Shown here one piece after another: positions 1 through 64,000 of a stretch of DNA of 64,000 bases. This DNA is from Streptomyces lincolnensis (GTDB lineage Bacteria; Actinomycetota; Actinomycetes; Streptomycetales; Streptomycetaceae), in the NCBI RefSeq assembly GCF_001685355.1, contig NZ_CP016438.1:4898001-4962000 (forward strand). The letters are read 5' to 3'. The notes beneath the pieces are model-generated. The model was not told the origin of the DNA, ran no database searches, and saw only the letters and a program-made list of their open reading frames with translations. Made by a program: the position numbers and the translations under genes. Every line of letters starts with the position of its first letter. Position 1 is the stretch's first letter.

Positions 1-535
1 GGGCCGCCACGTCGTCGAGCATGTCCAGGTAGTCGCCCGCACCAACAGTCCCCCCAGCCGCCTTGGAGCCGTGCAGCGCCGATGTCAGGACAATGCCGCG
101 CAACTCTGCTGGCTGCCTCGGTTCCCCGTTCTGAAAGTGCCAACGATTGCCGTGCGCACAAGCGTTGCGGAAGTGCCGCACGAACTGAAGCAACGGGCTT
201 GTCCTGTCACTCAGCCCGGCGCGCTGGATGGCATCACCCAGGCGGGCTGCACCATGCATCGTCGCGAAGTTCAGCAGATCCTCACCGAGTCCAGCACCCG
301 CAGTTGAGCTGGCTTTGGCGAAGATGTCTGTCAGCCGCTCCGCAGAGTGCGGGGTACCGTCATTGCGGTAGATGACCAACGGCGAGTCAGCGGTTTGCTC
401 GTACAGGTCGCGGTAGATGGCCATGAGCGGCTGACGGGGGTCAGCTAGCGGAAGTATGGCCAGGCTCAGACCGCAGAACCCAATCTTGAGTTCGTCACCC
501 AGCTGCGCGATGCGTTCCGCCTCGATGCCCGGCAT
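1..535 (-). CDS. HEPN-like protein, 3' end cut by window edge
   Basis: The minus strand is open from an ATG at 535 to the left edge, giving 178 residues without a stop. A purine-rich site (AGGGGGA) lies about 8 bases upstream. The protein begins MPGIEAERIAQLGDELKIGF. Near residue 133 it has FVRHFRNACAHG, which contains an R-N-x3-H arrangement like the R-x4-6-H catalytic motif of HEPN RNases. Known: HEPN domains are common in toxins, abortive-infection proteins and defence systems. Inferred: a HEPN-like or related nucleic-acid-handling protein; the visible sequence has no second recognised domain. Its position at the end of a tRNA-borne element fits accessory cargo. It could instead be an RNA-binding protein without catalysis. 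Confidence 0.6.
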   Translation of the reverse strand, partial: MPGIEAERIAQLGDELKIGFCGLSLAILPLADPRQPLMAIYRDLYEQTADSPLVIYRNDGTPHSAERLTDIFAKASSTAGAGLGEDLLNFATMHGAARLGDAIQRAGLSDRTSPLLQFVRHFRNACAHGNRWHFQNGEPRQPAELRGIVLTSALHGSKAAGGTVGAGDYLDMLDDVAA

Positions 536-973
536 GTTATGGCTCCCCCTGCCCAGTGACCGCTTGATCTCCGGCTTGCCGGTCAAAGCCGACGTCCAAC
601 AGGTGTCGGCCGCAATCGCCCTCGCCGAGAATACGACGGTCTGCTTCGTAATCCCGACACCCAGGAGCGGGCTGCATTGAGACGCGCATTCCCGCAACAT
701 CGACGCACATGTCGTCGGAACGACTCTGTCCGTCGACCCTCGGGTCACGTTATGGCTGAATGAGCAGCGGCGCAGCCCAACTGATAGCTCCCGTGGGCCC
801 CTCGTTTGCATGTGGCCTATCTGCGGACTCAGCTCGCCAGATCTGCCACGCCCGAGGCCCTGACGTGCTGCGTTATCTTGGCCTCAAAGGGCCTCCGGAG
901 CCGTGTGCACGCTCTCTGAACTTCAGTTTGCTGGCCAAGGACCTGCGGTCGGGCCCAGATGGGGAAGAGTTGT
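536..973. other. no gene recognised
   Basis: This 438-base stretch lies upstream of the HEPN-like gene and downstream of the small membrane-protein gene, both on the minus strand. Short open frames on both strands have no start signals and no recognisable protein features. It probably carries the promoter of the HEPN-like gene, but I see no clear -10/-35 pair. Confidence 0.4.
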
Positions 974-1270
974 TCAGCCGGTGATGGCAGCGCGGCCGAG
1001 CCTTTTGAGTACGTCCTCAGTCGACAGCTGTGAGTCGCGCAACTTCTCGTATCCGGCAACGACCTCATCCGGGTCCAAGCCTGCCGCTTTCGCCTCGCTA
1101 CGCAGGTCAGCAAGGTCGATGGCATCCCTAAGCGCCTGCTTGGCGGCCTCGGCGTCCTCATGCTGCAGCCGCTTGGCCGCTTCCTGCTGACCACGCTTCC
1201 ACATGTACCAACCTCCGCCGGTTCCGCCTGCCACGAGGGCACCAGCAGCGGCGAAGAAGAGAATGGGCAT
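974..1270 (-). CDS. small single-pass membrane protein with charged helical tail
   Basis: A 98-residue protein. Residues 1-22 form one hydrophobic segment (MPILFFAAAGALVAGGTGGG then WYMW). A long hydrophilic helix rich in Ala, Glu, Lys and Arg follows and could form a coiled coil. AAAGGA lies 7 bases before the ATG, which supports this start. The predicted topology is a short N-terminal anchor with a cytoplasmic tail. Neither the family nor the function is recognised. It lies inside the tRNA-Ser-integrated segment, on the same strand as the HEPN-like gene but 438 bases from it, so co-transcription is uncertain. Confidence 0.65.
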   Translation of the reverse strand: MPILFFAAAGALVAGGTGGGWYMWKRGQQEAAKRLQHEDAEAAKQALRDAIDLADLRSEAKAAGLDPDEVVAGYEKLRDSQLSTEDVLKRLGRAAITG

Positions 1271-2017
1271 CTCAGGTCCTTTCGTTGCCGTTCATAGGCT
1301 GCCAGGTCCGTGCCATCGTCACGGGCGATTCGGCGGAAAATGGCGATCTAGCCCCTACGCCAACCATCGGACGTCACCGCCGGAACAAGACGATGGGGCA
1401 CGGCACGCTGTTACCTCCATCAAGGCGAGTGGGCGAAGCGTGGCCGAGCCGAGCCGAGCCGAACAAGAGGGAACGCAGGCGCCTCAGAAGATGGGTCAGC
1501 GATACGGGGTGAGTGTCTAACTGCGTGACAACGCCGACGAACAACGGCGGACGCTCGCGAACGTCTGCGGACCGTCAGTACAGGTGAGAGGCACACCAGC
1601 CCAAGGCAGCTCCCCCACCCCAGTTGCTTCGGGACAAAGAGGTCATCATTCAAGGCCTCATCACCACGCTTCCGCCGGCACAGCTTGCTCTGACGGACGT
1701 CACCGGCCAGCGTGGCTGAGGCCCGGTGGTGGGTGCCGTGGCACACGCGCGCCTGACCGATCGACGCACCGACCGTCTTCGCTGACGTTCGTCGGCTGAG
1801 GCTCACATCCCAAAGGCCCCAGCCCCACCCAGGGGGCGAGATCGCGTATGCGGATGCGGGCTGACCAGGCACGATGCTGACCTGTGCCTACGTCCGATCC
1901 TTGCCGTCACTCCCCGTGGTTTCCCGCTGCTTCCTGCCGGAACGGGCACGCGTAGGGCACGCCCTCATGAAAAGCGGAATCTGCAACCGCGTCCGGTGGC
2001 GACGATAGCCTTTCAGG
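1271..2017. other. no intact gene; possible decayed coding remnant
   Basis: This 747-base stretch has no convincing intact gene. On the plus strand, two protein-like pieces in different frames suggest a frameshifted remnant: one around 1521-1580 reads LRDNADEQRRTLANVCGP, and one around 1617-1724 contains QLLRDKEVIIQGLITTLPPA and then stops. Neither has a start signal. A minus-strand frame at 1420-1872 is compositionally biased and looks like chance. Remnants like this are common in integrated elements. Confidence 0.3.
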
Positions 2018-2242
2018 ATGGTGGATCAGGGGCGGATAGTTCGATGTGAGAGATGTGCGGCCGAGTGGAAGGTCTGGGGGCCCGGTCTGCGCTTCTGTCG
2101 GCGATGTGGGCTGATGCTCGGGGCCGGAGAACAGCGCGACCGTCCGCCGCTGCCGGGAAGGAGGCCACAGGACTGGTGGGGTGCGGCAATCTTGCTCGTG
2201 ATCGTGGTGGTGATCTTTGTGCTCGTTGGGGATAAGGCGTAA
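2018..2242 (+). CDS. zinc-ribbon protein with C-terminal membrane anchor
   Basis: A 74-residue protein. Two cysteine pairs, CERC near residue 10 and CRRC near residue 27, form a compact zinc-ribbon. They are followed by a Pro/Arg linker and one strongly hydrophobic segment (WWGAAILLVIVVVIFVLVG) at the C terminus, so it should be a tail-anchored membrane protein with the ribbon in the cytoplasm. The Shine-Dalgarno match is weak (TTCAGG directly before the ATG), but the protein pattern is convincing. Such ribbons usually bind nucleic acid or a protein partner. The partner cannot be told from context. Confidence 0.6.
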   Translation: MVDQGRIVRCERCAAEWKVWGPGLRFCRRCGLMLGAGEQRDRPPLPGRRPQDWWGAAILLVIVVVIFVLVGDKA

Positions 2243-2414
2243 GAGTCGTGCCATTCGCGTGCCAGATCCTGCGGGACTCACGGGGAACAGCGGGGAATCG
2301 GTTGTAGATCCCCAACGGCTGGAGCCCCATTCCGCAGCAGGTCAGTGCGGTGCGCGCCCCCAAGAAACCCGAGCTTCCCAAGCTGAGAGCACGAGGTTCG
2401 CGGGCCGGCTAGCC

Positions 2415-2810
2415 TCAGCGTTCCCAGTGCTCCTCGCCGCCAGGCCCGACGGTGACAGGGGTGATACCGCATCCAGTCAAGTGCCATGACTCGAACTGTG
2501 GATCGGGTCCCACCCGCAAGCTGGCACCGGAGTGAAAGTCGATGCTCAGGTCTCCGCGGCCTTGGACGTCAACGGCTGTGACCGGCTGCCCGAACAGGCC
2601 GAGCACCGGGGCAAGAAGTGCTCCCGTCCCCGGCTCCAGCTCATGCCATGTGCCGCCTGCATCGCGAAGCCGAAACGACGTCTCCACGATCAACTCGGCA
2701 TCAACGCCACGTCCCCCGCCCACAGCAGGCACCTGCAAGTAGAGCCGTACCTGGTGATCGAACGCCGTCCGCTCGACAACAGAGCCGATCAAGGACATGG
2801 GCACCCTCAC
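2415..2810 (-). CDS. DUF6188-like protein
   Basis: A 131-residue soluble protein, predicted mostly beta, ending in the pattern SWHLTGCGI. This resembles the DUF6188 family, small proteins often seen near toxin-immunity and mobile regions in Streptomyces (assignment from memory). The chosen GTG start overlaps the stop of the upstream gene in a GTGA junction, which implies translational coupling. A second start (ATG, MSLIGSVVERT) lies four codons in. Catalytic residues are not recognised. Function is unknown, and an immunity-type role is only a guess from the family's usual surroundings. Confidence 0.6.
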   Translation of the reverse strand: MRVPMSLIGSVVERTAFDHQVRLYLQVPAVGGGRGVDAELIVETSFRLRDAGGTWHELEPGTGALLAPVLGLFGQPVTAVDVQGRGDLSIDFHSGASLRVGPDPQFESWHLTGCGITPVTVGPGGEEHWER

Positions 2811-3106
2811 TCTGCCTCCCGATCGACGGCTCTCAGTTCGGCTTGCCGCCGACGGGTGTACCCCGTCAGATCGTTCTTGATGGCCATGACGTCCTCGACC
2901 GGTATCCAGGTCGGTGCGCAGTACTGTGCGTCACATGACCGCGGAAAGGTGCCGTCAATCAGTGAGATACCGCTGAGGACCACCGCGCCGTCATCGTCGA
3001 TCTCGGTGCACAGAACCGGGTGGAAAGAGCAGTCCTCGTAGATGTCTCCCACTCGGATCCCGGCGGGGTTGCGGGGGCTCGTCTCGTGCTCCATGCGGCC
3101 CAACAT
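2807..3106 (-). CDS. hypothetical protein coupled to DUF6188-like gene
   Basis: A 99-residue soluble protein. It contains a beta-rich core (VGDIYEDCSFHPVLCTEIDDDG), a SCDAQYCAP stretch with two cysteines, and a basic helical C terminus. It is first in a two-gene unit: its TGA overlaps the GTG of the DUF6188-like gene. The start is uncertain. ATG at 3106 and ATG at 3094 (MEHETSP) are both possible, and neither has a strong ribosome site. The family is not recognised. The pairing, rather than any motif, is the main clue that the two products work together. Confidence 0.55.
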   Translation of the reverse strand: MLGRMEHETSPRNPAGIRVGDIYEDCSFHPVLCTEIDDDGAVVLSGISLIDGTFPRSCDAQYCAPTWIPVEDVMAIKNDLTGYTRRRQAELRAVDREAE

Positions 3107-3148
3107 GCCACGGGGGACCGTGCAGGGTCACTGAGATTCTGCCGGTCG

Positions 3149-3192
3149 CCGTCTCAGTTTCCGTCTCATTCAGCGCCGTTCATGGCCGTTCA
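3149..3192 (+). repeat. short paired direct repeats beside the att site
   Basis: CCGTCTCA occurs at 3149-3156 and 3161-3168, and GCCGTTCA at 3175-3182 and 3185-3192. All four lie within 44 bases, about 95 bases from the tRNA-Ser fragment. Closely spaced short direct repeats next to an attachment core resemble arm-type binding sites for a tyrosine integrase or its excisionase. No integrase gene is visible on this side, so the role is inferred. Confidence 0.4.
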
Positions 3193-3285
3193 GTGGAGAC
3201 CCGCAGCCGATGCCGACCAAGGAGCCGACCGCGCATGAACGCAGGTAAACGGCCCCGGACGAGACCAGGCAGAGCACCACCACAG

Positions 3286-3341
3286 TTGGAAAGTGTGTTG
3301 GGGGCAACCCCTCACGAGTTCGAATCTCGTATCCTCCGCCA
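3286..3341 (+). other. 3' half of tRNA-Ser: attachment site of an integrated element
   Basis: From TTGGAAA (anticodon loop, anticodon GGA) the sequence reads through the anticodon 3' strand, a long variable arm (TGTTGGGGGCAACCCC), a T-arm (GAGTTCGAATCTC), and the acceptor strand ATCCTCC with G and encoded CCA. No matching acceptor 5' strand (GGAGGAT) or D-arm lies upstream, so this is half a tRNA-Ser(GGA). It is followed at once by a terminator, as a native tRNA would be. Duplication of the tRNA 3' part is the usual product of tyrosine-integrase insertion, so this is an attL/attR site. The intact tRNA should lie left of the window. Confidence 0.75.
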
Positions 3342-3362
3342 GTGCCTCACCGGGCACGATGT

Positions 3363-3396
3363 CGAAGGGCCCCGCTGCTTGCAGCGGGGCCCTTCG
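3363..3396 (+). terminator. intrinsic-type terminator after tRNA-Ser fragment
   Basis: A perfect 15-bp stem (CGAAGGGCCCCGCTG with its complement) closes on a CTTG loop, 21 bases after the tRNA CCA end. It lacks a long U tract, as is usual in Streptomyces. It presumably ended transcription of the original tRNA-Ser gene. Confidence 0.8.
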
Positions 3397-3522
3397 TCGT
3401 TGGTCGGTTCGGTCTTCCTACTTTTGCGGCAATTGGGGGGTTACGGGGGAATGGTGCAACCGGGGCCTGCGGTCCGGCGACTTCAACGGGCAGACAGACA
3501 CGCCAAGCAAGGGAGATCAGCG

Positions 3523-3801
3523 GTGAACGCATACGGCGACACACTCGTCCCGGCGAAGGACGTCTGGTCCATCTGCGACCCGTACGCCCGTGAAGACGAC
3601 GGTGACTACCCGCTGCCGCCTCCCGACCCGGCTCAGCGGCTGGACATCCCCCTGCGGCCCGCCGACCGGCGCCGGCTGGACCTGTATGCCGCGCTCACCA
3701 TCCGCGGCGTCGCACCGCTCCCCGGCGACCAGGATGCCGTCGCCGCCATCAGCTCCCTCGGCGACGCGGTGACCGCCGCGGTGCTGCGCTGGGTTGCCTG
3801 A
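3523..3801 (+). CDS. small hypothetical protein
   Basis: A 92-residue soluble, acidic protein starting at GTG 3523 with AAGGGAG about 9 bases upstream. It has a Pro/Asp-rich N-terminal half (YPLPPPDPAQRLDIPL) and an Ala-rich helical C-terminal half ending AVLRWVA. No family, membrane segment or signal is recognised. It is the first chromosomal gene right of the tRNA att site and has no same-strand partner except the possible remnant downstream. Coding confidence rests on the ribosome site and on codon bias like that of neighbouring genes. Confidence 0.55.
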   Translation: MNAYGDTLVPAKDVWSICDPYAREDDGDYPLPPPDPAQRLDIPLRPADRRRLDLYAALTIRGVAPLPGDQDAVAAISSLGDAVTAAVLRWVA

Positions 3802-4041
3802 GCGGGTGGCTTTCCCGCCGCCGCGCAGGGCAGGGCCTCGGCCCCTGGTTCGGGTGGCGGCGCGCGGCAGGAGACCCCCTGGTGTCCCTCATCGAGACCG
3901 CGCAGCGGCTCCACTACGGCGCCGGCCGGTGCACCGAGCCGCAGGATCACGACGACGACCGGCCGGGCCGCACAGGCGGCAGTCCTTCGCACTGAGCGGC
4001 GCCATGGATTTCTCGGCGTGCCACTCGCCGGCGCGCTCACC

Positions 4042-4197
4042 ATGGATCCGTGGGTCGACGACGGCAACCGCACCAAGCGGTTCCGCATGCGGGGCGACAT
4101 CTACGACCCCCGGGGCCGCGCAGCGGGCGAGCGGCTCGACCTGACCGTCAGCTTCCTCGACGGACGGGACGGCGGGCTGAGCGACCTGCCCCAATGA
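4042..4197 (+). CDS. possible short hypothetical gene or gene remnant
   Basis: An ATG-to-TGA frame of 51 residues beginning MDPWVDDGNRTKRFRMRGDI and ending SFLDGRDGGLSDLPQ. The reading frame stays open upstream without a good start. Another protein-like piece, LVSLIETAQRLHYGAG, occurs in a second frame at about 3878-3990. Two protein-like pieces in different frames suggest either two tiny genes or one decayed gene. There is no ribosome site at the ATG, and no function can be assigned. Confidence 0.3.
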   Translation: MDPWVDDGNRTKRFRMRGDIYDPRGRAAGERLDLTVSFLDGRDGGLSDLPQ

Positions 4198-4240
4198 GCT
4201 GACCAGGGTGCTGATCAGGCCCTGTGCCACCACGCCCTGA

Positions 4241-5107
4241 TCAGCTCCCGGGCTGCCATCCGGACTGTGCCGTGAACACCTCCGCGTGTTCCGTCGCCCA
4301 CTGGGTGAACGTACGGGCCGGGCGGCCGGTGACCTTCTCGACCGTGTCGAGGACGGTGCGGCCGACCTCCGGGGTGTTGCCGTAGGCCTCCAGGAGGAAG
4401 GTGATCACTTCCTCGGGGTGGCCGGAGGCGCGCCACTGGGACACGGCCTCGTCCTCGGTGAGTTCGGTCAGGGTGATCCGGCGGCCTCGGGCCTCCCCGA
4501 TCACCCGCACCTTGTCCTCCACCGTGAGCAGGTCGGGGCCGGTGATGACGTACTCGTGTCCTGCGTGGCCCTGTTCGGTGAGGGCGACCGCGGCGACGGC
4601 GCCGATGTCGGACTCGTGGACCATGGCGCTGAGGCGGGTGACGAAGGGTTCGCGGACCTCGTCCGAGGCCACGACCCCGGGCGCCCACTCCAGGGCGTTG
4701 GACATGAACTCGACCGGCATGAGGACCGTCCAGGCCATGTCCTCGGTGGCGCGTACGGCGTCCTCCAGCAGGGTCGGGCCGCCGCCGTGGAGCACGGTGA
4801 TACGGCGTACGCCCGCCTCGCGGGCCAGGTCCAGGATGCGGGGGCCGGTCTCCAGGGGGGCGAAGTAGGGGCCGCCGAAGGTGATCAGGTGGAGGCCGGT
4901 GACGTCCTCCAGGGCCGGGATCAGGGTGTCGGGGTCGGTCAGGTCGCCCTGGACGACCTCGACGTCCGCCGGGAGGTCGGCTTTCGCGGCGTCCCTGGTG
5001 AGGGCGCGGACCGCGTGGCCTCGGGCCAGCAGCTCGGCGACGATCTGGCGGCCGACGGTGCCCGTCGCTCCGGTGACGAGGATCTTCTGTGCCTGGGGCT
5101 GAGTCAT
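4241..5107 (-). CDS. NmrA/SDR-like NAD(P)-binding protein
   Basis: A 288-residue Rossmann-fold protein. The glycine motif GATGTVG at residues 13-19 begins the NAD(P) site. The body (VRALTRD, QGDLTDPDTL, LPVEFMSNALEW-like region) matches the NmrA/atypical SDR family, which includes quinone reductases of the QOR2 type and redox sensors that bind but do not turn over cofactor. The catalytic YxxxK pair is not evident. The start at MTQPQAQK was chosen because the preceding 31 codons are low-complexity repeats. It lies 100 bases downstream of a same-strand LuxR gene, with a strong hairpin between them. Confidence 0.8.
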   Translation of the reverse strand: MTQPQAQKILVTGATGTVGRQIVAELLARGHAVRALTRDAAKADLPADVEVVQGDLTDPDTLIPALEDVTGLHLITFGGPYFAPLETGPRILDLAREAGVRRITVLHGGGPTLLEDAVRATEDMAWTVLMPVEFMSNALEWAPGVVASDEVREPFVTRLSAMVHESDIGAVAAVALTEQGHAGHEYVITGPDLLTVEDKVRVIGEARGRRITLTELTEDEAVSQWRASGHPEEVITFLLEAYGNTPEVGRTVLDTVEKVTGRPARTFTQWATEHAEVFTAQSGWQPGS

Positions 5108-5120
5108 GGAACGACCGTAG

Positions 5121-5155
5121 GAGGGCTTGCGGACACCTTCTGTCCGCAAGCCCTC
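5121..5155 (-). terminator. strong hairpin between LuxR and NmrA-like genes
   Basis: A perfect 15-bp inverted repeat (GAGGGCTTGCGGACA and its complement) with a five-base loop lies just upstream of the NmrA-like ATG and downstream of the LuxR gene. A further copy of one arm (TGTCCGCAAGC) lies at about 5191-5201. It could terminate luxR or act as an attenuator or operator for the downstream gene. Confidence 0.6.
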
Positions 5156-5207
5156 CTCTGCCCGCGAGCCCTCCACCGCCCGCGAGCCGACTGTCCGCAA
5201 GCCTTTC

Positions 5208-6266
5208 TCAGGCTCCCAGCGCCCTGGCCAGCAGCATCCCCCTGGTGTTCGTCGACGTCTTGGCGAAGACGGATTTCAGGTGGTCCTGGACGGTGTGTTC
5301 GGAGAGGGACATCTCGCGGGCGACCGTGTGGCTGTCGCTGCCCTTGGCCAGGTGGCCCAGTACGTCGGCCTCCCGGGGGCTCAGGGCGAAGGCTCTGGTG
5401 AAGAGGGAGAGGCGTTCCGCCGGGGAGGTCTCCTCGATGGTGACGGCGATGGTGTTCCGGCGGCCGCAGGGGAAGGCGTCGCCGATGCGGGCGGCGCTGA
5501 GGGTGAGCCAGAGGCCGTCGGCGAGGTGGACGCGGGAGCGGGGTGGGTTGGGGTCGACGCCCGCCTCGACGGCCAGGAGCTGGGCGGCCACGTCGTAGAC
5601 GCTCGCGTGCACCGCCGGGCGGCCGGGCCCGGGCGGGGTCAGCAGGCTCAGGCAGGCGTCGGTGTCGGGGGTCTGGGCGAGGACGCGCAGGTCGGGGGAG
5701 AGCAGCAGGGCCAGCGGACTCGTGCGGCGCGTGTGGGGCGGTCGTACGACGAAGGTGCCGGCCTGGCTGCGGCGCAGGGCCGCGGTCACCGGGGCGGTGA
5801 GGTGGGCCAGGTGGGCGGCTTCGGCGGGGGTGAAGGGGCGGTCGTAGCGGTAGAGGTCGAGGTGGCCCCAGCAGCCGAAGCGGTCCTTGAAGACCAGGGA
5901 GGCGATGTCGCGGACGCCGTAGGCGTGCAGGAGGTCGCGCCACAGGAGGCTGTGGGCGGGGTCGGGGAGGTCGCTGAGGAGGGCGATGCCGTCGAGGGCC
6001 GTCCAGCGGTGGACCGCGCTCAGGTACTTGAGGCGGGTCATCGTGGGCAGGTCCCGCGGGCAGGGGAGGTCGGCGACGGGTGAGCAGCCGACCGTGGTCT
6101 CGGGGTCGGTGAGGAGGAAGGCGTGGGCGTCGAAGGCGACGGCCGCGCGCAGTTCGCCGAGGAGCCGTCCGCGCAGGTTCCGGGAGTCGCCGCCGGTCTC
6201 GCAGAGGCGGCGGACCCGCTCGTGCGACCGTGCGTACGAGCTCACGGGGACGGCGGGGACGGCCAT
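5208..6266 (-). CDS. LuxR-type HTH transcriptional regulator
   Basis: A 352-residue regulator. The last about 65 residues (SPREADVLGHLAKGSDSHTVAREMSLSEHTVQDHLKSVFAKT) form a LuxR/GerE HTH with the typical DNA-recognition helix. The long N-terminal part looks like a GAF/sensor-like domain (FDAHAFLLTDPETTVGCSP, WGHLDLYRYDRPFTPAE). It has no receiver domain, so it is likely ligand-responsive rather than phospho-regulated. The start at MAVPAVPVSS is favoured over an upstream ATG because the first ten residues look non-coding. The downstream NmrA-like gene is a plausible target or partner. Confidence 0.85.
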   Translation of the reverse strand: MAVPAVPVSSYARSHERVRRLCETGGDSRNLRGRLLGELRAAVAFDAHAFLLTDPETTVGCSPVADLPCPRDLPTMTRLKYLSAVHRWTALDGIALLSDLPDPAHSLLWRDLLHAYGVRDIASLVFKDRFGCWGHLDLYRYDRPFTPAEAAHLAHLTAPVTAALRRSQAGTFVVRPPHTRRTSPLALLLSPDLRVLAQTPDTDACLSLLTPPGPGRPAVHASVYDVAAQLLAVEAGVDPNPPRSRVHLADGLWLTLSAARIGDAFPCGRRNTIAVTIEETSPAERLSLFTRAFALSPREADVLGHLAKGSDSHTVAREMSLSEHTVQDHLKSVFAKTSTNTRGMLLARALGA

Positions 6267-6360
6267 GATTCGAGCGTACGTCGCAAATCCCCACATTTCT
6301 GGGATGGGCCGCGCTCCGGGGAGAGGTCGAGCATGGAGGCATCGGACCTAGGAGCAACCG

Positions 6361-6765
6361 ATGAGCATCAGATCAGCATTCCCCGTGGTCGCGGCCGCCG
6401 CGGCCCTCGCCTTCGCCACCGCCGCGCCCGCCGCCGCGGCTCAGCCCGCCGCCACCCAGCAGGGCACGGTGTACGCGTGGATCAGTGACGGGTGGGGCGG
6501 CGGCACCGTCACCAGCAGCCCCGCCGGGATCTCCTGCCACACGACGGCGTGGGACCCGTACGCCGAGGACGCGAGCGCGCCGTACCCGGCCGGCTCGTGC
6601 GAAGCGACCTTCCCGGTCGGCACGCGGGTCACCTTCACCGCCACGCCCGACCCGGGGTCCTACGTCAACGGGGAGCCCTCCCCGACGTCGCTGACCGTGG
6701 TGTCCGGCTACAACTCCGTGTGGGTCATGTTCTGCCCGGACGAGGGTCTCTGCACGAGCTGGTGA
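6361..6765 (+). CDS. secreted small protein
   Basis: A 134-residue protein with a clear Sec signal peptide: MSIRS, a hydrophobic Ala-rich core, then APAAAAQPA with likely cleavage near residue 28. The mature part is about 105 residues, aromatic and Gly/Ser/Pro rich, with four cysteines (SCHTT, GSCEA, FCPDEGLC) that could form two disulfides after export. AGGAG lies 6 bases before the ATG. The family is not recognised. It is one of several exported proteins within 3.3 kb. Confidence 0.75.
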   Translation: MSIRSAFPVVAAAAALAFATAAPAAAAQPAATQQGTVYAWISDGWGGGTVTSSPAGISCHTTAWDPYAEDASAPYPAGSCEATFPVGTRVTFTATPDPGSYVNGEPSPTSLTVVSGYNSVWVMFCPDEGLCTSW

Positions 6766-6853
6766 CGCGCCGCCCCGATCGCGGACCCCGCGGGATTGTC
6801 TTCGCTGGTCGGGAGGGCTTCGTAGACAACGATCCGGTCGCCAGAGTGGTCCT

Positions 6854-7600
6854 GTGACCTACGAATCGCGTGTACCCGACCATCCGTACGTGCTCGTGAG
6901 CCAGGAGGCGACCGAGGCATCCGAAACGCTCGTCATGGCGTTGCGCTTCCTCGGTTTCGACGCGCACATCGCGGCCACGGGTGCCGATCTCATCCGTGAG
7001 GTGTGCCGCCGCAGACCCGACGCCGTCCTGCTGGACACGACCCTGCCCGACGGATGCGGGGTCGAGGTCTGCCGGCGGCTCCGGGCGGCGGGGGTCGACG
7101 CCCCGGTGATGTTCCTCAGCTCCCGGAGCGACATCGAGGGCAAGTGCCAGGCGCTCGCCATGGGCGGCGACGACTACGTCACCCGACCCGCCGATCTCAC
7201 CGAGGTGAGCGCGCGGATCCGGGCACTGGTCCGCCGTTCCCGGGCCGGGGGCCTGGCCCCGTCGCCGGCCGCCCACAAGCTGCGCGCGGCCGGCGTCGAG
7301 CTGGACGAGAACACCCGGGACGTGTCGCTGCACGGGCGGGCCGTCCGGCTGTCCGCGACCGAGTTCGCGCTGCTGAGGCTCCTCATGCGCAACGCCGGGC
7401 GGGTGATCTCCAAGGGGGAGATCCTGGACACCGTGTGGAACTACGGCTTCCAGGGCGAGTCGGGGGTCGTGGAGACCTACGTCTACTACCTGCGGCGGAA
7501 GCTGGGCGACTCCCGGCAGTCCGTGATCCGCACGGTGCGCGGGGCGGGGTACATGGTGTGCGCCGGGGATCCGGCGCACACCCACGGCACCGTGGCCTGA
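6854..7600 (+). CDS. OmpR/PhoB-family response regulator with degenerate receiver
   Basis: A 248-residue protein with an N-terminal receiver domain (about residues 10-125) and a C-terminal winged helix (LSATEFALLRLLMRNAGRV...YVYYLRRKLG). The phospho-acceptor Asp is present (VLLDTTLPDG, D61). The acidic pair that binds Mg2+ is replaced (VLVSQEATE where VVDD is usual), and the invariant Lys of the active site is Arg (VTRPADL, R111). No histidine kinase is adjacent. Inferred: an atypical regulator that may work without phosphorylation. The GTG start at 6854 is the only plausible one. Confidence 0.85.
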   Translation: MTYESRVPDHPYVLVSQEATEASETLVMALRFLGFDAHIAATGADLIREVCRRRPDAVLLDTTLPDGCGVEVCRRLRAAGVDAPVMFLSSRSDIEGKCQALAMGGDDYVTRPADLTEVSARIRALVRRSRAGGLAPSPAAHKLRAAGVELDENTRDVSLHGRAVRLSATEFALLRLLMRNAGRVISKGEILDTVWNYGFQGESGVVETYVYYLRRKLGDSRQSVIRTVRGAGYMVCAGDPAHTHGTVA

Positions 7601-7617
7601 GGAGCAAGCCCGTCACG

Positions 7618-7980
7618 CTAGCCGATGTGGAGCGTGATCGTGCTGCCGTTCTTGTTGCCGTTGGCCGGCAGCACCCGCGGCTCCCAGCGCCAGCCCGTGC
7701 TGGGCTTGCGGTGGTGGAACTCGACCGAGCGGCCGAGCGTCCACCAGTAGTCGGAGGCCGTGGTGCAGCCATGGGGCGCGATCTCCCAGAACCGGGAGCC
7801 GGCCCAGTCGCCGTGCTGGTTCTCGCCGACGAGGAAGAACTTGACCGTCTCGTTCGAGCCGCTGCACACCCGGACCTGGCCGTACTTGGTCGCGGCCGAG
7901 GCCGTCGCGGGCATCGCGATGCCGCCGAGCGTGGCGGCCGCGGCCAGCACTCCCACGGCGACTTTCCTGCTGAGCTTCAT
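7618..7980 (-). CDS. secreted small protein
   Basis: A 120-residue protein. A signal peptide (MKLSRKVAVGVLAAAATLGG then MPATASA) is cut near residue 30. The mature part is about 90 residues, rich in Trp and aromatic residues (FWEIAPHGCTTASDYWWTLGRS), with two cysteines. It looks like a small extracellular beta-sandwich. The start MKLSRKV was chosen over upstream codons because GGTGG lies just before it and the signal peptide begins there. The family is not recognised. It is convergent with the odd response-regulator gene. Confidence 0.7.
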   Translation of the reverse strand: MKLSRKVAVGVLAAAATLGGIAMPATASAATKYGQVRVCSGSNETVKFFLVGENQHGDWAGSRFWEIAPHGCTTASDYWWTLGRSVEFHHRKPSTGWRWEPRVLPANGNKNGSTITLHIG

Positions 7981-8023
7981 GAGGTACCACCATTTCTTGG
8001 GTGAGTGACGCGCTGGTCGCGCG

Positions 8024-8932
8024 TCAGTGGGTCGTCCCGGCACGCAGCCACGCGCGTGCCGTCTTCGACGGGTCTTGGCCCGCCGCCACGGACGAGGCGA
8101 GGCCCGCCAGTTGTCCGGTGGTCAGCGCACTGTCGAGGCGGGCCAGGGCGTTTCTGCCGTCCACGTCCGCGCATGCGGCGCTGATCAGCGGGAAGACGTG
8201 CTCGGGCGGGACGACGCCCCGGGAGTCGGTGAGCACCACCAGGTGCTCCCGGGCGATCAGGGGGTCGGTGCCCCGCAGGACCAGCACGTCCGCCGTGCTC
8301 GACGTGCCGGCCGGGGTGAGCGTGACGCCGTAGACGCGCCGCAGTGCGGTCGCCGTCGGGGCGTCGGGGTGGCCGGCGGCCGATCCGCCGAGCCGGAGGC
8401 CCTTGATTCCCCCGAGGTCGGTGAGATCGCGCAGTCCGTGGCGGTGGGCCGTGGCCGGGGTGACGGCGAGGACGACACCGTTCTGGGCCGCCGCCGGGGG
8501 CAGCGCGTCGATCCCCGGCGGCAGTGCCATGCTCAGCGTGGTCGCCAGGTCACCGGGCACGGTCTGGCCGCCCGGCAGGGCCCGCAGCGTGGTCATCTCG
8601 TACGCCGGGGCCAGGTCGAGCCTGCCCTCGACCACGGCACGGGCCGTGTCCGCGGGGGACGCGTACCGGGTGGCCGAGATCCGCACCCGCTTGCCGGCGC
8701 CCGTGAGCAGCTCGCCGTAGAGGGCCCCGACGACCCGGCCCTCGGCCGAGCCGTCGGTACCGATCACGGCCGGCGTCGAGCAGTCGGATCCGGCACCGGA
8801 ACCGACCGGAGAGCCGGATGCGGAGCCCTCGTCACCGCCGCCGATCGTGCAACCGGCCGCCCCGCCGATGAGCAGGACGAGCGAGCCGACGGCGATGACC
8901 AAGGGCTTCAGTGAAAGGGAATTCCCTGGCAT
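8024..8932 (-). CDS. ABC-type glycine betaine/choline-like substrate-binding lipoprotein
   Basis: A 302-residue lipoprotein. The lipobox LLIGGAAGC ends at Cys28, after a short hydrophobic segment. The mature protein has the ProX/OpuAC-type pattern, with GTDGSAEGRVVGALYGELL near the N terminus and a two-lobed periplasmic-binding fold. Such proteins bind quaternary amines (betaine, choline, carnitine) and pass them to an ABC permease. No permease or ATPase gene is adjacent, so it is an orphan binding protein here. The next two minus-strand genes also encode exported proteins. The exact ligand cannot be read from the sequence. Confidence 0.75.
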   Translation of the reverse strand: MPGNSLSLKPLVIAVGSLVLLIGGAAGCTIGGGDEGSASGSPVGSGAGSDCSTPAVIGTDGSAEGRVVGALYGELLTGAGKRVRISATRYASPADTARAVVEGRLDLAPAYEMTTLRALPGGQTVPGDLATTLSMALPPGIDALPPAAAQNGVVLAVTPATAHRHGLRDLTDLGGIKGLRLGGSAAGHPDAPTATALRRVYGVTLTPAGTSSTADVLVLRGTDPLIAREHLVVLTDSRGVVPPEHVFPLISAACADVDGRNALARLDSALTTGQLAGLASSVAAGQDPSKTARAWLRAGTTH

Positions 8933-8938
8933 GACGGG

Positions 8939-9589
8939 TCAGCGGTGGCAGTGTTCGTTGCGTTCCTGCCGTGTCATCGGCTGGCTGTGCATGTTGATGT
9001 AACCGCCGCCCGGATTACCGACGTCCCAGCCGGACTCCGTGTAGTTCTTGACGTACCAGACGAAGTGGCCGTAATAGCGCTTCTTGAACTGGATCTCGTA
9101 CCAGCCGGTGGCCTGCCGCTTGGGCGTGCCGCGTTCCATCCAGCCCTTGTCCCAGGGGTTGAGGTGCTTCTTGCGCTCGACGGTGTCGGTGTGGCTGCGC
9201 TCCCAGGTGCGGTTGTAGCTGGTCTCCAGGCCCACCTCGAAGACCTTCGCGAACCCGGCGCTGGCGGTGATCGTGATACCGACGTTGTCGGAGGAGCCGG
9301 TCGTGTCCTGACCGCCGACGCTGAGTTCGCCCGCGGTGTTGTCGCAGTTGTAGGTGGGTTCGCCGACCCGGTGTGCCGGTCCGGTGTAGGTGCGGAACGA
9401 CTGCGGGTGGAAGGCGCAGAAGCTGCTGGTGGTGTTGCACTGCTGGAGCAGTTCCCGCACGGAGGGCTTGTCGGCCGCGGAGGCCTGCGGGGCGACGAGC
9501 AGAGTGGTGCCGACCGCTACGGCGGCCACCGCTCCGGCGGTTCGGGCGAATCTCTTCTTGTTCTCGGGCCGACGGCGCTCGAATACCAT
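8939..9589 (-). CDS. secreted protein, aerolysin-like pore-former candidate
   Basis: A 216-residue exported protein with a signal peptide ending near ASAADKP (about residue 40). The mature part has four cysteines and a Ser/Thr-rich amphipathic stretch (NVGITITASAGFAKVFEVG) followed by NRTWERSHTDTV. Alternating Ser/Thr-rich strands like these resemble the insertion hairpin of aerolysin/ETX-MTX pore-forming proteins. That assignment is inference from pattern only. AAGGA lies 7 bases before the ATG at 9589, and a TTG two codons earlier is too close to it. The lipoprotein gene follows 7 bases downstream, suggesting co-transcription. Confidence 0.6.
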   Translation of the reverse strand: MVFERRRPENKKRFARTAGAVAAVAVGTTLLVAPQASAADKPSVRELLQQCNTTSSFCAFHPQSFRTYTGPAHRVGEPTYNCDNTAGELSVGGQDTTGSSDNVGITITASAGFAKVFEVGLETSYNRTWERSHTDTVERKKHLNPWDKGWMERGTPKRQATGWYEIQFKKRYYGHFVWYVKNYTESGWDVGNPGGGYINMHSQPMTRQERNEHCHR

Positions 9590-9763
9590 GGCCAATTCCT
9601 TCCAGAGGTGGGGTGCCGGTGGAATTCCCCAGCGACTGGAATAAGTACACAGTCAGCGCCTGGATCGGCCATCAATGTTCTCTCAGAGAACGGTGCAGAA
9701 TTTCCTGTGCGAGTGATCGGCGTTCGATCGTATTTAGATCAGAGTCGGATCAGAAAAGCCGTT

Positions 9764-12700
9764 TCAGTTCCCGCACACCGTGCGGTAGGGCGCGTCCGGG
9801 ACGTACGCCTTCCACTGGGCCCTCGTCAGGTTCGTGCCGCCCAGCCGCGCGCAGATCAGCTCCACGGCCCTGGCGGGGTCGACGGTGTAGCGCTGGAGCG
9901 GGACGTGGGTGCCGGCCGCGTAGAGGGTGGTGCTGTCGGCGGAGAAGGCGAGGGAGGTGATCGCCTCGCCGGGGGTGGGCAGCGGGCCGCCGAGGGGCTG
10001 TTGGGTGGCGGTGTCCCAGAGCTGGAGGGTCCCGGCGTCGCCGCCGACGGCGAGGGTGCTGCCGTCGGGGCTGATCGCGAGGGCGCCGACCGCCTCGGGG
10101 GCGTCGCCGAGCGGGGTGGGGAAGGCGTTGCGGAGCACACCGGCGCGTTGGCGTACGTCCTTGTCCCACAGGCTGACCCGGCCGGTCAGGTCGCCGGCCG
10201 CGAGGCGGGAGCCGTCGGGGGCGAAGGCGAGGGCGCCGACGCCCCCGCCCTGCACGAGGTCGGAGCCGGTCGTGGTGCCGGAGGGCAGGCGTACGGCGCT
10301 GTCCTCGGCGACGAGCAGCCGTTCGTCGGGGCGCAGGGTGATATGGACGCTGTCGGTCCGGTACACGGCGGTCCGCCGGCGGCTCACGGTGTCCCACACC
10401 TCGGTGCTCAGCCGACCCAGGCCGGGGACACGGACCGCGTACAGCGTGCGGCCACCGGCACCGAGCGCCAGCCCGGCCACGGATCCGGGGGTCGAGCGTG
10501 GGGACAGGCCCAGTGTGGCGCTACGACGGTCCAGGCGCCGGTCCCAGACCGTGACGCGCTGGGCGAGACCGTCCCGGCCGGGGACGGAGACGCCGTACGC
10601 CAGAGCCGTGCCGTCGGCGCTGAACGCCAGCAGGGGCAGCATGTCGGGAGGGTCGACGGTCGGACCAGAGGGATCAGAAGGACCGGACGGGACAGGAAGC
10701 GGCGGAGTCGGCAGCGTGCGCACCACCCTGCCCGAGCGGGTGTCCCTGAGCTCGACGCGGTACGTCGCCCCCGTGCGCCGCGCGGTCGCGAGCGCACGGC
10801 CGTCCGGACTCAGCACCGCCGCGGTGAGCGGGTGTCCGGACCAGGGCGCGGTGACGGTGGTCGTGAGGTCCAGGGTGTGCACGGTGCTGCCTTCGAGGTA
10901 GCGCAGCAGCGGGCGGTCGGGGTCCCAGACGGGGAGATCGGAGAGGTGCTGGTTGTTCAGGGCGTGCCGGAAGACCGGGGTGTCCGGGTCCGACAGCCGC
11001 CAGATCTTGATGTCCTCGGCGTCGGTGGTCGCCAGGAAGGCGCCGTCCGCGCTGAAGGCGGCCGTCGAGAGCCGGGGAACGTCGAGGTCGGCGATCCACC
11101 GTCCCGTGCGGATGTCCCAGACCCGCACCCCACGCGCGGACGCGACGGCGAACCGCCCGTCGGCGCCGAACTCCAGCAGCGTGTGGTCGTCGTCGCAGAC
11201 GCCGTCGCTCTTCTCCTCCTCCCACGGCCCGGACACCGCTCCCCCGCCGACCTCGTAGACCCGTGGGCTCTTCCCGGACGGGCAGACGGCCACCAGCCGT
11301 CCGTCCGGGCTCGCCGTCACCTCCGTCAGCGTGGGCAGGTCCGTCTCGAAGCGCACGCGGCCGTCGGTGGTCGAGCGCAGGCGGACGCGGTCGCCGTCCA
11401 TGTCGTTCTCGGAGTAGAGGCCGCCGCCGGTGAAGAGTTCGAGGCTGCCGGGAGGCAGGGCGGGGGTGCGGGCCCAGTGGCCGGTGGTCATGTCCCACAG
11501 GCGGGTGCCGCCGTCCGGGCCGAGGACGGCGAGCAGTCGGCCGTCCGGCGCTGCCGTGGCGACCCGGCCGCGCGGCAGCCGGCCGGAGCCGAGGGGGCGG
11601 TGGGTGGCCACGGACCAGGTCCGCCAGGTCCGGCCCTCGACGCCGAGGAGCGTACGGCCGGAGTCGACGAGGTACCGCGAGGGCTCGTGGCCGTGGACGG
11701 GGGCGGTGAAGGTGTCGGTCTCGGGCTGGCCGAGGGCGCCGATCAGGGCGCGGCGGGTCTCGGGCAGCCGGGAGACGCGCCAGGCGGCGACGCCGAGGAG
11801 CTGGGCGGTACGCGGGTCTGTGGTGCGCAGGGCGTCGGCGACCTCGGCGACCCGGCGGGCGGCGTCGTCGGTGGTGCGGCGCCGGTTGTCGGCGTGCTGC
11901 TGCCAGGCGACGAGCCCGGCGACCAGGGCCACCGCCAGCACCGCCGACAGCGTGGTCAGCAGGGTGCGGGCCCGGCGCCGGGTCCGGGCGGCGGCCCGTG
12001 CCTCCGCGTCCCGGGCCTCGAACGCGGCGATCAGGAAGGCCCGTTCGGTCGCGGTCAGCGCGGGGTCGTCGAGGTGGCCCGGGAAGAGGTCCCCGGCGCG
12101 GGCGAGCCGGCTGCCCCGGTACAGCGCGCCGGGGTCGCGGTCGTGCTCCCGCCACACCCGGGCGGCCTCGGTCAGGGCCCGGTGGTGGCGCAGCCGTTCG
12201 CGGTCCTCCTCGATCCAGTCGTGCAGCCGGGGCCAGCAGGTGATCAGGGCCTCGTGGGCCAGCTGGACGCCGTCGTCGTCGCCGGTCAGCAGCCGGGCCC
12301 GGGTCAGCCCCTCCAGCACCACCCGTACGTCCGGGTCGGACCACTCCTCCAGCTCGGCGCGGGGCAGCGGGCGCCGGGTGTCGGGGGTGCCGAGCCCCGG
12401 TTCGATCATCCGCAGCAGCAGGCGCCGGGCGGCCCGCGCCTGCGCGGGCGTCAGCCGTCCGTACGTGTCCTCCGCGCTGGCCGCGATCGCGCCCCGCACC
12501 CCGCCGGCCGCCTCGTACGCGGCCAGGGTCAGCATCCGGCCGCGGCGCCGCCGCCAGGTCTCCAGCAGGGCGTGCGAGAGCATCGGCAGACCGCCGGGCT
12601 CGTCCAGCACCTCGTCCACGATCCGCGCGGTCAGCTCCCGCTCGACGATCAGTCCGGCCGTCTGCGCGGGCCTGATCACCACGTCCCGCAGCTCGTCGGC

Positions 12701-13510
12701 GCTCATCGGCCCGACCAGCAGCCCGGCGCCGCGCAGGACCGCGGCCAGTTCCCGGTGCTCGCCGCAGCGGGCGTAGAAGTCGGCGCGGACGGCGATCAGG
12801 ACGCGCAGCCGGGAGCCGGGGTCGCGGGAGGTGAGCAGCAGGTCGATGAAGCGGGCCCGCTCCGCCCGGTCGCGGCAGAGGGTGAAGGCCTCCTCGAACT
12901 GGTCGACCACGGCCCAGACCTCGGGCTCGTCCTCGGCCGGGGTCAGCAGATCCGCGTACGTCTCGGCGGGCCGGGGGCCCGGGGTGAGCACCCGCAGCAC
13001 CGCCGGCCGCCTCCGGCCGCCGATCTCGTCCCGCAGCCGGGGGATCAGCCCGGCCCGCAGCAGCGAGGACTTGCCGCTGCCGGACGCCCCGAACAGCACC
13101 GCGAACCGGCGATCGCACACCAGTTCGTGCAGCTCCTCGATCAGCCGGTCCCGGCCGAAGAAGACCTCACGGTCGTCCGGCTCGAAGCGCGCGAGGCCGC
13201 GGTACGGCGGTGCCATGTCCTCCGTGTCCTCACGCGGTACGCCCGCGACCTCGGCCTCGGCCTCCTTCCACCGCGGCTCCCACTCGGCCGGATCGCCGCC
13301 GCAGGCCCGCACATACCCCTGGAGCACGTCGAGCGAGGGCAACCGCTTGCCGGCGGCGGCCTGGGCCAGGGCGGCGGTCGAGAAGTGGGCGCGCTCGGCC
13401 ATCACGCGGTAGGTCGGCCGTCCGGCCTGCTCCCGCAGCACCCGCAACTCGTGGGCGAGCCGCTGCACGGGACCGGCCGTCGGATCGACCGGCCTCTCCG
13501 GACGCCCCAC
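9764..13510 (-). CDS. HTH - STAND NTPase (nSTAND1) - WD40 repeat protein
   Basis: About 1248 residues in four parts. An N-terminal XRE-like HTH (RPTYRVMAERAHFSTAALAQ) comes first. A STAND/NACHT-like NTPase follows, with P-loop FGASGSGKSS at about 140-149 and a Walker B-like acidic run (VWAVVDQFEEAFTL). A single membrane segment (LSAVLAVALVAGLVAW) lies near residue 550. A long WD40-type beta-propeller runs to the C terminus, ending in WKAYVPDAPYRTVC. nSTAND1 proteins are signal-transduction switches; relatives act in development and in phage defence. The GTG at 13510 (VGRPERPVDP) fits family starts, but GTGs upstream are possible. Ligand unknown. Confidence 0.85.
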   Translation of the reverse strand: MGRPERPVDPTAGPVQRLAHELRVLREQAGRPTYRVMAERAHFSTAALAQAAAGKRLPSLDVLQGYVRACGGDPAEWEPRWKEAEAEVAGVPREDTEDMAPPYRGLARFEPDDREVFFGRDRLIEELHELVCDRRFAVLFGASGSGKSSLLRAGLIPRLRDEIGGRRRPAVLRVLTPGPRPAETYADLLTPAEDEPEVWAVVDQFEEAFTLCRDRAERARFIDLLLTSRDPGSRLRVLIAVRADFYARCGEHRELAAVLRGAGLLVGPMSADELRDVVIRPAQTAGLIVERELTARIVDEVLDEPGGLPMLSHALLETWRRRRGRMLTLAAYEAAGGVRGAIAASAEDTYGRLTPAQARAARRLLLRMIEPGLGTPDTRRPLPRAELEEWSDPDVRVVLEGLTRARLLTGDDDGVQLAHEALITCWPRLHDWIEEDRERLRHHRALTEAARVWREHDRDPGALYRGSRLARAGDLFPGHLDDPALTATERAFLIAAFEARDAEARAAARTRRRARTLLTTLSAVLAVALVAGLVAWQQHADNRRRTTDDAARRVAEVADALRTTDPRTAQLLGVAAWRVSRLPETRRALIGALGQPETDTFTAPVHGHEPSRYLVDSGRTLLGVEGRTWRTWSVATHRPLGSGRLPRGRVATAAPDGRLLAVLGPDGGTRLWDMTTGHWARTPALPPGSLELFTGGGLYSENDMDGDRVRLRSTTDGRVRFETDLPTLTEVTASPDGRLVAVCPSGKSPRVYEVGGGAVSGPWEEEKSDGVCDDDHTLLEFGADGRFAVASARGVRVWDIRTGRWIADLDVPRLSTAAFSADGAFLATTDAEDIKIWRLSDPDTPVFRHALNNQHLSDLPVWDPDRPLLRYLEGSTVHTLDLTTTVTAPWSGHPLTAAVLSPDGRALATARRTGATYRVELRDTRSGRVVRTLPTPPLPVPSGPSDPSGPTVDPPDMLPLLAFSADGTALAYGVSVPGRDGLAQRVTVWDRRLDRRSATLGLSPRSTPGSVAGLALGAGGRTLYAVRVPGLGRLSTEVWDTVSRRRTAVYRTDSVHITLRPDERLLVAEDSAVRLPSGTTTGSDLVQGGGVGALAFAPDGSRLAAGDLTGRVSLWDKDVRQRAGVLRNAFPTPLGDAPEAVGALAISPDGSTLAVGGDAGTLQLWDTATQQPLGGPLPTPGEAITSLAFSADSTTLYAAGTHVPLQRYTVDPARAVELICARLGGTNLTRAQWKAYVPDAPYRTVCGN

Positions 13511-13689
13511 CGGCACACCCACTTCCACGCATGCTCGACACAGCGAACAAAAACGACACTCGGGACGAGCAAGATACGTTTCGCCCCGATCGAACGTCAT
13601 GCGAATCCTGCGGAATGTGGCCTTGATGACAGGGGGCGTCCGGGATGCGGGCATCGTCCTGTGACTCCCGCGCCCGGGCCTCACGCCGT

Positions 13690-13960
13690 CCCAGCCGTGG
13701 TCCTACGACGACCAGGACCGGACACTCGGCACGCGCGAGCGCGGTCCGCTGCCGGCCGGGCCTGCGATGCGGGCGCCCGGTGACGCGGGAGGCGCCGGGG
13801 AGGAGCGGGGCGTCGGGGCGGGCGGCGACGGCACACAGGACGGCGGCCGGGGCTCGCCGAGGGCGGGGTCGAGGCGCCGGGGCGGCCTCCTCGTCGCCTC
13901 GGCGGAGTGCGGCGAGGCTCGCGCCCACCATGGGCGACACCGCCCGCACCACCACCGCGG
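13690..13960 (-). pseudogene. possible decayed alpha/beta-hydrolase remnant
   Basis: Between the STAND gene and the ECF sigma gene (13511-14019) there is no intact gene. One minus-strand frame contains protein-like pieces: SPMVGASLAAL (like a GxSxG nucleophile elbow, last Gly lost) and AECPVLVVVGP (like the strand before the hydrolase acid residue). They are separated by Arg/Pro-rich low-complexity sequence. Together they suggest a mutated alpha/beta hydrolase, but the signal is weak. The rest of the gap should hold the divergent promoters of the STAND and sigma genes. Confidence 0.25.
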
Positions 13961-14019
13961 CGGTCCGCCTCCGGCTCGACCGGTTCCCCCGGAGCCACGG
14001 CTGAGTACAGTGCCGTGGC

Positions 14020-14985
14020 ATGGGGGATGTCACCACGACCGATGATCAACTGGAGACCTACCGCTCCGAGTTGACCGGCTACTGCTACCGGATGCTCGGC
14101 TCGGTCTTCGAGGCGCAGGACGCCGTGCAGGAGACGATGGTCCGGGCCTGGCGGAGCCTCGACCGGTTCGAGGGGCGGTCCTCGCTGCGGTCGTGGATGT
14201 ACCGCATCGCCACCAACGTCTGCCTGGACGCCCTGGCGGCGGGCAAGCGGCGGGCGCTGCCGATGGACCTGTCCGGCCCCACCTCCGGTGCCGTCTCGCC
14301 GGGCGCCCCGCTGGACAGCGGCACCTGGATCGAGCCGTGCCCGGCCCACCTGACCGGCGCGGACGGTGACGACCCGGCCGAGGCGAGCGTGGCCCGCGAG
14401 TCCGTCCGGCTGGCCTTCGTCGCCGCGCTCCAACACCTGTCTCCCAAGCAGCGGGCCACGCTGCTCCTGCGTGACGTGATGGCCTTCTCCGCCCGCGAGG
14501 TCGCCGACCTGCACTACGTGACCGTCGCCTCGGTCAACAGCGCGCTCCAGCGGGCCCGCGCCACCCTCGCCGCCCACCGCGCCGAGCGGGCCGACCCGGC
14601 GCCCGATTCCGTCCAGCGCGTCCTGGCCGACCGGTACGCCCAGGCCTTCTCCCGCTTCGACATGGTCGAGCTGAGCATGCTCCTCCACGTCGACGCCACC
14701 CTCTCCCTGCCGCCCTACGCCCTCTGGATGCGGGGCGTCTCCGACATCCAGGCCTGGCTGAACGGCCCCGCCATCGGCTGCAAGGGCTCCCGCCTCATCC
14801 CCACGATCGCCAACGGCTCCCCCGCGTTCGGCCAGTACCGGCCCCGCCCCGACGGCCCCGGCTTCGCCCCCTGGGCCCTCCAGGTCATCAAGTACGGCCC
14901 CGACCGCATCACCGGGATCAACGCGTTCCGTGACACCGACCGCCTGTTCCCGCTGTTCGGCCTGCCCTCACACGTCCCCGACTGA
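14020..14985 (+). CDS. ECF sigma factor with C-terminal SnoaL-like domain
   Basis: A 321-residue sigma factor. The sigma-2 region (YRMLGSVFEAQDAVQETMVRAWRSLDRFEGRSSLRSWMYRIATN) is followed by sigma-4 (LSPKQRATLLLRDVMAFSAREVADLH...VNSALQRARATL) and a C-terminal SnoaL/NTF2-like domain of about 120 residues. This architecture matches the SigG-like group (TIGR02960-type), in which the C-terminal domain rather than an anti-sigma gene is thought to control activity. Fittingly, no anti-sigma gene is coupled to it. Its last 18 bases overlap the 3' end of the convergent ATPase gene, so antisense interference between the two is possible. Confidence 0.9.
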   Translation: MGDVTTTDDQLETYRSELTGYCYRMLGSVFEAQDAVQETMVRAWRSLDRFEGRSSLRSWMYRIATNVCLDALAAGKRRALPMDLSGPTSGAVSPGAPLDSGTWIEPCPAHLTGADGDDPAEASVARESVRLAFVAALQHLSPKQRATLLLRDVMAFSAREVADLHYVTVASVNSALQRARATLAAHRAERADPAPDSVQRVLADRYAQAFSRFDMVELSMLLHVDATLSLPPYALWMRGVSDIQAWLNGPAIGCKGSRLIPTIANGSPAFGQYRPRPDGPGFAPWALQVIKYGPDRITGINAFRDTDRLFPLFGLPSHVPD

Positions 14986-15381
14986 CAGCTCGGCCCACAC
15001 CGTCTTGCGCGGACGCGGGCCCAGAGAGACGCCCCACTTCTCGGCCAGCGCTTCTACGAGGACGAGCCCCCGGCCGGACTCCGCGTCCAGGTCCGGGACT
15101 TGGGGACGCGGCTCCCGGTCACCGCACGTGTCGGTCACCTCGATCCGCAGGGTGTCTCCCACGACGTAGAGCGTCAGCCGGAAGTCCCTGCCGGGGATGC
15201 GGCTGTGCGTCGCCGCGTTCGTCGCCAGCTCGGCGATGATCTGGCGGGCCGGGTCCAACGGGAGCCCCCACGTGCGGAGTTGTTCGGTCGCCAGCAGTCG
15301 GGCGAGGCGGGCTCCTCGGGGCGTGGGGGACAACTGGACGCTGAAGTTGCGGATGCGGGTGGCGGCGGATTCCTGGATCAC
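14968..15381 (-). CDS. HATPase_c-type ATP-binding regulatory protein
   Basis: A 137-residue GHKL ATPase domain alone. The N-box is ELATNAATHS, and the G-box region is DLDAESGRGLVLVEALAEKWG. It resembles the RsbW/SpoIIAB-type anti-sigma kinases that are abundant in Streptomyces. It is divergent from an HTH/DUF5753-type gene, which in turn is coupled to a DUF397 gene. That three-gene group is the whiJ-type arrangement known in Streptomyces development (from memory). It is thus more likely the ATPase of that set than an anti-sigma for the convergent ECF factor. Confidence 0.85.
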   Translation of the reverse strand: MIQESAATRIRNFSVQLSPTPRGARLARLLATEQLRTWGLPLDPARQIIAELATNAATHSRIPGRDFRLTLYVVGDTLRIEVTDTCGDREPRPQVPDLDAESGRGLVLVEALAEKWGVSLGPRPRKTVWAELSVGDV

Positions 15382-15544
15382 GTCACTCAGAGTGGCCGCA
15401 CATGTTTACCGTGAACAGTGACTACTCCGTTGCGTAGGGTAATTGTCCGGTCGTTGTCCAGCGCTGTCTGGGCTGTCTGAACGGGCCGCAGGGGTAGGGG
15501 GCGACACGGCACGGTTGAACGGCGCAGGGCTGGAGGGGTACCGG

Positions 15545-16402
15545 ATGCAGCAGCTCAAGACCGAGGCGGACGAGCCGGGTTGGGAGGTCGACCCGGACGA
15601 CGAGTGGGGAATCGCGGTCATCGCCACTGTCGGACGGCAACTGAAGCTGCGGCGCGAGGCGGTGGGCATGCGGGCCGCCGACTTCGGCACGGCCGTCGGG
15701 TACGGCGAAGACATGGTCTACAAGATCGAGGGCGGCAAGCGGATCCCCCGGCAGGAGTTCCTGAACCGGGCGGACGAGGTGCTGGAGGCGGGCGGGCTCA
15801 TCTCCGCGACCTGGGAGGACGTGAAGAAGGTCCGCTACCCGAAGAAGGTGCGGGAACTGGGCAAGTTGGAGGCCCAGGCGATCGAGATCGGCGTGTACGA
15901 GTGCAACATCATCGCGGGGCTGTTGCAGACGCCGGAGCACGCCCGGGCGGTGATCGGAGCGGTGCAGCCCCCGTACTCACCGGACGACGTGGAGCGCATG
16001 GTGGCGGCGCGGTTGGCTCGGCAGTCGGTCTTCGACCGGGATCCGGCTCCGTCGATCCACTTCGTCCTGGAAGAGGCGGTGCTGCGGCGTCCCATCGGGG
16101 GCACAATGGTTCGACGGCGGCAGCTCGAACGCCTGCTGGAGGCGGCTCAGCTGCACCACGTCGTGCTTCAGGTGATGCCGATGAACTGCGAGGTCCACTC
16201 CGGTCTGGACGGAAGGATCGAGGTGCTGAAGTTCCCGGACGGCACGGCGGTTGGGCGCTCCGACCGCGCCTTCAGCGGCCGCCCGACCTCAGATCCGAAA
16301 CAGCTCCGCATCCTTGAGCTGCGGTATGGCACCATCCGGGCGCAGGCGCTCTCCCCAGGGGAGTCGCTGACCCTGATCGAGCAAATGCTGGGAGAGACAT
16401 GA
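15545..16402 (+). CDS. XRE-family HTH regulator with DUF5753 (whiJ-like)
   Basis: A 285-residue protein. The N-terminal HTH (GRQLKLRREAVGMRAADFGTA then VGYGEDMVYKIEGGKR) lies at about 25-85. The DUF5753 domain (AIEIGVYECNIIAGLLQTPEHARAVI and on to LRILELRYGTIRAQALSP) fills the rest. GGAGG lies 8 bases before the ATG, which fixes the start. Its TGA overlaps the ATG of a DUF397 gene (ATGA), so the two are translationally coupled. Known: such pairs, with a nearby HATPase gene, are paralogues of the whiJ locus that represses sporulation genes. The specific target here is unknown. Confidence 0.9.
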   Translation: MQQLKTEADEPGWEVDPDDEWGIAVIATVGRQLKLRREAVGMRAADFGTAVGYGEDMVYKIEGGKRIPRQEFLNRADEVLEAGGLISATWEDVKKVRYPKKVRELGKLEAQAIEIGVYECNIIAGLLQTPEHARAVIGAVQPPYSPDDVERMVAARLARQSVFDRDPAPSIHFVLEEAVLRRPIGGTMVRRRQLERLLEAAQLHHVVLQVMPMNCEVHSGLDGRIEVLKFPDGTAVGRSDRAFSGRPTSDPKQLRILELRYGTIRAQALSPGESLTLIEQMLGET

Positions 16403-16599
16403 TCCGCGACGCCTCCGAACTGGCGTGGTTCAAGAGCAGCTACAGCGGCGGCAACGATGGCGAGTCCTGCGTCGAGATCGCGGTAGCGCCCCGCACGATC
16501 CACGTCCGCGACTCCAAGCACCGCACCACAGGCCCCCGGCTCGCGCTCGCGCCGGAGGCCTGGGCCGAATTCGTGTCGTACGCCTCAGCCGGCCGCTGA
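16399..16599 (+). CDS. DUF397 protein
   Basis: A 66-residue protein with the DUF397 signature (WFKSSYSGGNDGESCVEIA then IHVRDSK, and WAEFV near the end). It overlaps the upstream HTH gene by four bases. DUF397 proteins are small partners of DUF5753-HTH regulators and are thought to modulate their DNA binding. The last 15 bases overlap the 3' end of the convergent MMPL transporter gene. Confidence 0.9.
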   Translation: MIRDASELAWFKSSYSGGNDGESCVEIAVAPRTIHVRDSKHRTTGPRLALAPEAWAEFVSYASAGR

Positions 16600-18729
16600 C
16601 TCGCCACGGCCCTCCAGGGCCACGCGCGGCAGGCGGCGGGACAGGGACCCCGGGAGCCACCAGGCCCGGGGTCCGAGGAGTTGCATCACGGCCGGGACGA
16701 TCAGGCAGCGGATGACGACCGCGTCCAAAAGGACGGCCACCGCCAGGCCCAGGCCGAACTGCTGGAGCATGCGGCTGGGGCTCAGGATGAACGCCGCGAA
16801 GACGACGATCATGATGGCCGCCGCCGCGGTGATGACCTGGCCCGTGGCCGCGAGGCCCTCGCGGACGGCGTGGGCGTGGTCGCGCTCGCGCTCCCATTCC
16901 TCGTGGATGCGGGAGACGAGGAAGACCTCGTAGTCCATGGAGAGTCCGAAAACGATCGCGAAGATCATGACCGGGATGAACGCCTCGACCGGACCCGGCT
17001 GGACACCGAACCAGCCCTCCTGGAAGACCAGCGTGATCACGCCGAGCGCGGCGGCGATCGACAGCAGGTTGAGCAGGGCCGCCTTGACGGGGATCAGGAG
17101 CGAGCGGAAGACCAGGAGCAGGAGCAGGGTCGACAGGCCGACCACGATCGTGAGGAACAGGGGGATGCGCGACGACACCGCGTCCGCGAAGTCCTGGGCC
17201 GCCGCTGTCGGGCCGCCGACCAGGTAACGCGCGCCCGTGCTGTCCGCGAGGGGCGGGAGGACGTCGTCGCGGAGGGTGTGGACGAGGTCGGCGGTCCGCT
17301 CGGCCTGGGGAGCGGTCGTCGGGTAGGCGATGAGGGTCCACAGCTCGCCGTCGGAGGACGGGAAGGGCGGGGTCGTCGCCGCGATGCCCGGCGTGGAGTC
17401 CAGCGTCTCGCGCAACTGCGCCGCCGCAGCCGTGTCTCCCTCCGTGACCAGGATCAACGGGCCGTTGAAGCCGGGCCCGAAGCCCTCCGCGAGGAGGTCG
17501 TAGGCCTTGCGACTCGTGGACGTGGGCGAGTCGTTGCCCGCGTCGGCGAAACCGAGGCGCATGCCCAATGCCGGGGCGGAGAGCGCGAGGAGGGCGACGA
17601 CCGCGATCAACAGGGCGGGGAGCGGGCGGCGTTGGACCGCCGTGGCCAGGCGGCGCCAGCGGTGGCCCTCCTCCCGGCCCCCCTTCGCCGCCCGCTTGCG
17701 CACATGGCGCTGGATGCGGGGCCCGAAGAAGGACAGCAGCGCGGGCAGGAGGGTCAGCGAGGCGGCCATCGTCACCAGGACCGTCAACGCCACGGCCAGG
17801 GCCACGCCCTGCAACGACCCCAGGCCCAGGGCGACCAGGCCGAGCAGCGCGATGATCACCGTGCAGCCCGCGAAGAAGACGGTACGGCCGGCCGCGTCGA
17901 GGGCGATGCGGGTGGCGGCCTGGGGTTCCGCTCCGCGCATCAGCTCGTGGCGGTAGCGGTAGAAGATCAGGAGGGCGTAGTCGACGCCGACGCCCAGGCC
18001 GACCAGCATCATGATCGGCGGGGTGAAGTCGGCGACGGTGAAGACGTGCGAGGCGAGACCGATCAGGCCGATCGCGCCGCCGACCGCGAAGAGGGCCGTG
18101 ATCAGGGGCAGCGCGGCGGCCACGAGCGAGCCGAAGAGCAGCACGAGGATGACCAGCGCGGCCAGCATTCCGGCGCCCTCGGACGCCCCGCCGCCCTCCT
18201 CCTCGGCACCGCGGACCGGGTCCCCGCCGAGCTCGACGGTCAGGCCGTTCCCCTCGGCGGCCCGGGCCGTGTCGATGAGCCGGGTGACATCCTCCCGGGG
18301 GATCTCCTCGGCCTTGCCGCCCATGAGGACGGTGGCGTAGCCGATGGTGCCGTCCTCGGAGACGGCGCCGGGACCGTCGTAGGGGCCGCGGACGTCGGTC
18401 ACGGACGGCAGGGCGCGGACGTCGGACAGCAGGCGCTCGACGGTGGTGCGGTCGCCGGTCAGGCCGTCGGGGGACCGCAGGACGATCTGCACGCTGTCGC
18501 CCGCCTGCGCGGAACCGTGCTGTCTCAGCAGGTCGGTGGCGGCCTGGGAGCCGGTGCCGGGGAGGGAGAAGTCGTTGCGGTAGGCGCTGCCCGCGCTCTG
18601 CGCGCCGGCCGTGACGGCGGCGACCACGACGACCCACAGGAGGAGGGCGCGCCAGCGGTGGCGCTGGGACCAGGTGGCGAGGCGGAGAAGGAGGCCCGGG
18701 TGTGCGCGGGCGGTGACGAGGGTGCTCAT
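16585..18729 (-). CDS. MMPL/RND-family transporter
   Basis: A 714-residue membrane protein with two similar halves: a first TM, a large extracytoplasmic loop, then five TMs, repeated. The TM blocks include MLVGLGVGVDYALLIFYRYR near residue 220 and its counterpart FAIVFGLSMDYEVFLVSRIHEEW near 595. The GxxxDY motifs carry the Asp/Tyr proton-relay residues of the MMPL family. These proteins export lipids, siderophores or drugs by proton motive force. The start at MSTLVTARAHP was chosen because the upstream 18 codons look like non-coding sequence. A NarL-type two-component pair lies directly upstream on the same strand and may control it. Confidence 0.9.
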   Translation of the reverse strand: MSTLVTARAHPGLLLRLATWSQRHRWRALLLWVVVVAAVTAGAQSAGSAYRNDFSLPGTGSQAATDLLRQHGSAQAGDSVQIVLRSPDGLTGDRTTVERLLSDVRALPSVTDVRGPYDGPGAVSEDGTIGYATVLMGGKAEEIPREDVTRLIDTARAAEGNGLTVELGGDPVRGAEEEGGGASEGAGMLAALVILVLLFGSLVAAALPLITALFAVGGAIGLIGLASHVFTVADFTPPIMMLVGLGVGVDYALLIFYRYRHELMRGAEPQAATRIALDAAGRTVFFAGCTVIIALLGLVALGLGSLQGVALAVALTVLVTMAASLTLLPALLSFFGPRIQRHVRKRAAKGGREEGHRWRRLATAVQRRPLPALLIAVVALLALSAPALGMRLGFADAGNDSPTSTSRKAYDLLAEGFGPGFNGPLILVTEGDTAAAAQLRETLDSTPGIAATTPPFPSSDGELWTLIAYPTTAPQAERTADLVHTLRDDVLPPLADSTGARYLVGGPTAAAQDFADAVSSRIPLFLTIVVGLSTLLLLLVFRSLLIPVKAALLNLLSIAAALGVITLVFQEGWFGVQPGPVEAFIPVMIFAIVFGLSMDYEVFLVSRIHEEWERERDHAHAVREGLAATGQVITAAAAIMIVVFAAFILSPSRMLQQFGLGLAVAVLLDAVVIRCLIVPAVMQLLGPRAWWLPGSLSRRLPRVALEGRGESAAG

Positions 18730-18820
18730 GTCCGGCAGCGTCCGGCCCCGGCGTGCCCCGGGGCATCGGCCCGGGGCGGACACCTGGCGTACCCCAGGAG
18801 TTGTGGGGTGGTCCGGCCGG

Positions 18821-19495
18821 CTACGTCCCCGGTTGCAGCCAGCCCGGGGTGACCATGCCGGACTCGTAGGCGAGGACGACGAGTTGGGCGCGGTCGCGGA
18901 CGTCGAGCTTGGTCATGATGCGGCTGACGTGGGTCTTGGCGGTGGCGGGGCTGAGGACCAGGCGGGCGGCGATCTCGTCGTTCGACAGACCCGCGGCGAC
19001 CAGGCGCATGACCTCGCGTTCGCGGTCGGTCAGGGCGTTGAGGCGGGGGCTCGGCTCCGGGGCGCGCACGCGGTCCGCGAACTCGGCGATGAGGCGGCGG
19101 GTGACGGACGGGCTGATCAGCGCGTCGCCGCGGGCCGCGACCCGGACGGCGTGCACCAGCTCCTCCGGCTCGGTGTCCTTGACCAGGAAACCGGCCGCAC
19201 CGGCGCGCAGGGCGCCGTACACGTAGTCGTCGAGGTCGAAGGTGGTGAGGATGACGACCCGGACGCCGTCGAGGCGGGAGTCGGCGGCGATGTCACGGGC
19301 CGCCTGGAGGCCGTCGACGCCCGGCATACGGATGTCGAGGAGGACGACGTCGGGGAGCCGGTCGCGGCAGACGGCGAGGGCCTCGGCGCCGTCGCCCGCC
19401 TCGCCGACGATCTCGAAGTCGTCCTCGTCCTCCAGGATCGACCGGAAGCCGGCCCGCACCAGGCGCTGGTCGTCCGCCAGCACGACCTTGATCAT
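18821..19495 (-). CDS. NarL/FixJ-family response regulator
   Basis: A 224-residue regulator. The receiver domain has the full site: acidic pair in VVLADDQ, phospho-Asp in VVLLDIRMPGVDGL (near D54), Thr in VILTTF, and Lys in FLVKDTEP. The LuxR-type HTH (LTDREREVMRLVAAGLSNDEIAARLVLSPATAKTHVSRIM) is C-terminal. It is preceded on the same strand by its histidine kinase. The junction is not a simple overlap: its ATG is the last of five ATGs in a 17-bp tandem array that carries a GAGGAG ribosome site in each unit. Confidence 0.95.
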   Translation of the reverse strand: MIKVVLADDQRLVRAGFRSILEDEDDFEIVGEAGDGAEALAVCRDRLPDVVLLDIRMPGVDGLQAARDIAADSRLDGVRVVILTTFDLDDYVYGALRAGAAGFLVKDTEPEELVHAVRVAARGDALISPSVTRRLIAEFADRVRAPEPSPRLNALTDREREVMRLVAAGLSNDEIAARLVLSPATAKTHVSRIMTKLDVRDRAQLVVLAYESGMVTPGWLQPGT

Positions 19496-19570
19496 GACGA
19501 CTCCTCGATCATGAAGGCTCCTCGGTCATGAAGGCTCCTCGGTCATGAAGGCTCCTCGGTCATGAGGGCT
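19496..19570 (-). repeat. 17-bp tandem array of coupled start-stop mini-ORFs
   Basis: On the minus strand the 17-bp unit ATGACCGAGGAGCCTTC repeats, with ATGs beginning at 19563, 19546, 19529 and 19512. The last unit is the variant ATGATCGAGGAGTCGTC, followed by the regulator's own ATG at 19495. The kinase's TGA overlaps the first ATG (ATGA). Each ATG opens a six-codon frame (MTEEPS, last one MIEESS) whose TGA overlaps the next ATG. Each unit supplies GAGGAG five bases before the next start. This forms a chain of four coupled mini-cistrons between kinase and regulator. Confidence 0.9.
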
Positions 19571-20771
19571 CCCGCCCGGCACACGGCAGCCACGCCCGGA
19601 CGATGAACCCGCCGTGCGGGCCCGGGCCCGCCGTCAGTTCGCCGCCCAGCGCGCGGGCCCGCTCCCGCATGCCGGTGATGCCGCTGCCGGGCAGGCCTCC
19701 CGTGGCGGCGGGTCCCCGGCCGTCGTCGGTGATCTCGACCGTGAACTGCCGCGGGCCGCGTTCGGTGCGGACGGTGACCGTGGTGGCGCGAGCGTGCCGG
19801 GTCACGTTGGTGAGGGACTCCTGGATGATCCGGTAGGCGGCCAGGTCCAGTTCGGCGGGCAGCGGCCGGTCACCGGTGGACTCAAGACGTACGTCGAGAC
19901 CGGCGAGGCGTGCGGACTCCACCAGGTCGGCGAGCCGGTCGAGGCCGGGCGCGGGCGCGGTGGGCGCCGCCTCGTCGACCTGACGCAGCACGCCCAGGGT
20001 GGCCCGCAGTTCGCGCAGCGCCTCCCTGCTGGTCTCCTTGATCGCGCCGAGCGCCTCCTCGGCCCGCTCCGGCCCGCCCGCCGGGTCCTTGCGCAGGCGG
20101 CGCAGGGCGGCCGCGGACTGGACGTTGATCAGCGAGATGTGGTGACCGACGACATCGTGCAACTCCCGCGCGATCCGCAGCCGTTCCTCGCTCGCCGCCC
20201 GCTGCTCCGCCTCCCGGGCCAGCGCCAGCCGGTTGTGCCGCACCCACCCGAGGGCGACCACCCCGACGAGCCAGCCGGCCAGCATGAACAGGGCGACGCC
20301 GTTGACGTCGTGGTTGCCCCGCAGGGTGCCCGCGCCGGTCAGTGCCAGCGCCAGGGCGGCCAGGACGACCGCGGCCCGCAGCCGGCCGGCGGCGGCGACC
20401 GTGTACAGGGCGACGACGAACGCGAGCATGAGGGGACCGTCGTAGAGGCTGGTCAGGTAGTAGGCGATGGTGAGGACCAGGACCAGGCTCGCCACGGCCA
20501 CCGGGCGGCGACGGCACAGGTACAGCGCCCCGCAGGCGGCCGTGAGCAGCGTCCAGTCGACCGCCACGGCCTGCCAGGACTCCGTCCGCCCGCCGACCAG
20601 CGAGCGCATGCTGCCGAGCGCGACCAGCACGAAGACACCGGCGGCGAGCGCCGCGTCCGCCGCGTGCCCGCGCGGATATCGCGGCTCGCGTGGCGATCGC
20701 GGCCGTCGCGGATGCCGCGGCCCGGCTGGGAACACCGGCCGCAGCCGACGGGACACCGTGACCGACACCAT
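19560..20771 (-). CDS. NarL-type sensor histidine kinase
   Basis: A 403-residue membrane kinase. Five or six TM segments span about residues 35-185. A HisKA_3 dimerisation helix follows, with the phospho-His in ERLRIARELHDVVGHHISLI. The C-terminal HATPase has an N-box-like region (IIQESLTNVTRHARA) and a G-box (DDGRGPAATGG, GSGITGMRERA). This is the usual partner of NarL-type regulators in actinomycetes. The start MVSVTVSRR was chosen because upstream codons are compositionally odd. Its stop begins the mini-ORF array leading to the response regulator. A divergent small membrane-protein gene lies upstream. Confidence 0.9.
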   Translation of the reverse strand: MVSVTVSRRLRPVFPAGPRHPRRPRSPREPRYPRGHAADAALAAGVFVLVALGSMRSLVGGRTESWQAVAVDWTLLTAACGALYLCRRRPVAVASLVLVLTIAYYLTSLYDGPLMLAFVVALYTVAAAGRLRAAVVLAALALALTGAGTLRGNHDVNGVALFMLAGWLVGVVALGWVRHNRLALAREAEQRAASEERLRIARELHDVVGHHISLINVQSAAALRRLRKDPAGGPERAEEALGAIKETSREALRELRATLGVLRQVDEAAPTAPAPGLDRLADLVESARLAGLDVRLESTGDRPLPAELDLAAYRIIQESLTNVTRHARATTVTVRTERGPRQFTVEITDDGRGPAATGGLPGSGITGMRERARALGGELTAGPGPHGGFIVRAWLPCAGREPS

Positions 20772-20946
20772 GCCGCCAGCGTAGGCAGACCGCGTCCACC
20801 GCGCCGTCCTTCCGGCGGTGGAGGAGGGGACGGCCGCCCCGCAACTCCAGGGGTACGAGCGGTCCGGCGGCCGCAACCGACGGGGTACGCCAGGTGTCCT
20901 CTCCCGGCCGACGCCCGTCCGGCGCCCGCCCGCCGACCCTGGGGCC

Positions 20947-21378
20947 ATGAGCACCGACCTCAGTCCTCCGCTCGCCCTGGCCCGGCGGCTGCGCCGCGTG
21001 AACCGGCCGATGGTGGCCGCGCTCACCGCCACCGCGCTGATCCGGCCGCTGTTCTCGGTCACCGGTCTGAGCGACGCGCTCGGCCGGCCCGTCACCGCGC
21101 TCGTCCTGACCGCCGTCATCGCGCTGACCTGGATCCTCGCCGTCGGCCTCACCCGCGTACCCGAACCCCTGCTCACCCTCGTGGCCGTCGGCGTGGCCTA
21201 CGCGCTGGCCGTGCTGATCGGCAGCGCGGTCCTCTCCCCGCTCCTCGACGGGGAGCTGCGGGGCCCGGCGGCCAAGCCGTACGCGATCGTGCCGCTGTTC
21301 GTCGTCAACGCGCTGTGGGGGGCGTTCTGCGGGGTGTGCGCGATGGGGGTGCGCAGACTGCGGGGGACCGGTCGGTGA
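20947..21378 (+). CDS. small four-TM membrane protein
   Basis: A 143-residue protein with an Arg-rich N terminus and four hydrophobic segments (VAALTATALIRPLFSVTG, LVLTAVIALTWILAVGL, LLTLVAVGVAYALAVLIG, IVPLFVVNALWGAFCGV). It looks like an integral membrane protein of unknown family, common beside actinobacterial two-component genes. It is divergent from the kinase gene, so the 175-base gap probably holds both promoters. The start MSTDLSPP is preceded by GGGGCC only, a weak ribosome site. Confidence 0.7.
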   Translation: MSTDLSPPLALARRLRRVNRPMVAALTATALIRPLFSVTGLSDALGRPVTALVLTAVIALTWILAVGLTRVPEPLLTLVAVGVAYALAVLIGSAVLSPLLDGELRGPAAKPYAIVPLFVVNALWGAFCGVCAMGVRRLRGTGR

Positions 21379-21440
21379 GGGACCGGTCGGTGAGGAATCG
21401 GCCGCTGAGGGACCGGTCGGTGAGGGATCGGTCGGTGCGG
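21366..21440 (+). repeat. 15-bp tandem repeat, five copies
   Basis: The unit GACCGGTCGGTGAGG repeats at 21366, 21381, 21411 and, with changes, at 21396 and 21426. The first copy holds the last codons and stop of the small membrane-protein gene. Because the unit is 15 bases, extra copies keep frame. It looks like a slippage-prone spacer before the DUF72 gene. Confidence 0.85.
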
Positions 21441-21459
21441 GACGGGTAACCGGTTCCGC

Positions 21460-22329
21460 ATGGCTGGGAGGATCCTCGTCGGCACGTGTTCCTGGACCGA
21501 CCGCGCTCTGGTCGGCAGCGGCTGGTACCCGGCCGGGCGGCGCGATGCCGAGGGGCGGATCGGGTACTACGCCGAGCGGTTCGGGGTGGTCGAGGTCGAC
21601 GCGAGCTACTACGCCCTGCCCGGCGAGCGGAACAGCCGGCTGTGGGTGGAGCGCACTCCGGACGGCTTCGTCTTCGACGTGAAGGCGTTCTCGCTGCTCA
21701 CCGGGCATCCGACCCGGGAGGCGGTGATGCCGGGCGGGCTGCCCGCCGATGCGAGGAACCCGGCGGTCCTGGACGAGGTGTGGGCGCGGTTCGCCGACGG
21801 GATCGAACCGATCCGGGCGGCCGGGCGGCTGGGCTGCGTGCTGTTCCAGTTCCCGCCCTGGTTCCGGCCGGGGGCGCGGGCCGAGACGTTCCTGACGGAG
21901 TGTGCGGTACGCACGGACGGGTGGCCGGTGGCCGTGGAGTTCCGGCACCCCGCGTGGTGGGGCGAGCGGCCGGCGACCGAGGCGCTGCTGGCCCGGCTCG
22001 GCTTCAGCGCCGTGGCCGTCGACATGACCCAGACGCTGCCCTTCTCCATCCCGCCCGCCACACCGGTGACTTCACCCCGTCTGTCCGTCGTGCGGTTCCA
22101 CGGGCGCAGCGCCGCGTGGGGCACGGGAAGCAAGGAGGACCGCTTCCGGCACGACTACTCACCGGCCGAACTCGCCGAATGGACGCCCCGCTTACGCGCC
22201 CTCGCCGCCCAAGTCGACGAACTCCACGTCCTGTTCAACAACTGCTGCGGCGACTCGGCGGTACGCGCCGCCGAGTTGATGTCGAGCATCCTGCCGGGCT
22301 CCCCTGCTACGATCGATCACGAGAATTGA
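21460..22329 (+). CDS. DUF72 family protein (YecE-like)
   Basis: A 289-residue protein with the DUF72 TIM-barrel pattern. It starts with ILVGTCSWTDRALVGSGWYP, then VEVDASYYALPG, and WPVAVEFRHPAWW in the centre, all typical of the family. It ends in DELHVLFNNCCGDSAVRAA. DUF72 proteins are conserved in bacteria and archaea; their reaction is not established. It has no membrane segments, so it should be cytosolic. It is followed by a small membrane-protein gene 42 bases downstream on the same strand, which may be co-transcribed. Confidence 0.9.
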   Translation: MAGRILVGTCSWTDRALVGSGWYPAGRRDAEGRIGYYAERFGVVEVDASYYALPGERNSRLWVERTPDGFVFDVKAFSLLTGHPTREAVMPGGLPADARNPAVLDEVWARFADGIEPIRAAGRLGCVLFQFPPWFRPGARAETFLTECAVRTDGWPVAVEFRHPAWWGERPATEALLARLGFSAVAVDMTQTLPFSIPPATPVTSPRLSVVRFHGRSAAWGTGSKEDRFRHDYSPAELAEWTPRLRALAAQVDELHVLFNNCCGDSAVRAAELMSSILPGSPATIDHEN

Positions 22330-22371
22330 ACGTGTTCAACACGCGAACACGAGCAACCGCAGGGGGAACGC

Positions 22372-22653
22372 ATGTCCGCAGTCACCACACCTCGCCAGGA
22401 CGACTCACCCGCCACCGCGCTCGGCCCCGTCGCCCTGTTCCTCGGGCTCGTCGCCGCCACGGGAGCCTGGCCCGCCCTGATGTTCGCCACCCTCCCGTGG
22501 TCGCTCATCGCCGGCGGCCTCGCCGTCACGTTCGGCGCGTCCGGCATCCACTACGCCCGTCAGGGCATCGGCCGGATGTGGACGGCCGTGGCCGGGACCA
22601 CCCTGGGCGCGGTCGGGCTGGTCGGTGTCTACACGCTCATCGGGTTCGCCTAG
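22372..22653 (+). CDS. small membrane protein
   Basis: A 93-residue protein with three hydrophobic stretches (VALFLGLVAATGAWPALMFA, LIAGGLAVTFGASGIHY, TTLGAVGLVGVYTLIGFA) and a short hydrophilic N terminus. AGGGGGA lies 6 bases before the ATG. It resembles the short membrane proteins with DUF4190-like topology that are common in Streptomyces, but the family is not certain. A convergent copper-protein gene follows after a CTGGTC repeat. Confidence 0.7.
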   Translation: MSAVTTPRQDDSPATALGPVALFLGLVAATGAWPALMFATLPWSLIAGGLAVTFGASGIHYARQGIGRMWTAVAGTTLGAVGLVGVYTLIGFA

Positions 22654-22681
22654 AGCCTGAACCGGCGGGCGGGCGGGCTGG

Positions 22682-22711
22682 CTGGTCCTGGTCCTGGTCC
22701 TGGTCCTGGTC
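22682..22711 (+). repeat. 6-bp tandem repeat (CTGGTC)5
   Basis: CTGGTC is repeated five times without error in the gap between two convergent genes. It is a simple microsatellite, likely variable in copy number between strains, with no visible role. Confidence 0.85.
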
Positions 22712-22739
22712 CGGCGGGTCCTCGTCCGACGGTCGGGTC

Positions 22740-24677
22740 CTAGCCGATCCGCACGTTCTGCGTCACGCTCACCTGGTCGATGTCCGACACCCGGACGGTC
22801 ACCTTCATCTCCCAGACACCGGCGAGGGGCAGGGTGAGCGCGCTCGTCCCCCAGTAGCCGCCCTTGTCGGCGAGTTCGGCGTCGATCGGGCCGATGTCCT
22901 GGACGGGATGGGTGAAGGACAGCCGCAGTTCGGGGACGGTGGCGATACCGCCGTCGGGGGTGAGGACCACGGCCTCCACGGAGTTCTCGCCCTTACGGCC
23001 CGGATCCAGGGTGATCTGCACCTTGCCGCGGGCCCGGCCCACCTCGAAGGGCACGTACGACACGGACGCGGTCGGCAGCCCCGCCACCGAGGCGTCCTTC
23101 GCCGCCTCCGCCGCGGCCCGGCCCGGCAGCGTGCCGGCGAGGATCGTACTGAACACCAGCACCGCGACCGCGATGACCACCTCCACCAGCACGGACCGGC
23201 GCAGGCCGCGCCGGAACGGGTCGTCGGAGGGCACGGACTCGGCGGGCACGGACTCGGAGGGGACGGACTCGGCGGGCCCGGCAGGCCCGGCAGGCCCGGC
23301 AGGCCCGGAGGACTCCGACTCCGACTCCGACCCGGCGCTCGCTCCACCCGCCGCGCCCCCGGTCGCGCCCACCCGCTCCGGCACACGCTCCTCCACCACG
23401 GCCTCCACCACAGCCTCCGACGGCTTCGCCACACCAGCCCCCGCCGACTCCGTCACCAGCCGTGCCGTCCACTGCCGGGACAGTCCCGCCATCCCCAGCA
23501 GCAGCACCACGGCGACCAGCTTCAGGAACAGGAGCCTGCCGTACGTCGAGTCGGTGAGGGCGGACAGGGAGCCGAGGCCGCGCCAGGACTGGTAGACGCC
23601 GGTGACGACGAGGACGGTGACGCAGCCGAAGGCCAGCCGGGAGAAGCGGGTGACCAGGGCGGCCGGGGCCGCCGACGAGCGGGACAGCGTGACCAGCAGG
23701 GCCGCGAGGCCGCCCAGCCACACCGCCATCGCCAGCACGTGCAGCACGGACGAGGTCATCGCCACCGGCACCTGGATCCCGGCGGACGCGTGCTCCGCGG
23801 CGGCCCAGGTCAGCGCCAGGGCGACCGAGAGGACGGCACCGCCCGCGAGCCAGGCCCGCGACAACGCCGCGCGCCGCAGCAGTCGTACGACGAAGAAGGC
23901 GGCGACCGGCAGCAGGGCCAGGCGGACCAGCAGTGCCTCGCCCGGGCGGGTGGTGAGGACGCGGGTGAAGGACGAGAGGTCGAAGGCCGCCGCCGGGCCC
24001 GCGCCCGACTCGTACGGGGCGCGCAGCACCAGCAGGACGAGCGTGGCACCGCCCAGGGTCCACAGCCCCGCCCACAGCGGCCCGCGCAGCGGACCCGAGT
24101 CCGGCGGGCGGCAGACCGCGACGAAGGCCGCCGTGCCGATGAGCAGCGCGGCGCCGAGATAGGCGAGCCAGCGGGCGATGTTGTAGAGGCCGCCGGTCGC
24201 CGGGTCCTCCACCGGCCCCGTGTCGATCGTCGCCGTCGTCGCGGAGGGCTTGCCGACGGAGAAGGTGAAGGCGCCCGAGACCGGGTGGCTGTCGGCGGAC
24301 ACCACCCGCCAGGCCACCACGTAGGTGCCCTCGCCGAGCTTCCCGGGCAGGGTCGCCCGGACCGTGTCGGAACCGTCCGGCCCGTGCACGACCTTCGCCG
24401 GACGCAGCCGCCGGTTCTCCGGGTCCAGGACCCGGAAGGAGTCGTCGAGCAGGCCGACGGACTCGGTGAACGTCAGGGTGATGTCACGCGGGGCGGTCTT
24501 GAGGACGGTTCCGTCCCGGGGGTCGGTGGAGCGGAGGGCCGCGTGCGCGGACGCCGTTCCCGCACCGCCGCCGAGGAGCAGGACCAGCACGGTGCCCAGC
24601 AGCACCAGCCCCTGAAGTCCCCGGTGTCGTCGCCCCGCGCCGCGCTCACCCTCACGTTCCACGTGTGTACTCCGCAT
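22740..24677 (-). CDS. CopC-CopD fusion copper protein
   Basis: A 645-residue fusion. The signal peptide ends ASA-His, giving a mature N-terminal His45. Together with Asp129 and His131 (SADSHPVSG) this forms the Cu(II) site of CopC. After the CopC domain (to about 145) come about eight TM helices of the CopD domain (residues 160-430). A Ser/Glu/Pro/Gly-Pro-Ala repeat linker (SESESSGPAGPAGPAGPA) and one more TM follow, then a C-terminal extracellular beta domain (about 540-645). Such YcnJ-like fusions bring copper across the membrane. No copper regulator is adjacent. The start is taken as the first ATG; a GTG five codons later is possible. Confidence 0.85.
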   Translation of the reverse strand: MRSTHVEREGERGAGRRHRGLQGLVLLGTVLVLLLGGGAGTASAHAALRSTDPRDGTVLKTAPRDITLTFTESVGLLDDSFRVLDPENRRLRPAKVVHGPDGSDTVRATLPGKLGEGTYVVAWRVVSADSHPVSGAFTFSVGKPSATTATIDTGPVEDPATGGLYNIARWLAYLGAALLIGTAAFVAVCRPPDSGPLRGPLWAGLWTLGGATLVLLVLRAPYESGAGPAAAFDLSSFTRVLTTRPGEALLVRLALLPVAAFFVVRLLRRAALSRAWLAGGAVLSVALALTWAAAEHASAGIQVPVAMTSSVLHVLAMAVWLGGLAALLVTLSRSSAAPAALVTRFSRLAFGCVTVLVVTGVYQSWRGLGSLSALTDSTYGRLLFLKLVAVVLLLGMAGLSRQWTARLVTESAGAGVAKPSEAVVEAVVEERVPERVGATGGAAGGASAGSESESESSGPAGPAGPAGPAESVPSESVPAESVPSDDPFRRGLRRSVLVEVVIAVAVLVFSTILAGTLPGRAAAEAAKDASVAGLPTASVSYVPFEVGRARGKVQITLDPGRKGENSVEAVVLTPDGGIATVPELRLSFTHPVQDIGPIDAELADKGGYWGTSALTLPLAGVWEMKVTVRVSDIDQVSVTQNVRIG

Positions 24678-24746
24678 CCGGAACCGCCGCCTTCCGCGGT
24701 AGTACGGACGCGGGCGCTCTCGTGCTCACCGGCCGGTCCGTGGCGC

Positions 24747-25532
24747 TCACCACGTCGAACGCGCCGACACGCCCCCGTCGACGACCAGGTCGTGCCCGGT
24801 CACCCAGGAGGCGAGCGGCGAGGCCAGGAAGACGCACGCGTCGCCGATGTCCTGCGGGCGGCCCAGGCGCCCGAGGGGAGCCGCCTCCCGCCATCGCCGC
24901 ACCCCGTCCGGCCAGGCGTCCTCCAGGCCCTCCCGGTGGACGAGCCCCGGCGAGACGGTGTTCACGCGGATGCCGAGCGGGCCGTACTCCAGCGCCGCCG
25001 ACCGGGCGTGCATCACGACGGCCGCCTTGGACGCGGAGTAGTGGGCGTGGTCCGGGGCGGGCCGGCTCGCCTCGATGGAGGCGATGTGGGTGACCGAGCC
25101 GCCCTGCTCCCGCATGACCTCCGCGGCCGCCCGGGTGCACGAGAAGACGCTCGACACGTTGGTGTCCACGACCTCCCGCCACTCGCCCGCGGTCATCTCG
25201 GGCAGGGCCCGCGTCGGCTGCACCCCCGCGTTGTTGACTAGTGCCGTCAGCCGCCCGCCGCCCCACTCGGCGGCCTCCCGCACCAGACGGCGGCAGGCGT
25301 CCTCGTCGGTGAGATCGGCCTGGAGGACGACGGTCCGGGCGCCCGCGTCGCCCGCCTGCCGGGCGGTTTCCCGGGCCGCCGCCACGGACGTACGGCAGTG
25401 CAGGGCCACCGCGGCCCCGTGCTCGGCGAACCGCAGCGCGATGCCCCGCCCGATGCCGCCGCCCGCGCCGGTGACCAGGGCGATCTGTCCGTCCAGGAGT
25501 CCCGGGGGCCTGGGGTGTTCCGGAGGTGTCAT
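24747..25532 (-). CDS. SDR-family oxidoreductase
   Basis: A 261-residue classical short-chain dehydrogenase. It has the cofactor motif TGAGGGIGRG near residue 20, NNAGV near 100, a catalytic Ser region (THIASIEASR), and Tyr/Lys in HYSASKAAV. The acidic/basic pattern after beta-2 (LHCRTS) suggests NADP. Its ATG overlaps the stop of the DUF985 gene in ATGA, which sets the start and makes it the last gene of a four-gene iron-boxed operon. The substrate is unknown. In this setting a role in siderophore or iron-linked metabolism is a guess. Confidence 0.9.
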   Translation of the reverse strand: MTPPEHPRPPGLLDGQIALVTGAGGGIGRGIALRFAEHGAAVALHCRTSVAAARETARQAGDAGARTVVLQADLTDEDACRRLVREAAEWGGGRLTALVNNAGVQPTRALPEMTAGEWREVVDTNVSSVFSCTRAAAEVMREQGGSVTHIASIEASRPAPDHAHYSASKAAVVMHARSAALEYGPLGIRVNTVSPGLVHREGLEDAWPDGVRRWREAAPLGRLGRPQDIGDACVFLASPLASWVTGHDLVVDGGVSARSTW

Positions 25533-26008
25533 GGACGGCACAGTCCCGCGATCAGCTCGGCCCGGTCCGGGTGCCGCGCCGTCAGCTCCTTCTCGTCCCC
25601 GTGCTCGTAGCCCTCGTAGGTGAACCCGGGGGCCATGGTGCAGCCGAAGAAGGTCCACGCGCCTCCGGCCACGACCCGGGCGCCCATCCAGGTGCCCGCC
25701 GGGACGGTGAGCTGGAGGTGCTGGCCGGCGAGGACGTCCGGGCCCAGGACGGGAGTCGAGGACGTGCCGTCCGGGGCGAGCAGGAGGAGCCCGAGCGGGT
25801 CGCCGAGATAGAAGTGCCAGATCTCGTCGGTGGGCAGGCGGTGCAGGGCAGAGAAGTCGCCCGGCGCGGCGGTCAGCAGGGCGACGATCGCGGAGCCCTC
25901 CGGTCGTCCGTCGGGCCGTTCGGGTCCCGCCCAGGTGCGTCGGAAGAGCCCGCCCTCACGCGGGATGGGCTCCAGACCGTAGTGGGCGACCAGATCGTCA
26001 GGAGTCAC
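25529..26008 (-). CDS. DUF985 cupin protein
   Basis: A 159-residue cupin of the DUF985 type. The pattern FSALHRLPTDEIWHFYLGDPL carries two His residues and a Glu, and GCTMAPGFTYEGYEHGD comes near the end. Metal-binding cupins of this group resemble sugar epimerases, and their reaction is not known. It overlaps the acetyltransferase gene upstream by 11 bases and the SDR gene downstream by 4 bases. It is therefore the third gene of a tightly coupled operon led by a penicillin-acylase-type gene. Confidence 0.85.
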   Translation of the reverse strand: MTPDDLVAHYGLEPIPREGGLFRRTWAGPERPDGRPEGSAIVALLTAAPGDFSALHRLPTDEIWHFYLGDPLGLLLLAPDGTSSTPVLGPDVLAGQHLQLTVPAGTWMGARVVAGGAWTFFGCTMAPGFTYEGYEHGDEKELTARHPDRAELIAGLCRP

Positions 26009-26633
26009 CCGGGAAGGCTACCTCCCGCCGCAGGAACGCCAGTTGGGCGTGCTTCTCGGGCAGGTACACGTCCGGGATGTCGATCTCCGGCAGGACGACG
26101 GCCTCCCCCGCCTCGAAGCCCTGCTTCAGGAAGCGGGCGATCGCCTTCTCGTTGCGCACGTCGGGGTCGACCACGACCCGCCGGCGGTCCAGGCCGAGCA
26201 GGACGAATCCGGCGACGGCGCCGAGCAGCGCGGACGACCAGCCGGGCCGGGTCCCGTCCCCGCCCGCGGGCGCGAGCAGCAGGTGGACGCCGATGTCGCC
26301 GGGTTCGACCTCGTAGCACTCGCCGACGCGGTCGGCCCGCGGGTCGTAGGTCTGGAGGAGGCCGACCGGTTCGGCGTCCTTCAGCAGCAGGAAGGCGTGA
26401 TGGGTGTCGAGGGTGTCCATGTGCGCGTAGATCTCCGCGACCTGGTCCCTGGTCAGCCCGTTCATGCCCCAGAACGCCGCCCGCTCCTCGCTCACCCACG
26501 CGTGGACCGTCCCGGCGTCGGCGTGCGCGTCCAGGGGGAGCACGCGGACGGTTCCGTAGCCGTCGACGGTCTGCTCGTGGACGGGGTCACGGGCGAGTTC
26601 GCGGGTGAGGTCACGGGGCTGGGTGTCAGACAT
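25998..26633 (-). CDS. IucB/RhbD-like GNAT acetyltransferase
   Basis: A 211-residue GNAT enzyme of the Acetyltransf_8 type. The pattern HAWVSEERAAFWGMNGLT, then DIGVHLLLAPAGG (acyl-CoA region), VVVDPDVRNEKAIARF, and KHAQLAFLRREV near the end match enzymes that acylate N6-hydroxylysine or hydroxylated diamines in hydroxamate siderophores (IucB, RhbD, DesC). It overlaps the acylase gene by 8 bases and the cupin gene by 11. No hydroxylase (IucD-like) or NIS synthetase is in the window, so it may modify a siderophore made elsewhere rather than belong to a full cluster. Confidence 0.85.
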   Translation of the reverse strand: MSDTQPRDLTRELARDPVHEQTVDGYGTVRVLPLDAHADAGTVHAWVSEERAAFWGMNGLTRDQVAEIYAHMDTLDTHHAFLLLKDAEPVGLLQTYDPRADRVGECYEVEPGDIGVHLLLAPAGGDGTRPGWSSALLGAVAGFVLLGLDRRRVVVDPDVRNEKAIARFLKQGFEAGEAVVLPEIDIPDVYLPEKHAQLAFLRREVAFPGDS

Positions 26634-28719
26634 CGCTTTCCTTCATGAGCCGGTCCCAGTCGGTGACGACCGGGACGAGATCCCCCTTGAGCCACAAGGG
26701 GAGTTGATCACGGTGATGGGCCGAACCGGGCACGCCCGAGGCGCCGAAGGGCACCACCCACAGGCTGTCCTCGCGCCGGGCCAGGTCCCACACGTACCGG
26801 GCGGCCGGGCCACGCGCGCTCAGATCGCTCCAGCCGGGCACGGCCGACGTGCACAGCACGCAGTCGTGGTCGCCGGACAGCCCCGGTTCCTCGTCCCCGG
26901 CGCCGGGCAGCGCGCGCCAGGGCGACAGACGGTGGGTGTCGCCCCACATCCCCACGGGCGGTTCCGCGGCCACCTCCTCGACGGCCGCGCGGACGGCCTC
27001 GGCCCGGTCGACGCCGTACAACTCCTCGGCCCGCAGCAGGTGCTCGAGCGCGAAGCCGATCCGCGGGACGAGGTGCATCCAGGGCAGGAGGACCTCCGGG
27101 TAGGCGGGCGGGGTGGTCAGCGCGGCGAAGGCGGGGTGCGCCGCGAGCCGCCGTACGACGGCACCGCGTACCGCCGCGTACAGCGCCGCGTCCGTGCTGT
27201 CCGCGTCCATGTGGCGGTCCCAGCGCAGCAGGGTGTCCCTGGTCCGGGCCGCCTCGGGAGACAGTCCGTCCAGCTCCGCCAGGCGGTCCAGCAGCGGTCC
27301 GGCGGAGGAGAGCCGGGTGTCCATGTGGATCGACGGCATGTCGGCGGGCGACCAGTGGTCCTTGCCGTCGAGGAGGGCCGTGATGCGGTCGGCGCGGTGG
27401 GCGGGGGCGAACTCGACGCCCAGCGGGGCCGACGGTCCGCGCTGGTTGGCCATCACCGCGATGCCGTCGGTCAGGCCGGCGCGGGGCATCTCGTGCCAGC
27501 CCCGCCACTCGTGCCCGGGCTCCCACGCGGGCACCGGCCGGACCCGGTTGGCCTCGGCCCGCTCGGGCACCCGGCCGGCCACCCGGTGCAGCAGGCCGCC
27601 CTCGGTGTCGGCGGCCTGGACGACGTTGACGGGTTCGGCCCAGACGTCGAAGGCCCGGTCCACTTCGGCGACCGTGCGGGCCCGCAGCAGCGGGAGCAGG
27701 GCGCCGAAGCCGAGGTCCCCGGTGACGCGGGGCGGATACCGGAGGCTGACGGCGAGCGGGGCGAGGACTTCTTCGCCGCTCTCCGGGACACCACCGTCGA
27801 GTCCTTCCGGGCCGCCCACGATGACGGGCCCGCGGTCGGTCTCGATCACCTCCACCTCGACCGGCTCCCCGCCCGCACACGCGACGGTCTCCGTGTGCCG
27901 GGCGGCCCGCCGCCAGCGGCCGTCCGGGCCGAGGGCCTCGACACCGGCGCCGGTGCGGCGCAGGCGCTCGCGGTAGAGGTCCTGGTAGTCGGCCATGGCG
28001 TTGGTGATGGCCCAGGCGACCGTGCCGGTGTGGCCGAAGTGGGCGATGCCGGGGACGCCCGGGACGGCGAGGCCGACGACGTCGAACTCCGGGCAGGACA
28101 GGTGTATCTGCTGGTAGACGCCGGGTTCCTCGATGAAGCGGTGCGGGTCGCCGGCGATCACCGCCCGGCCGGTGGTCGTGCGCTCGCCGCTCACCAGCCA
28201 GCCGTTGCTGCCGGAGGTGCCGGGGCCGTCGGCGGCGAACAGGCCGACGGCCGCGGGGCCCAGGTGGCGGACGGCCTGCTCGCGCCAGAGCTTGGCCGGG
28301 AAGCCGGCGAAGAGGATGTGCGTGGAGAGCCAGACACCGAGGGGGGTCCAGGGCTGCCAGCGGCCGGGGGCTAGGCCGACGCGGGCGAACTCCGGCGCCG
28401 TGGCCCCGGCCAGCCCCTCGTTGACGCCGTCGACGTAGGCCCGGACCCAGTCGGCGGTCTCCGGGTCCCGTCTCTCCAGCGCGGCGAAACAGCGTCTCGC
28501 GGTGTCGTCGAGTCGGGCCTGTCTCGCGAATCCGTCCCAGGCCAGGGCGTCGGTGCCGAGGAAGGCGGCCGAGGTGCCCTGGGCGCGGTGCCGTTCCGCC
28601 TCCAGCTGCCAGGCCCGGTCGCGGGCGGTCACCAGGCCCTGGGCGCGGGCGAGTTCCCGTGCGCTGCCCGCACGGAGATGGGGTATCCCCCAGGCGTCGC
28701 GGTAGATCCCTGTGATCAC
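26626..28719 (-). CDS. penicillin-acylase-family Ntn hydrolase
   Basis: A 697-residue Ntn-hydrolase precursor. The N-terminal part (IYRDAWGIPHLRA, AQGLVTARDRAWQLEAERHR) is the usual alpha-chain start. The processing site and catalytic Ser are at GTSGSNGWLVSG (Ser171), so cleavage would free a beta chain beginning SNGW. No signal peptide is visible, unlike periplasmic penicillin acylases and PvdQ, so it should act in the cytoplasm. It is first in a four-gene operon and begins 20 bases inside an iron box. Amide bonds are the known targets of this family; here a siderophore or its precursor is a reasonable guess. Confidence 0.85.
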   Translation of the reverse strand: MITGIYRDAWGIPHLRAGSARELARAQGLVTARDRAWQLEAERHRAQGTSAAFLGTDALAWDGFARQARLDDTARRCFAALERRDPETADWVRAYVDGVNEGLAGATAPEFARVGLAPGRWQPWTPLGVWLSTHILFAGFPAKLWREQAVRHLGPAAVGLFAADGPGTSGSNGWLVSGERTTTGRAVIAGDPHRFIEEPGVYQQIHLSCPEFDVVGLAVPGVPGIAHFGHTGTVAWAITNAMADYQDLYRERLRRTGAGVEALGPDGRWRRAARHTETVACAGGEPVEVEVIETDRGPVIVGGPEGLDGGVPESGEEVLAPLAVSLRYPPRVTGDLGFGALLPLLRARTVAEVDRAFDVWAEPVNVVQAADTEGGLLHRVAGRVPERAEANRVRPVPAWEPGHEWRGWHEMPRAGLTDGIAVMANQRGPSAPLGVEFAPAHRADRITALLDGKDHWSPADMPSIHMDTRLSSAGPLLDRLAELDGLSPEAARTRDTLLRWDRHMDADSTDAALYAAVRGAVVRRLAAHPAFAALTTPPAYPEVLLPWMHLVPRIGFALEHLLRAEELYGVDRAEAVRAAVEEVAAEPPVGMWGDTHRLSPWRALPGAGDEEPGLSGDHDCVLCTSAVPGWSDLSARGPAARYVWDLARREDSLWVVPFGASGVPGSAHHRDQLPLWLKGDLVPVVTDWDRLMKESDV

Positions 28720-28738
28720 CCTGTGCTCCCTCAGTCTT

Positions 28739-28757
28739 TTAGGTTAGGCTCACCTAA
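28739..28757. promoter_or_regulatory. iron box (DmdR/IdeR/DtxR-type operator)
   Basis: TTAGGTTAGGCTCACCTAA matches the 19-bp DtxR-family iron box closely. It lies between the acylase-led operon (start 28719, minus) and the siderophore-interacting-protein gene (start 28804, plus). One Fe2+-bound DmdR/IdeR repressor site could therefore shut both off when iron is sufficient. Confidence 0.9.
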
Positions 28758-28803
28758 GTAGACGCTCGATGTGTGGGAATCGTACGTGAAGGGTGAAATC
28801 GTC

Positions 28804-29526
28804 ATGGCGCAGGGGCACGGCTGGGAGGGCGCGGTCCTCAAACTGCTGCGCGCGAAGGACTTCGTCCTCACCGTCACGGGCGCCGAGGACGTCACCGAGC
28901 ACTACCGCCGCGTCCACCTCACCGACGGCGGCATGCTCGCCGAGACCGGCATCCACCCGACCATGTGGGTCCGGCTCTGGTTCGACAACGCCGGCAAGCC
29001 CCACCAGCGCGCCTACACCCTGGTCGACCCGGATCCGGCGGCCGGCACCTTCTCCCTGGAGTTCGCGCTCCACGAGGGGTGCGCCAGTGACTGGGCGCGG
29101 GCGGCGAAGCCCGGGGACACGATCGAGGCGACCGTGCACGGGACGGGCTTCCAGCGGCCCCAGCCCGAGCCCTCGCACGTCTTCGCGATCGGAGACCCGG
29201 CCTCGCTGCCCGCGCTCAACTCCCTCCTGGACGAGCTGGACGGGGCCCCGGCCACCGTCTGGTTCGAGTCCACCCTCGACGACCTCCCCTTTCGCACCGA
29301 CCCCTCCCGCCACGACGTACGCCCCGTTCCCCGCGAGGACTCCGGCGCCCACCTCGTCGCCGAGGTGAAGCAGTCCCTCCCCGACCTGCTGAAGGCAAGC
29401 CCCGAGCCGTACGTCTGGATCGCCTGCGACACGGCCACGACCCGCACGCTGTCGTCGTACGTCCGCAAGGAACTGGGCGTCCCCAAGCAGCGCGTGCACG
29501 CGCTGGGGTACTGGCGGGCGGACTGA
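28804..29526 (+). CDS. siderophore-interacting protein (ferric-siderophore reductase)
   Basis: A 240-residue flavoprotein of the SIP family. The FAD-binding motif RAYTLVD is at residues 69-75, followed by FSLEFALHEGCASDWARAAKPGD. The NAD(P)H-binding C-terminal half has the family ending YVRKELGVPKQRVHALGYWRAD. SIPs reduce the iron of imported ferric siderophores in the cytosol. The ATG at 28804 is preceded by AAGGGTGA; an in-frame upstream GTG is less likely. The iron box upstream shows it is an iron-starvation gene. Its divergent partner is the acylase operon. Confidence 0.9.
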   Translation: MAQGHGWEGAVLKLLRAKDFVLTVTGAEDVTEHYRRVHLTDGGMLAETGIHPTMWVRLWFDNAGKPHQRAYTLVDPDPAAGTFSLEFALHEGCASDWARAAKPGDTIEATVHGTGFQRPQPEPSHVFAIGDPASLPALNSLLDELDGAPATVWFESTLDDLPFRTDPSRHDVRPVPREDSGAHLVAEVKQSLPDLLKASPEPYVWIACDTATTRTLSSYVRKELGVPKQRVHALGYWRAD

Positions 29527-29637
29527 GCCCGCGCGTCCGGCCGTAGGTCCTGTCGCAAAGATCTCGCCAAGTGGCGCAACCCTTGCGGTGACCGGTGGGT
29601 CGAGTGGGACATCCGTTGCTTCGGTCAAGGAGTCCCG

Positions 29638-31128
29638 TTGCGCAGAACAGCCATGGCGGCCGCCGTGTTCGCCGGGGTCGTCGGCGTCACCCTCACGCCC
29701 ACGGCCTCGTCGGCCGCCACCCCCTACAAGGGCGCCAACACCGCCGCCGTCCAGGACGACTTCAACGGCGACGGCTACCGCGACCTCGCGGTCGGCGCGC
29801 CGCACGCCGCCAACGGCAGCGTGGAGTCGGCCGGAGCGGTCGTCGTGCTGTACGGATCGGCGTCCTCGGTCAGCGCCACCCGCCGGACCGTCCTCACCCA
29901 GGCGACGACCGGCGTCCCCGGCGCCCCGGAGGACGGCGACGGCTTCGGCCGGACGGTCACCAGCGCGGACCTCGACCGGGACGGCTACGCGGACCTGATC
30001 GTCGGCACCCCCGACGAGGCCGTCGGCAGCGACTACGCCCGCGGTTCGGTGACGGTCGTCTGGGGAAGCTCGACCGGCCTGAAGACCGCCACCAACATCT
30101 CCCCGCCCGCCGGCTACGGCGAGGGCCGCACGTACTGCCGCTTCGGCCTCTCCCTGGCCACCGGCGACATGAACGGCGACGGTGCCCCCGAACTGAGCGT
30201 CGGCTCCGGCTGCGAGGGCGCCACCTACACGGGCCCCTTCACCCGCACCGGACAGGCCACCACCCCCGTCCGGGAGACCTTCTACGGCGAGACCCGAGGC
30301 GTCGTGATGGGCGACGTCGACGGCGACGGCGACGCGGACCAGTTCTGGCTGCCCGGCCCCACCGACGGCGACCTGCGCGGACCGGTCTACGTCCAGCCCG
30401 GCGTCAAGGACGGCGACCCCACCCCGCCCTCCTACCGCACCGCGCTGCCCTACGCCGACGGCCACGCCGGCGTGATCGGCGACCTCAACGGCGACGGCTA
30501 CGGCGACCTCGTCACCGCCGTCTCCACCGACGACTCCATGTCCGGCGGCCCGGACGGCTGGGCCCACCGCGGCGGCGAGATCCAGGTCCTCTACGGCAGC
30601 GCGCAGGGCATCACCGCCACCCAGAAGCCCCACGTCTACTACCAGGACACCGCCGGGGTGCCCGGGGCCGCGGAGGACGGCGACATGTTCGGGCAGTCGC
30701 TGAGCGTCGGCGACGTGAACGCCGACGGATACGCCGACGTCCTCGTCGGCTCCCCCGGCGAGGCCGTCGGCACCCTCGCCTCCGCCGGTACGGCCGTCCT
30801 GCTGCGCGGCTCCGCCACCGGCCTGACCACCACCCAGGCCGCCGGATACACCCAGAACACCGCGGGCGTCCCCGGTGCCGCCGAGACCGCCGACCGGTTC
30901 GGCGCCGCCGTGCACCTCGCCGACCTCAACAGGGACGGCAGGGCGGAGACGATCGTCGGGGCACCCGGCGAGAACAGCGACGGCTGCGTGTGGGTCGCCC
31001 GCGGCTCGGCCTCCGGCCCGGTGCCGAGCGGCTCGGTGAACCTGTGCGGCACCAGCTCCGGGATCACCGTCCGGGGCGTCGAGGGCGCCTTCGGTGAGGC
31101 GCTGCCGAGCGCTCACGTGGAGCTCTGA
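29638..31128 (+). CDS. secreted FG-GAP repeat (integrin-alpha-like) beta-propeller
   Basis: A 496-residue exported protein. It starts at TTG with AAGGAG 5 bases upstream and has a signal peptide ending PTASSAATP. Seven FG-GAP-type Ca2+ loops can be counted (DDFNGDGYRD, ADLDRDGYAD, GDMNGDGAPE, GDVDGDGDAD, GDLNGDGYGD, GDVNADGYAD, ADLNRDGRAE), which fits one seven-bladed propeller. No enzyme domain is attached. Such Streptomyces proteins are extracellular and of uncertain function, perhaps adhesion or substrate binding. It stands alone, with its own promoter region behind the SIP gene. Confidence 0.85.
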   Translation: MRRTAMAAAVFAGVVGVTLTPTASSAATPYKGANTAAVQDDFNGDGYRDLAVGAPHAANGSVESAGAVVVLYGSASSVSATRRTVLTQATTGVPGAPEDGDGFGRTVTSADLDRDGYADLIVGTPDEAVGSDYARGSVTVVWGSSTGLKTATNISPPAGYGEGRTYCRFGLSLATGDMNGDGAPELSVGSGCEGATYTGPFTRTGQATTPVRETFYGETRGVVMGDVDGDGDADQFWLPGPTDGDLRGPVYVQPGVKDGDPTPPSYRTALPYADGHAGVIGDLNGDGYGDLVTAVSTDDSMSGGPDGWAHRGGEIQVLYGSAQGITATQKPHVYYQDTAGVPGAAEDGDMFGQSLSVGDVNADGYADVLVGSPGEAVGTLASAGTAVLLRGSATGLTTTQAAGYTQNTAGVPGAAETADRFGAAVHLADLNRDGRAETIVGAPGENSDGCVWVARGSASGPVPSGSVNLCGTSSGITVRGVEGAFGEALPSAHVEL

Positions 31129-31153
31129 CGCGAGCCGGGGCATGATCGGGGTC

Positions 31154-31747
31154 ATGGACGTCACGCTTCACCTCGCCCAGGACCCCGAGGCCGACGCACT
31201 GCTCGGACGGTCTCCGCTCGCCGCGCTGGTCGGGATGCTGCTGGATCAGCAGGTCCCGATGGAATGGGCGTTCAAGGGGCCCCGGACCATCGCGGACCGG
31301 CTCGGCGCGGACGATCTGGACGCGCACGACATCGCCGCGCAGGACCCCGAGGCCTTCGCCGCGCTGCTCTCCGAGAAGCCGGCCGTGCACCGGTACCCCG
31401 GTTCCATGGCCAAGCGGATCCAGCAGCTGTGCCAGTACCTCGTCGAGCACTACGACGGGAACGCCGAGCTCGTCTGGAAGGGCGTCGCCGACGGACCCGA
31501 GCTGCTCCGCCGCCTGGAGGGGCTCCCCGGCTTCGGCAAGCAGAAGGCCCAGATCTTCCTCGCCCTGCTCGGCAAACAGCTCGGCGTCCGGCCCAAGGGC
31601 TGGCGCGAGGCCGCCGGCGCCTACGGCGACCCGAAGTCCTTCCGCTCCGTCGCCGACATCACCGGCCCCGAGTCCCTCACCAAGGTCCGCGCCCACAAAC
31701 AGGAGATGAAGGCGGCGGCGAAGGCGGCCAAGGCAGCGGGGTCGTAA
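31154..31747 (+). CDS. HhH-GPD-type base-excision repair protein
   Basis: A 197-residue protein with the HhH-GPD pattern. LAALVGMLLDQQVPMEWAF lies near the N terminus and the helix-hairpin-helix LEGLPGFGKQKAQIFLALLG near residue 120. It has no Fe-S cluster cysteines. Relatives are DNA glycosylases that remove damaged bases, and actinobacteria have a short form like this one. The start at MDVTLHLAQ is preceded by GGGG. The ATG 12 bases earlier also fits. It is downstream of the FG-GAP gene and unrelated to it. Confidence 0.85.
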   Translation: MDVTLHLAQDPEADALLGRSPLAALVGMLLDQQVPMEWAFKGPRTIADRLGADDLDAHDIAAQDPEAFAALLSEKPAVHRYPGSMAKRIQQLCQYLVEHYDGNAELVWKGVADGPELLRRLEGLPGFGKQKAQIFLALLGKQLGVRPKGWREAAGAYGDPKSFRSVADITGPESLTKVRAHKQEMKAAAKAAKAAGS

Positions 31748-31825
31748 CCGCCCCCTGTCCGCCGAACGGGCGGTTCTCGGCGTCGGCTGCTGGGCCTTCG
31801 GCGGGGCGCGGGGAGATCACCTCCC

Positions 31826-32149
31826 ATGAGCACCGAACGCAGCCTGCCGCGCCGTCGTCGCGCCTGGCTGCGGGTGCTGGTGCTGCTCGTGGCCCTGGTG
31901 CTGCCGGGCGCGCACACCGGAACACACGCGGCGCCCGCGACACCGCCGGCCGGCGAGGCGATCGAGTACGACCTTCTCGACACCGCCCTGCGGCTCCCGG
32001 CCCGTGCCGCCCGGCGTCCCGTCGTACCCCTGCGTCCAGCGCCCCGGCCGGAGCCGGCGCCCGGCGTCCCGGCGGGCGCTCCGCTCCCGGCGGTGCCGAG
32101 GCCGTCGTACACCTTGGCCGCCCTGCGGACGGTGGTCCTGCGCTGCTGA
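31826..32149 (+). CDS. small exported Pro-rich protein
   Basis: A 107-residue protein. A basic N terminus (SLPRRRRAWLR), a hydrophobic core (VLVLLVALVLPGA) and a cut near HAAPA make a signal peptide. The mature part is rich in Pro, Ala and Arg and ends VVLRC. No domain is recognised. A 40-residue gene follows 56 bases downstream on the same strand. Together they look like a short strain-conserved pair of unknown role. Confidence 0.65.
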   Translation: MSTERSLPRRRRAWLRVLVLLVALVLPGAHTGTHAAPATPPAGEAIEYDLLDTALRLPARAARRPVVPLRPAPRPEPAPGVPAGAPLPAVPRPSYTLAALRTVVLRC

Positions 32150-32205
32150 GGGGACCGGTCCTCTCCGGTCCCCCGGTTCATCGGCACGACGCGAGGAACA
32201 CAGAC

Positions 32206-32328
32206 ATGGCCATTGATCCGTACGCGGTCCTGCGCGCGCTGCTGCGCGCCGAGGCCGCCCGCAGCACACCGAAACCGCAGGTGAAGGGAGCCAGGCCGGA
32301 GCAGCCCGAGAAGGAACGCGGGCGCTGA
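32206..32328 (+). CDS. very small hypothetical protein
   Basis: A 40-residue protein, MAIDPYAVLRALLRAEAARS then a Lys/Pro/Glu-rich tail. GAGGAA lies 8 bases before the ATG. The N-terminal half looks helical and the tail disordered. It is too short for a domain call. The good ribosome site and neighbouring same-strand gene support it as real. Confidence 0.55.
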   Translation: MAIDPYAVLRALLRAEAARSTPKPQVKGARPEQPEKERGR

Positions 32329-32356
32329 TCCGTCGGCGGGGGCGGGGCCCGACGGG

Positions 32357-33131
32357 TCACCGCCTCCGCCGGGCCGTCCCGAAGACCGAGCGGGTGATCT
32401 CACGGCCGATCTGAGTGCCGAGGGAGCGGGCGAGGGACTTGAACACGCCGCTGCCCACGGCCTGTGCGACGACGGAGGGCTCCTGCCGGGGGGCTTCCCC
32501 GGGTGCCTTGGGTGCCCTCGGTGCGTTTGATCCCTTCGGCTCCTTCGGCTCCTCGGCCTTCCGCAGGGCCATCTCGTCCGGGCCCTTCGCACCGCGGGAC
32601 TCGGTCAGCTTCTCGTACGCCGATGCGCGGTCCACAGCCTGTGCATAACGCGCGTGGAGCGGGGACGCCGTCACCGCCCGGTCCAGGACCGCCGTGTCGA
32701 CCGGGCCCATCAGGGACTCCGGCGCGCGCAGCCGGGTCGCGGCGACCGGGGTCGGGGCACCCTTCTCGCTGAGGACGGTGACGACGGCCTCGCCGGTGCC
32801 CAGGCCGGTGAGCAGCTCCTCCAGGTCGTAGGCCGAGTTCGGGAAGGTCTTCACCGTGGCCCGCAGGGCCTTCTGGTCGTCCGGGGTGAAGGCGCGCAGG
32901 GCGTGCTGGACGCGGTTGCCGAGCTGGGCGAGGACGTCGGCGGGTACGTCCTTCGGGGTCTGCGTCACGAAGAAGACCGTCCCAGAGGAGGGCGCCGAGA
33001 TCGAGGGCGGGACCGGTGAAGGCGTATCCGGCGGCGATCTCCAGCGCGGGAGCGGGGAGGGCGGGGGCGCCGCGCGAGGGCGTGGACATGGCACCGGAAA
33101 CTGCCTCTGGCACGGTCTCACTGTCCCTCAT
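32357..33131 (-). pseudogene. HerA/DUF853-like ATPase with internal deletion and frame change
   Basis: Two parts in different frames resemble the ends of a DUF853 HerA-like helicase. The N-terminal part, from ATG 33131, reads EIAAGYAFTGPALDLGALLW, as family N termini do. At about 32977-32981 the frame changes and the C-terminal part begins at VFFVTQTPKDVPADVLAQLG and runs to 32357. The intact family is about 480-530 residues; here the whole central ATPase (Walker A and B) is missing, about 1 kb. The clean ends point to a deletion that joined the two pieces out of frame. ATPase function must be lost. Confidence 0.75.
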
Positions 33132-33236
33132 GACGGACCCCTGTTTCCCTTATGAAACCTTTTGCACCATCTTTTCCAGCCTCGCACTCCGTCGCCATGG
33201 CTGCGCCCGGAAGGTCTTGACCGGTAGGCTTTCCGT

Positions 33237-33533
33237 GTGATCTTCAAGCGCATCGGAAACGGCCGGCCGTACCCCGACCACGGCCGGGAAAGCACCCGGC
33301 AGTGGGCGGACGTCGCGCCGCGCCCGGTCCGCCTCGATCAGCTCGTGACGACCAAGGGCCAGCTCGACCTGGAAACCCTGCTCGCCGAGGACTCGACCTT
33401 CTACGGCGACCTCTTCGCGCATGTCGTGAAATGGCAGGGCGACCTGTACCTGGAGGACGGCCTGCACCGCGCGGTCCGCGCCGCGCTCCAGCAGCGCCAG
33501 GTGCTGCACGCCCGGGTCCTGGAACTCGACTGA
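33237..33533 (+). CDS. conserved small protein, VapB-like annotation
   Basis: A 98-residue protein starting at GTG (MIFKRIGNGRPYPDHGRE) with a ParB/MazG-like core (VRLDQLVTTKGQLDLETLLA) and DGLHRAVRAALQQRQVLHARVLELD at the end. It is very conserved among Streptomyces and often annotated as a VapB-family antitoxin (from memory). There is no toxin gene next to it, and the ParB-like DG(x)HR pattern suggests another role. It lies upstream of the LytR_C-type gene on the same strand. Confidence 0.75.
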   Translation: MIFKRIGNGRPYPDHGRESTRQWADVAPRPVRLDQLVTTKGQLDLETLLAEDSTFYGDLFAHVVKWQGDLYLEDGLHRAVRAALQQRQVLHARVLELD

Positions 33534-33665
33534 CACCCGCGGTGGACCTTTTGTGAACCCATGGCGGGCCGTTTGTGACACCCGCAGTGGGCCTTTTGGG
33601 TCTACCGGCCGGTGTCCAATGATCATCTAGTAGGCATCGCCGCCCAGGCGCACTACGCTGCGCCC

Positions 33666-34313
33666 ATGAGCATGCTGACTCCCCCCGGCATGGGCGGGAA
33701 GTACCGGATCACGGGCGACACACACCCCCGGATGCGCCGACCTCGGCGCCGCGGCAGGCTCGTGGTCGGGGTGGTCGCCTCCGCCGCCGCGCTGGGGCTG
33801 GTCGGCTGGGGCACGTTGCAGCTCATCGACGTCTTCACCGGCGGTGGCGACAAGGCGACGGCGGCCGGACCCAAGGCCGACTGCGGGACCCGGGCCACGC
33901 CGTCCCCGTCCGCGTCCCCCAGCGCCGCCGTCGTGATCAAGCCAAACCGGATCACCGTCAACGTCTTCAACGCGACGGCCCGCAGCGGCCTGGCCAAGAA
34001 GACCGCGGACGAGCTGAAGAAGCGCGGGTTCAAGATCGGGGACGTCGGTAACGCGACGGCGGACTACGACAAGAAGGTCAAGGGGACGGGGCTGCTGCTC
34101 GGGCCCCCGTCGTCTCTGCGTACCTCGTTGCCGGTCCTGGCCACGCAGCTGAGCGGGGCCGAGCAGCGGCCCGACGGACGCAAGGGCACCGACGTCGATC
34201 TGATCATCGGTGACGGGTTCAAGGCGCTGAACGGCAAGGCCGCCGCGGACAAGGCGCTGGCCGCGCTGTCCTCGCCGAAGCCGGCGGACTCCTCGTCCAA
34301 GAAGAGCTGTTGA
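33666..34313 (+). CDS. LytR C-terminal-domain membrane protein
   Basis: A 215-residue protein. The basic N-terminal region (RMRRPRRRGR) precedes one TM (LVVGVVASAAALGLVGWGTL), then a Ser/Pro linker. A LytR_C domain follows (ITVNVFNATARSGLAKKTADELKKRGF then DVDLIIGDGF). Known: such domains occur with or without the LCP catalytic domain in cell-wall-linked proteins. Here the catalytic part is absent, so it is likely a wall or membrane accessory factor. The start MSMLTPPGMGG was preferred over an upstream ATG with no family-like sequence. It is convergent with upp across a terminator. Confidence 0.85.
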   Translation: MSMLTPPGMGGKYRITGDTHPRMRRPRRRGRLVVGVVASAAALGLVGWGTLQLIDVFTGGGDKATAAGPKADCGTRATPSPSASPSAAVVIKPNRITVNVFNATARSGLAKKTADELKKRGFKIGDVGNATADYDKKVKGTGLLLGPPSSLRTSLPVLATQLSGAEQRPDGRKGTDVDLIIGDGFKALNGKAAADKALAALSSPKPADSSSKKSC

Positions 34314-34317
34314 GCAC

Positions 34318-34347
34318 CGCGGGGCCGCGTACCGACACGGCCCCGCG
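34318..34347. terminator. bidirectional terminator hairpin
   Basis: CGCGGGGCCG and CGGCCCCGCG form a perfect 10-bp stem with a 10-base loop, followed by TCTCTTTG. It sits between the convergent LytR_C and upp genes and can end transcription from both sides. Confidence 0.75.
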
Positions 34348-34365
34348 TCTCTTTGCCGCCTGCGT

Positions 34366-35001
34366 CTACTCGGCGGCGCCGTAGAGGCGGTCGCCCGCGT
34401 CTCCCAGGCCCGGGATGATGTAGCCGTGTTCGTTGAGGTGGTCGTCGACGGCCGCCGTGACGACGGTGACCGGGGTGCCGGCCAGCTCGCGTTCCATGAG
34501 TTCGACGCCCTCGGGGGCGGCCAGGAGGACGACGGCGGTGACGTCGTCGGCGCCGCGCTTGATGAGCTCGCGGATGGCCGCGACCAGGGTGCCGCCGGTG
34601 GCGAGCATCGGGTCGAGGACGTACACCTGGCGGCCGGAGAGGTCCTCCGGCATGCGCGTGGCGTACGTGGAGGCCTCCAGGGTCTCCTCGTTGCGGATCA
34701 TGCCCAGGAAGCCCACCTCGGCGGTCGGCAGGAGCCGCATCATGCCGTCGAGCATGCCGAGGCCCGCCCGGAGGATCGGCACCACCAGCGGGCGCGGGTA
34801 GGACAGCTTGACGCCCGTGGTCCGGGCGACCGGCGTCGCGATGTCGACCTGCTCGGTACGCACGTCACGCGTGGCCTCGTAGGCGAGGAGGGTGACCAGC
34901 TCGTCGGCGAGACGGCGGAAGGTCGCGGATTCGGTGCGCTGGTCGCGCAGCGTGGTGAGCTTGTGGGCCACCAGGGGGTGGTCGACGACATGGAGACGCA
35001 T
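34366..35001 (-). CDS. upp: uracil phosphoribosyltransferase
   Basis: A 211-residue enzyme making UMP from uracil and PRPP in pyrimidine salvage. The PRPP loop [18 protein letters not shown] and the uracil-binding C terminus [16 protein letters not shown] are intact, and the length fits the family. The ATG at 35001 ([15 protein letters not shown]) matches family N termini; a GTG two codons earlier is possible. No strong ribosome site is visible, so it may be read from a leaderless or near-leaderless transcript. Gene order with tadA and sigF is typical of Streptomyces. Confidence 0.97.
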
Positions 35002-35071
35002 GTCCACAACAGTAACCGGGCCGCATCCCTGCTCGCGCTGGCATCAAACCCGCCGTCCGGGGGAAAGTGGA

Positions 35072-35275
35072 GTGACGGACCAGGGTGGTGATCCGATGCC
35101 TGACCTGCCTGAGCACGAAACCGGACACGAGACGGAAGCCGAGCGCCGACGGCGGCGCGCCAGGTTCCTGCGCGATCTGGCCGAGGCCCGCGAGCTGCGC
35201 GACCGCGTCCAGCCCCGGCGCGCGAAGACCGCCCGGCTGCGGCACGCGATGCGCATGCGGACGTTTCGCTGGTGA
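35072..35275 (+). CDS. small basic hypothetical protein
   Basis: A 67-residue, strongly basic, helical protein (HETEAERRRRRARFLRDLAE and RAKTARLRHAMRMRTFRW). It could bind RNA or DNA, but no fold is recognised. The GTG at 35072 (VTDQGGDPMPD) and the ATG at 35096 (MPDLPEH) both fit. It is divergent from upp, 70 bases away, in a neighbourhood conserved in Streptomyces. Confidence 0.65.
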   Translation: MTDQGGDPMPDLPEHETGHETEAERRRRRARFLRDLAEARELRDRVQPRRAKTARLRHAMRMRTFRW

Positions 35276-35653
35276 CGGAACACGGTGCCGGGGCATGGTG
35301 CCCGAGTACTCGGAGGTAGCTCGCCGGTAAGGCACTGGTAAGCGCGGAGACACGCCGACGAGGCCGGAGTTGGCAAGATCACTTCATGCGCGGTCCCCGG
35401 ACCGGTGGCCGTGCGTGGGCGCCCGGAAAAGCCGCGTACGATCCGCTGTTGGCGGCGACGAGTGCGCTGGTGAGCCCTCCATGAACGCGAGATCGGCGGC
35501 AGCCGGACACACAGGGAGCCGAAGACGTCCCCTGAGCGCCTGGTTTCTGCCACGATTCCGAGTGGGTGGGGCTCGGAGCACAGCTCTCCCCGCCCGCAAC
35601 CTCCGCCGGGGGGACCCCCAACCGGCACACCTATGACCAGTGGGAGAGTCACG
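35276..35653. other. 378-base leader/intergenic region before the TadA-partner gene
   Basis: No convincing gene is seen. Short plus-strand frames lack ribosome sites. The stretch likely carries the promoter and a long leader for the TadA-associated gene; GGGAGAG near 35642 is that gene's ribosome site. A hairpin-like stretch (CCGCCGGGGGGACC region, 35610-35625) is weak. Confidence 0.4.
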
Positions 35654-36193
35654 GTGTACTTCGCCGCACTGCTCGCGCGCACCGAAGACGGGTGGGAAGC
35701 GAGCGACACAGAACTCCTCGACAATGTGGAGACGCTGTCGGATCTGGCCGACCTGGCACGTGAGGCCTCGCCCGAGGACGACACGGTGCTGGTGCTCATC
35801 GAGCAGGAGGACGCCTGGTTCGGCGTCGTCCGTATCGACGGCGAGGAGGACCCTCGCATCTACGTCTCGGACGCCGCTGCCGCCGCTCGCAGCAGTTACG
35901 GCGAGATCCTGCTCACCGACGAACTGCTCGGAAGGGAGCCCGGGGACGACGAGCCCGACCTGGACGCCCTCGACCTCGACGGCACCGAGGACGGTGAGGA
36001 CGAGGACGAGGACGACGACGACTCCGAGGCGGGCGGCACCGGCGAGGCCGTGCCGCACGGCCCGGTCGGCGACGCCGAGATCCTCGACGACCTCGGCGTC
36101 GGCGTGAAGGAGCTGAAGGCGCTGTCCGCGGACGCGCTCACCGAGATCGCCGATTCCCTCGGCGCCTCGGAGGTCCTGGAGACCGTCCGCTGA
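35654..36193 (+). CDS. tRNA adenosine deaminase-associated protein
   Basis: A 179-residue acidic protein always found upstream of tadA in Streptomyces and annotated as TadA-associated. The first about 100 residues form a compact domain (VYFAALLARTEDGWEASDTE, SDLADLAREASPEDDTVLVL). A very acidic Asp/Glu run (DGEDEDEDDDDSE) follows at about 120-135, then a helical tail. The GTG at 35654 is chosen because GGGAGAG lies 5 bases upstream; an ATG seven codons earlier has no site. Its stop overlaps the CTG that may start tadA. It may hold or regulate the deaminase. Confidence 0.85.
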   Translation: MYFAALLARTEDGWEASDTELLDNVETLSDLADLAREASPEDDTVLVLIEQEDAWFGVVRIDGEEDPRIYVSDAAAAARSSYGEILLTDELLGREPGDDEPDLDALDLDGTEDGEDEDEDDDDSEAGGTGEAVPHGPVGDAEILDDLGVGVKELKALSADALTEIADSLGASEVLETVR

Positions 36194-36249
36194 CCCCGTC
36201 GACGACGGAACCGACACCCGACCCGGTACGCGACCGCTGGCGGGCCGCG

Positions 36250-36675
36250 ATGCGGCTCGCCCTGGACGAGGCCGGGCGGGCCGGCCCGGACGTGCCGGTG
36301 GGAGCCGTCGTCCTGGGGCCGGACGGCACCACCGTGCTCGGGGCCGGACACAACGAACGCGAGGCCACCGGCGATCCGACCGGCCACGCCGAGGTCCTCG
36401 CGATCCGCCGGGCCGCCACCGAGGTCGGCGCGTGGCGGCTGACCGGCTGCACGCTCGTCGTGACGCTGGAACCCTGCACGATGTGCGCCGGCGCCCTCGT
36501 GCAGTCCCGGGTCGACCGCGTGGTCTACGGCGCCCGGGACGACAAGGCGGGCGCGGCCGGCTCCCTGTGGGACGTCGTCCGCGACCGGCGGCTCAACCAC
36601 CGGCCCGAGGTCATCGAGGGCGTGCTCGCCGAGGAGTGCGCCCGGCTTCTCACCGACTTCTTCCGAAGCCGCTGA
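36250..36675 (+). CDS. tadA: tRNA-specific adenosine deaminase TadA
   Basis: A zinc deaminase that makes inosine at position 34 of tRNA-Arg(ACG). The zinc and catalytic site is intact: HAEVLAIRRA (His ligand, catalytic Glu) and PCTMCAGAL (two Cys ligands). The ATG at 36250 gives 141 residues, but family proteins begin with a helix about 15 residues earlier (RWRAAMRLALDEA is open upstream). No ATG, GTG or TTG exists in that extension. A CTG at 36190 overlaps the upstream stop (CTGA) and may be the real start, giving 161 residues. Confidence 0.93.
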   Translation: MRLALDEAGRAGPDVPVGAVVLGPDGTTVLGAGHNEREATGDPTGHAEVLAIRRAATEVGAWRLTGCTLVVTLEPCTMCAGALVQSRVDRVVYGARDDKAGAAGSLWDVVRDRRLNHRPEVIEGVLAEECARLLTDFFRSR

Positions 36676-36728
36676 AGGCCCGAATACCGATTTCAAAGCA
36701 CGCCCCAGCGTGCTGTAAAGTCTCCCTC

Positions 36729-36813
36729 GGTAGCGTGTCCGAGCGGCCGAAGGAGCTCGCCTCGAAAGCGAGTGTGGCGCAAGTCACCGAGGGTTCAAAT
36801 CCCTCCGCTACCG
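36729..36813 (+). tRNA. tRNA-Ser (anticodon CGA)
   Basis: An 85-base cloverleaf. The acceptor GGTAGCG pairs with CGCTACC. The anticodon stem CTCGC/GCGAG encloses CT-CGA-AA (anticodon 36763-36765), a long class II variable arm follows, and the T-arm is GAGGGTTCAAATCCCTC. CCA is not encoded. It reads UCG codons and is intact, unlike the tRNA-Ser half at 3286. Confidence 0.95.
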
Positions 36814-36818
36814 CTTCT

Positions 36819-36848
36819 GAAGGGCCCTGTCGTGAGACGGGGCCCTTC
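36819..36848 (+). terminator. terminator after tRNA-Ser
   Basis: GAAGGGCCC and GGGCCCTTC form a 9-bp stem with further partial pairing (TGTC/GACG) inside. It starts five bases after the tRNA end. Confidence 0.8.
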
Positions 36849-36903
36849 GTGCTTCTCCGTCCAAGGTGCCGTCAGTTGACGACTTCCAGGGACAGCAGGC
36901 CGG

Positions 36904-37359
36904 TCAGGGGCGCCAGCCGTCCTTGATGCGGCCCTGGCTCACCTTGAAGTCGCCGCTGCACGTTCCGTTGTCGTTCCAGATCTTGATGGCGTCGGCTTCG
37001 AACGCCCAGCTGTCGCCTCCGGGGTGCTTGTGGCTGCCGAGGTTGACGGGGGTGTCGCGCGGGATGCAGATGTACGCGTCCGGGGAGGCGCCCTGGTCGA
37101 TCAGCCAGACGGAGTCGTCGTTACGGGTGTTGACGACCGCGACCACCCGGTTCCCGCCGCCGAGGATGGGCTGGTAGGTGTAGTCCTGGTACCAGCCGTA
37201 GGGGTTACCGCCGGAGTAGGCGTCGTCGTACACACAGACGCGCGGGTACGAGCAGCCGTGCATGCTGTCGGCGGAGGCGGACGGGGCCGTCAGCATGGTC
37301 GAGGTCGCGGCCAGGCCGGCGGTGAGGAGGGTCGCCGCCATCTTTCTGTTCAGCTTCAA
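36904..37359 (-). CDS. peptidase-inhibitor family I36-like secreted protein
   Basis: A 151-residue exported protein. It starts at TTG with AGGAG 7 bases upstream (LKLNRKMAATLLTAGLAATS), and the signal is cut near PSASADS. The mature part begins with the I36/beta-gamma-crystallin-like pattern CSYPRVCVYDDAYSGGNPYG, then WYQDY. Two further Cys occur (YICIP, GTCSG). Known: I36 members such as SMI inhibit metalloproteases. Inhibition by this one is inferred. It is convergent with the tRNA terminator and divergent from an HTH gene. Confidence 0.75.
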   Translation of the reverse strand: MKLNRKMAATLLTAGLAATSTMLTAPSASADSMHGCSYPRVCVYDDAYSGGNPYGWYQDYTYQPILGGGNRVVAVVNTRNDDSVWLIDQGASPDAYICIPRDTPVNLGSHKHPGGDSWAFEADAIKIWNDNGTCSGDFKVSQGRIKDGWRP

Positions 37360-37630
37360 GGGAACGCTCCTGGTGAGGTGGCTGGGCGGAGCCGACCGCG
37401 GTGGCCGGCTCCGCAACGAGACTGCGGGTTCGGCGCGTTGGTCGGCCACAGCTGGCGGGGAAGTGACCTCGTCCCGGGACGTCCCACGCGCTGACCTGCT
37501 CAGATGTCACACGACAAGTCCCCGCGGCGGGACGGGATGCCCGCTCTGTGATCCCCGTGGCAGCTGATGCAGAATGAGGCCGGGACACGGGGGGACCGGG
37601 TCTGCGGTCCCGAACGCGAGTGGGGGAAGC

Positions 37631-38434
37631 GTGTCGCGCTGGAACGAACTGCCCGCAGAACTGCATCCGCACGTCCACCAGTTGATCGTGCGACTGCGAC
37701 GGCTGAAGGACGGCAGTGAACTGAGCACGCGGCGACTGGCCGCGAGGACCGGGTACAGCGCGAAGTCGTGGCAGCGGTATCTGAACGGCAGGTCCCTGCC
37801 GCCGCGGGAGGCCGTCGAGGCGATGGCCCGTATCGGCGGTGAGGATCCGACCCGGCTGCTGGCCCTGCACGAGATCGCCGTCCAACGCTGGGCGGAGGGG
37901 CGGACCGTCACCACCGGTGCCCCCGAGAACCCCTCCGCGACACCGGCGGACGCCCCCGCCCCCGCGAAGCCGCAGCCGTACGGGCGTCATCTGCGCGTCG
38001 CGGTCGCGGCGGGAGCCGTGGTCACGGTGCTGTCCGTCTCCGTGGCGCTCGTGCTGGCGGTGCGGCTCACCGAGGCCCGTGCCCAGCTCGCGCGCGAGCG
38101 CGGCGGTGCTGCCGCGACGGCCCCGGCCACCTGGTCGGAGTCCATGGTGCCGGTCCTCTACACCTGTCGGCTGAAACAGCGTGACGGCCGCTGGTACGCG
38201 GGCCTGAGCCGGACCACGGACGTCCTCCTGTCCAACACCCAGGTGGGGCTCGAAGTGGCCGAGGCGCAGTGCCTGCTGCGCCGGGCGGGAGCGGAGCCGG
38301 GGGACATCGACGGCTCCTTCGGACCCAAGACACGGCGAGCGGTCGAACGCATGCAGAAGCAGAACGGGCTGATCGTGAACGGAGTCATCGACCCGCCCAC
38401 CTGGCAGGCCCTGCGGGAGGCGGATCCGAAGTGA
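37631..38434 (+). CDS. HTH - TM - peptidoglycan-binding-domain protein
   Basis: A 267-residue protein. An N-terminal XRE-like HTH (LSTRRLAARTGYSAKSWQRYL, then NGRSLPPREAVEAMARI) occupies residues 20-75. A Pro/Ala linker comes next, then one TM (VAVAAGAVVTVLSVSVALVLAV) near 125-147. A PG_binding_1 domain follows (AQCLLRRAGAEPGDIDGSFG, then MQKQNGLIVNGVIDPPTWQA) at 205-263, outside the cell. GGGGGAA precedes the GTG start. The layout links DNA binding inside to wall binding outside. Its stop overlaps the next gene's GTG (GTGA), so the two are coupled. Confidence 0.9.
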   Translation: MSRWNELPAELHPHVHQLIVRLRRLKDGSELSTRRLAARTGYSAKSWQRYLNGRSLPPREAVEAMARIGGEDPTRLLALHEIAVQRWAEGRTVTTGAPENPSATPADAPAPAKPQPYGRHLRVAVAAGAVVTVLSVSVALVLAVRLTEARAQLARERGGAAATAPATWSESMVPVLYTCRLKQRDGRWYAGLSRTTDVLLSNTQVGLEVAEAQCLLRRAGAEPGDIDGSFGPKTRRAVERMQKQNGLIVNGVIDPPTWQALREADPK

Positions 38435-39315
38435 CCGCGGAACACACCCGGCTGATCGCGGTGCTGCGGGAGCTGCGGGCCGGTGCGGGGCTGAGCCTGG
38501 CGGCGCTGGCGGAGCGAACGGCGTACAGCAAGTCCTCGTGGGAGCGCTACCTCAACGGCAAGAGCCTGCCCCCTCGCCAGGCCGTACGGGAACTGTGCCG
38601 GCTCGCGAACGAACCGGACGGGCGGCTGCTGGCCCTGTGGGAGATCGCCGAGTCGCAGTGGAGCGGACGCGCGGTGGCCCGCGCAGCCGCCCCTGACGCG
38701 GACGAGCCGTCGCGGCCGCACCCTCAGGAGGCGCCACCACCCGCCGGGACCTGGCGGCGGCGACTTGGCGGGCGCAGGCTCCTGGTGGCGCTGGCGTCGG
38801 TGTACACGATGATCGTCGGTGGTGTCGCGGCGCTGCTGTTCCTCCTGCTGCCGGACTCGAAGGCTCAGGAGGACGAACCGCGGCCGGCCTCCGTCCCGTT
38901 CTCCCTCGCTCCCCAGTGCCACGGAGCCGCCTGCGAAGGCCGGGACCCGATGCGCCTGATCTGCGGCGTCGGCCCCGACACCCTCGCCTCGCACCGCACG
39001 GCCACCGGCGCCCACGTCGAGCTGCGCCACAGCAGGAAGTGCGGTGCGAGCTGGGCCCGGGCCTGGGGGACCGAGATCGGCGACCGGCTGGACGTCACGG
39101 CGGGCGGACCGACGTACGGCGTGCGCGTCAGGAACAAGGACGACGCGGCGACCTTCGTCTACACCGGGATGGCCGAGGTCCGTTCCGGCAGCACCGTCCG
39201 GGCCTGCTTCCTGCCCGCGTCGGCCGACGGCGAACGGGAGTGCTTCGATGCCCGCGTGGGCGGGGCCGCCACCACGACCCGGCCGCCCTCACCTCCGGTG
39301 GCGTCAGGCCAGTGA
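38431..39315 (+). CDS. HTH - TM - DUF2690 protein
   Basis: A 294-residue protein built like its upstream neighbour. It has an XRE-like HTH (LSLAALAERTAYSKSSWERYL, NGKSLPPRQAVRELCRL), a linker, and one TM (LLVALASVYTMIVGGVAALLFLLL). A DUF2690-type extracellular domain follows, with paired Cys (APQCHGAACEGRDP, CGVGPDTLASHRT, SRKCGASWARAWG). The HTH is nearly the same as in the previous gene, so the pair likely arose by duplication with different outer domains. The GTG start overlaps the upstream stop. A convergent PLDc_N gene overlaps its 3' end by 12 bases. Confidence 0.88.
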   Translation: MTAEHTRLIAVLRELRAGAGLSLAALAERTAYSKSSWERYLNGKSLPPRQAVRELCRLANEPDGRLLALWEIAESQWSGRAVARAAAPDADEPSRPHPQEAPPPAGTWRRRLGGRRLLVALASVYTMIVGGVAALLFLLLPDSKAQEDEPRPASVPFSLAPQCHGAACEGRDPMRLICGVGPDTLASHRTATGAHVELRHSRKCGASWARAWGTEIGDRLDVTAGGPTYGVRVRNKDDAATFVYTGMAEVRSGSTVRACFLPASADGERECFDARVGGAATTTRPPSPPVASGQ

Positions 39316-39528
39316 CATCGACGACACCTCGCCCGCCCGCTCGGGCCGCTTGCCGAAGTAGGTCCAGATGAGGGCACCGAGGATGGGGGCGTGGAGGAGG
39401 AAGAGCAGCCACAGCAGTTTCGGTACGTAGCGGACCTGCGCCGCCGGGGTGCGGACGCAGTCGAGCAGGGTCTGCACGTACAGCACGCCGATGACGGCCA
39501 CGAGTCCCAAGGTCATCCATATCAGCAT
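39304..39528 (-). CDS. PLDc_N-domain small membrane protein
   Basis: A 74-residue protein with two TM segments (MLIWMTLGLVAVIGVLYVQ and KLLWLLFLLHAPILGALIW) and the PLDc_N ending TYFGKRPE. Such proteins are phospholipase-like N-terminal pieces of unknown role found alone in actinobacteria. It overlaps the convergent DUF2690 gene by 12 bases. Confidence 0.85.
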   Translation of the reverse strand: MLIWMTLGLVAVIGVLYVQTLLDCVRTPAAQVRYVPKLLWLLFLLHAPILGALIWTYFGKRPERAGEVSSMSLA

Positions 39529-39703
39529 CGGTCTTCTCCTCTTCCGCTGCCGCCCCGTGCCCCCTGTGGACCGGCGCTCACCCCCTCATCGGACGAGACC
39601 CCCCGCACGGTTCACACATCATCACCGTCGTCAGACCGCCCCCTTCGTGCGATCATGTGCGCTCGTTGGCGTATTTGTGACCGGGGAGACAGGGGAGGCC
39701 GCG

Positions 39704-39880
39704 ATGGCGGTGAACGCGAAGAAGATCGCCGTCTATGTGCTCGTGGTCTTCGTGCTCTACATAATCATCACGGACCCGGCGAAGGCCGCGGACTACGTCC
39801 AGATAGGGTTCGAGGGCATATCGGACGCCGCCAAGTCCATCGGCGACTTCTTCAGCTGGCTCGCCGACGGGGCGAAGTAG
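39704..39880 (+). CDS. small single-TM membrane protein
   Basis: A 58-residue protein: a short basic start (MAVNAKK), one TM (IAVYVLVVFVLYIIITDP) and a cytoplasm- or surface-exposed helix (DAAKSIGDFFSWLADGAK). GGGGAGG lies 6 bases before the ATG. It is of the kind conserved across Streptomyces without a known role. The Dabb gene follows 36 bases downstream and may be co-transcribed. Confidence 0.8.
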   Translation: MAVNAKKIAVYVLVVFVLYIIITDPAKAADYVQIGFEGISDAAKSIGDFFSWLADGAK

Positions 39881-39916
39881 CGGCGTGACAGCCTGCGCGG
39901 CAACCAGGGAGCCCAG

Positions 39917-40210
39917 ATGATCCGCCACCTCGTCCTCTTCAAGCTCAACGAGGGTGTCGAGCGCGACGACCCACGGGTCGTGGCGGGGGAGGCGGCCTTC
40001 CGGGCCCTCGGCGAGCAGATCGAGGAGCTGCGGTTCTGGGAGCTCGGCTGGAACATCAGCGAGCGGCCCATCGCCTACGACTTCGCCATCAACTCCGCGG
40101 TCGAGGACACCGGCGCCCTGAAGCGGTACCTGGAGCATCCCGCCCACCAGGAGGGCGTCGCCCTGTGGCGGGAGTTCGCCACCTGGGTGGTCGCCGACTA
40201 CGAGTTCTGA
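39917..40210 (+). CDS. Dabb-family (stress-responsive alpha/beta barrel) protein
   Basis: A 97-residue Dabb domain: MIRHLVLFKLNEGVERDDPR at the start, ELRFWELGWNISERPIAYDF in the middle, and YLEHPAHQEGVALWREFATWVVADYEF at the end. The fold is a dimeric ferredoxin-like barrel; relatives include polyketide cyclase-type and stress proteins. The substrate is unknown. A strong terminator follows. Confidence 0.9.
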   Translation: MIRHLVLFKLNEGVERDDPRVVAGEAAFRALGEQIEELRFWELGWNISERPIAYDFAINSAVEDTGALKRYLEHPAHQEGVALWREFATWVVADYEF

Positions 40211-40222
40211 GGCCTCCACGTT

Positions 40223-40254
40223 CGAGCCCCCTGCCGGGAACGGCAGGGGGCTCG
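40223..40254 (+). terminator. strong terminator after Dabb gene
   Basis: CGAGCCCCCTGCCG and its exact complement form a 14-bp stem around a GGAA loop, 12 bases after the stop. It separates the Dabb unit from the sigF promoter. Confidence 0.85.
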
Positions 40255-40288
40255 CTGCGTCTTGGGCCCCAACGTGCTGCTCAACACG

Positions 40289-40306
40289 GCATAACACGGA
40301 TTATGC
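40289..40306. promoter_or_regulatory. inverted repeat in the sigF promoter region
   Basis: GCATAA and TTATGC form a perfect inverted repeat with a 6-base spacer (CACGGA), about 80 bases upstream of sigF in an AT-richer stretch. It fits a dimeric regulator's operator. The -10/-35 of a WhiG-type promoter was not identified with confidence. Confidence 0.45.
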
Positions 40307-40384
40307 GGTGCTTGCACACAGTGCACATGTCTTGTGATGCTATGACCGCTTTTGACGGATGAGTTGACCGATGAAGAGGTGGCG

Positions 40385-41209
40385 TTGACCGTGTCGGCCA
40401 GTACTGCGCCGCCCCAACAGGTTGCGGCAGCCACTCCCCAACGCAGCCGAGGCGCCGACACCCGGGCCCTCACCCAGGTGCTCTTCGCGCAGCTCAAGGG
40501 CTTGCAGCCGGGCACCCCGGAGCACAACCGGGTGCGCGGGGCCCTCATCGAGGCCAACCTCCCGCTCGTGCGCTACGCGGCCGCCCGCTTCCGCTCCCGC
40601 AACGAGCCGATGGAGGACGTCATCCAGGTCGGCACCATCGGGCTGATCAACGCCATCGACCGCTTCGACGCGGACCGGGGTGTGCAGTTCCCGACGTTCG
40701 CCATGCCGACCGTCATCGGCGAGATCAAGCGGTACTTCCGGGACAACGTCCGCACGGTCCACGTACCGCGCCGGCTGCACGAGCTGTGGGTGCAGGTCAA
40801 CGGCGCCACCGAGGACCTGACGACCACCTTCGGGCGCACTCCGACCACCGGCGAGATCGCCGAGCGGCTGCGCATCACCGAGGAGGAGGTGCTGTCCTGC
40901 ATCGAGGCCGGGCGGTCGTACCACGCCACCTCGCTGGAGGCCGCGCAGGAGGGCGACGGGCTGCCGGGGATCCTCGACCGGCTCGGCTACGAGGACCCGG
41001 CGCTGGACGGCGTGGAGCACCGTGACCTCGTCCGGCATCTGCTGGTCCAACTCCCGGAACGCGAACAGCGAATTCTGCTGCTGCGCTACTACAGCAATCT
41101 CACCCAGTCGCAGATCAGTGCGGAACTCGGCGTCTCCCAGATGCATGTCTCACGGCTACTCGCGCGTAGCTTCCAGCGGCTGCGATCCGCCAATCGGATC
41201 GAGGCATAA
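40385..41209 (+). CDS. sigF: RNA polymerase sigma factor SigF (sporulation, SigB/F/G family)
   Basis: A 274-residue group 3 sigma factor. Region 2 ([20 protein letters not shown] then [20 protein letters not shown]), region 3 and region 4 ([20 protein letters not shown] then [15 protein letters not shown]) are all intact. The wording [12 protein letters not shown] and [20 protein letters not shown] fits Streptomyces SigF rather than SigN. SigF acts late in spore maturation. The start at TTG 40385 is chosen for the AGAGG 5 bases upstream; GTG 40391 would match the known shorter N terminus. No RsbW-like gene is adjacent. Confidence 0.9.
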
Positions 41210-41362
41210 GAGGCGCACAGGGCGCACACTTCGGAACACCGCAGATCGCAAGGGTGATCGAGGTATCACCGGCGCGAGCGAATCGCTCACCGGCGTAGAT
41301 CCCTGCATTTCTGCGCCGAAAAACCGTCAGACCCCCTTCATCCAGGGCGTATTCACGTCTTG

Positions 41363-41402
41363 CATGTCGACATGTCACTACAGCGTGTTGCCGACATGTG
41401 AC
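41363..41402. promoter_or_regulatory. palindrome and direct repeat in the sigN promoter region
   Basis: CATGTCGACATG is a perfect 12-bp palindrome at 41363-41374. Its core recurs as a direct repeat: GTCGACATGTCAC (41366-41378) and GCCGACATGTGAC (41390-41402), 24 bases apart. The 303-base sigF-sigN gap has no gene; this pair is its clearest candidate operator or activator site. Confidence 0.55.
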
Positions 41403-41512
41403 ATTCTGCCGGAAGCGCGTTTGCCGGGGCCTCGGCTCCGGTATTCAGGTGAAGGCATCGTTCCTCCATGGGGCGTTCGCCGCGACCGTCCTCGCGACCC
41501 AAAGGGGGTGGC

Positions 41513-42394
41513 ATGTCCGCAGACCAGGGCAGCTCGAAGGTGCTCACGCTCACGAAGAGCGAGGCTGCGCCCGCGCTCGACGACGTTACGGCCGTCGAGG
41601 CCGTCACGGCCCCGGCCATCCCGACCTCGGGAGCCATCGACACCCGCACCCTGTCCCGCTCCCTTTTCCTGCGGCTCGCCGCACTCGACGAGAACAGCCC
41701 CGAGCGTGCCTACGTCCGGGACACCCTCATCGAGCTCAACCTCCCGCTGGTCCGCTACGCGGCCGCTCGCTTCCGCTCGCGGAACGAGCCGATGGAGGAC
41801 ATCGTCCAGGTCGGCACCATCGGCCTGATCAAGGCGATCGACCGCTTCGACTGCGAACGGGGCGTGGAGTTCCCGACGTTCGCGATGCCGACGGTGGTCG
41901 GCGAGATCAAGCGGTTCTTCCGCGACACCTCGTGGTCGGTGCGCGTCCCGCGCCGGCTCCAGGAGCTGCGGCTGGCGCTCACCAAGGCCAGCGACGAGCT
42001 CTCCCAGAAGCTCGACCGCTCTCCCACGGTGGCGGAACTCGCCACGGTGCTGGGCGTGTCCGAGGAGGACGTCGTCGACGGCCTCGCGGTCGGCAACGCC
42101 TACACCGCCTCCTCGCTGGACTCCCCGGCCCCGGAGGACGACGGCGGCGAGGGCTCCCTCGCGGACCGCCTCGGCTACGAGGACACCGCCCTGGAGGGCG
42201 TCGAGTACCGGGAGTCGCTGAAGCCGCTGCTGGCCAAGCTGCCGCCCCGTGAGCGGCAGATCATCATGCTGCGCTTCTTCGCCAACATGACCCAGTCGCA
42301 GATCGGCGAGGAGGTCGGCATCTCCCAGATGCACGTCTCCCGGCTGCTCACCCGCACGCTGGCCCAGCTGCGGGAAGGACTCATCTCCGACTGA
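41513..42394 (+). CDS. sigN: RNA polymerase sigma factor SigN (SigB/F/G family)
   Basis: A 293-residue sigma factor, close paralogue of the upstream SigF. Regions 2 ([20 protein letters not shown] then [20 protein letters not shown]) and 4 ([20 protein letters not shown] then [17 protein letters not shown]) are intact. The N terminus [17 protein letters not shown] and its place after sigF point to SigN, which acts in aerial hyphae development. GGGGGTGGC lies just before the ATG. Only the order and sequence wording support the name; it belongs to a large paralogue family. Confidence 0.85.
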
Positions 42395-42568
42395 CCGGCC
42401 CCCTTGCCGGGGTCCGTGTTCGACAGAGCGTCGGCCATCGTGGCGCGACACCCTGGAGTGACCTGGACCGGCCGTCGGCGCGCCCTGATCGGTGCATCGG
42501 CGGCCGTCGTCCGTTCCCGCGGTCGGGCACGGTGACGTGTCCGACCGGCGGAGGTGGGGGCGGCGGGG

Positions 42569-42766
42569 TTACTTCAGCGCGAGCCAGGCCACGGCCGCGA
42601 CGATCGCCACCGCGACGACCACGCCGATGATCAGGCCGAGACGCGGACCGCTGGACGCGACGGCCTGCTGCTGACGGGCCTGAGGGGCCTCGTCGACGAA
42701 CGCGCGGAACATCTGGGTGCTGCCTGCGGGGTCGTTGGTGCCCTGGGGGCCCTGGGTGTTAGCCAT
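42569..42766 (-). CDS. tail-anchored small membrane protein
   Basis: A 65-residue protein with a Gln/Gly/Thr-rich disordered start (MANTQGPQGTNDPAGSTQMF) and a TM at the very C terminus (LGLIIGVVVAVAIVAAVAWLALK). It has the look of a tail-anchored protein. The start was chosen at MANTQ because upstream codons read as non-coding. The family is not recognised. It lies between sigN and the MarR operon. Confidence 0.7.
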   Translation of the reverse strand: MANTQGPQGTNDPAGSTQMFRAFVDEAPQARQQQAVASSGPRLGLIIGVVVAVAIVAAVAWLALK

Positions 42767-42902
42767 GCCCCGAGACCCTAGCGAATCCAGGGGTGCGACC
42801 CAAGTGGGGGCCCGCGCTCCGTACCACATCCCGCGACCTGCGTATTTACGGTCGCAATACTTGCCTTTGCCAAGTTTTGAGCCGCCACCCCCCTCGTTTT
42901 AT

Positions 42903-42945
42903 TTGCCTGTAGCAACCAACAGCTTCTATGGTTGCCCTGAGCAAC
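42903..42945. promoter_or_regulatory. two MarR-type operators
   Basis: TTGC-N5-GCAA occurs at 42903-42915 and, extended to GTTGC-N5-GCAAC, at 42931-42945. They lie 29 bases apart, centre to centre, on the same face of the helix, just upstream of the marR gene. A related GCAA-N3-TTGC lies at 42854-42864. Such paired sites are typical of MarR autoregulation; here they would control the marR-MFS-yceI unit. Confidence 0.7.
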
Positions 42946-42961
42946 GAATCCGGGAGGTGTG

Positions 42962-43486
42962 ATGGCCGAGCAGGCGCAGTACGAGGAGCTGATCCGTCAG
43001 TTCAGCGCCTTCGGCGCCGTGAAGCGGGAGCTGGGACGGATCATGCCGTCCGGCTGCCCGAGCGGTTCCGGCGCCGTGCTGACGCTGCTGGAGCGCCACG
43101 GGGACATGCGCATGAGCAAGCTCGCGGAGCTGCTCGCCGTGGACATGTCGGTCACCAGCCGCCATGTCGCCCACGTGGCCGAGCGGGGCTGGATCCAGCG
43201 CTCCCCCGACCCGGCCGACAAGCGCTCCCGCATCCTGCGCCTGACGCCCGCGGGCCGGGCGCAGCTGGAGGAGCTGTCCCGGCGGACCGGCCGGCTGCTG
43301 GCCGAGCGGCTGGGCGACTGGAGCGACGAGGAGGTGGCCCAGCTGACCGCGCTCATGGCGCGGCTGAGGGCGAGCTTCGACGACTGTCGTGCCGTGCCCG
43401 CCGCGCTCCCCGCCGACACCGAGCCCCGGCCCCCCGCATCCCCCGTTCTCGAACCGTCTCCCCGTACACCCGCGACCACCCAGTAA
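42962..43486 (+). CDS. MarR-family transcriptional regulator
   Basis: A 174-residue winged-helix regulator. The HTH is around LTLLERHGDMRMSKLAELLA then VDMSVTSRHVAHVAERGWIQ, and the wing SPDPADKRSRILRLTPAGRA is clear. After the core the C terminus carries a Pro-rich tail of about 30 residues. GGGAGG sits 5 bases before the ATG; a GTG one codon earlier is too close to it. It heads an operon with an MFS pump, 14 bases downstream, and paired operators lie upstream. Confidence 0.92.
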   Translation: MAEQAQYEELIRQFSAFGAVKRELGRIMPSGCPSGSGAVLTLLERHGDMRMSKLAELLAVDMSVTSRHVAHVAERGWIQRSPDPADKRSRILRLTPAGRAQLEELSRRTGRLLAERLGDWSDEEVAQLTALMARLRASFDDCRAVPAALPADTEPRPPASPVLEPSPRTPATTQ

Positions 43487-43500
43487 GAGAAGGAAGCTTC

Positions 43501-46035
43501 ATGGCAACGACCACACCGGCCGGTGTGCGGGCCCACGCCAGGCACTCGGGAGGGCCCCCCGCCGACGGCGCCCCGATGACGCACCGGCAGATCATGGAAG
43601 CGCTCTCCGGGCTGCTGCTCGGGATGTTCGTGGCGATCCTGTCGTCCACGATCGTCTCGAACGCCCTCCCGGAGATCATCGGCGACCTCGGCGGCGGCCA
43701 GTCCGCCTACACCTGGGTCGTCACCGCCGCACTGCTGTCGATGACCGCGTCCACCCCGCTGTGGGGCAAGCTCTCCGACCTGTACAGCAAGAAGGCGCTC
43801 GTCCAGATAGCCCTCGTCATCTACGTGCTGGGTTCGGCGGCGGCCGGTCTGTCGCACAACGCCGGCACGCTGATCGCCTTCCGCGTCGTGCAGGGCATCG
43901 GCGTCGGCGGTCTGTCCGCCCTCGCGCAGATCGTGATGGCGGCGATGATCTCCCCGCGTGAGCGCGGGCGTTACTCCGGCTACCTCGGCGCGACCTTCGC
44001 CGTCGCCACCGTCGGCGGCCCGCTGCTCGGCGGTGTCATCACCGACACCAGCTGGCTGGGCTGGCGCTGGTGCTTCTACGTCGGCGTGCCCTTCGCCGTG
44101 ATCGCGCTGATCGTGCTCCAGAAGACCCTGCACCTGCCGGTCGTCAAGCGTCAGGTCAAGGTCGACTGGGCCGGCGCGTTCTTCATCTCGGCCGCGGTCT
44201 CGCTGCTGCTGGTGTGGGTCACCTTCGCCGGTGACAAGTACGACTGGCTGTCCTGGCAGACGTACACGATGATCGGCGGCTCTATCCTGCTCGGCCTGGT
44301 CTTCGTGCTCGTCGAGACCAGGGCCAGCGAGCCGATCATCCCGCTGCGGCTGTTCCGCAACCGCACCATCACGCTGTCCTCGCTCGCCTCGATGTTCGTC
44401 GGCGTCGCGATGTTCTCCGGCACGGTCTTCTTCGCCCAGTACTTCCAGCTGGCCCGGGACAAGTCCCCGACCATGTCGGGTGTGCTGACGATCCCGATGA
44501 TCGCCGGTCTGTTCATCTCCTCCACCGTCTCCGGGCAGTTCATCACCCGCACCGGCCGCTGGAAGGCCTGGCTGGTCAGCGGTGGCGTGCTCATCACGGC
44601 GGGCCTCGGACTGCTGGGGACCATCCGGTACGACACCCCGTACTGGAAGATCGCGGTCTTCATGGGCCTGCTCGGTCTCGGTATCGGCATGATGATGCAG
44701 AACCTGGTGCTGTCCACGCAGAACCAGGTCGCCCCCGCCGACCTCGGCTCGGCCAGCTCCACGGTCACCTTCTTCCGGTCCCTCGGCGGTGCGATGGGCG
44801 TCTCGGCGCTCGGTGCCGTCATGGCCAACCGCATCACCGACTACGCCAAGGACGGCATCACCGACCTCGGCCCCAAGTACGCCTCCCTCGCGTCCGGTTC
44901 GAGCTCCACGGGCGAGATCCCGGACATGAGCAAGCTGCCCGCGCCGCTGCGCACGGTCATGGAGAGCGCGTACGGCCACGGCATCGCGGACGTGTTCCTG
45001 ATCGCCGGGGCACTGGCCGCCGTCGCCTTCCTCATCACGCTGTTCATCAAGGAGGTTCCGCTGAAGACCAAGGGCGCGCTGGCGCAGACCACCGCGGAGG
45101 AGACCCCGGCCCCGGCCCCCACCTCCGCCTCCGCCGCGGCTTCCGACAGGGAGCGCGTCCCGAGCTGGGCCGTCGCCGAGTCCGCCACGGAGAGCGCCGA
45201 CACCGGTGCCGAGGGCATGCAGCGGCTCGCGGCCGTGGCCACGATCGCCCGGCCCGAGGAGGCCGCCGGCTCCGGCGGTGTCCCCGTGCACGGCTTCGTG
45301 CGGGGCGCGGAGAGCGCGCCGGTGCCGCAGGCGGCGGTGACGCTGATCTCGCTGGGCGGACGGCAGTTGGGCCGCGCGGTCGCGCAGGCCGACGGGTCCT
45401 ACGCGCTGAGCGTCCCCGGAGCGGGCTCCTACGTCCTGATCGCCTCCGCCGACGGGTTCCAGCCGCAGGCCTCCACCGTCGTGGTGGCCGACGAGCCGGT
45501 GTCGTACGACATCCTGCTCAGCGGCACCAGCGGGCTGAACGGTCTGGTGCGGGCCGCCCGGAACGGGGAGGCCGTCAAGGGCGCGATGGTCATCGTCACC
45601 GATGTGCGCGGGGACCTGCTGGCCACCGGATCCACCGGTGAGCAGGGCGAGTTCGCCTTCGCCGAGCTGGTGCCGGGTCCGGTGACCGTCGCCGTCAACG
45701 CCGCCGGGTTCCGGCCGCAGGCCCTGCCCGTCGAGGTCGGCGGGACCGGGGTCACCCGGATCGAGGTCGACCTCGACGCCGGAGCGCACCTCCAGGGTGT
45801 CGTACGGGCACCGCACGGTCCCCTCGGCGACGCCCGGGTGACCCTGGTCGACGCGGCGGGCAACGTGGTCGGCACCGCCACCACGGGTCCCGACGGGGCG
45901 TACGCCTTCACCGATCTGGACGGCGGCGACTACACGGTCATCGCGACCGGCTACCCGCCGGTGGCGACGGCGCTGACGGTCGGCGGCCGCGGGGTCGACG
46001 ACCACGACATCGAACTCGCCCACCACAGCGAGTAG
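43501..46035 (+). CDS. DHA2-family MFS pump with C-terminal carboxypeptidase-regulatory-like repeats
   Basis: An 844-residue protein. Residues 30-540 are a 14-TM drug:H+ antiporter (DHA2/EmrB-type): start MTHRQIMEALSGLLLGMFVA, motif A-like GKLSDLYSKKAL, motif C region GYLGATFAVATVGGPLLGGV. After an acidic/Ala-rich linker (550-600) come three carboxypeptidase-regulatory/CnaB-type beta domains: HGFVRGAESAPVPQAAVTLI, NGLVRAARNGEAVKGAMVIV, QGVVRAPHGPLGDARVTLVD. With even TM number both ends are cytoplasmic, so the beta tail is probably inside. This fusion is unusual for MFS proteins. The yceI-like gene downstream carries the same type of domain. Confidence 0.9.
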   Translation: MATTTPAGVRAHARHSGGPPADGAPMTHRQIMEALSGLLLGMFVAILSSTIVSNALPEIIGDLGGGQSAYTWVVTAALLSMTASTPLWGKLSDLYSKKALVQIALVIYVLGSAAAGLSHNAGTLIAFRVVQGIGVGGLSALAQIVMAAMISPRERGRYSGYLGATFAVATVGGPLLGGVITDTSWLGWRWCFYVGVPFAVIALIVLQKTLHLPVVKRQVKVDWAGAFFISAAVSLLLVWVTFAGDKYDWLSWQTYTMIGGSILLGLVFVLVETRASEPIIPLRLFRNRTITLSSLASMFVGVAMFSGTVFFAQYFQLARDKSPTMSGVLTIPMIAGLFISSTVSGQFITRTGRWKAWLVSGGVLITAGLGLLGTIRYDTPYWKIAVFMGLLGLGIGMMMQNLVLSTQNQVAPADLGSASSTVTFFRSLGGAMGVSALGAVMANRITDYAKDGITDLGPKYASLASGSSSTGEIPDMSKLPAPLRTVMESAYGHGIADVFLIAGALAAVAFLITLFIKEVPLKTKGALAQTTAEETPAPAPTSASAAASDRERVPSWAVAESATESADTGAEGMQRLAAVATIARPEEAAGSGGVPVHGFVRGAESAPVPQAAVTLISLGGRQLGRAVAQADGSYALSVPGAGSYVLIASADGFQPQASTVVVADEPVSYDILLSGTSGLNGLVRAARNGEAVKGAMVIVTDVRGDLLATGSTGEQGEFAFAELVPGPVTVAVNAAGFRPQALPVEVGGTGVTRIEVDLDAGAHLQGVVRAPHGPLGDARVTLVDAAGNVVGTATTGPDGAYAFTDLDGGDYTVIATGYPPVATALTVGGRGVDDHDIELAHHSE

Positions 46036-46130
46036 TTCGGACCCCGGCCCGTGGCGGTGGGCGCGCACTTCGAGCGGAGGTGCGCGAGGCCCGCTCGCCA
46101 CGGGCCGGTCTCATGCGAGGAGTTGACGAG

Positions 46131-46952
46131 ATGGGACTGACCGCGAAGATCCGTACGCGGGACGGCTGGGCCGTGTCGCACGCGGTCGTCACGGTGACCG
46201 ACATGACCGGCTCGCAGGTGCTGCGCGCCGAGGCGGACGGTGAGGGCGCCGTACGGGACGAGACCGCTCTGGCGCCGGGGGCGTACACCGTGATCGTCAC
46301 GGCCGTCGGGTACGCGCCGGCCGCCTCCAGCGCGATCGTCACCGCGAGCGGGCGGGCCGAGGTCGGCACGGTGACCCTGGCCCGGCAGGGCGGCACCGAG
46401 CTGCCCCCGCCCGGGCCCTGGACGATCGACCCGGCGCACTCCGGGGTGGCCGCGGTCGCCCAGCACCTGGGGATCTCCAGTGTGCGCGGCCGGTTCACGG
46501 AGTTCTCCGGGGTGATCGAGGTCGCGCCGGACGACGTGACCAGGTCCCGGGTGGAGGCGGTGATCCGGGCCGCGTCCATCGACACCGGCAACGGCATGCG
46601 GGACACCCACCTGAGGTCGGCGGACTTCCTGGACGTCGAGCGGTTCCCGGAGCTGACCTACCGGTCCACGGGGCTCACCCCGGCCGGGTCCGACCGCTGG
46701 ACCGTGCACGGCGAGCTGAGCCTGCACGGCGTGGTGCGGCCGGTCGACGTGGACCTCGCCTACCTGGGCACGGGCGCGGACCCCTGGGGCGGCACCCGGG
46801 CGGCCTTCCGGGCCACGGCCGAGCTGCACCGGGAGGACTTCGCCATGAACTACAACCAGGTCGTCCAGGCCGGTATCGCCGCCATCGGCACGACGCTCAG
46901 GGTGGAGCTGGACATCCAGGCCGTGCAGGGGGAGTCGCTGCCGCAGGGCTGA
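46131..46952 (+). CDS. YceI-family protein with N-terminal carboxypeptidase-regulatory-like domain
   Basis: A 273-residue protein. Residues 1-90 form a beta domain (AKIRTRDGWAVSHAVVTVTD, APGAYTVIVTAVGYAPA) like the repeats of the upstream pump. Residues 100-270 are a YceI lipocalin-like barrel (WTIDPAHSGVAAVAQHLGIS, SADFLDVERFPELTYRST, LSLHGVVRPVDVDL). YceI barrels bind isoprenoid or other hydrophobic molecules. No signal peptide is present, so it is cytoplasmic here. GAGGAG lies 8 bases before the ATG. Shared beta domain and order suggest it docks to or feeds the pump. Confidence 0.88.
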   Translation: MGLTAKIRTRDGWAVSHAVVTVTDMTGSQVLRAEADGEGAVRDETALAPGAYTVIVTAVGYAPAASSAIVTASGRAEVGTVTLARQGGTELPPPGPWTIDPAHSGVAAVAQHLGISSVRGRFTEFSGVIEVAPDDVTRSRVEAVIRAASIDTGNGMRDTHLRSADFLDVERFPELTYRSTGLTPAGSDRWTVHGELSLHGVVRPVDVDLAYLGTGADPWGGTRAAFRATAELHREDFAMNYNQVVQAGIAAIGTTLRVELDIQAVQGESLPQG

Positions 46953-46967
46953 GGGCCCCGGGCCCGC

Positions 46968-47357
46968 TCACATCAGCCCGACGATGCGGGGCGGGGCGAA
47001 CAGATGGCGGGCGCGGTGCTCCTCGGCCACCATGACGGCGCCCTGGAGCAGGTCGGGGCTGCTGCGGGCCCTGCGGTCCACGGACTCCCGGTGCTCGGCG
47101 CAGGTACGGCAGGAGGGGTCGTAGTCGGGCAGCGCGTCGCGGTGCGCGTCGGCCAGATGACGGCTCAGGCTGATCTGCGTCCCGACGATGCTGTCGGTGA
47201 CGTCCCAGTCGACGCCGGGGTCCTCGGCGGTCAGCCCGGCGATGACGGCCTGTACGTGCTTCATCGCCTCGTAGCGGCGGACGCACTCGGTGCAGTCCCA
47301 CATCCACGCGGGCGGCAGCGGCCACTGGTCCTCGGGTCCGAGGTCCGATGCGCTCAT
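46968..47357 (-). CDS. small Cys-pair protein, hypothetical
   Basis: A 129-residue protein with CTEC in WMWDCTECVRRYEAMK and CRTC in PSCRTCAEHRESVDRR, which could bind one zinc. The middle is helical (HVQAVIAGLTAEDPGVDWDV). The rest is Arg-rich and ends HLFAPPRIVGLM. It resembles a conserved Streptomyces protein without a known role. It is convergent with the yceI-like gene. The ATG at 47357 is the only fitting start. Confidence 0.7.
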   Translation of the reverse strand: MSASDLGPEDQWPLPPAWMWDCTECVRRYEAMKHVQAVIAGLTAEDPGVDWDVTDSIVGTQISLSRHLADAHRDALPDYDPSCRTCAEHRESVDRRARSSPDLLQGAVMVAEEHRARHLFAPPRIVGLM

Positions 47358-47443
47358 GGGAAAACGGTAGGGGGTCGGGCAAGGCCCGCGCAGGCGTCCG
47401 CGCGAACCCGCCGCCACGACGATCCCGCCGCGCGGGGGCGCCC

Positions 47444-48160
47444 TCAGCCGCGGCCGTTGCGCGCGTCCGTCGGCCGGCCGTTGCCGCTGACCCGGTCCAC
47501 CAGGTCGGTGCACAGGTCCCGGAGCTTGACGTTGCGGTCCTGCGAGACCCGGCGCAGCCGGTCCAGGGCGATCTGGGCGTCGATCCGCTCGCGGGCCATC
47601 AGGATGCCGATCGCCTGGTCGATGACGCTGCGGGAGAGCAGGGCGGTGCGCACGTCGGCGGTGGACTCGTGGCGGCGCTCGACACGCAGGGCCACGTTGA
47701 TCGCGTCGGCCGCCCGGACCGCGAACGCACGGGCGGCGTCCCGGCCCCGGCCCAGCGCGTCGGGCTCGACGCCGTAGAGGTTGAGCGCGGCGCCTCTCTC
47801 GCCCTCCACGTCGATCGGCACCGCCAGCACCGAGCGCACCCCGGCGGAGACCGCGTACGAGGTGTAGGTGGGCCAGCGGGTCTCCACGGCCAGGTCGGGG
47901 GCGTACTGCTCGGCGTTGGTCGCGGCGGCCTCCACACACGGCCCCGAGCCGTTCTCGTACTGGCGCATGTCGAGGCCGCCGGGCAGGCCGCTGCTGCCGG
48001 CCAGGGTCAGCAGCCGGTCGGCGCGGCGCACCGTGATGCTGCACGCGGCCGCTCCGGGCACCGCCTGCACCGCGCGGTCGGTGAGATCGCGCAGCAGCGT
48101 GTCGAGACCGCTGCTGCGCACGATGGCCATTTCCAGCGTGTCGGGCGTGTCAGGGCTCAT
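47444..48160 (-). CDS. GAF-ANTAR regulatory protein
   Basis: A 238-residue protein. The GAF domain (residues 15-150: AACSITVRRADRLLTLAGSS, GPCVEAAATNAEQYAPDL, VLAVPIDVEGERGAALNLY) precedes an ANTAR domain (LLSRSVIDQAIGILMARERI then LRRVSQDRNVKLRDLCTDLV). ANTAR domains bind tandem hexaloop RNA hairpins and prevent termination. The GAF domain would sense a small molecule. A paralogue lies just upstream on the same strand, so this is one of a pair. Confidence 0.9.
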   Translation of the reverse strand: MSPDTPDTLEMAIVRSSGLDTLLRDLTDRAVQAVPGAAACSITVRRADRLLTLAGSSGLPGGLDMRQYENGSGPCVEAAATNAEQYAPDLAVETRWPTYTSYAVSAGVRSVLAVPIDVEGERGAALNLYGVEPDALGRGRDAARAFAVRAADAINVALRVERRHESTADVRTALLSRSVIDQAIGILMARERIDAQIALDRLRRVSQDRNVKLRDLCTDLVDRVSGNGRPTDARNGRG

Positions 48161-48214
48161 GACCGTACGGATATCCCGTCAACGGCCGTTAACGCCCCGG
48201 GCCGCCCCAACCGT

Positions 48215-48937
48215 TCATGTGGCGTTGTTCGCATCGACGATGCGGCGGGCGAGGTCGCGCAACTTGATGTTCTCCCGCTGCGAGGCCTTCACCAGGGACT
48301 CGAAGGCCTCCGCCGCGTCCATGGTCATGCGCTCCATCAGGATCCCGGTGGCCTGCCCGATCAGGTCCCGGGTCCGCATGGCCTCCGTCAGCTGCTCCCG
48401 TACGGTGGCCGAGTCCAGGGCGAGGCTGACGTGCGCGGTGAACAGCCGGCCGACCCGGGTGGCCGCCTCGTCGAAGACGCGCGGCTTGCGGGCGTACGCC
48501 GTGAGCACGGTCAGCCGGCGGCGGTCGGCGCGCAGCCGCAGCGACAGCGCCGAGCGCAGGCCCAGGTCCGACAGCATCCGCCCGCCGTCGTCGGCCTCGC
48601 TGTCCTTCACGCGTACGACGGGCGCGGTCCACAGGTCGTCCCAGTACGGGGGCCGGTCGCGGTCCGTGTGCCCGGACTCGGCCGAACGCACGACCTCGTC
48701 GGTCCAGGCGACCGTACGGCGGTGGTGGGGGCGTTCGATCACCGAGATACCGGCGTGGTCGGCACCGGGCAGGAGGTGCACGGCGAGGCGGACCGCGGTA
48801 CGCAGGGTGCTCTGCGGAGTGGCCGTGTCGTGCAGTTGCTGAGCTGCCACCGTCAGCGCTTCCGCCAGATCGAAACCGGCAGAAAAAAGGGGCAAATCAG
48901 GAAACTCGGACGCAGCCACCACGAACCTCTTCGGCAT
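48215..48937 (-). CDS. GAF-ANTAR regulatory protein, second copy
   Basis: A 240-residue protein of the same architecture: GAF (HAGISVIERPHHRRTVAWTD, LGLRSALSLRLRADRRRLTV) and C-terminal ANTAR (DLIGQATGILMERMTMDAAE then LVKASQRENIKLRDLARRIV). The start at MPKRFVVAA was preferred over an upstream ATG that reads as non-coding. It is first of two ANTAR genes 54 bases apart, likely co-transcribed. The RNA targets are not in view; no matching dual-hairpin leader is recognised nearby. Confidence 0.9.
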   Translation of the reverse strand: MPKRFVVAASEFPDLPLFSAGFDLAEALTVAAQQLHDTATPQSTLRTAVRLAVHLLPGADHAGISVIERPHHRRTVAWTDEVVRSAESGHTDRDRPPYWDDLWTAPVVRVKDSEADDGGRMLSDLGLRSALSLRLRADRRRLTVLTAYARKPRVFDEAATRVGRLFTAHVSLALDSATVREQLTEAMRTRDLIGQATGILMERMTMDAAEAFESLVKASQRENIKLRDLARRIVDANNAT

Positions 48938-49155
48938 GCACGGCCAACGACCGTGCGCAGGAGAGCTCCGCAGCACATTCCCGACTGCGAGCACAGGACG
49001 GACAGCACTTTATCTGCTCCGTTGCGTCCAAGTGACGTTCGGCCGACCAAGGCGGGAACCACTTCCGGACGCCTTCTCCCCGTGGTGGAATGGTGGGGAC
49101 ATGGTCAGGAAGTGGCCGCTCCGGAATCCGGACGATCGTCTACCAGGTGAGCGCC

Positions 49156-49521
49156 ATGACCTTCCTCCCGAATCCGTGCGAGCTGCGCGGTCTGCGTGAT
49201 CTGCCCGGCTGCACCACCCTTCTCGCCCTGCCTCCCGAGATCGACCTCTGCAACGCGGCGCCGCTGTTCGACCGTGTCATGACCGCCGTGGACGCCCGCG
49301 GCGACCGGCTGCGGCTCCTGGTCCTGGACCTGACCGCCACGCACTTCATGGACACCCAGGGCGCCCGTCTCGTCGACGACGTCCGCCGCCGCCTCCGGCC
49401 CGGCGTGCGGTGCGTGGTGGCCGCGGATCCCGAGGGCGTGTGCCGCCGCGTCATGGAGCTGACCGGGCTACGGCGGGACGTGCCGGTGTACGACGGCCTG
49501 GACGAGGCCCTGGCGTCCTGA
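49156..49521 (+). CDS. STAS-domain anti-sigma-factor antagonist-like protein
   Basis: A 121-residue STAS domain: LLALPPEIDLCNAAPLFDRV, LLVLDLTATHFMDTQGARLV, RCVVAADPEGVCRRVMELTG. The phospho-Ser/Thr site region TATHFMDTQGAR has Thr where Ser is common, so phosphorylation is possible. AGGTGA lies 6 bases before the ATG. It is divergent from the ANTAR pair. No cognate kinase is beside it; the HATPase at 15 kb is far away. Confidence 0.85.
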   Translation: MTFLPNPCELRGLRDLPGCTTLLALPPEIDLCNAAPLFDRVMTAVDARGDRLRLLVLDLTATHFMDTQGARLVDDVRRRLRPGVRCVVAADPEGVCRRVMELTGLRRDVPVYDGLDEALAS

Positions 49522-49554
49522 CCACCGAAGGCTCCGGCGTCCTAAGGTGGGCCC

Positions 49555-50028
49555 ATGGCACCGAACATCGCGACGAACCAGGCTGTTTCCCTCGACGAGT
49601 TGCTGGACTTCGTACGGCCCCGGCACCGGGCCGTGCTGCTGACGCGGCGCGGGGACGGCTCTCCGCAGGCCTCTCCGCTCACCTGCGGGGTCGACGACTC
49701 GGGCCGGATCGTCGTCTCCACCTACCCCGAGCGGGCCAAGACCCGTAACGCCAAGCGGGACGAGCGGGTGAGCCTGCTCGTGCTGAGCGACGACTGGAAC
49801 GGGCCGTGGGTGCAGGTGGACGGGACCGCCGAGGTGCTCGACTCCCCCGAGTCCGTGGAGCCCTTGGTGGAGTACTACCGGAACATCGCCGGCGAGCACC
49901 CCGACTGGGACGAGTACCGGGAGGCGATGGTCAAGCAGGGCAAGTCGATCATCCGGGTCACGCCGGAGCGGTGGGGGCCGGTCGCCACGGGCGGTTTCCC
50001 GGCGCGGTTGGCTTCGCCGGACGCGTGA
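49555..50028 (+). CDS. PPOX-class F420-dependent oxidoreductase
   Basis: A 157-residue split-barrel flavoprotein of the PPOX/FDOR type. The pattern RHRAVLLTRRGDGSPQASPL, VVSTYPERAKTRNAKRDERV, and GPWVQVDGTAEVLD is typical of F420-binding members. These reduce or oxidise small molecules in the cytosol. The substrate is unknown. It follows the STAS gene by 33 bases on the same strand. Confidence 0.9.
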   Translation: MAPNIATNQAVSLDELLDFVRPRHRAVLLTRRGDGSPQASPLTCGVDDSGRIVVSTYPERAKTRNAKRDERVSLLVLSDDWNGPWVQVDGTAEVLDSPESVEPLVEYYRNIAGEHPDWDEYREAMVKQGKSIIRVTPERWGPVATGGFPARLASPDA

Positions 50029-50061
50029 GAGCTCGGGGCGTGGCGGTTCGTGGGCGACTGC

Positions 50062-50129
50062 GGGTTCGTTGTGGCTGGTCGCGCCCACGCGGCGGAGCCG
50101 CAGATCGACACAGCCCCGCGCCCCTTAGG
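50062..50129 (+). repeat. inverted repeat, left copy (flanks tetR)
   Basis: This copy reads GGGTTCGTTGTGGCTGGTCG then CGCCCACGCGGCGGAGCCGC. It matches, in reverse complement, the copy at 50934-51001: one change over 54 bases, then about three over the next 14. It lies between the F420-protein gene and the tetR 3' end. The sequence looks like the dispersed intergenic repeat family of Streptomyces (from memory). Confidence 0.85.
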
Positions 50130-50134
50130 TGGGT

Positions 50135-50902
50135 TCACTCTCCCCTTGTCACCATCGCCTCGATGCCCGCCACCAGGAGTTCCAGGGCGAAGGTGAAGTC
50201 CCGGTCCATCATCTCCTGGACCGTGTCGCCGCCCCGGGCCCGCATGATCTCGGCGGACTCCTGGAGGACTTCGGAGGCTTCGGCCACGCCCGAGAAGTCG
50301 TCCAGAGAGGTGCGGAAGTACTCGTCGGGGGTCATGCCCGTGTCGGTGACGCGCGTGTGGAAATGGCCCTCGATGGTGCCGTAGCCGTAGACGAACTGGA
50401 AGACGGCCGAGATGGCGCCGGTGACGCGGTGGACGGGCAGGCCGGTCCTGCGGATGACCTGCTGGACGGTGCGCGCGAAGGCCAGGTGGTGGGGGCCGAT
50501 GTTGAGGAACCGTCCGACCAGCGGGGACACCCAGGGGTGACGGACCAGCATGGTCCGGTACTCCTGGGCCAGGACGCGCAGTTGGTCGCGCCAGTCCTCG
50601 TCCGCCGTCGCGTCGGGCAGCCCCATCTCCGCCATGACCCTGTCCAGGGCGAGTTCGAGCAGGTCGTCCTTGGTGTCGACGTACCAGTAGACGGACATCG
50701 CGGTCACGTTCAGCTCCGCGGCCAGCCGCCGCATCGAGAACTTGGCCAGGCCCTCCGTGTCCAGCAGCCGCACGCTCACCTCGGTGATGCGCTCCCGGTC
50801 CAGCCCCGACGGCTGCCCGCCGCCCCGCCCGCTCCGGCGCGCCTTGCCCTGGAGCCAGACACTGGTCCGGCTCCCGGCCTGCTGCCGGCCTGCGTTCGCC
50901 AT
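50135..50902 (-). CDS. TetR-family transcriptional regulator
   Basis: A 255-residue regulator. The N-terminal HTH (LDRERITEVSVRLLDTEGLA, SMRRLAAELNVTAMSVYWYV) resembles the TetR_C_1 subgroup that includes TetR itself, with a long C-terminal ligand domain. AGGAAGG lies 6 bases before the ATG. An MFS pump gene lies upstream on the same strand, and an operator-like palindrome lies at the pump's promoter, so it likely represses the pump. A 68-bp inverted repeat stands on both sides of this gene. Confidence 0.9.
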   Translation of the reverse strand: MANAGRQQAGSRTSVWLQGKARRSGRGGGQPSGLDRERITEVSVRLLDTEGLAKFSMRRLAAELNVTAMSVYWYVDTKDDLLELALDRVMAEMGLPDATADEDWRDQLRVLAQEYRTMLVRHPWVSPLVGRFLNIGPHHLAFARTVQQVIRRTGLPVHRVTGAISAVFQFVYGYGTIEGHFHTRVTDTGMTPDEYFRTSLDDFSGVAEASEVLQESAEIMRARGGDTVQEMMDRDFTFALELLVAGIEAMVTRGE

Positions 50903-50933
50903 GGCGCACCTTCCTGGATGTGTGGTCACCACC

Positions 50934-51001
50934 CCTGAGGGGAGCGAGGCTGTGTCGATCTGCGGCTCCGCCGCGTGGGCGCGACCAGCCACAACGTACC
51001 C
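50934..51001 (-). repeat. inverted repeat, right copy (flanks tetR)
   Basis: Reverse complement of the copy at 50062-50129. It lies between the MFS stop (51034) and the tetR start (50902), thus in the spacer of this two-gene unit. The pair, facing inward, spans 940 bases containing only tetR. Confidence 0.85.
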
Positions 51002-51033
51002 GTAGCCGCAGGCGGGCCCCACGCACCGAGTTC

Positions 51034-52527
51034 CTAGACGGACACTGCCCGCTCAGCACGCCGCAACAACAGGGCGGCGACCATCCCTCCGAGGAACACC
51101 GCACCCGCGCCCACCAGCTGACTGGTCTCCAGGCCGGAGGCGAACGCGTCGGTGATCTCCCGCCGCTCCTGGGCCGACCCCGCCTCGGCCAGCGCCGCCG
51201 GCAAGGACGCCGCCACCGAAACCAGGGCCGCGAACCGGGAGTTCAGGACGGCGCCGAGCACCGCGACACCGAGCCCCTGCCCGAACTCCGCGAGCGTGCC
51301 GTTGACGCCCGCGCCCACCCCCGCCTTCTCCGGCGGGATCGCGCTCATGACGGCGTTGGCCATGGCGGGCATGGCGTAGGCGACACCGGCGCCCATGACG
51401 ACCAGGCCGAGCAGCATGCCGCCGTAGCCGTCACCGCCGAGCAGGGCGATCGCGGCGAGGCCGACCGCGAGGCAGGTCATGCCGACGGCGATCGTCAGCG
51501 GTGTACCGATCCTCGGCAGGAGCTTGGCGCTCACGCCGGTGAGGTTGAGGGCGACGATCGTGAGGGCGAAGGGCGCCGTGCGCAGACCCGCCTCCAGCGG
51601 GCCGTATCCGAGGACGAACTGGAGGTGCTGGGTGAGCAGGAAGAGCGAGCCGGCCATGCCGAAGGCGACGAGGATCGCGCCCGCGACGGCGCCGGTGAAG
51701 CGCTGGTTGCGGAAGAAGTGCATGTCGAGCATGGGGTACGGGATGCGCAGCTCCCACGCGGCGAAGCCGGCCAGGACGATCAGGCCTGTGGCGGCGGAGG
51801 TGAGCGTGGTCGTGGAGGTCCAGCCGTGCTCCGGGCCGGAGATGATCGCGTAGACGACGCCCGTCATGCCGATCGTGGAGAGCAGCGCGCCGAGCAGGTC
51901 GGGGCGGTCGCCCTGGGGGTTCTTGGACTCGGGGACCATGGTCAGGACGGCCACGAGGCCGATCACCGCGACCGGGATGTTGATGAGGAAGATCGCGCCC
52001 CACCAGAAGTGGTCGAGCATCACACCGCCGATCAGAGGGCCGGTGGCGAAGCCGAGGGAGTTGACGGTGGACCAGAGGCCGATCGCCTTCACCCGCTCGG
52101 AGTCGTCGAAGATCTGGACGACCACGGCGAGCGTGGTGGTGATCAGCAGCGCTCCGCCGACGCCCATGCCGGCGCGGGCCGCGATCAGCTGGCCGCTGGT
52201 GGTGGCGAGACCGGCCACGAGCGAACCGACGCCGAACAGGGCGAGCCCCGCCATCAGCAGCTTCTTGCGGCCGTAGCGGTCGGCGGCGCTGCCCGCGGTG
52301 AGCAGCAGGCCGGACTGCACGAGCGAGTAGGCGTTGATCATCCACTGGATGTCGGCGGTGGAGGCGTCGAGTTCGCGGGTGAGCGAGGGGATCGCAACGT
52401 TCAGGACGGTGTTGTCGAGCAGCACGGTGAGCTGGGCGAGGCAGATGACGCCGAGGATCAGCCAGCGCTGCGGATGGCCGCCGTGCGGGGTCTGGGCAGG
52501 TGCCTGTTCCTGGGGGGACGTTGTCAT
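51034..52527 (-). CDS. DHA2/EmrB-family MFS efflux pump
   Basis: A 497-residue, 14-TM drug:H+ antiporter. Motif A-like TAGSAADRYGRKKLLMAGLA sits between TM2 and TM3. Motif C-like LGFATGPLIGGVMLDHFWWG is near TM5. The start MTTSPQEQAPAQ is preceded by a 34-base operator-like inverted repeat. The TetR gene lies downstream on the same strand. The substrate is unknown; pumps of this type export antibiotics or toxic compounds. Confidence 0.92.
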   Translation of the reverse strand: MTTSPQEQAPAQTPHGGHPQRWLILGVICLAQLTVLLDNTVLNVAIPSLTRELDASTADIQWMINAYSLVQSGLLLTAGSAADRYGRKKLLMAGLALFGVGSLVAGLATTSGQLIAARAGMGVGGALLITTTLAVVVQIFDDSERVKAIGLWSTVNSLGFATGPLIGGVMLDHFWWGAIFLINIPVAVIGLVAVLTMVPESKNPQGDRPDLLGALLSTIGMTGVVYAIISGPEHGWTSTTTLTSAATGLIVLAGFAAWELRIPYPMLDMHFFRNQRFTGAVAGAILVAFGMAGSLFLLTQHLQFVLGYGPLEAGLRTAPFALTIVALNLTGVSAKLLPRIGTPLTIAVGMTCLAVGLAAIALLGGDGYGGMLLGLVVMGAGVAYAMPAMANAVMSAIPPEKAGVGAGVNGTLAEFGQGLGVAVLGAVLNSRFAALVSVAASLPAALAEAGSAQERREITDAFASGLETSQLVGAGAVFLGGMVAALLLRRAERAVSV

Positions 52528-52529
52528 GC

Positions 52530-52563
52530 TGTACACCGTAGAGCAGTTCCTATACGGCGTACA
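52530..52563. promoter_or_regulatory. TetR-type operator at the MFS promoter
   Basis: TGTACACCGTA (52530-52540) and TACGGCGTACA (52553-52563) form an inverted repeat with one mismatch and a 12-base spacer, directly upstream of the pump ATG. The AT-rich spacer TTCCTATA may include the -10. It is the likely binding site of the TetR encoded downstream. Confidence 0.75.
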
Positions 52564-52577
52564 ACATTCTTTCCCGT

Positions 52578-52623
52578 CGCACGCGGAAGGGCGGCGACTT
52601 CGGTCGCCGCCCTTCCGCGTGCG
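52578..52623 (-). terminator. strong terminator of the glycosyltransferase operon
   Basis: A perfect 21-bp stem around a TTCG loop lies 8 bases past the mannosyltransferase stop. It is the longest and cleanest hairpin in the window. It also shields the MFS promoter from read-through. Confidence 0.9.
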
Positions 52624-52630
52624 GGGAGCG

Positions 52631-54919
52631 TCAGCCGCTCGTCTTCTGGGTCAGGTCGTAGAAGGTGGCCGAACCGACCGTGACCTTCTTGAAGTTGGCC
52701 TCGATCCAGGTGGTGATCTGCGAGGACGTGCCGGTGCTGCTGCCGCCCGTACCGCCGCCGGAGCCGCCGGATCCACTGGATCCACTGGAGATGAAGTAGT
52801 GGATCCTGCCGTCCGCCACGTACTCCTTGAACTGGGCGAGCGTCGGGGACGGGTCGGTGCCGTTGAAGCCGCCGATCGCCATCACCGGGTCGCCGGTGGC
52901 GAGTTGGTAGCTCGCGGCGTTCTGGGCGCCGATGGCCGCGGCCGCCCAGGTGTACCGGCCGGCGTCGGTCTCCAGCAGCTTCTTGGCCTCGTCGGTGACA
53001 CTGGCGCCGTTGAGCAGGCCGCCGACACCGCCTCCGCCGCCCATGCCGCCGCGTTCACCCATGCCGCCGGGCATGCCGCCCTGCTGGTTCTGGGTGGTGC
53101 CGTTGCCCTGGGGGGTGCCCGGGGAGGTGCCGTTCTGGCCCGGCATGGCGCCGCCGAAGCCGCCGCCGCCCGTGCCACCGGGGAGGCCGTTGCCGTTGCC
53201 CTGCTGCCCCTGCGCGTTGCCGTTCTGCTGGTTCTGGCCGCCGCCCGGGAAGCCACCGCCACCCCCGCCGCGGCCGCCACCGGGACCGCCGCCCATCATG
53301 CTCGCGCCGGCCGGACCGGCCGTGACGATGGAGCCGGTGTGGCCCTCCTGGAGGGTGCTGAGGGTGTACGCGGTCGGACCGGCGAGGGCGGCGACCAGGC
53401 CCAGGGAGGCCGCCGCGAGGGCGAGTCGCCGGTCGAGACGGCCGGCGAAGATCAGGCCGAGCGCGGCGGCCAGGCCGCCGATCAGGACCAACCACTTCAG
53501 CCAGGGCAGGTAATCGGAGGTGCGGTCGAGCAGGACGTAGCTCCAGGACGCGGCCGCCACGACGGAGGCCGCGAGGGTGAGGGAGGCCCACATCTCGGCC
53601 CGCTTCTCCCACAGCAGACCCGCGCCCATGCCGATCACGACCGCCAGGTAGGGGGCGAGGGCCACCGTGTAGTACTGGTGGAAGATGCCCGCCATGTAGC
53701 TGAAGACGACCATGGTCATCAGCAGCGAGCCGCCCCAGACCAGGAACGCGCCGCGGGTGACGGAGGTCCGGCCCGCCCTGCGCGTGGCCCACAGGCCCGC
53801 GACCAGCAGGATCAGCGCGGCCGGGAGCAGCCAGGAGATCTGGCCGCCGATCTCGGAGTTGAACATCCGGTCCCAGCCGGTCTCGCCCCACTGACCGGTG
53901 CCGCCGCCACCGCCGCCTCCGCCTCCGACGGAGCCGGTCTCCTCGCCGTTGAGGCGGCCCAGGCCGTTGTAGCCGAAGGTCAGTTCAAGGAAGGAGTTGT
54001 TCTGCGAACCACCGATGTAGGGGCGGGAGGAGGCGGGCCACAGTTCGACGATCGCGACCCACCAGCCGCCGGAGACGACCAGGGCGAGGGTGGCCGCGGC
54101 CAGCTGGCCCAAGCGCCTGCGCACCGGCACCGGCGCGCAGACCGCGTACACGATCGCCAGCGGCGGCAGGATCAGGAAGGCCTGGAGGGTCTTGGCGAGG
54201 AACGCGAAGCCGATCGCGACACCGGCCCACACCAGCCACTTCGTCCGGCCGTCCTCCAGGGCGCGGACGACGAGGTAGCAGGCCAGCGCCATCAGCAGCG
54301 CCAGCATCGCGTCCGGGTTGTTGAACCGGAACATCAGCGCCGCGACCGGGGTCAGCGCGAGGGTCCCGCCCGCGATCAGGCCGGCCGCGGGGCTGAACCG
54401 GCGGCGCACGGACGCGTAGACCACGGCCACCGTGCCGACGCCCATCAGGACCTCGGGGGCCAGGATCGCCCAGGAGTTGAGGCCGAAGATCCTGACCGAC
54501 AGCTCCATCGGCCACAGAGAGGCCGGGGGCTTGTCGACGGTGATGGCGTTGCTCGCGTCCAGCGAGCCGAAGAAGAACGCCTTCCAGGACTGGCTGCCTG
54601 CCTGGACGGCCGCCGAGTAGAAGGAGTTGGCGTACCCGGAGGCGCTCAGGTTGTAGAGGTAGAGAAGGGTGGTGGCGAGGAGCAGGCCGAGGAACGCGGG
54701 GCGTGCCCAGCGGGGGTCCTCGGGGCAGCCCCGCCACAGTCTGCGGACGACGGGCTGCCGGGGCTCGCCGGCCTCGGGAGCCGTGGGGCCCGGGGGACTT
54801 GTGGGGTTTGTCGGCGTCATCGGGGCCTGGACCGCCGTATCGCCACTGGCTGTCGGTGGGTCCCAGGCCGTGGGGCCCGTGGGGCCCGGCGGGGTCGGAC
54901 GGTCGGTGTGGGTGGTCAT
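52631..54919 (-). CDS. ArnT/PMT-family membrane mannosyltransferase-like glycosyltransferase
   Basis: A 762-residue integral membrane enzyme of the GT39/ArnT-like group. The cytoplasmic N terminus is Pro/Thr-rich. TM1 is followed by the first outer loop GYANSFYSAAVQAGSQSWKA and NAITVDKPPASLWPMELSVR, where the catalytic Asp (VDKPP) is typical. About 12 TMs follow up to residue 500. Then comes a very Gly/Asn/Gln-rich region (530-640) and a C-terminal outer domain ending in FYDLTQKTSG. Lipid-linked sugar is the expected donor. Its ATG overlaps the GT2 stop (TGATG); that GT2 enzyme would make the donor. Confidence 0.85.
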   Translation of the reverse strand: MTTHTDRPTPPGPTGPTAWDPPTASGDTAVQAPMTPTNPTSPPGPTAPEAGEPRQPVVRRLWRGCPEDPRWARPAFLGLLLATTLLYLYNLSASGYANSFYSAAVQAGSQSWKAFFFGSLDASNAITVDKPPASLWPMELSVRIFGLNSWAILAPEVLMGVGTVAVVYASVRRRFSPAAGLIAGGTLALTPVAALMFRFNNPDAMLALLMALACYLVVRALEDGRTKWLVWAGVAIGFAFLAKTLQAFLILPPLAIVYAVCAPVPVRRRLGQLAAATLALVVSGGWWVAIVELWPASSRPYIGGSQNNSFLELTFGYNGLGRLNGEETGSVGGGGGGGGGTGQWGETGWDRMFNSEIGGQISWLLPAALILLVAGLWATRRAGRTSVTRGAFLVWGGSLLMTMVVFSYMAGIFHQYYTVALAPYLAVVIGMGAGLLWEKRAEMWASLTLAASVVAAASWSYVLLDRTSDYLPWLKWLVLIGGLAAALGLIFAGRLDRRLALAAASLGLVAALAGPTAYTLSTLQEGHTGSIVTAGPAGASMMGGGPGGGRGGGGGGFPGGGQNQQNGNAQGQQGNGNGLPGGTGGGGFGGAMPGQNGTSPGTPQGNGTTQNQQGGMPGGMGERGGMGGGGGVGGLLNGASVTDEAKKLLETDAGRYTWAAAAIGAQNAASYQLATGDPVMAIGGFNGTDPSPTLAQFKEYVADGRIHYFISSGSSGSGGSGGGTGGSSTGTSSQITTWIEANFKKVTVGSATFYDLTQKTSG

Positions 54920-56349
54920 CAGGAGTCGTTCCCTCGGGTCGGTGTCGTCGTCGGGCGCTGCGGCAGCGGCGCGTAGGCGTGGTGCCGGTAGGGCTGCGCG
55001 GGCGGCACCGTGGCGTAGGTCTGAGAGGAGGGGGCGTACGAGGCGGGGGCATGCGAGGAGGGGGCGTGCGAGGCGAGGGAGGCGGCCACCGTCGACGGTG
55101 TGCCGTCCTCGCGGCGGTCCGGGAAGACCCAGGCGCGGAAGAGCAGGAACCGCAGGACCGTCGCGGCCAGGTTGGCGGCGATCAGCACCGCCAGCTCGGT
55201 GGAGTGGGCCGGGTCGGAGGTCGCCGCGTTCAGGGCGGCCAGGGAGCCACTGGTCAGCGCGAGACCGATACCGAAGACGACCAGGCCCTGCGCCTGGTGC
55301 CGGACGGCGCCGCCCCGCCCGCGCACCCCGAAGGTCAGCCGCCGGTTGGCGGCGGTGTTCGCGACCGCCGAGACCAGCAGCGCGAGCGCGTTGGCGAGCT
55401 GCGAGCCGCCGAACTGCCGGAAGACGCTGTACAGCAGCAGATAGAAGAGGGTCGACAGACCGCCGACGACACAGAACCCGACGAGCTGACGGGCCAGCCC
55501 CTTCGGTACGTCCTTGATCTCGCGGTCGCGCGGATCGTCGCCGAAGGGCCGGGCGAGCCGGTCCAGCGGCAGCGAACCGCCGGCCAGCGCCTTGCCCACC
55601 CGCCACACGCCCTTGAGGTCGTCGGTCGCCGTCTTCACGATGTGGACGGTGGAGTCCGGGTCGTCGACCCAGTCGACGGGCACTTCGTGGATCCGCAGTC
55701 CCGCACGCTCGGCGAGCACCAGCATCTCGGTGTCGAAGAACCAGCCGGTGTCCTCCACCAGCGGCAGCAGCAGCCGGGCGACATCGCGGCGGATGGCCTT
55801 GAAGCCGCACTGCGCGTCGGAGAAGCGGGCCTGGAGGGAGCCGCGCAGGATGAGGTTGTAGGCCCGGCTGATGAACTCCCGCTTCGGCCCGCGCACCACC
55901 CGGGAGCTACGGGCGAGCCGGGAGCCGATCGCCAGGTCGGAGTGGCCCGAGATCAGCGGGGCCACCAGCGGCAGCAGGGCGTTGAGGTCGGTGGACAGGT
56001 CCACGTCCATGTAGGCGAGGATCGGGGCGTCCGAGGCGGACCAGACGGTCCTGAGCGCCCGGCCGCGGCCCTTCTGCTCCAGCCGGAAGGCCCTCACCTC
56101 CGGGATCTCCGCCTCCAGCCGCCGGGACACCTGGGGGGTGGTGTCCGTCGACGCGTTGTCCGCGATCGTGATGCGGAACGCGTAGGGGAACGTGCGCCGG
56201 AGATGGTCGTGCAGTCTCAGCACACACGGCTGGAGGTCCTTCTCCTCGTTGTAGACGGGGATCACTACGTCCAGGACAGGCGTACCGGCGTCGCCGGCCG
56301 GGAGGTGCTCCCGCGCCGGCAGGGTGCCGGGAGAAGAATCGGTTCGCAT
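54919..56349 (-). CDS. GT2 polyprenyl-phosphate glycosyltransferase fused to GtrA
   Basis: A 476-residue fusion. Residues 35-270 form a DPM1-like GT2 domain: VIPVYNEEKDLQP, ITIADNASTDTTPQ, and the metal motif YMDVDLSTDL. Residues 300-420 are a GtrA-type four-TM flippase (LVGFCVVGGLSTLFYLLLYS, then LALLVSAVANTAANRRLTFG). The C-terminal tail is Ser/Pro/Tyr-rich. It would charge a polyprenyl phosphate with a sugar and help flip it. The next gene, the membrane glycosyltransferase, would use it. The histidine kinase gene ends 14 bases upstream. Confidence 0.88.
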   Translation of the reverse strand: MRTDSSPGTLPAREHLPAGDAGTPVLDVVIPVYNEEKDLQPCVLRLHDHLRRTFPYAFRITIADNASTDTTPQVSRRLEAEIPEVRAFRLEQKGRGRALRTVWSASDAPILAYMDVDLSTDLNALLPLVAPLISGHSDLAIGSRLARSSRVVRGPKREFISRAYNLILRGSLQARFSDAQCGFKAIRRDVARLLLPLVEDTGWFFDTEMLVLAERAGLRIHEVPVDWVDDPDSTVHIVKTATDDLKGVWRVGKALAGGSLPLDRLARPFGDDPRDREIKDVPKGLARQLVGFCVVGGLSTLFYLLLYSVFRQFGGSQLANALALLVSAVANTAANRRLTFGVRGRGGAVRHQAQGLVVFGIGLALTSGSLAALNAATSDPAHSTELAVLIAANLAATVLRFLLFRAWVFPDRREDGTPSTVAASLASHAPSSHAPASYAPSSQTYATVPPAQPYRHHAYAPLPQRPTTTPTRGNDS

Positions 56350-56363
56350 GCGAACGACTCTGG

Positions 56364-57983
56364 TCAAGCCCCCTGTTGCACCCATATGGCGGCGCTGTGC
56401 TGTGCCTGTGAGTGCGATTGCCAGTTGGTTTCGGGCGCCGGACGGGGCGTCACGGGACCCACCGCGGGCAGGTGGAGCGTGAAGACGGTCCGTCCCGGAG
56501 CGCTGTCCACGGTCACGGCACCGCCGTGCGCGGTCGCCACGGCCTGCACGATCGCCAGGCCCAGACCGGTCGAGCCGGTGGCCCGGGAACGCGCCGAGTC
56601 ACCGCGCGCGAACCGTTCGAAGACATGCGGGAGCAGGTCGTCCGGGATGCCCTGGCCGTTGTCCTCGACGTCCACGCACATCCAGGGGCCGCGCCGCTGC
56701 ACGCGCGCGGTGACCGTCGTCCCCGCGGGGGTGTGTTTGCGGGCGTTGCCCAGCAGGTTGATGAGCACCTGCTGAAGGCGCGCCGCGTCCCCGGAGACGA
56801 GCGCCGGTTCGTCGGGCAGGTCCAGGCGCCAGTTGTGCTCCGTACCGGCCGCGCGGGCGTCGCTGATGGTGTCCACGACCAGCGGGATCAGATCCGTCTG
56901 CTCGAACTGGAGGGGCCGCCCGGCGTCGAGCCGCGCCAGCAGCAGAAGATCCTCGACGAGCAGGGTCATACGGCCGGCCTCGGACTCGATACGGCCCAGG
57001 GAGTGCCGGGTGTCCGGCCCGACCTCCTCCCGGCCGCGTCTGGTGAGTTCGGCGTAGCCGCGGATGGAGGCGAGCGGGGTGCGCAGCTCATGGCTGGCGT
57101 CCGCCACGAACTGCCGTACCCGTGTCTCGCTCTGCTGCCGTGCGTGCAGCGCGCCGTGGACGTGGTCCAGCATCCGGTTGAGCGCGGCCCCGACCTGGCC
57201 GACCTCGGTGTGCGGATCGCACTCCGCCTCGGGCACCCGCTCGCTGAGGTTCACCTCGCCGGTGTGCAGGGGGAGTTCGGAGACCCGGGTGGCGGTCGCG
57301 GCGACCCTGCGCAGGGGGCGGGTGGCGACGCCCACGAGGACGTATCCGGCGATGACGGCGGCGCCGAGACCCGCAGCGGTGACGCTGAGCTCGACGATGA
57401 CGAGGGTGTTGACGGTGCTGTCGACCGTGGTGGTCGGCAGGGCCACGTAGTAGGCGGAGCCGTCATTGCCCTGCACGTACATGACGAGGTAGTCACCGAG
57501 GCCGGGGATGGTCACGGTGTGCTTGCCGGTCGTGGGCACATCGGCGAACACGGCACGCTGGGCCGCGCTCAGCGGCGTGGCCGTCATCCGCTGGCGGGTG
57601 TCGTCGGACGCCTGCTCGGCGACGACCGCCTTGGAGATCGTGCCGTCGGAACCGACCTTCGCGGCCACCGTCTTCAGCTGCGTCGGTCCGTAGGTGACGA
57701 AGCCGTCGAGCCGGTCCTGGCCCGTGACGAGCTTGTCGTCCGCCTTGTCGTCCTCCTTGTCGTCCTCCTTGCCGAACGGAGGTCCCGCGAGACGCTTCCC
57801 GGCGTCGAAGACCTGATCGCCCAACTGGTCGTACAGATGGGACCGCAGGGCCAGTGTCGTCACCGTGCCGATCACCGCGCAGACCACCGCGATCAGCACC
57901 ACCGACGCGACGACGAGCCGGGCCCGCAGGGTGCGGGGCTTGCCTGGACGCTTCTGCGCACGCGGCCGTCGTCGTCCGCTCAT
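56364..57983 (-). CDS. OmpR-type sensor histidine kinase
   Basis: A 539-residue kinase. TM1 (VVASVVLIAVVCAVIGTVTT) and TM2 (VTAAGLGAAVIAGYVLVGVA) bracket an outer sensor domain of about 150 residues, with a Lys/Asp-rich stretch (KEDDKEDDKADDK). HAMP follows, then HisKA (RQFVADASHELRTPLASIRG) and HATPase (LINLLGNARKHTPAGTTVTA, VEDNGQGIPD, STGLGLAIV). Its ATG overlaps the regulator stop in ATGA. Two glycosyltransferase genes follow on the same strand with almost no gap, so the kinase is in their operon. Confidence 0.93.
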   Translation of the reverse strand: MSGRRRPRAQKRPGKPRTLRARLVVASVVLIAVVCAVIGTVTTLALRSHLYDQLGDQVFDAGKRLAGPPFGKEDDKEDDKADDKLVTGQDRLDGFVTYGPTQLKTVAAKVGSDGTISKAVVAEQASDDTRQRMTATPLSAAQRAVFADVPTTGKHTVTIPGLGDYLVMYVQGNDGSAYYVALPTTTVDSTVNTLVIVELSVTAAGLGAAVIAGYVLVGVATRPLRRVAATATRVSELPLHTGEVNLSERVPEAECDPHTEVGQVGAALNRMLDHVHGALHARQQSETRVRQFVADASHELRTPLASIRGYAELTRRGREEVGPDTRHSLGRIESEAGRMTLLVEDLLLLARLDAGRPLQFEQTDLIPLVVDTISDARAAGTEHNWRLDLPDEPALVSGDAARLQQVLINLLGNARKHTPAGTTVTARVQRRGPWMCVDVEDNGQGIPDDLLPHVFERFARGDSARSRATGSTGLGLAIVQAVATAHGGAVTVDSAPGRTVFTLHLPAVGPVTPRPAPETNWQSHSQAQHSAAIWVQQGA

Positions 57984-58720
57984 GACACCGCGGGCTTGAT
58001 CAGATAACCGGCTCCCCGCCGGGTGTGGATCATCGGCTCGCGCCCCGCGTCGATCTTGCGCCGCAGGTAGGAGATGTAGAGCTCGACCACATTGGCCTGG
58101 CCGCCGAAGTCGTAGGACCACACACGGTCGAGGATCTGCGCCTTGCTGAGCACGCGCCGCGGGTTGCGCATCAGGAAGCGCAGCAGCTCGAACTCGGTGG
58201 CGGTGAGGTGGATGTTCTCCCCGGCCCGCGAGACCTCGTGGCTGTCCTCGTCGAGGGTGAGGTCACCGACGACCAGCACGGAGTCGGACCGCCGGTCGGC
58301 GGCACCGGAGCGGCGGATGAGCCCGCGCAGCCGCGCCACGACCTCTTCGAGGCTGAACGGCTTGGTGACGTAGTCGTCGCCGCCCGCGGTCAGGCCCGCG
58401 ATCCGGTCCTCCACGGCGTCCTTCGCCGTCAGGAACAGCACCGGCACGTCCGGCAGCTCACGCCGCAGCCGCCCCAGGACGGCCAGCCCGTCCATGTCCG
58501 GCAGCATCATGTCGAGGACGACGGCGTCGGGCCGGAAGTCACGGGCGGTCTGGAGGGCACCCGTGCCGTCACCGGCACTGCGGATCTGCCAGCCCTCGTA
58601 GCGCAGGGCCATGGACAGCAGTTCGGTGATCGACAGCTCGTCGTCCACCACCAGCACGCGGACGGGGCTCCCGTCCGGCCTCAGCAGTTCGGTGCGCCCC
58701 TGGGGCGAGGTCGTGGTCAT
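57980..58720 (-). CDS. OmpR-family response regulator
   Basis: A 246-residue regulator with a complete receiver (VLVVDDELSI, phospho-Asp in AVVLDMMLPDMDGL, LFLTAKDA, YVTKPFSLEE) and a winged helix (TATEFELLRFLMRNPRRVLS then NVVELYISYLRRKIDAG). It begins the four-gene unit regulator-kinase-GT2/GtrA-mannosyltransferase. The start MTTTSPQGR was preferred over an upstream ATG without a ribosome site. Repeated CTGAGA/TCTCAG sequences lie upstream and could be its own binding sites. Confidence 0.95.
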   Translation of the reverse strand: MTTTSPQGRTELLRPDGSPVRVLVVDDELSITELLSMALRYEGWQIRSAGDGTGALQTARDFRPDAVVLDMMLPDMDGLAVLGRLRRELPDVPVLFLTAKDAVEDRIAGLTAGGDDYVTKPFSLEEVVARLRGLIRRSGAADRRSDSVLVVGDLTLDEDSHEVSRAGENIHLTATEFELLRFLMRNPRRVLSKAQILDRVWSYDFGGQANVVELYISYLRRKIDAGREPMIHTRRGAGYLIKPAVS

Positions 58721-58741
58721 GCTGAACACCCTGTCGGGGCC

Positions 58742-58804
58742 GCCTGAGAGCACCCTTTCCGCAGTCTGTGATTTCCCTGAGAAACGCACAGGGAGCTCTC
58801 AGGC
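58742..58804. promoter_or_regulatory. inverted and direct repeats upstream of the response regulator
   Basis: GCCTGAGAG (58742-58750) and CTCTCAGGC (58796-58804) form a 9-bp inverted repeat, and CTGAGA recurs at 58778-58783 in between. They lie 22-85 bases upstream of the regulator ATG and could be sites for autoregulation. Confidence 0.35.
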
Positions 58805-58873
58805 AACCCCTGGGAACCGCTGTCCCAGCTGGTGACCGGTGCGACCGGTGCCTGCCCGGCGCCCGGCCGGTCG

Positions 58874-59467
58874 CTAGTGCTTCCCGTTCGCGACGGCGGG
58901 CGCGAAGTGCACCGGGACGTACAGGTCGTAGAGGCGGTCGTTCGTGGCCGTGAAGTCCGCCCGGGTGACGACCGCGCACCGCACGGTCACGTCACAGACG
59001 ACCCCGTCCGCGATCTGGGGCCTCACGTGCTCCAGCGTCGTACGGAACTTTCCGCCCTTCTCGTACGGCAGCGTGATCCCGGGCGTGCCCGTGCCGGAGT
59101 CGGTGATCCGGCGCGACGAGCCGTCCTGGTTCTCCCGGCCGGGCAGACACGGGCCGGGCAGGGTCTTGTACGTCGTGGGATCGCCTACGACGACACCCTC
59201 GGGGATCGCGCAGAACGCGAGGAAGATGCCCTGCGCCCGGTTGTACCCGGCGCCTTTGACCTCGACCGTGCCGCCGGAGGCGGGCAGGACGGTCGGGCCG
59301 ACCTTCAGCCGCAGGTGGAACGTCTCGTCGGCGGCCGTGGTGACCACACGGTGGTCGTGACCACGGTGGTCGTGACCGCCGAACGGTACGGCACCGGAGG
59401 TGCCGGCCAGGGGCAGCACCGCGACGAGCGCGGTGGCCGCGGAGACGGCGATGGTGGGGGGTTTCAT
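58874..59467 (-). CDS. secreted neocarzinostatin-like Ig-fold protein
   Basis: A 197-residue exported protein. The signal peptide MKPPTIAVSAATALVAVLPL is cut near GTSGAVP. A short His-rich stretch (GGHDHRGHDHR) follows, then a domain with VLPASGGTVEVKGAGYNRAQ, a Cys in FLAFCAIPEG, and CDVTVRCAVVTRADFTATND. The pattern resembles the neocarzinostatin-type apoprotein fold with two disulfides. The His-rich patch could bind metal. Binding of an enediyne is not implied. It is upstream of a terminator-less gap to the epimerase gene. Confidence 0.65.
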   Translation of the reverse strand: MKPPTIAVSAATALVAVLPLAGTSGAVPFGGHDHRGHDHRVVTTAADETFHLRLKVGPTVLPASGGTVEVKGAGYNRAQGIFLAFCAIPEGVVVGDPTTYKTLPGPCLPGRENQDGSSRRITDSGTGTPGITLPYEKGGKFRTTLEHVRPQIADGVVCDVTVRCAVVTRADFTATNDRLYDLYVPVHFAPAVANGKH

Positions 59468-59737
59468 GAGACGGAGGCCGTCCTCTCAGGCATGCGTTCT
59501 TCGTGAACGCTGTTGATCGCCATTGATCACCATGCCTAGAACACGACTGACCAGTAGGCAATATTGGCCGTATTCCTTCACGTCTGTCCTGCCGCATCGG
59601 CACAGCCGTTCTGATGTGGCGGGCTCGGATGTCACATATCCCGGGGCCCGACCGTCCCAGTACTGAGAGCCGGTTCCGGGACCGGGAAGGCGCGCCGGTT
59701 CGGCGAGCAGGGACAGCACTTCTGGAAGGTGAGCGGC

Positions 59738-60700
59738 ATGCGGGTGTTCGTGGCAGGCGGGACGGGGGTCCTCGGACGGCGGCTGGTGCCGCGGCTCGTG
59801 GCCAGGGGCCACCAGGTGACGGCCACGACGACGAGCGCGGCCAAGCTGGACCTGCTGGAGCGACTGGGCGCCGAGGGCGTCGTCATGGACGGGCTGGACC
59901 CGATGTCGGTCGGCGAGGCGGTGGCCCAGGCCCGGCCGGACACCCTCGTCCACCAGATGACCGCGATCTCCGTGACCCACGCGGGCAAGCCCGACATGAA
60001 ACACATGGACCGCTGGTTCGCGACCACCATCCGGCTGCGCACCGAGGGCACGGACCACCTCCTCGCCGCCGCCGAGGCGACCGGCGTGCGGCACGTCGTC
60101 GCGCAGAGCTACGGCGGCTGGAACGGCCTGCGCGAGGGCGGCTGGGTCAAGACCGAACAGGACCCGCTGGACCCGTACACCGGCACGGCGGCCCAGCCCG
60201 GCATGGAGGCCATCCGCCACGTCGAGGACGCCGTCGTCTCCGCAGGCGGCGCGGTCCTGCGCTACGGCTGGTTCTACGGCCCGGACGCCATGGACGACCT
60301 GACCGCACCCCTGCGCAAGCGGCAGTTCCCGGTCGTCGGCGGCGGTACCGGGCACTGCTCCTGGGTGCATCTGGACGACGCCACCGACGCCACCGTCCTG
60401 GCCGTGGAACAGCAGGTACGGGGCATCTTCAACATCGTCGACGACGATCCCGCCCCGGCCAGCGAGTGGCTGCCCCACCTGGCCGCGTGCGCGGGGGCGA
60501 AACGGCCACTGCGCGTACCCACCTGGCTGGCCCGGCCGCTCGCCGGGGAGGTGGCGGTACGCCTGATGACCGAGGGCCGCGCCTTCTCCAACACCAAGGC
60601 CAGGCGGGAACTCGGCTGGGAGCCCGGCCATCCGTCCTGGCGCCGGGGCTTCGAGGAGGCGCTGGCGGGTCGGGGGGCGGGCGGAGGGGGACGGGCGTGA
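59738..60700 (+). CDS. NAD-dependent epimerase/dehydratase (ECF41 partner)
   Basis: A 320-residue extended SDR: MRVFVAGGTGVLGRRLVPRL at the start (NAD site), and HVEDAVVSAGGAVLRYGWFY near the middle. The classical YxxxK is not evident. AAGGTGA lies 6 bases before the ATG. ECF41 sigma factors are typically encoded beside a COE-type gene (carboxymuconolactone decarboxylase, oxidoreductase or epimerase), often their main target. The sigma gene here follows 139 bases downstream. Confidence 0.88.
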   Translation: MRVFVAGGTGVLGRRLVPRLVARGHQVTATTTSAAKLDLLERLGAEGVVMDGLDPMSVGEAVAQARPDTLVHQMTAISVTHAGKPDMKHMDRWFATTIRLRTEGTDHLLAAAEATGVRHVVAQSYGGWNGLREGGWVKTEQDPLDPYTGTAAQPGMEAIRHVEDAVVSAGGAVLRYGWFYGPDAMDDLTAPLRKRQFPVVGGGTGHCSWVHLDDATDATVLAVEQQVRGIFNIVDDDPAPASEWLPHLAACAGAKRPLRVPTWLARPLAGEVAVRLMTEGRAFSNTKARRELGWEPGHPSWRRGFEEALAGRGAGGGGRA

Positions 60701-60839
60701 CGGGCGTGGCATGGGGTGAGGACGGGCGCGCACGGTGCAAGGGGAGAGGCGGTAAGGGATGGCACGGGAACGAGGGCAGGCGGGCGCGGCACGGGACCGG
60801 GGCGTGGGTGTGAGCGGAGTGAATGCGAGCGGAGTGGGG

Positions 60840-61790
60840 GTGAGCCGTACCGAGGAGTTCGAGGAGCTGCGGCCGCTGCTCTTCGCGATCGCCTACCGGA
60901 TCCTCGGCAGTGTGAGCGAGGCGGAGGACGCCGTCCAGGAGACCTGGCTGCGCTACGAGACCACCCCGACCCGGCCCGTGTCCCCCAAGGCCTTCCTCTC
61001 GGCGGTGGTCACCCGCGTCTCGATCGACGTCCTGCGCTCGGCCCGCGTACGCCGTGAGCAGTACGTCGGTCCATGGTTCCCGGAGCCGCTGCTGACCGAC
61101 CCCTACCAGGACCCCGAGCGCTCGGCGGAGCTGGCCGACTCCTTGTCCATGGCGGCCCTGGTGCTGCTGGAGCGGCTCAGCCCGCTCGAACGGGCGGTCT
61201 TCGTCCTCCGGGAGGTGTTCGGGTTCGGCTTCGCCGAGATCGCGTCCGCCGTGGGACGCTCGGAGGCCGCGTGCCGCCAGCTCGCGGTACGGGCGCGCCG
61301 GCACGTGGACGAGGGCCGGCCCCGCTTCGAGGCCGACCGCAAGGAGCGCGAGCGACTCGCCGAGCGTTTCTTCGACGCCTTCCGGGAGGGCGACGTCGAC
61401 GGCCTGCGCGAACTCCTCGCCGCCGACGTCCACATGGTCGGCGACGGTGGCGGCAAGGCCCCCCAGTGGGCCAACGAGATCGTCGGCGTCCACAAGGTCT
61501 CCCGCCTCCTCGCCGCGATGTTCGCCCCGCTCATGGAGGTCGGCGTCACGGTCGAACCCCACCCGGTCAACGGCCAACCGGGCGCCCTCTTCCGCGACCG
61601 CGAGGGCAGGATCCTCAACACCCTCTCCCTCGACATCACCGACGGCCGGATCCAGACCATCCGCTCCGTCATCAACCCCGACAAGCTGGCCCACGTGGGC
61701 CCGGTGGCCGACGCCTGGGCGGTGACCCGGGAGGCCCAACGCGCGCGGCGGGCCCACATCACGGAAGGGGCAGCCGCCGAAGGACGGTGA
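60840..61790 (+). CDS. ECF41-family sigma factor (SigJ-like)
   Basis: A 316-residue ECF sigma factor with sigma-2 (LLFAIAYRILGSVSEAEDAV) and sigma-4 (LSPLERAVFVLREVFGFGFA). A C-terminal SnoaL-like extension carries ECF41 marks: WFPEPLL in the linker, HMVGDGGGKAPQ (DGGGK motif) and VINPDKL (NPDKL motif). Known: in ECF41 this extension works as a built-in anti-sigma. The GTG at 60840 (VSRTEEFEEL) fits family N termini; an ATG at 60759 with AAGGG nearby would add 27 residues. The upstream epimerase is the likely target. Confidence 0.9.
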   Translation: MSRTEEFEELRPLLFAIAYRILGSVSEAEDAVQETWLRYETTPTRPVSPKAFLSAVVTRVSIDVLRSARVRREQYVGPWFPEPLLTDPYQDPERSAELADSLSMAALVLLERLSPLERAVFVLREVFGFGFAEIASAVGRSEAACRQLAVRARRHVDEGRPRFEADRKERERLAERFFDAFREGDVDGLRELLAADVHMVGDGGGKAPQWANEIVGVHKVSRLLAAMFAPLMEVGVTVEPHPVNGQPGALFRDREGRILNTLSLDITDGRIQTIRSVINPDKLAHVGPVADAWAVTREAQRARRAHITEGAAAEGR

Positions 61791-62125
61791 CGGGCCGGGC
61801 GGGGCGAGGCTGGGACGGTCGGTCCTGGGCCGGTGGCGGGCCGGTGAGGTGACAGGCCGGGCGGGGCTGGGACAGTGACGGTCCTGGGCGGGACCGGGCC
61901 GGTAGCCGTCTGGGCAGATGGCGGGACGGTGAGGTGACGGGCCGGGCAGGGCCGGGGCGGTGACAGTCCTGGGCGGGACCGGGCCGGTAGCCGTCTGGGC
62001 AGATGGCGGGACGGTGAGGTGACGGGCCGGGCAGGGCCGGGGCGGTGACAGTCCTGGGCGGGACCGGGCCGGTGGCCGTCTGGGCAGATGGCGGGACGGT
62101 GAGGTGACGGGCCGGGCAGGTCCGG
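61782..62125. repeat. 85-bp tandem repeat (minisatellite)
   Basis: The unit beginning GCGGGACGGTGAGGTGACGG recurs exactly 85 bases apart at 61921, 62006 and 62091; a diverged copy is at 61836 and a shortened one before it. Units 3 and 4 are almost identical. 85 is not a multiple of 3, and no ribosome site is in it, so it is non-coding. It fills the 433-base gap between the convergent ECF41 and DUF2797 genes. Confidence 0.9.
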
Positions 62126-62223
62126 GAGCACAACACCTCGCCCGCATGCCCGCGCACCCACCCCGCCACGGCCGACCGCCCCCTTTCCCGCCCCCCGGCC
62201 GACCGCACCCTTTCCCACCCCCG

Positions 62224-63108
62224 TCAGAACAACCCGTCCTGCACCCCCACCGCCCGCCTGAACTCCCGCACAGGAACGGTCACTTCACCCCCACCCTCCC
62301 CACCCCCGGCGGGAACCAGCTCCCACCCCCGCATCAACCGCGTGTCGAGCACGACCACCCCGCCCGCCGTCTCCAGATGCAGGTCGGGCCCCGCGGCCGC
62401 CACCAGCCGTCCGCTCACCGCGCCGCCCGCGACGAGCTCACCCACTGCCCCCACGGCGGCGGGCAACTCCGCGAGCCCGAAGGCCCGGACATGGTCGACG
62501 GACCGGTACGGCGCCGGGGCGAGCGACTCCGGCCATCCGCCGAGAGCCGTGGCCCGTGCGTGCAAGTCCCTGATCTCGGCGGCCCGTTCCCCCTCCGACG
62601 CCGGCAACTCGGCCCGCACCGCCCGCTTGTCGACGTACGGGATCCGATCAGGCACCCCGAGGGCGGCCCGCAGCAACTCCTCGGTGCGCCGTGCGGCCAT
62701 CAGCGGCCCAGTACCCAGCCAGCTGAAGCAGACGGCTCCCTGTTCGAGCAGCCGGGCCGAGCCCCGCTCTTCGGCGGTGATCCCGACCTTGACCATGCCG
62801 GGCCCGAACCACGCCAGGTACACGCGGTAGGGCCGCGGATCGTCCGTGAGGGTGTCGGCGGCGACCGAGTGCGCCCGGTCCAGCCGCCCGCACTCCTCGC
62901 AACGCGCCCCCGTACTCCGCCCCGACACCGCCGCCCGCGCCGGACAGGGATGCCCCCGTGCCCCCACACATGTCCGCGCGCCCCCTTCCGCGACCCCGAA
63001 GGCCACCCGTTTCCCCCAGGTCAGCGCGCTGCGCCGCCCACCGTCCCACGCCAGCACGGGACCGTCCGCCGCCCACCGCAGCCCCGAGCACTTCCATGCC
63101 TGTGCCAT
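62224..63108 (-). CDS. DUF2797 protein
   Basis: A 294-residue protein. A Cys-rich N-terminal part (CVGARGHPCPARA, ARCEECGRLDRAHS) could bind zinc. A GIY-YIG-like segment follows (YRVYLAWFGPGMVKVGITAE), then WLGTGPLMAARRTEELLRAA. It matches DUF2797, a group related to GIY-YIG nucleases, conserved in Streptomyces. The catalytic Arg and Glu of GIY-YIG enzymes were not confirmed. The start at MAQAWKCSG is the first ATG. Confidence 0.85.
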   Translation of the reverse strand: MAQAWKCSGLRWAADGPVLAWDGGRRSALTWGKRVAFGVAEGGARTCVGARGHPCPARAAVSGRSTGARCEECGRLDRAHSVAADTLTDDPRPYRVYLAWFGPGMVKVGITAEERGSARLLEQGAVCFSWLGTGPLMAARRTEELLRAALGVPDRIPYVDKRAVRAELPASEGERAAEIRDLHARATALGGWPESLAPAPYRSVDHVRAFGLAELPAAVGAVGELVAGGAVSGRLVAAAGPDLHLETAGGVVVLDTRLMRGWELVPAGGGEGGGEVTVPVREFRRAVGVQDGLF

Positions 63109-63166
63109 CCCTCACGAGGTTAGAGGGCACCACTGACAACGGCCGCCGAGCGGACCACCGCCGGCC

Positions 63167-63556
63167 TCATCCCCCGGTACGAGCGGCCGCCGGCTCCGGC
63201 TCCCCGGCCGCGGCCACCGGCACCGGCACGACCTCGCCGGCCGCACCCGCCCTCCGGGCCCCGCGCCCCGCCAGCCGGCACCCCACGCACCCCGGATGCC
63301 CGGCCCGCGCCCCGGAGTCGCGCACCCCCATCCCCCACTCCTCCCTGGGCCGCCGCCCCGGCGGCTTGCCCCAGCCGGTGAGATGCAGGGCCCAGGTGAC
63401 GAGGACGCTCCCCACCACGATCGCGAGCCCGACCGCCAGGACGGGCACCGACACCATGCACACCCCCAGCCCCACCACCGAAGTCCCCACGGTCGCGATC
63501 CCGAAGCCGGTCCACCCGGCGACGGTGTGCCCCTCGTCATACTGGTGTGCACTCAC
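63167..63556 (-). CDS. HGxxPAAW-like small membrane protein
   Basis: A 129-residue protein with two TMs (GFGIATVGTSVVGLGVCMVS and LAIVVGSVLVTWALHLTGWG) and a GWGKPPG stretch after them. The N terminus VSAHQYDEGHTVAGW resembles the HGxxPAAW family of Streptomyces, which has the motif HG-x-x-PAAW (here HT-VAGW). The C-terminal tail is Arg/Gly/Ala rich with CVGCR. GGGGAGG lies 5 bases before the GTG. The function is unknown. Confidence 0.75.
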   Translation of the reverse strand: MSAHQYDEGHTVAGWTGFGIATVGTSVVGLGVCMVSVPVLAVGLAIVVGSVLVTWALHLTGWGKPPGRRPREEWGMGVRDSGARAGHPGCVGCRLAGRGARRAGAAGEVVPVPVAAAGEPEPAAARTGG

Positions 63557-63586
63557 AGGGCCTCCCCAGACCAGATGCCTCACTGT

Positions 63587-63599
63587 CTAAGAAATTTAG
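63587..63599. promoter_or_regulatory. short inverted repeat upstream of the right-edge marR
   Basis: CTAA-N5-TTAG (CTAAGAAATTTAG) lies in a distinctly AT-rich stretch between the divergent HGxxPAAW-like and MarR genes, 40 bases before the marR ATG. It could be a MarR operator, or part of a promoter. Confidence 0.45.
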
Positions 63600-63638
63600 C
63601 CCATAAATCTCTCACGCGCTAAGGGAAACCGGAATCCG

Positions 63639-64000
63639 ATGCACGCCAAGCCGCGCCCCACCGCCACTCCGGCCCAAGCGCTGTCGGCCATGGACTTCTT
63701 CATCGCCACCGCCCACCTCGGCCAGCAGGAGATGGCCCAGCGGCTGGGTCTGAACGTCACCGACCTGCTCTGCTTCGCCTGCGTCATCAAGGCCGCCGAA
63801 GAGGGCGCGGAACTGCTCACCGCCGGCGACCTCGCCGAGCACGCCCACGTCACAACCGGCGCCGTGACCGGCATCCTCAACCGCCTCGAACGCGCCGGCT
63901 TCGTCACCCGCGTCCCCGACCCCACCGACCGCCGCCGCGTCCGCGTCGCCGCCCAACCCGACGCGCTGACCCGCGTGTACGCCCTCTACGGCCCCTACTA
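63639..64000 (+). CDS. MarR-family regulator, 3' end cut by window edge
   Basis: The plus strand is open from the ATG at 63639 (MHAKPRPTATPAQALSAMDF) to the window end, about 120 residues. AAGGGA lies 13 bases upstream. It has the winged HTH: LTAGDLAEHAHVTTGAVTGI, LNRLERAGFVTRVPDPTDRR. The wing DPTDRRRVRV is typical of MarR. The end lies outside the window. The C-terminal dimer helix is just beginning (ALTRVYALYGPY), so little is missing. Confidence 0.85.
   Translation, partial: MHAKPRPTATPAQALSAMDFFIATAHLGQQEMAQRLGLNVTDLLCFACVIKAAEEGAELLTAGDLAEHAHVTTGAVTGILNRLERAGFVTRVPDPTDRRRVRVAAQPDALTRVYALYGPY

Follow-up and report, generated by a model that had tools for sequence, protein, structure and literature searches.

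PvdQ of Pseudomonas is a periplasmic acylase that is exported with a signal peptide and cuts a fatty acyl chain, and the initial annotation of the locus studied here used this enzyme as its model. A closer system is found in Streptomyces coelicolor, whose SCO4045-4052 genes were described in PLoS Biol in 2025 (PMC12161575). That is, SCO4047 encodes an HhH-GPD protein, SCO4048 is desJ, which is paralogous to the ferrioxamine reductase gene desF, SCO4049 is desG of the penicillin amidase family, SCO4050 is desH, whose product is similar to DesC, and SCO4051 and SCO4052 were named as a 'sugar epimerase' and a dehydrogenase, respectively (PMC12161575). The control of this locus by DmdR1 was predicted and was supported by co-expression (PMC12161575). 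The inactivation of desG lowered desferrioxamine B about 1000-fold and that of desH about 16-fold, with a rise of desferrioxamine E in both cases; the complementation of desG and desH restored desferrioxamine B, and the inactivation of desJ raised it (PMC12161575). The authors proposed that DesG desuccinylates N-hydroxy-N-succinylcadaverine and that DesH acetylates the product, and a correlation between desGH and the product across strains was also reported (PMC12161575).

The window analyzed in this study is a stretch of 64,000 nucleotides of Streptomyces lincolnensis (positions 4,898,001-4,962,000 of the single 10.3-Mb contig NZ_CP016438.1), and the locus occupies window positions 24747-29526. 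On the plus strand, desJ (28804-29526, with an alternative start at 28771; PF04954 and PF08021) encodes a SIP-type ferric-siderophore reductase, the best solved relatives of which are the SIP domains of IrtA. On the minus strand, desG (26626-28719; PF01804) encodes an S45/Ntn acylase of 697 residues and desH (25998-26633; PF13523) a DesC-like acyl-CoA N-acyltransferase. Two further minus-strand genes take the places of SCO4051 and SCO4052, namely those of a DUF985/Cupin_5 protein (25529-26008; PF06172) and a short-chain dehydrogenase (SDR; 24747-25532; PF13561). The longest open reading frame of the SDR gene starts at 25658, and its likely ATG is at 25532. The starts and stops were checked, and the four genes were found to overlap by 8, 11, and 4 bases in this order; together with the Pfam families, these overlaps confirm the initial view of a SIP gene that is divergent from four overlapping genes. 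The rule for desGH in PMC12161575 is that PF01804 and PF13523 genes lie within 1 kb of each other, and here the two genes overlap.

The gene order HhH-GPD, SIP, DesG, DesH, and two further genes is also found in S. lincolnensis, with an FG-GAP protein gene inserted between desJ and the SCO4047 counterpart, which encodes an HhH-GPD-type protein (31142-31747, plus strand; PF00730). HhH-GPD matches occurred in 76 of 80 close loci, by which we mean the best 80 of at least 568 stretches of named genomes that encode a DesG relative. This gene is a conserved neighbor, and its link to the pathway is putative.

The S. lincolnensis locus is the counterpart of the known desJGH locus already described in 2025. 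The predicted orthology to SCO4049 and SCO4050 rests on the gene order and on Streptomyces violaceoruber NRRL S-981 (L034) as a proxy. The DesG of this strain is 82% identical to that of S. lincolnensis and is its sister in the tree (support 99/95), and its locus has the same gene order without an SDR match. The tree contained 60 rows with a midpoint root, L172 (partial), L178, and L003 having been dropped. As the initial annotation stated, no synthetase gene was seen among the genes listed at window positions 20000-34000, but the DesD synthetase is encoded 1.1 Mb away in the same genome, in an intact desEFABCD cluster at about 3.814-3.821 Mb (L111). The products of desE, F, A, B, C, and D belong to the expected Pfam families (binding protein, SIP, PLP decarboxylase, Lys/Orn monooxygenase, Acetyltransf_8, and IucA/IucC, respectively), and iron boxes precede desE and desA. 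The location of desABCD elsewhere in the genome is one of the features by which a desGH locus is recognized.

Another such feature, a DmdR1-type iron box upstream of desGH, is present at 28739-28757 in the divergent promoter. This motif match to a DmdR1/IdeR-type operator, to which no strand was assigned, reads TTAGGTTAGGCTCACCTAA and differs from the 19-bp palindrome by one mismatch. In 100 shuffled windows used as the control for this box, no iron box was found at 3 or fewer mismatches. The 10.3-Mb genome contains two exact matches to TTAGGTTAGGCTNACCTAA, which are the desJ/desG intergenic box and the box before desA. When up to 3 mismatches were allowed, this pattern matched 10 times on the forward and 18 times on the reverse strand, and the pattern read backwards 0 times and once. 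We scanned the close loci from 200 nt upstream of DesG to 30 nt inside it, and the best 19-bp match reached at least 15/19 in all 80 (15/19 in 2, 16/19 in 2, 17/19 in 49, and 18/19 in 27). These results uphold the near-perfect box first noticed between the SIP gene and the four-gene operon, and the proposed iron control is supported by the iron box of this genome and by the published data on the S. coelicolor locus (PMC12161575). In S. lincolnensis the locus would thus be repressed by iron. That is, at low iron the repressor (DmdR1 in S. coelicolor) would leave the single box, and transcription would proceed in both directions.

The protein most similar to DesG (P0002), at 97% identity, carries the name S. 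lincolnensis. The match of DesG to PF01804 scored 525 bits over residues 5-691, and the GSNGW motif is intact at residues 170-174, with Ser171 as beta-1 and Arg194 as beta-24. No signal peptide was visible in the first 45 residues, where the best 15-residue hydropathy was 0.3, compared to 1.95 for DesE. The description of DesG as an Ntn-type acylase with an intact site and without a visible signal peptide was therefore correct. The room upstream of the homologous DesG start was 15 or fewer in-frame codons in 60 of 80 relatives and more in the other 20. DesG is probably located in the cytoplasm and presumably cleaves itself. Natural fusions of DesG with DesH exist (P0043 and P0103). From an alignment of 23 rows, AlphaFold gave a DesG model of low quality (mean pLDDT 41.5, pTM 0.32).

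When DesG was compared to solved structures, the best match was the beta chain of 35sz (1.3e-114), an entry titled 'penicillin acylase family protein'. The values for glutaryl-7-ACA acylase 4hsr and D-succinylase 7ea4 were 4.4e-68 and 1.1e-31, and the best values for penicillin G acylase and PvdQ were 1.6e-21 and 1.3e-7, respectively. Judging from these comparisons, DesG is closest, among the solved relatives with a stated function, to glutaryl acylase and D-succinylase and not to PvdQ.

The structures 1FM2 and 1KEH are those of cephalosporin acylases of the glutaryl type. Of the ten structures listed in Table 1 of PMC11241749, 4HSR and 7EA4 alone carry Arg as the beta-24 residue, which is Phe in 1FXH, 2WYB, 3K3W, and 7REO, Leu in 1FM2 and 1KEH, Trp in 4YF9, and Val in 6NVW. 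Since 1FM2 and 1KEH have Arg in the row after beta-24 (Table 1, PMC11241749), Arg at beta-24 would not be the sole route to dicarboxylate binding. DesG possesses the Arg at beta-24 by which a dicarboxylate-type S45 acylase is recognized. The count of this residue started from 64 named loci, all of which except L004 yielded a sequence, and of these 63 sequences 59 were DesG-like at 35% identity or more and 4 were more distant; split DesG matches in G133, G191, G225, and G293 were excluded from this count and from the tree and were kept in the co-occurrence analysis. All 59 DesG-like sequences, lone copies included, have Arg at beta-24. The residue in the four distant acylases was Arg (L179), Leu (L178 and L001), and Tyr (L003), and Arg at this position is not exclusive to the DesG-like acylases. 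The kinship of DesG and its Arg194 fit the published proposal of succinate removal. The words 'glutaryl' and 'D-succinylase' are absent from the main text of PMC12161575, and the succinylase-like kinship and the conserved beta-24 Arg are our additions to the published work.

Two other enzyme types were considered for DesG and rejected. DesG scored 39.3 bits with the PvdQ equivalog model, the cut-off of which is 950, and it has Arg and not Phe at beta-24 and no visible signal peptide, so that PvdQ had to be abandoned as the model. A penicillin G acylase of the phenylacetyl type has Phe (Val in 6NVW) at beta-24, where DesG has Arg194. As for DesH, its best solved relative is DfoC (5o7o), and it is 34% identical to the DesC of the same genome. 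The initial annotation called this protein 'IucB-like', but 'DesC-like' is the better description.

Among the 75 close loci with at least 3.5 kb downstream, DesH was found in all, the cupin in 60, and the SDR in 50, never without the cupin. The SIP gene was present in 68 of the 80 close loci and missing from 12. DesH is thus the constant partner of DesG, and the others are not; the cupin and the SDR are common but dispensable.

We then consider the class search, in which 394 genomes were queried with DesG and with the DesD of S. lincolnensis. The acylase loci that were followed came from 63 genomes with a best match of at least 177 bits, from G331 (64 loci in total), and from G020, whose acylase has no DesH and no DesD nearby. 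A match of at least 44% identity was required for DesD, which gave 85 genomes; 12 matches of 36-39% (97 minus 85) were not counted. Within the followed loci, a DesG next to a DesH homologue other than DesC was present in 51 of the 85 DesD genomes, and at 177 bits or more none was found in the 309 genomes without DesD (Fisher p 1e-41, with relatedness ignored). This strict number omits G031, G107, G139, and G178, where the sole nearby acyltransferase match is the DesC of the cluster; with them it becomes 55 of 85. Of the 40 Streptomyces genomes, 33 have DesD, with desGH in 26 of these and none seen in 7. From the published correlation (PMC12161575), these seven would be expected to make only uncapped desferrioxamines.

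Seven acylases of at least 35% identity lack DesH. Five of them (G063, G126, G219, G319, and G390) are in genomes without DesD, and two (G342 and G365) are in genomes with DesD elsewhere. In the midpoint-rooted tree G390 falls outside the DesG clade and the other six inside, G063 being the sister of a DesH-linked copy. No IucA/IucC synthetase was found in G063, G126, G219, and G319, and these genomes have 3, 4, 2, and 3 SIP genes, respectively. Acetyltransf_8 was above the cut-off elsewhere in the genomes G126, G219, and G319, and none was beside the acylase. The best iron-box match upstream of the lone copies was 10-12/19, which is like the background, and DesH-linked copies of the same family gave 15/19 (L148), 13/19 (L152), and 9/19 (L149). 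Iron control thus looks lost in the lone copies. The best match for L132, which is also DesH-linked, was 9/19; a box beside DesG is not universal even among the DesH-linked copies. Several des clusters have an iron box before desA. We speculate, with little expectation of being right, that DesG may be a succinyl-hydroxamate hydrolase with more than one use. In addition to its work with DesH on desferrioxamine precursors, a free-standing form outside iron control in actinobacteria that lack DesD may remove succinyl-type groups from foreign siderophores or other N-succinyl compounds, and the cupin and the SDR of the operon in many Streptomyces may process a product of this reaction.

Taken together, it is highly probable that at the desJGH locus desuccinylation by DesG and acetylation by DesH let DesD make desferrioxamine B, under repression by iron. 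The two steps would be those proposed in PMC12161575. That is, DesC would make N-hydroxy-N-succinylcadaverine, DesG, as a cytoplasmic self-cleaving Ntn acylase, would take off the succinyl group, and the freed N-hydroxycadaverine would be acetylated by DesH. DesD, encoded at the distant des cluster, would then build desferrioxamine B instead of only the cyclic desferrioxamine E, and DesJ would serve as the ferri-siderophore reductase. Because desG-desH tracks DesD, and because the SIP gene is missing from some loci and DesH from none with enough sequence, DesG and DesH most likely act on the building block of desferrioxamine prior to its assembly and not on a recycled siderophore. The initial annotation spoke of acylation and deacylation in the cytoplasm, and this was right in kind, given a pair without an export signal and the S. 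coelicolor mutants (PMC12161575), but the target is most likely the precursor. Its choice of a hydroxamate siderophore as the target class is supported by the S. lincolnensis genome and by the same mutants (PMC12161575).

The initial annotation also placed the reaction after the release of iron by SIP, so that DesG and DesH would remodel or recycle intact desferrioxamine following import. The SIP gene is indeed divergent from DesG in most close loci, and the four synthetase-less genomes keep a DesG orthologue together with several SIP genes. However, DesG with adjacent DesH did not occur outside the DesD genomes in the followed loci, which supports the making of desferrioxamine; the lone DesG copies have neither DesH nor an upstream box match above background, the SIP gene is missing from some of the close loci, and the knockouts in S. 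coelicolor shift which desferrioxamine is made (PMC12161575). We therefore think that recycling is quite unlikely and do not retain this part of the annotation.

An earlier proposal for DesG by Cruz-Morales and co-workers, as cited in PMC12161575, is that it attaches aryl (phenylacetyl) caps to desferrioxamines or removes them. Streptomyces venezuelae does produce an aryl ferrioxamine, and an iron box accompanies its desG candidate (PMC6401478, PMC6273383), but arylated forms were not identified in S. coelicolor according to PMC12161575, and the penicillin G acylases have Phe (1FXH, 3K3W, and 7REO) or Val (6NVW) at beta-24 (PMC11241749), where the DesG-like sequences invariably have Arg. This role seems very unlikely to us. 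Membership in PF01804 would also allow an acylase that degrades beta-lactams or acyl-homoserine lactones, with an accidental link to siderophores. We give this idea almost no credence in view of the iron box in every close locus, the constant presence of DesH, the lack of a visible signal peptide, and the PvdQ model score far under the cut-off. The synthesis of desferrioxamine B from a desuccinylated and acetylated building block is thus the reading that we prefer.

Desferrioxamine B is an iron-overload drug. The desGH genes would help to decide whether it or only the cyclic form is made, and their presence in a genome may allow the product to be predicted. The succinylase-like kinship and the beta-24 Arg make the published desuccinylation step testable by point mutation. 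Beyond the known locus, the value of this study lies in the putative succinylase-like pocket and in the breadth of the DesD co-occurrence test.

Finally, we compare the locus with the known systems. Like PvdQ, DesG is an Ntn acylase of a siderophore pathway, but PvdQ is periplasmic and cuts fatty acyl chains, whereas DesG has no visible signal peptide and no Phe at beta-24. DesG, 4hsr, and 7ea4 all belong to the Ntn enzymes of family S45, with His as the beta-23 and Arg as the beta-24 residue, and Asn425 and Arg442 of DesG align with the active-site residues N242 and R263 of 4HSR. The beta-70 residue is Asn in DesG and His in 4HSR, with Arg at the equivalent place in 7EA4, and unlike these two enzymes DesG belongs to a siderophore regulon. 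DesH resembles DesC and DfoC in belonging to PF13523, the N-acyltransferase family of hydroxamate siderophore pathways, and differs from DesC in being a separate gene paired with DesG. The closest likeness is to S. coelicolor desJGH, with which the locus shares the SIP protein, the PF01804 acylase, the DesC-like acyltransferase, the iron box, the HhH-GPD neighbor, a separate desABCD, and two further genes, which were named epimerase and dehydrogenase in S. coelicolor. The differences are that SCO4049 has about 781 residues (its W61* mutation removes 721; PMC12161575) compared to 697 in S. lincolnensis DesG, and that the S. lincolnensis locus, which comes from another strain and differs in sequence, has the extra FG-GAP gene.

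Among the 80 close loci, which are the best 80 of at least 568 stretches encoding a relative, the HhH-GPD-type protein encoded at window 31142-31747 had a match in 76. This protein of the desJGH neighbourhood is not known to be linked to siderophores. An inserted FG-GAP repeat protein gene (29638-31128) separates desJ from the HhH-GPD gene; its product has a hydrophobic N-terminus and was matched in 7 of the 80. Downstream of the desGH-cupin-SDR operon lies the gene of a CopC-CopD fusion protein of the copper family (22740-24677), with a match in 74/80 that could be anywhere within the fetched stretch and adjoined the operon in some loci but not all.

The whole genome of S. lincolnensis (G000) contains six IucA/IucC matches altogether. 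It also has a second NIS-type siderophore cluster (L112, G000:C1:7413000-7430000), which carries its own Acetyltransf_8 gene.

Among the acylase loci followed, L143-L146 retain DesG orthologues in genomes (G063, G126, G219 and G319) in which a genome-wide search found no DesD. At these loci, DesH was not found among the adjoining genes, nor was a clear iron box found upstream of the orthologue. L143, L144 and L145 are all from one genus; there an FAD amine-oxidase-like gene adjoins the DesG orthologue, as does a PAS histidine kinase gene at L143 and L145.

In other Streptomyces, DesG and DesH are naturally fused in the single proteins P0043 (904 aa) and P0103 (906 aa), which combine PF01804 with PF13523.
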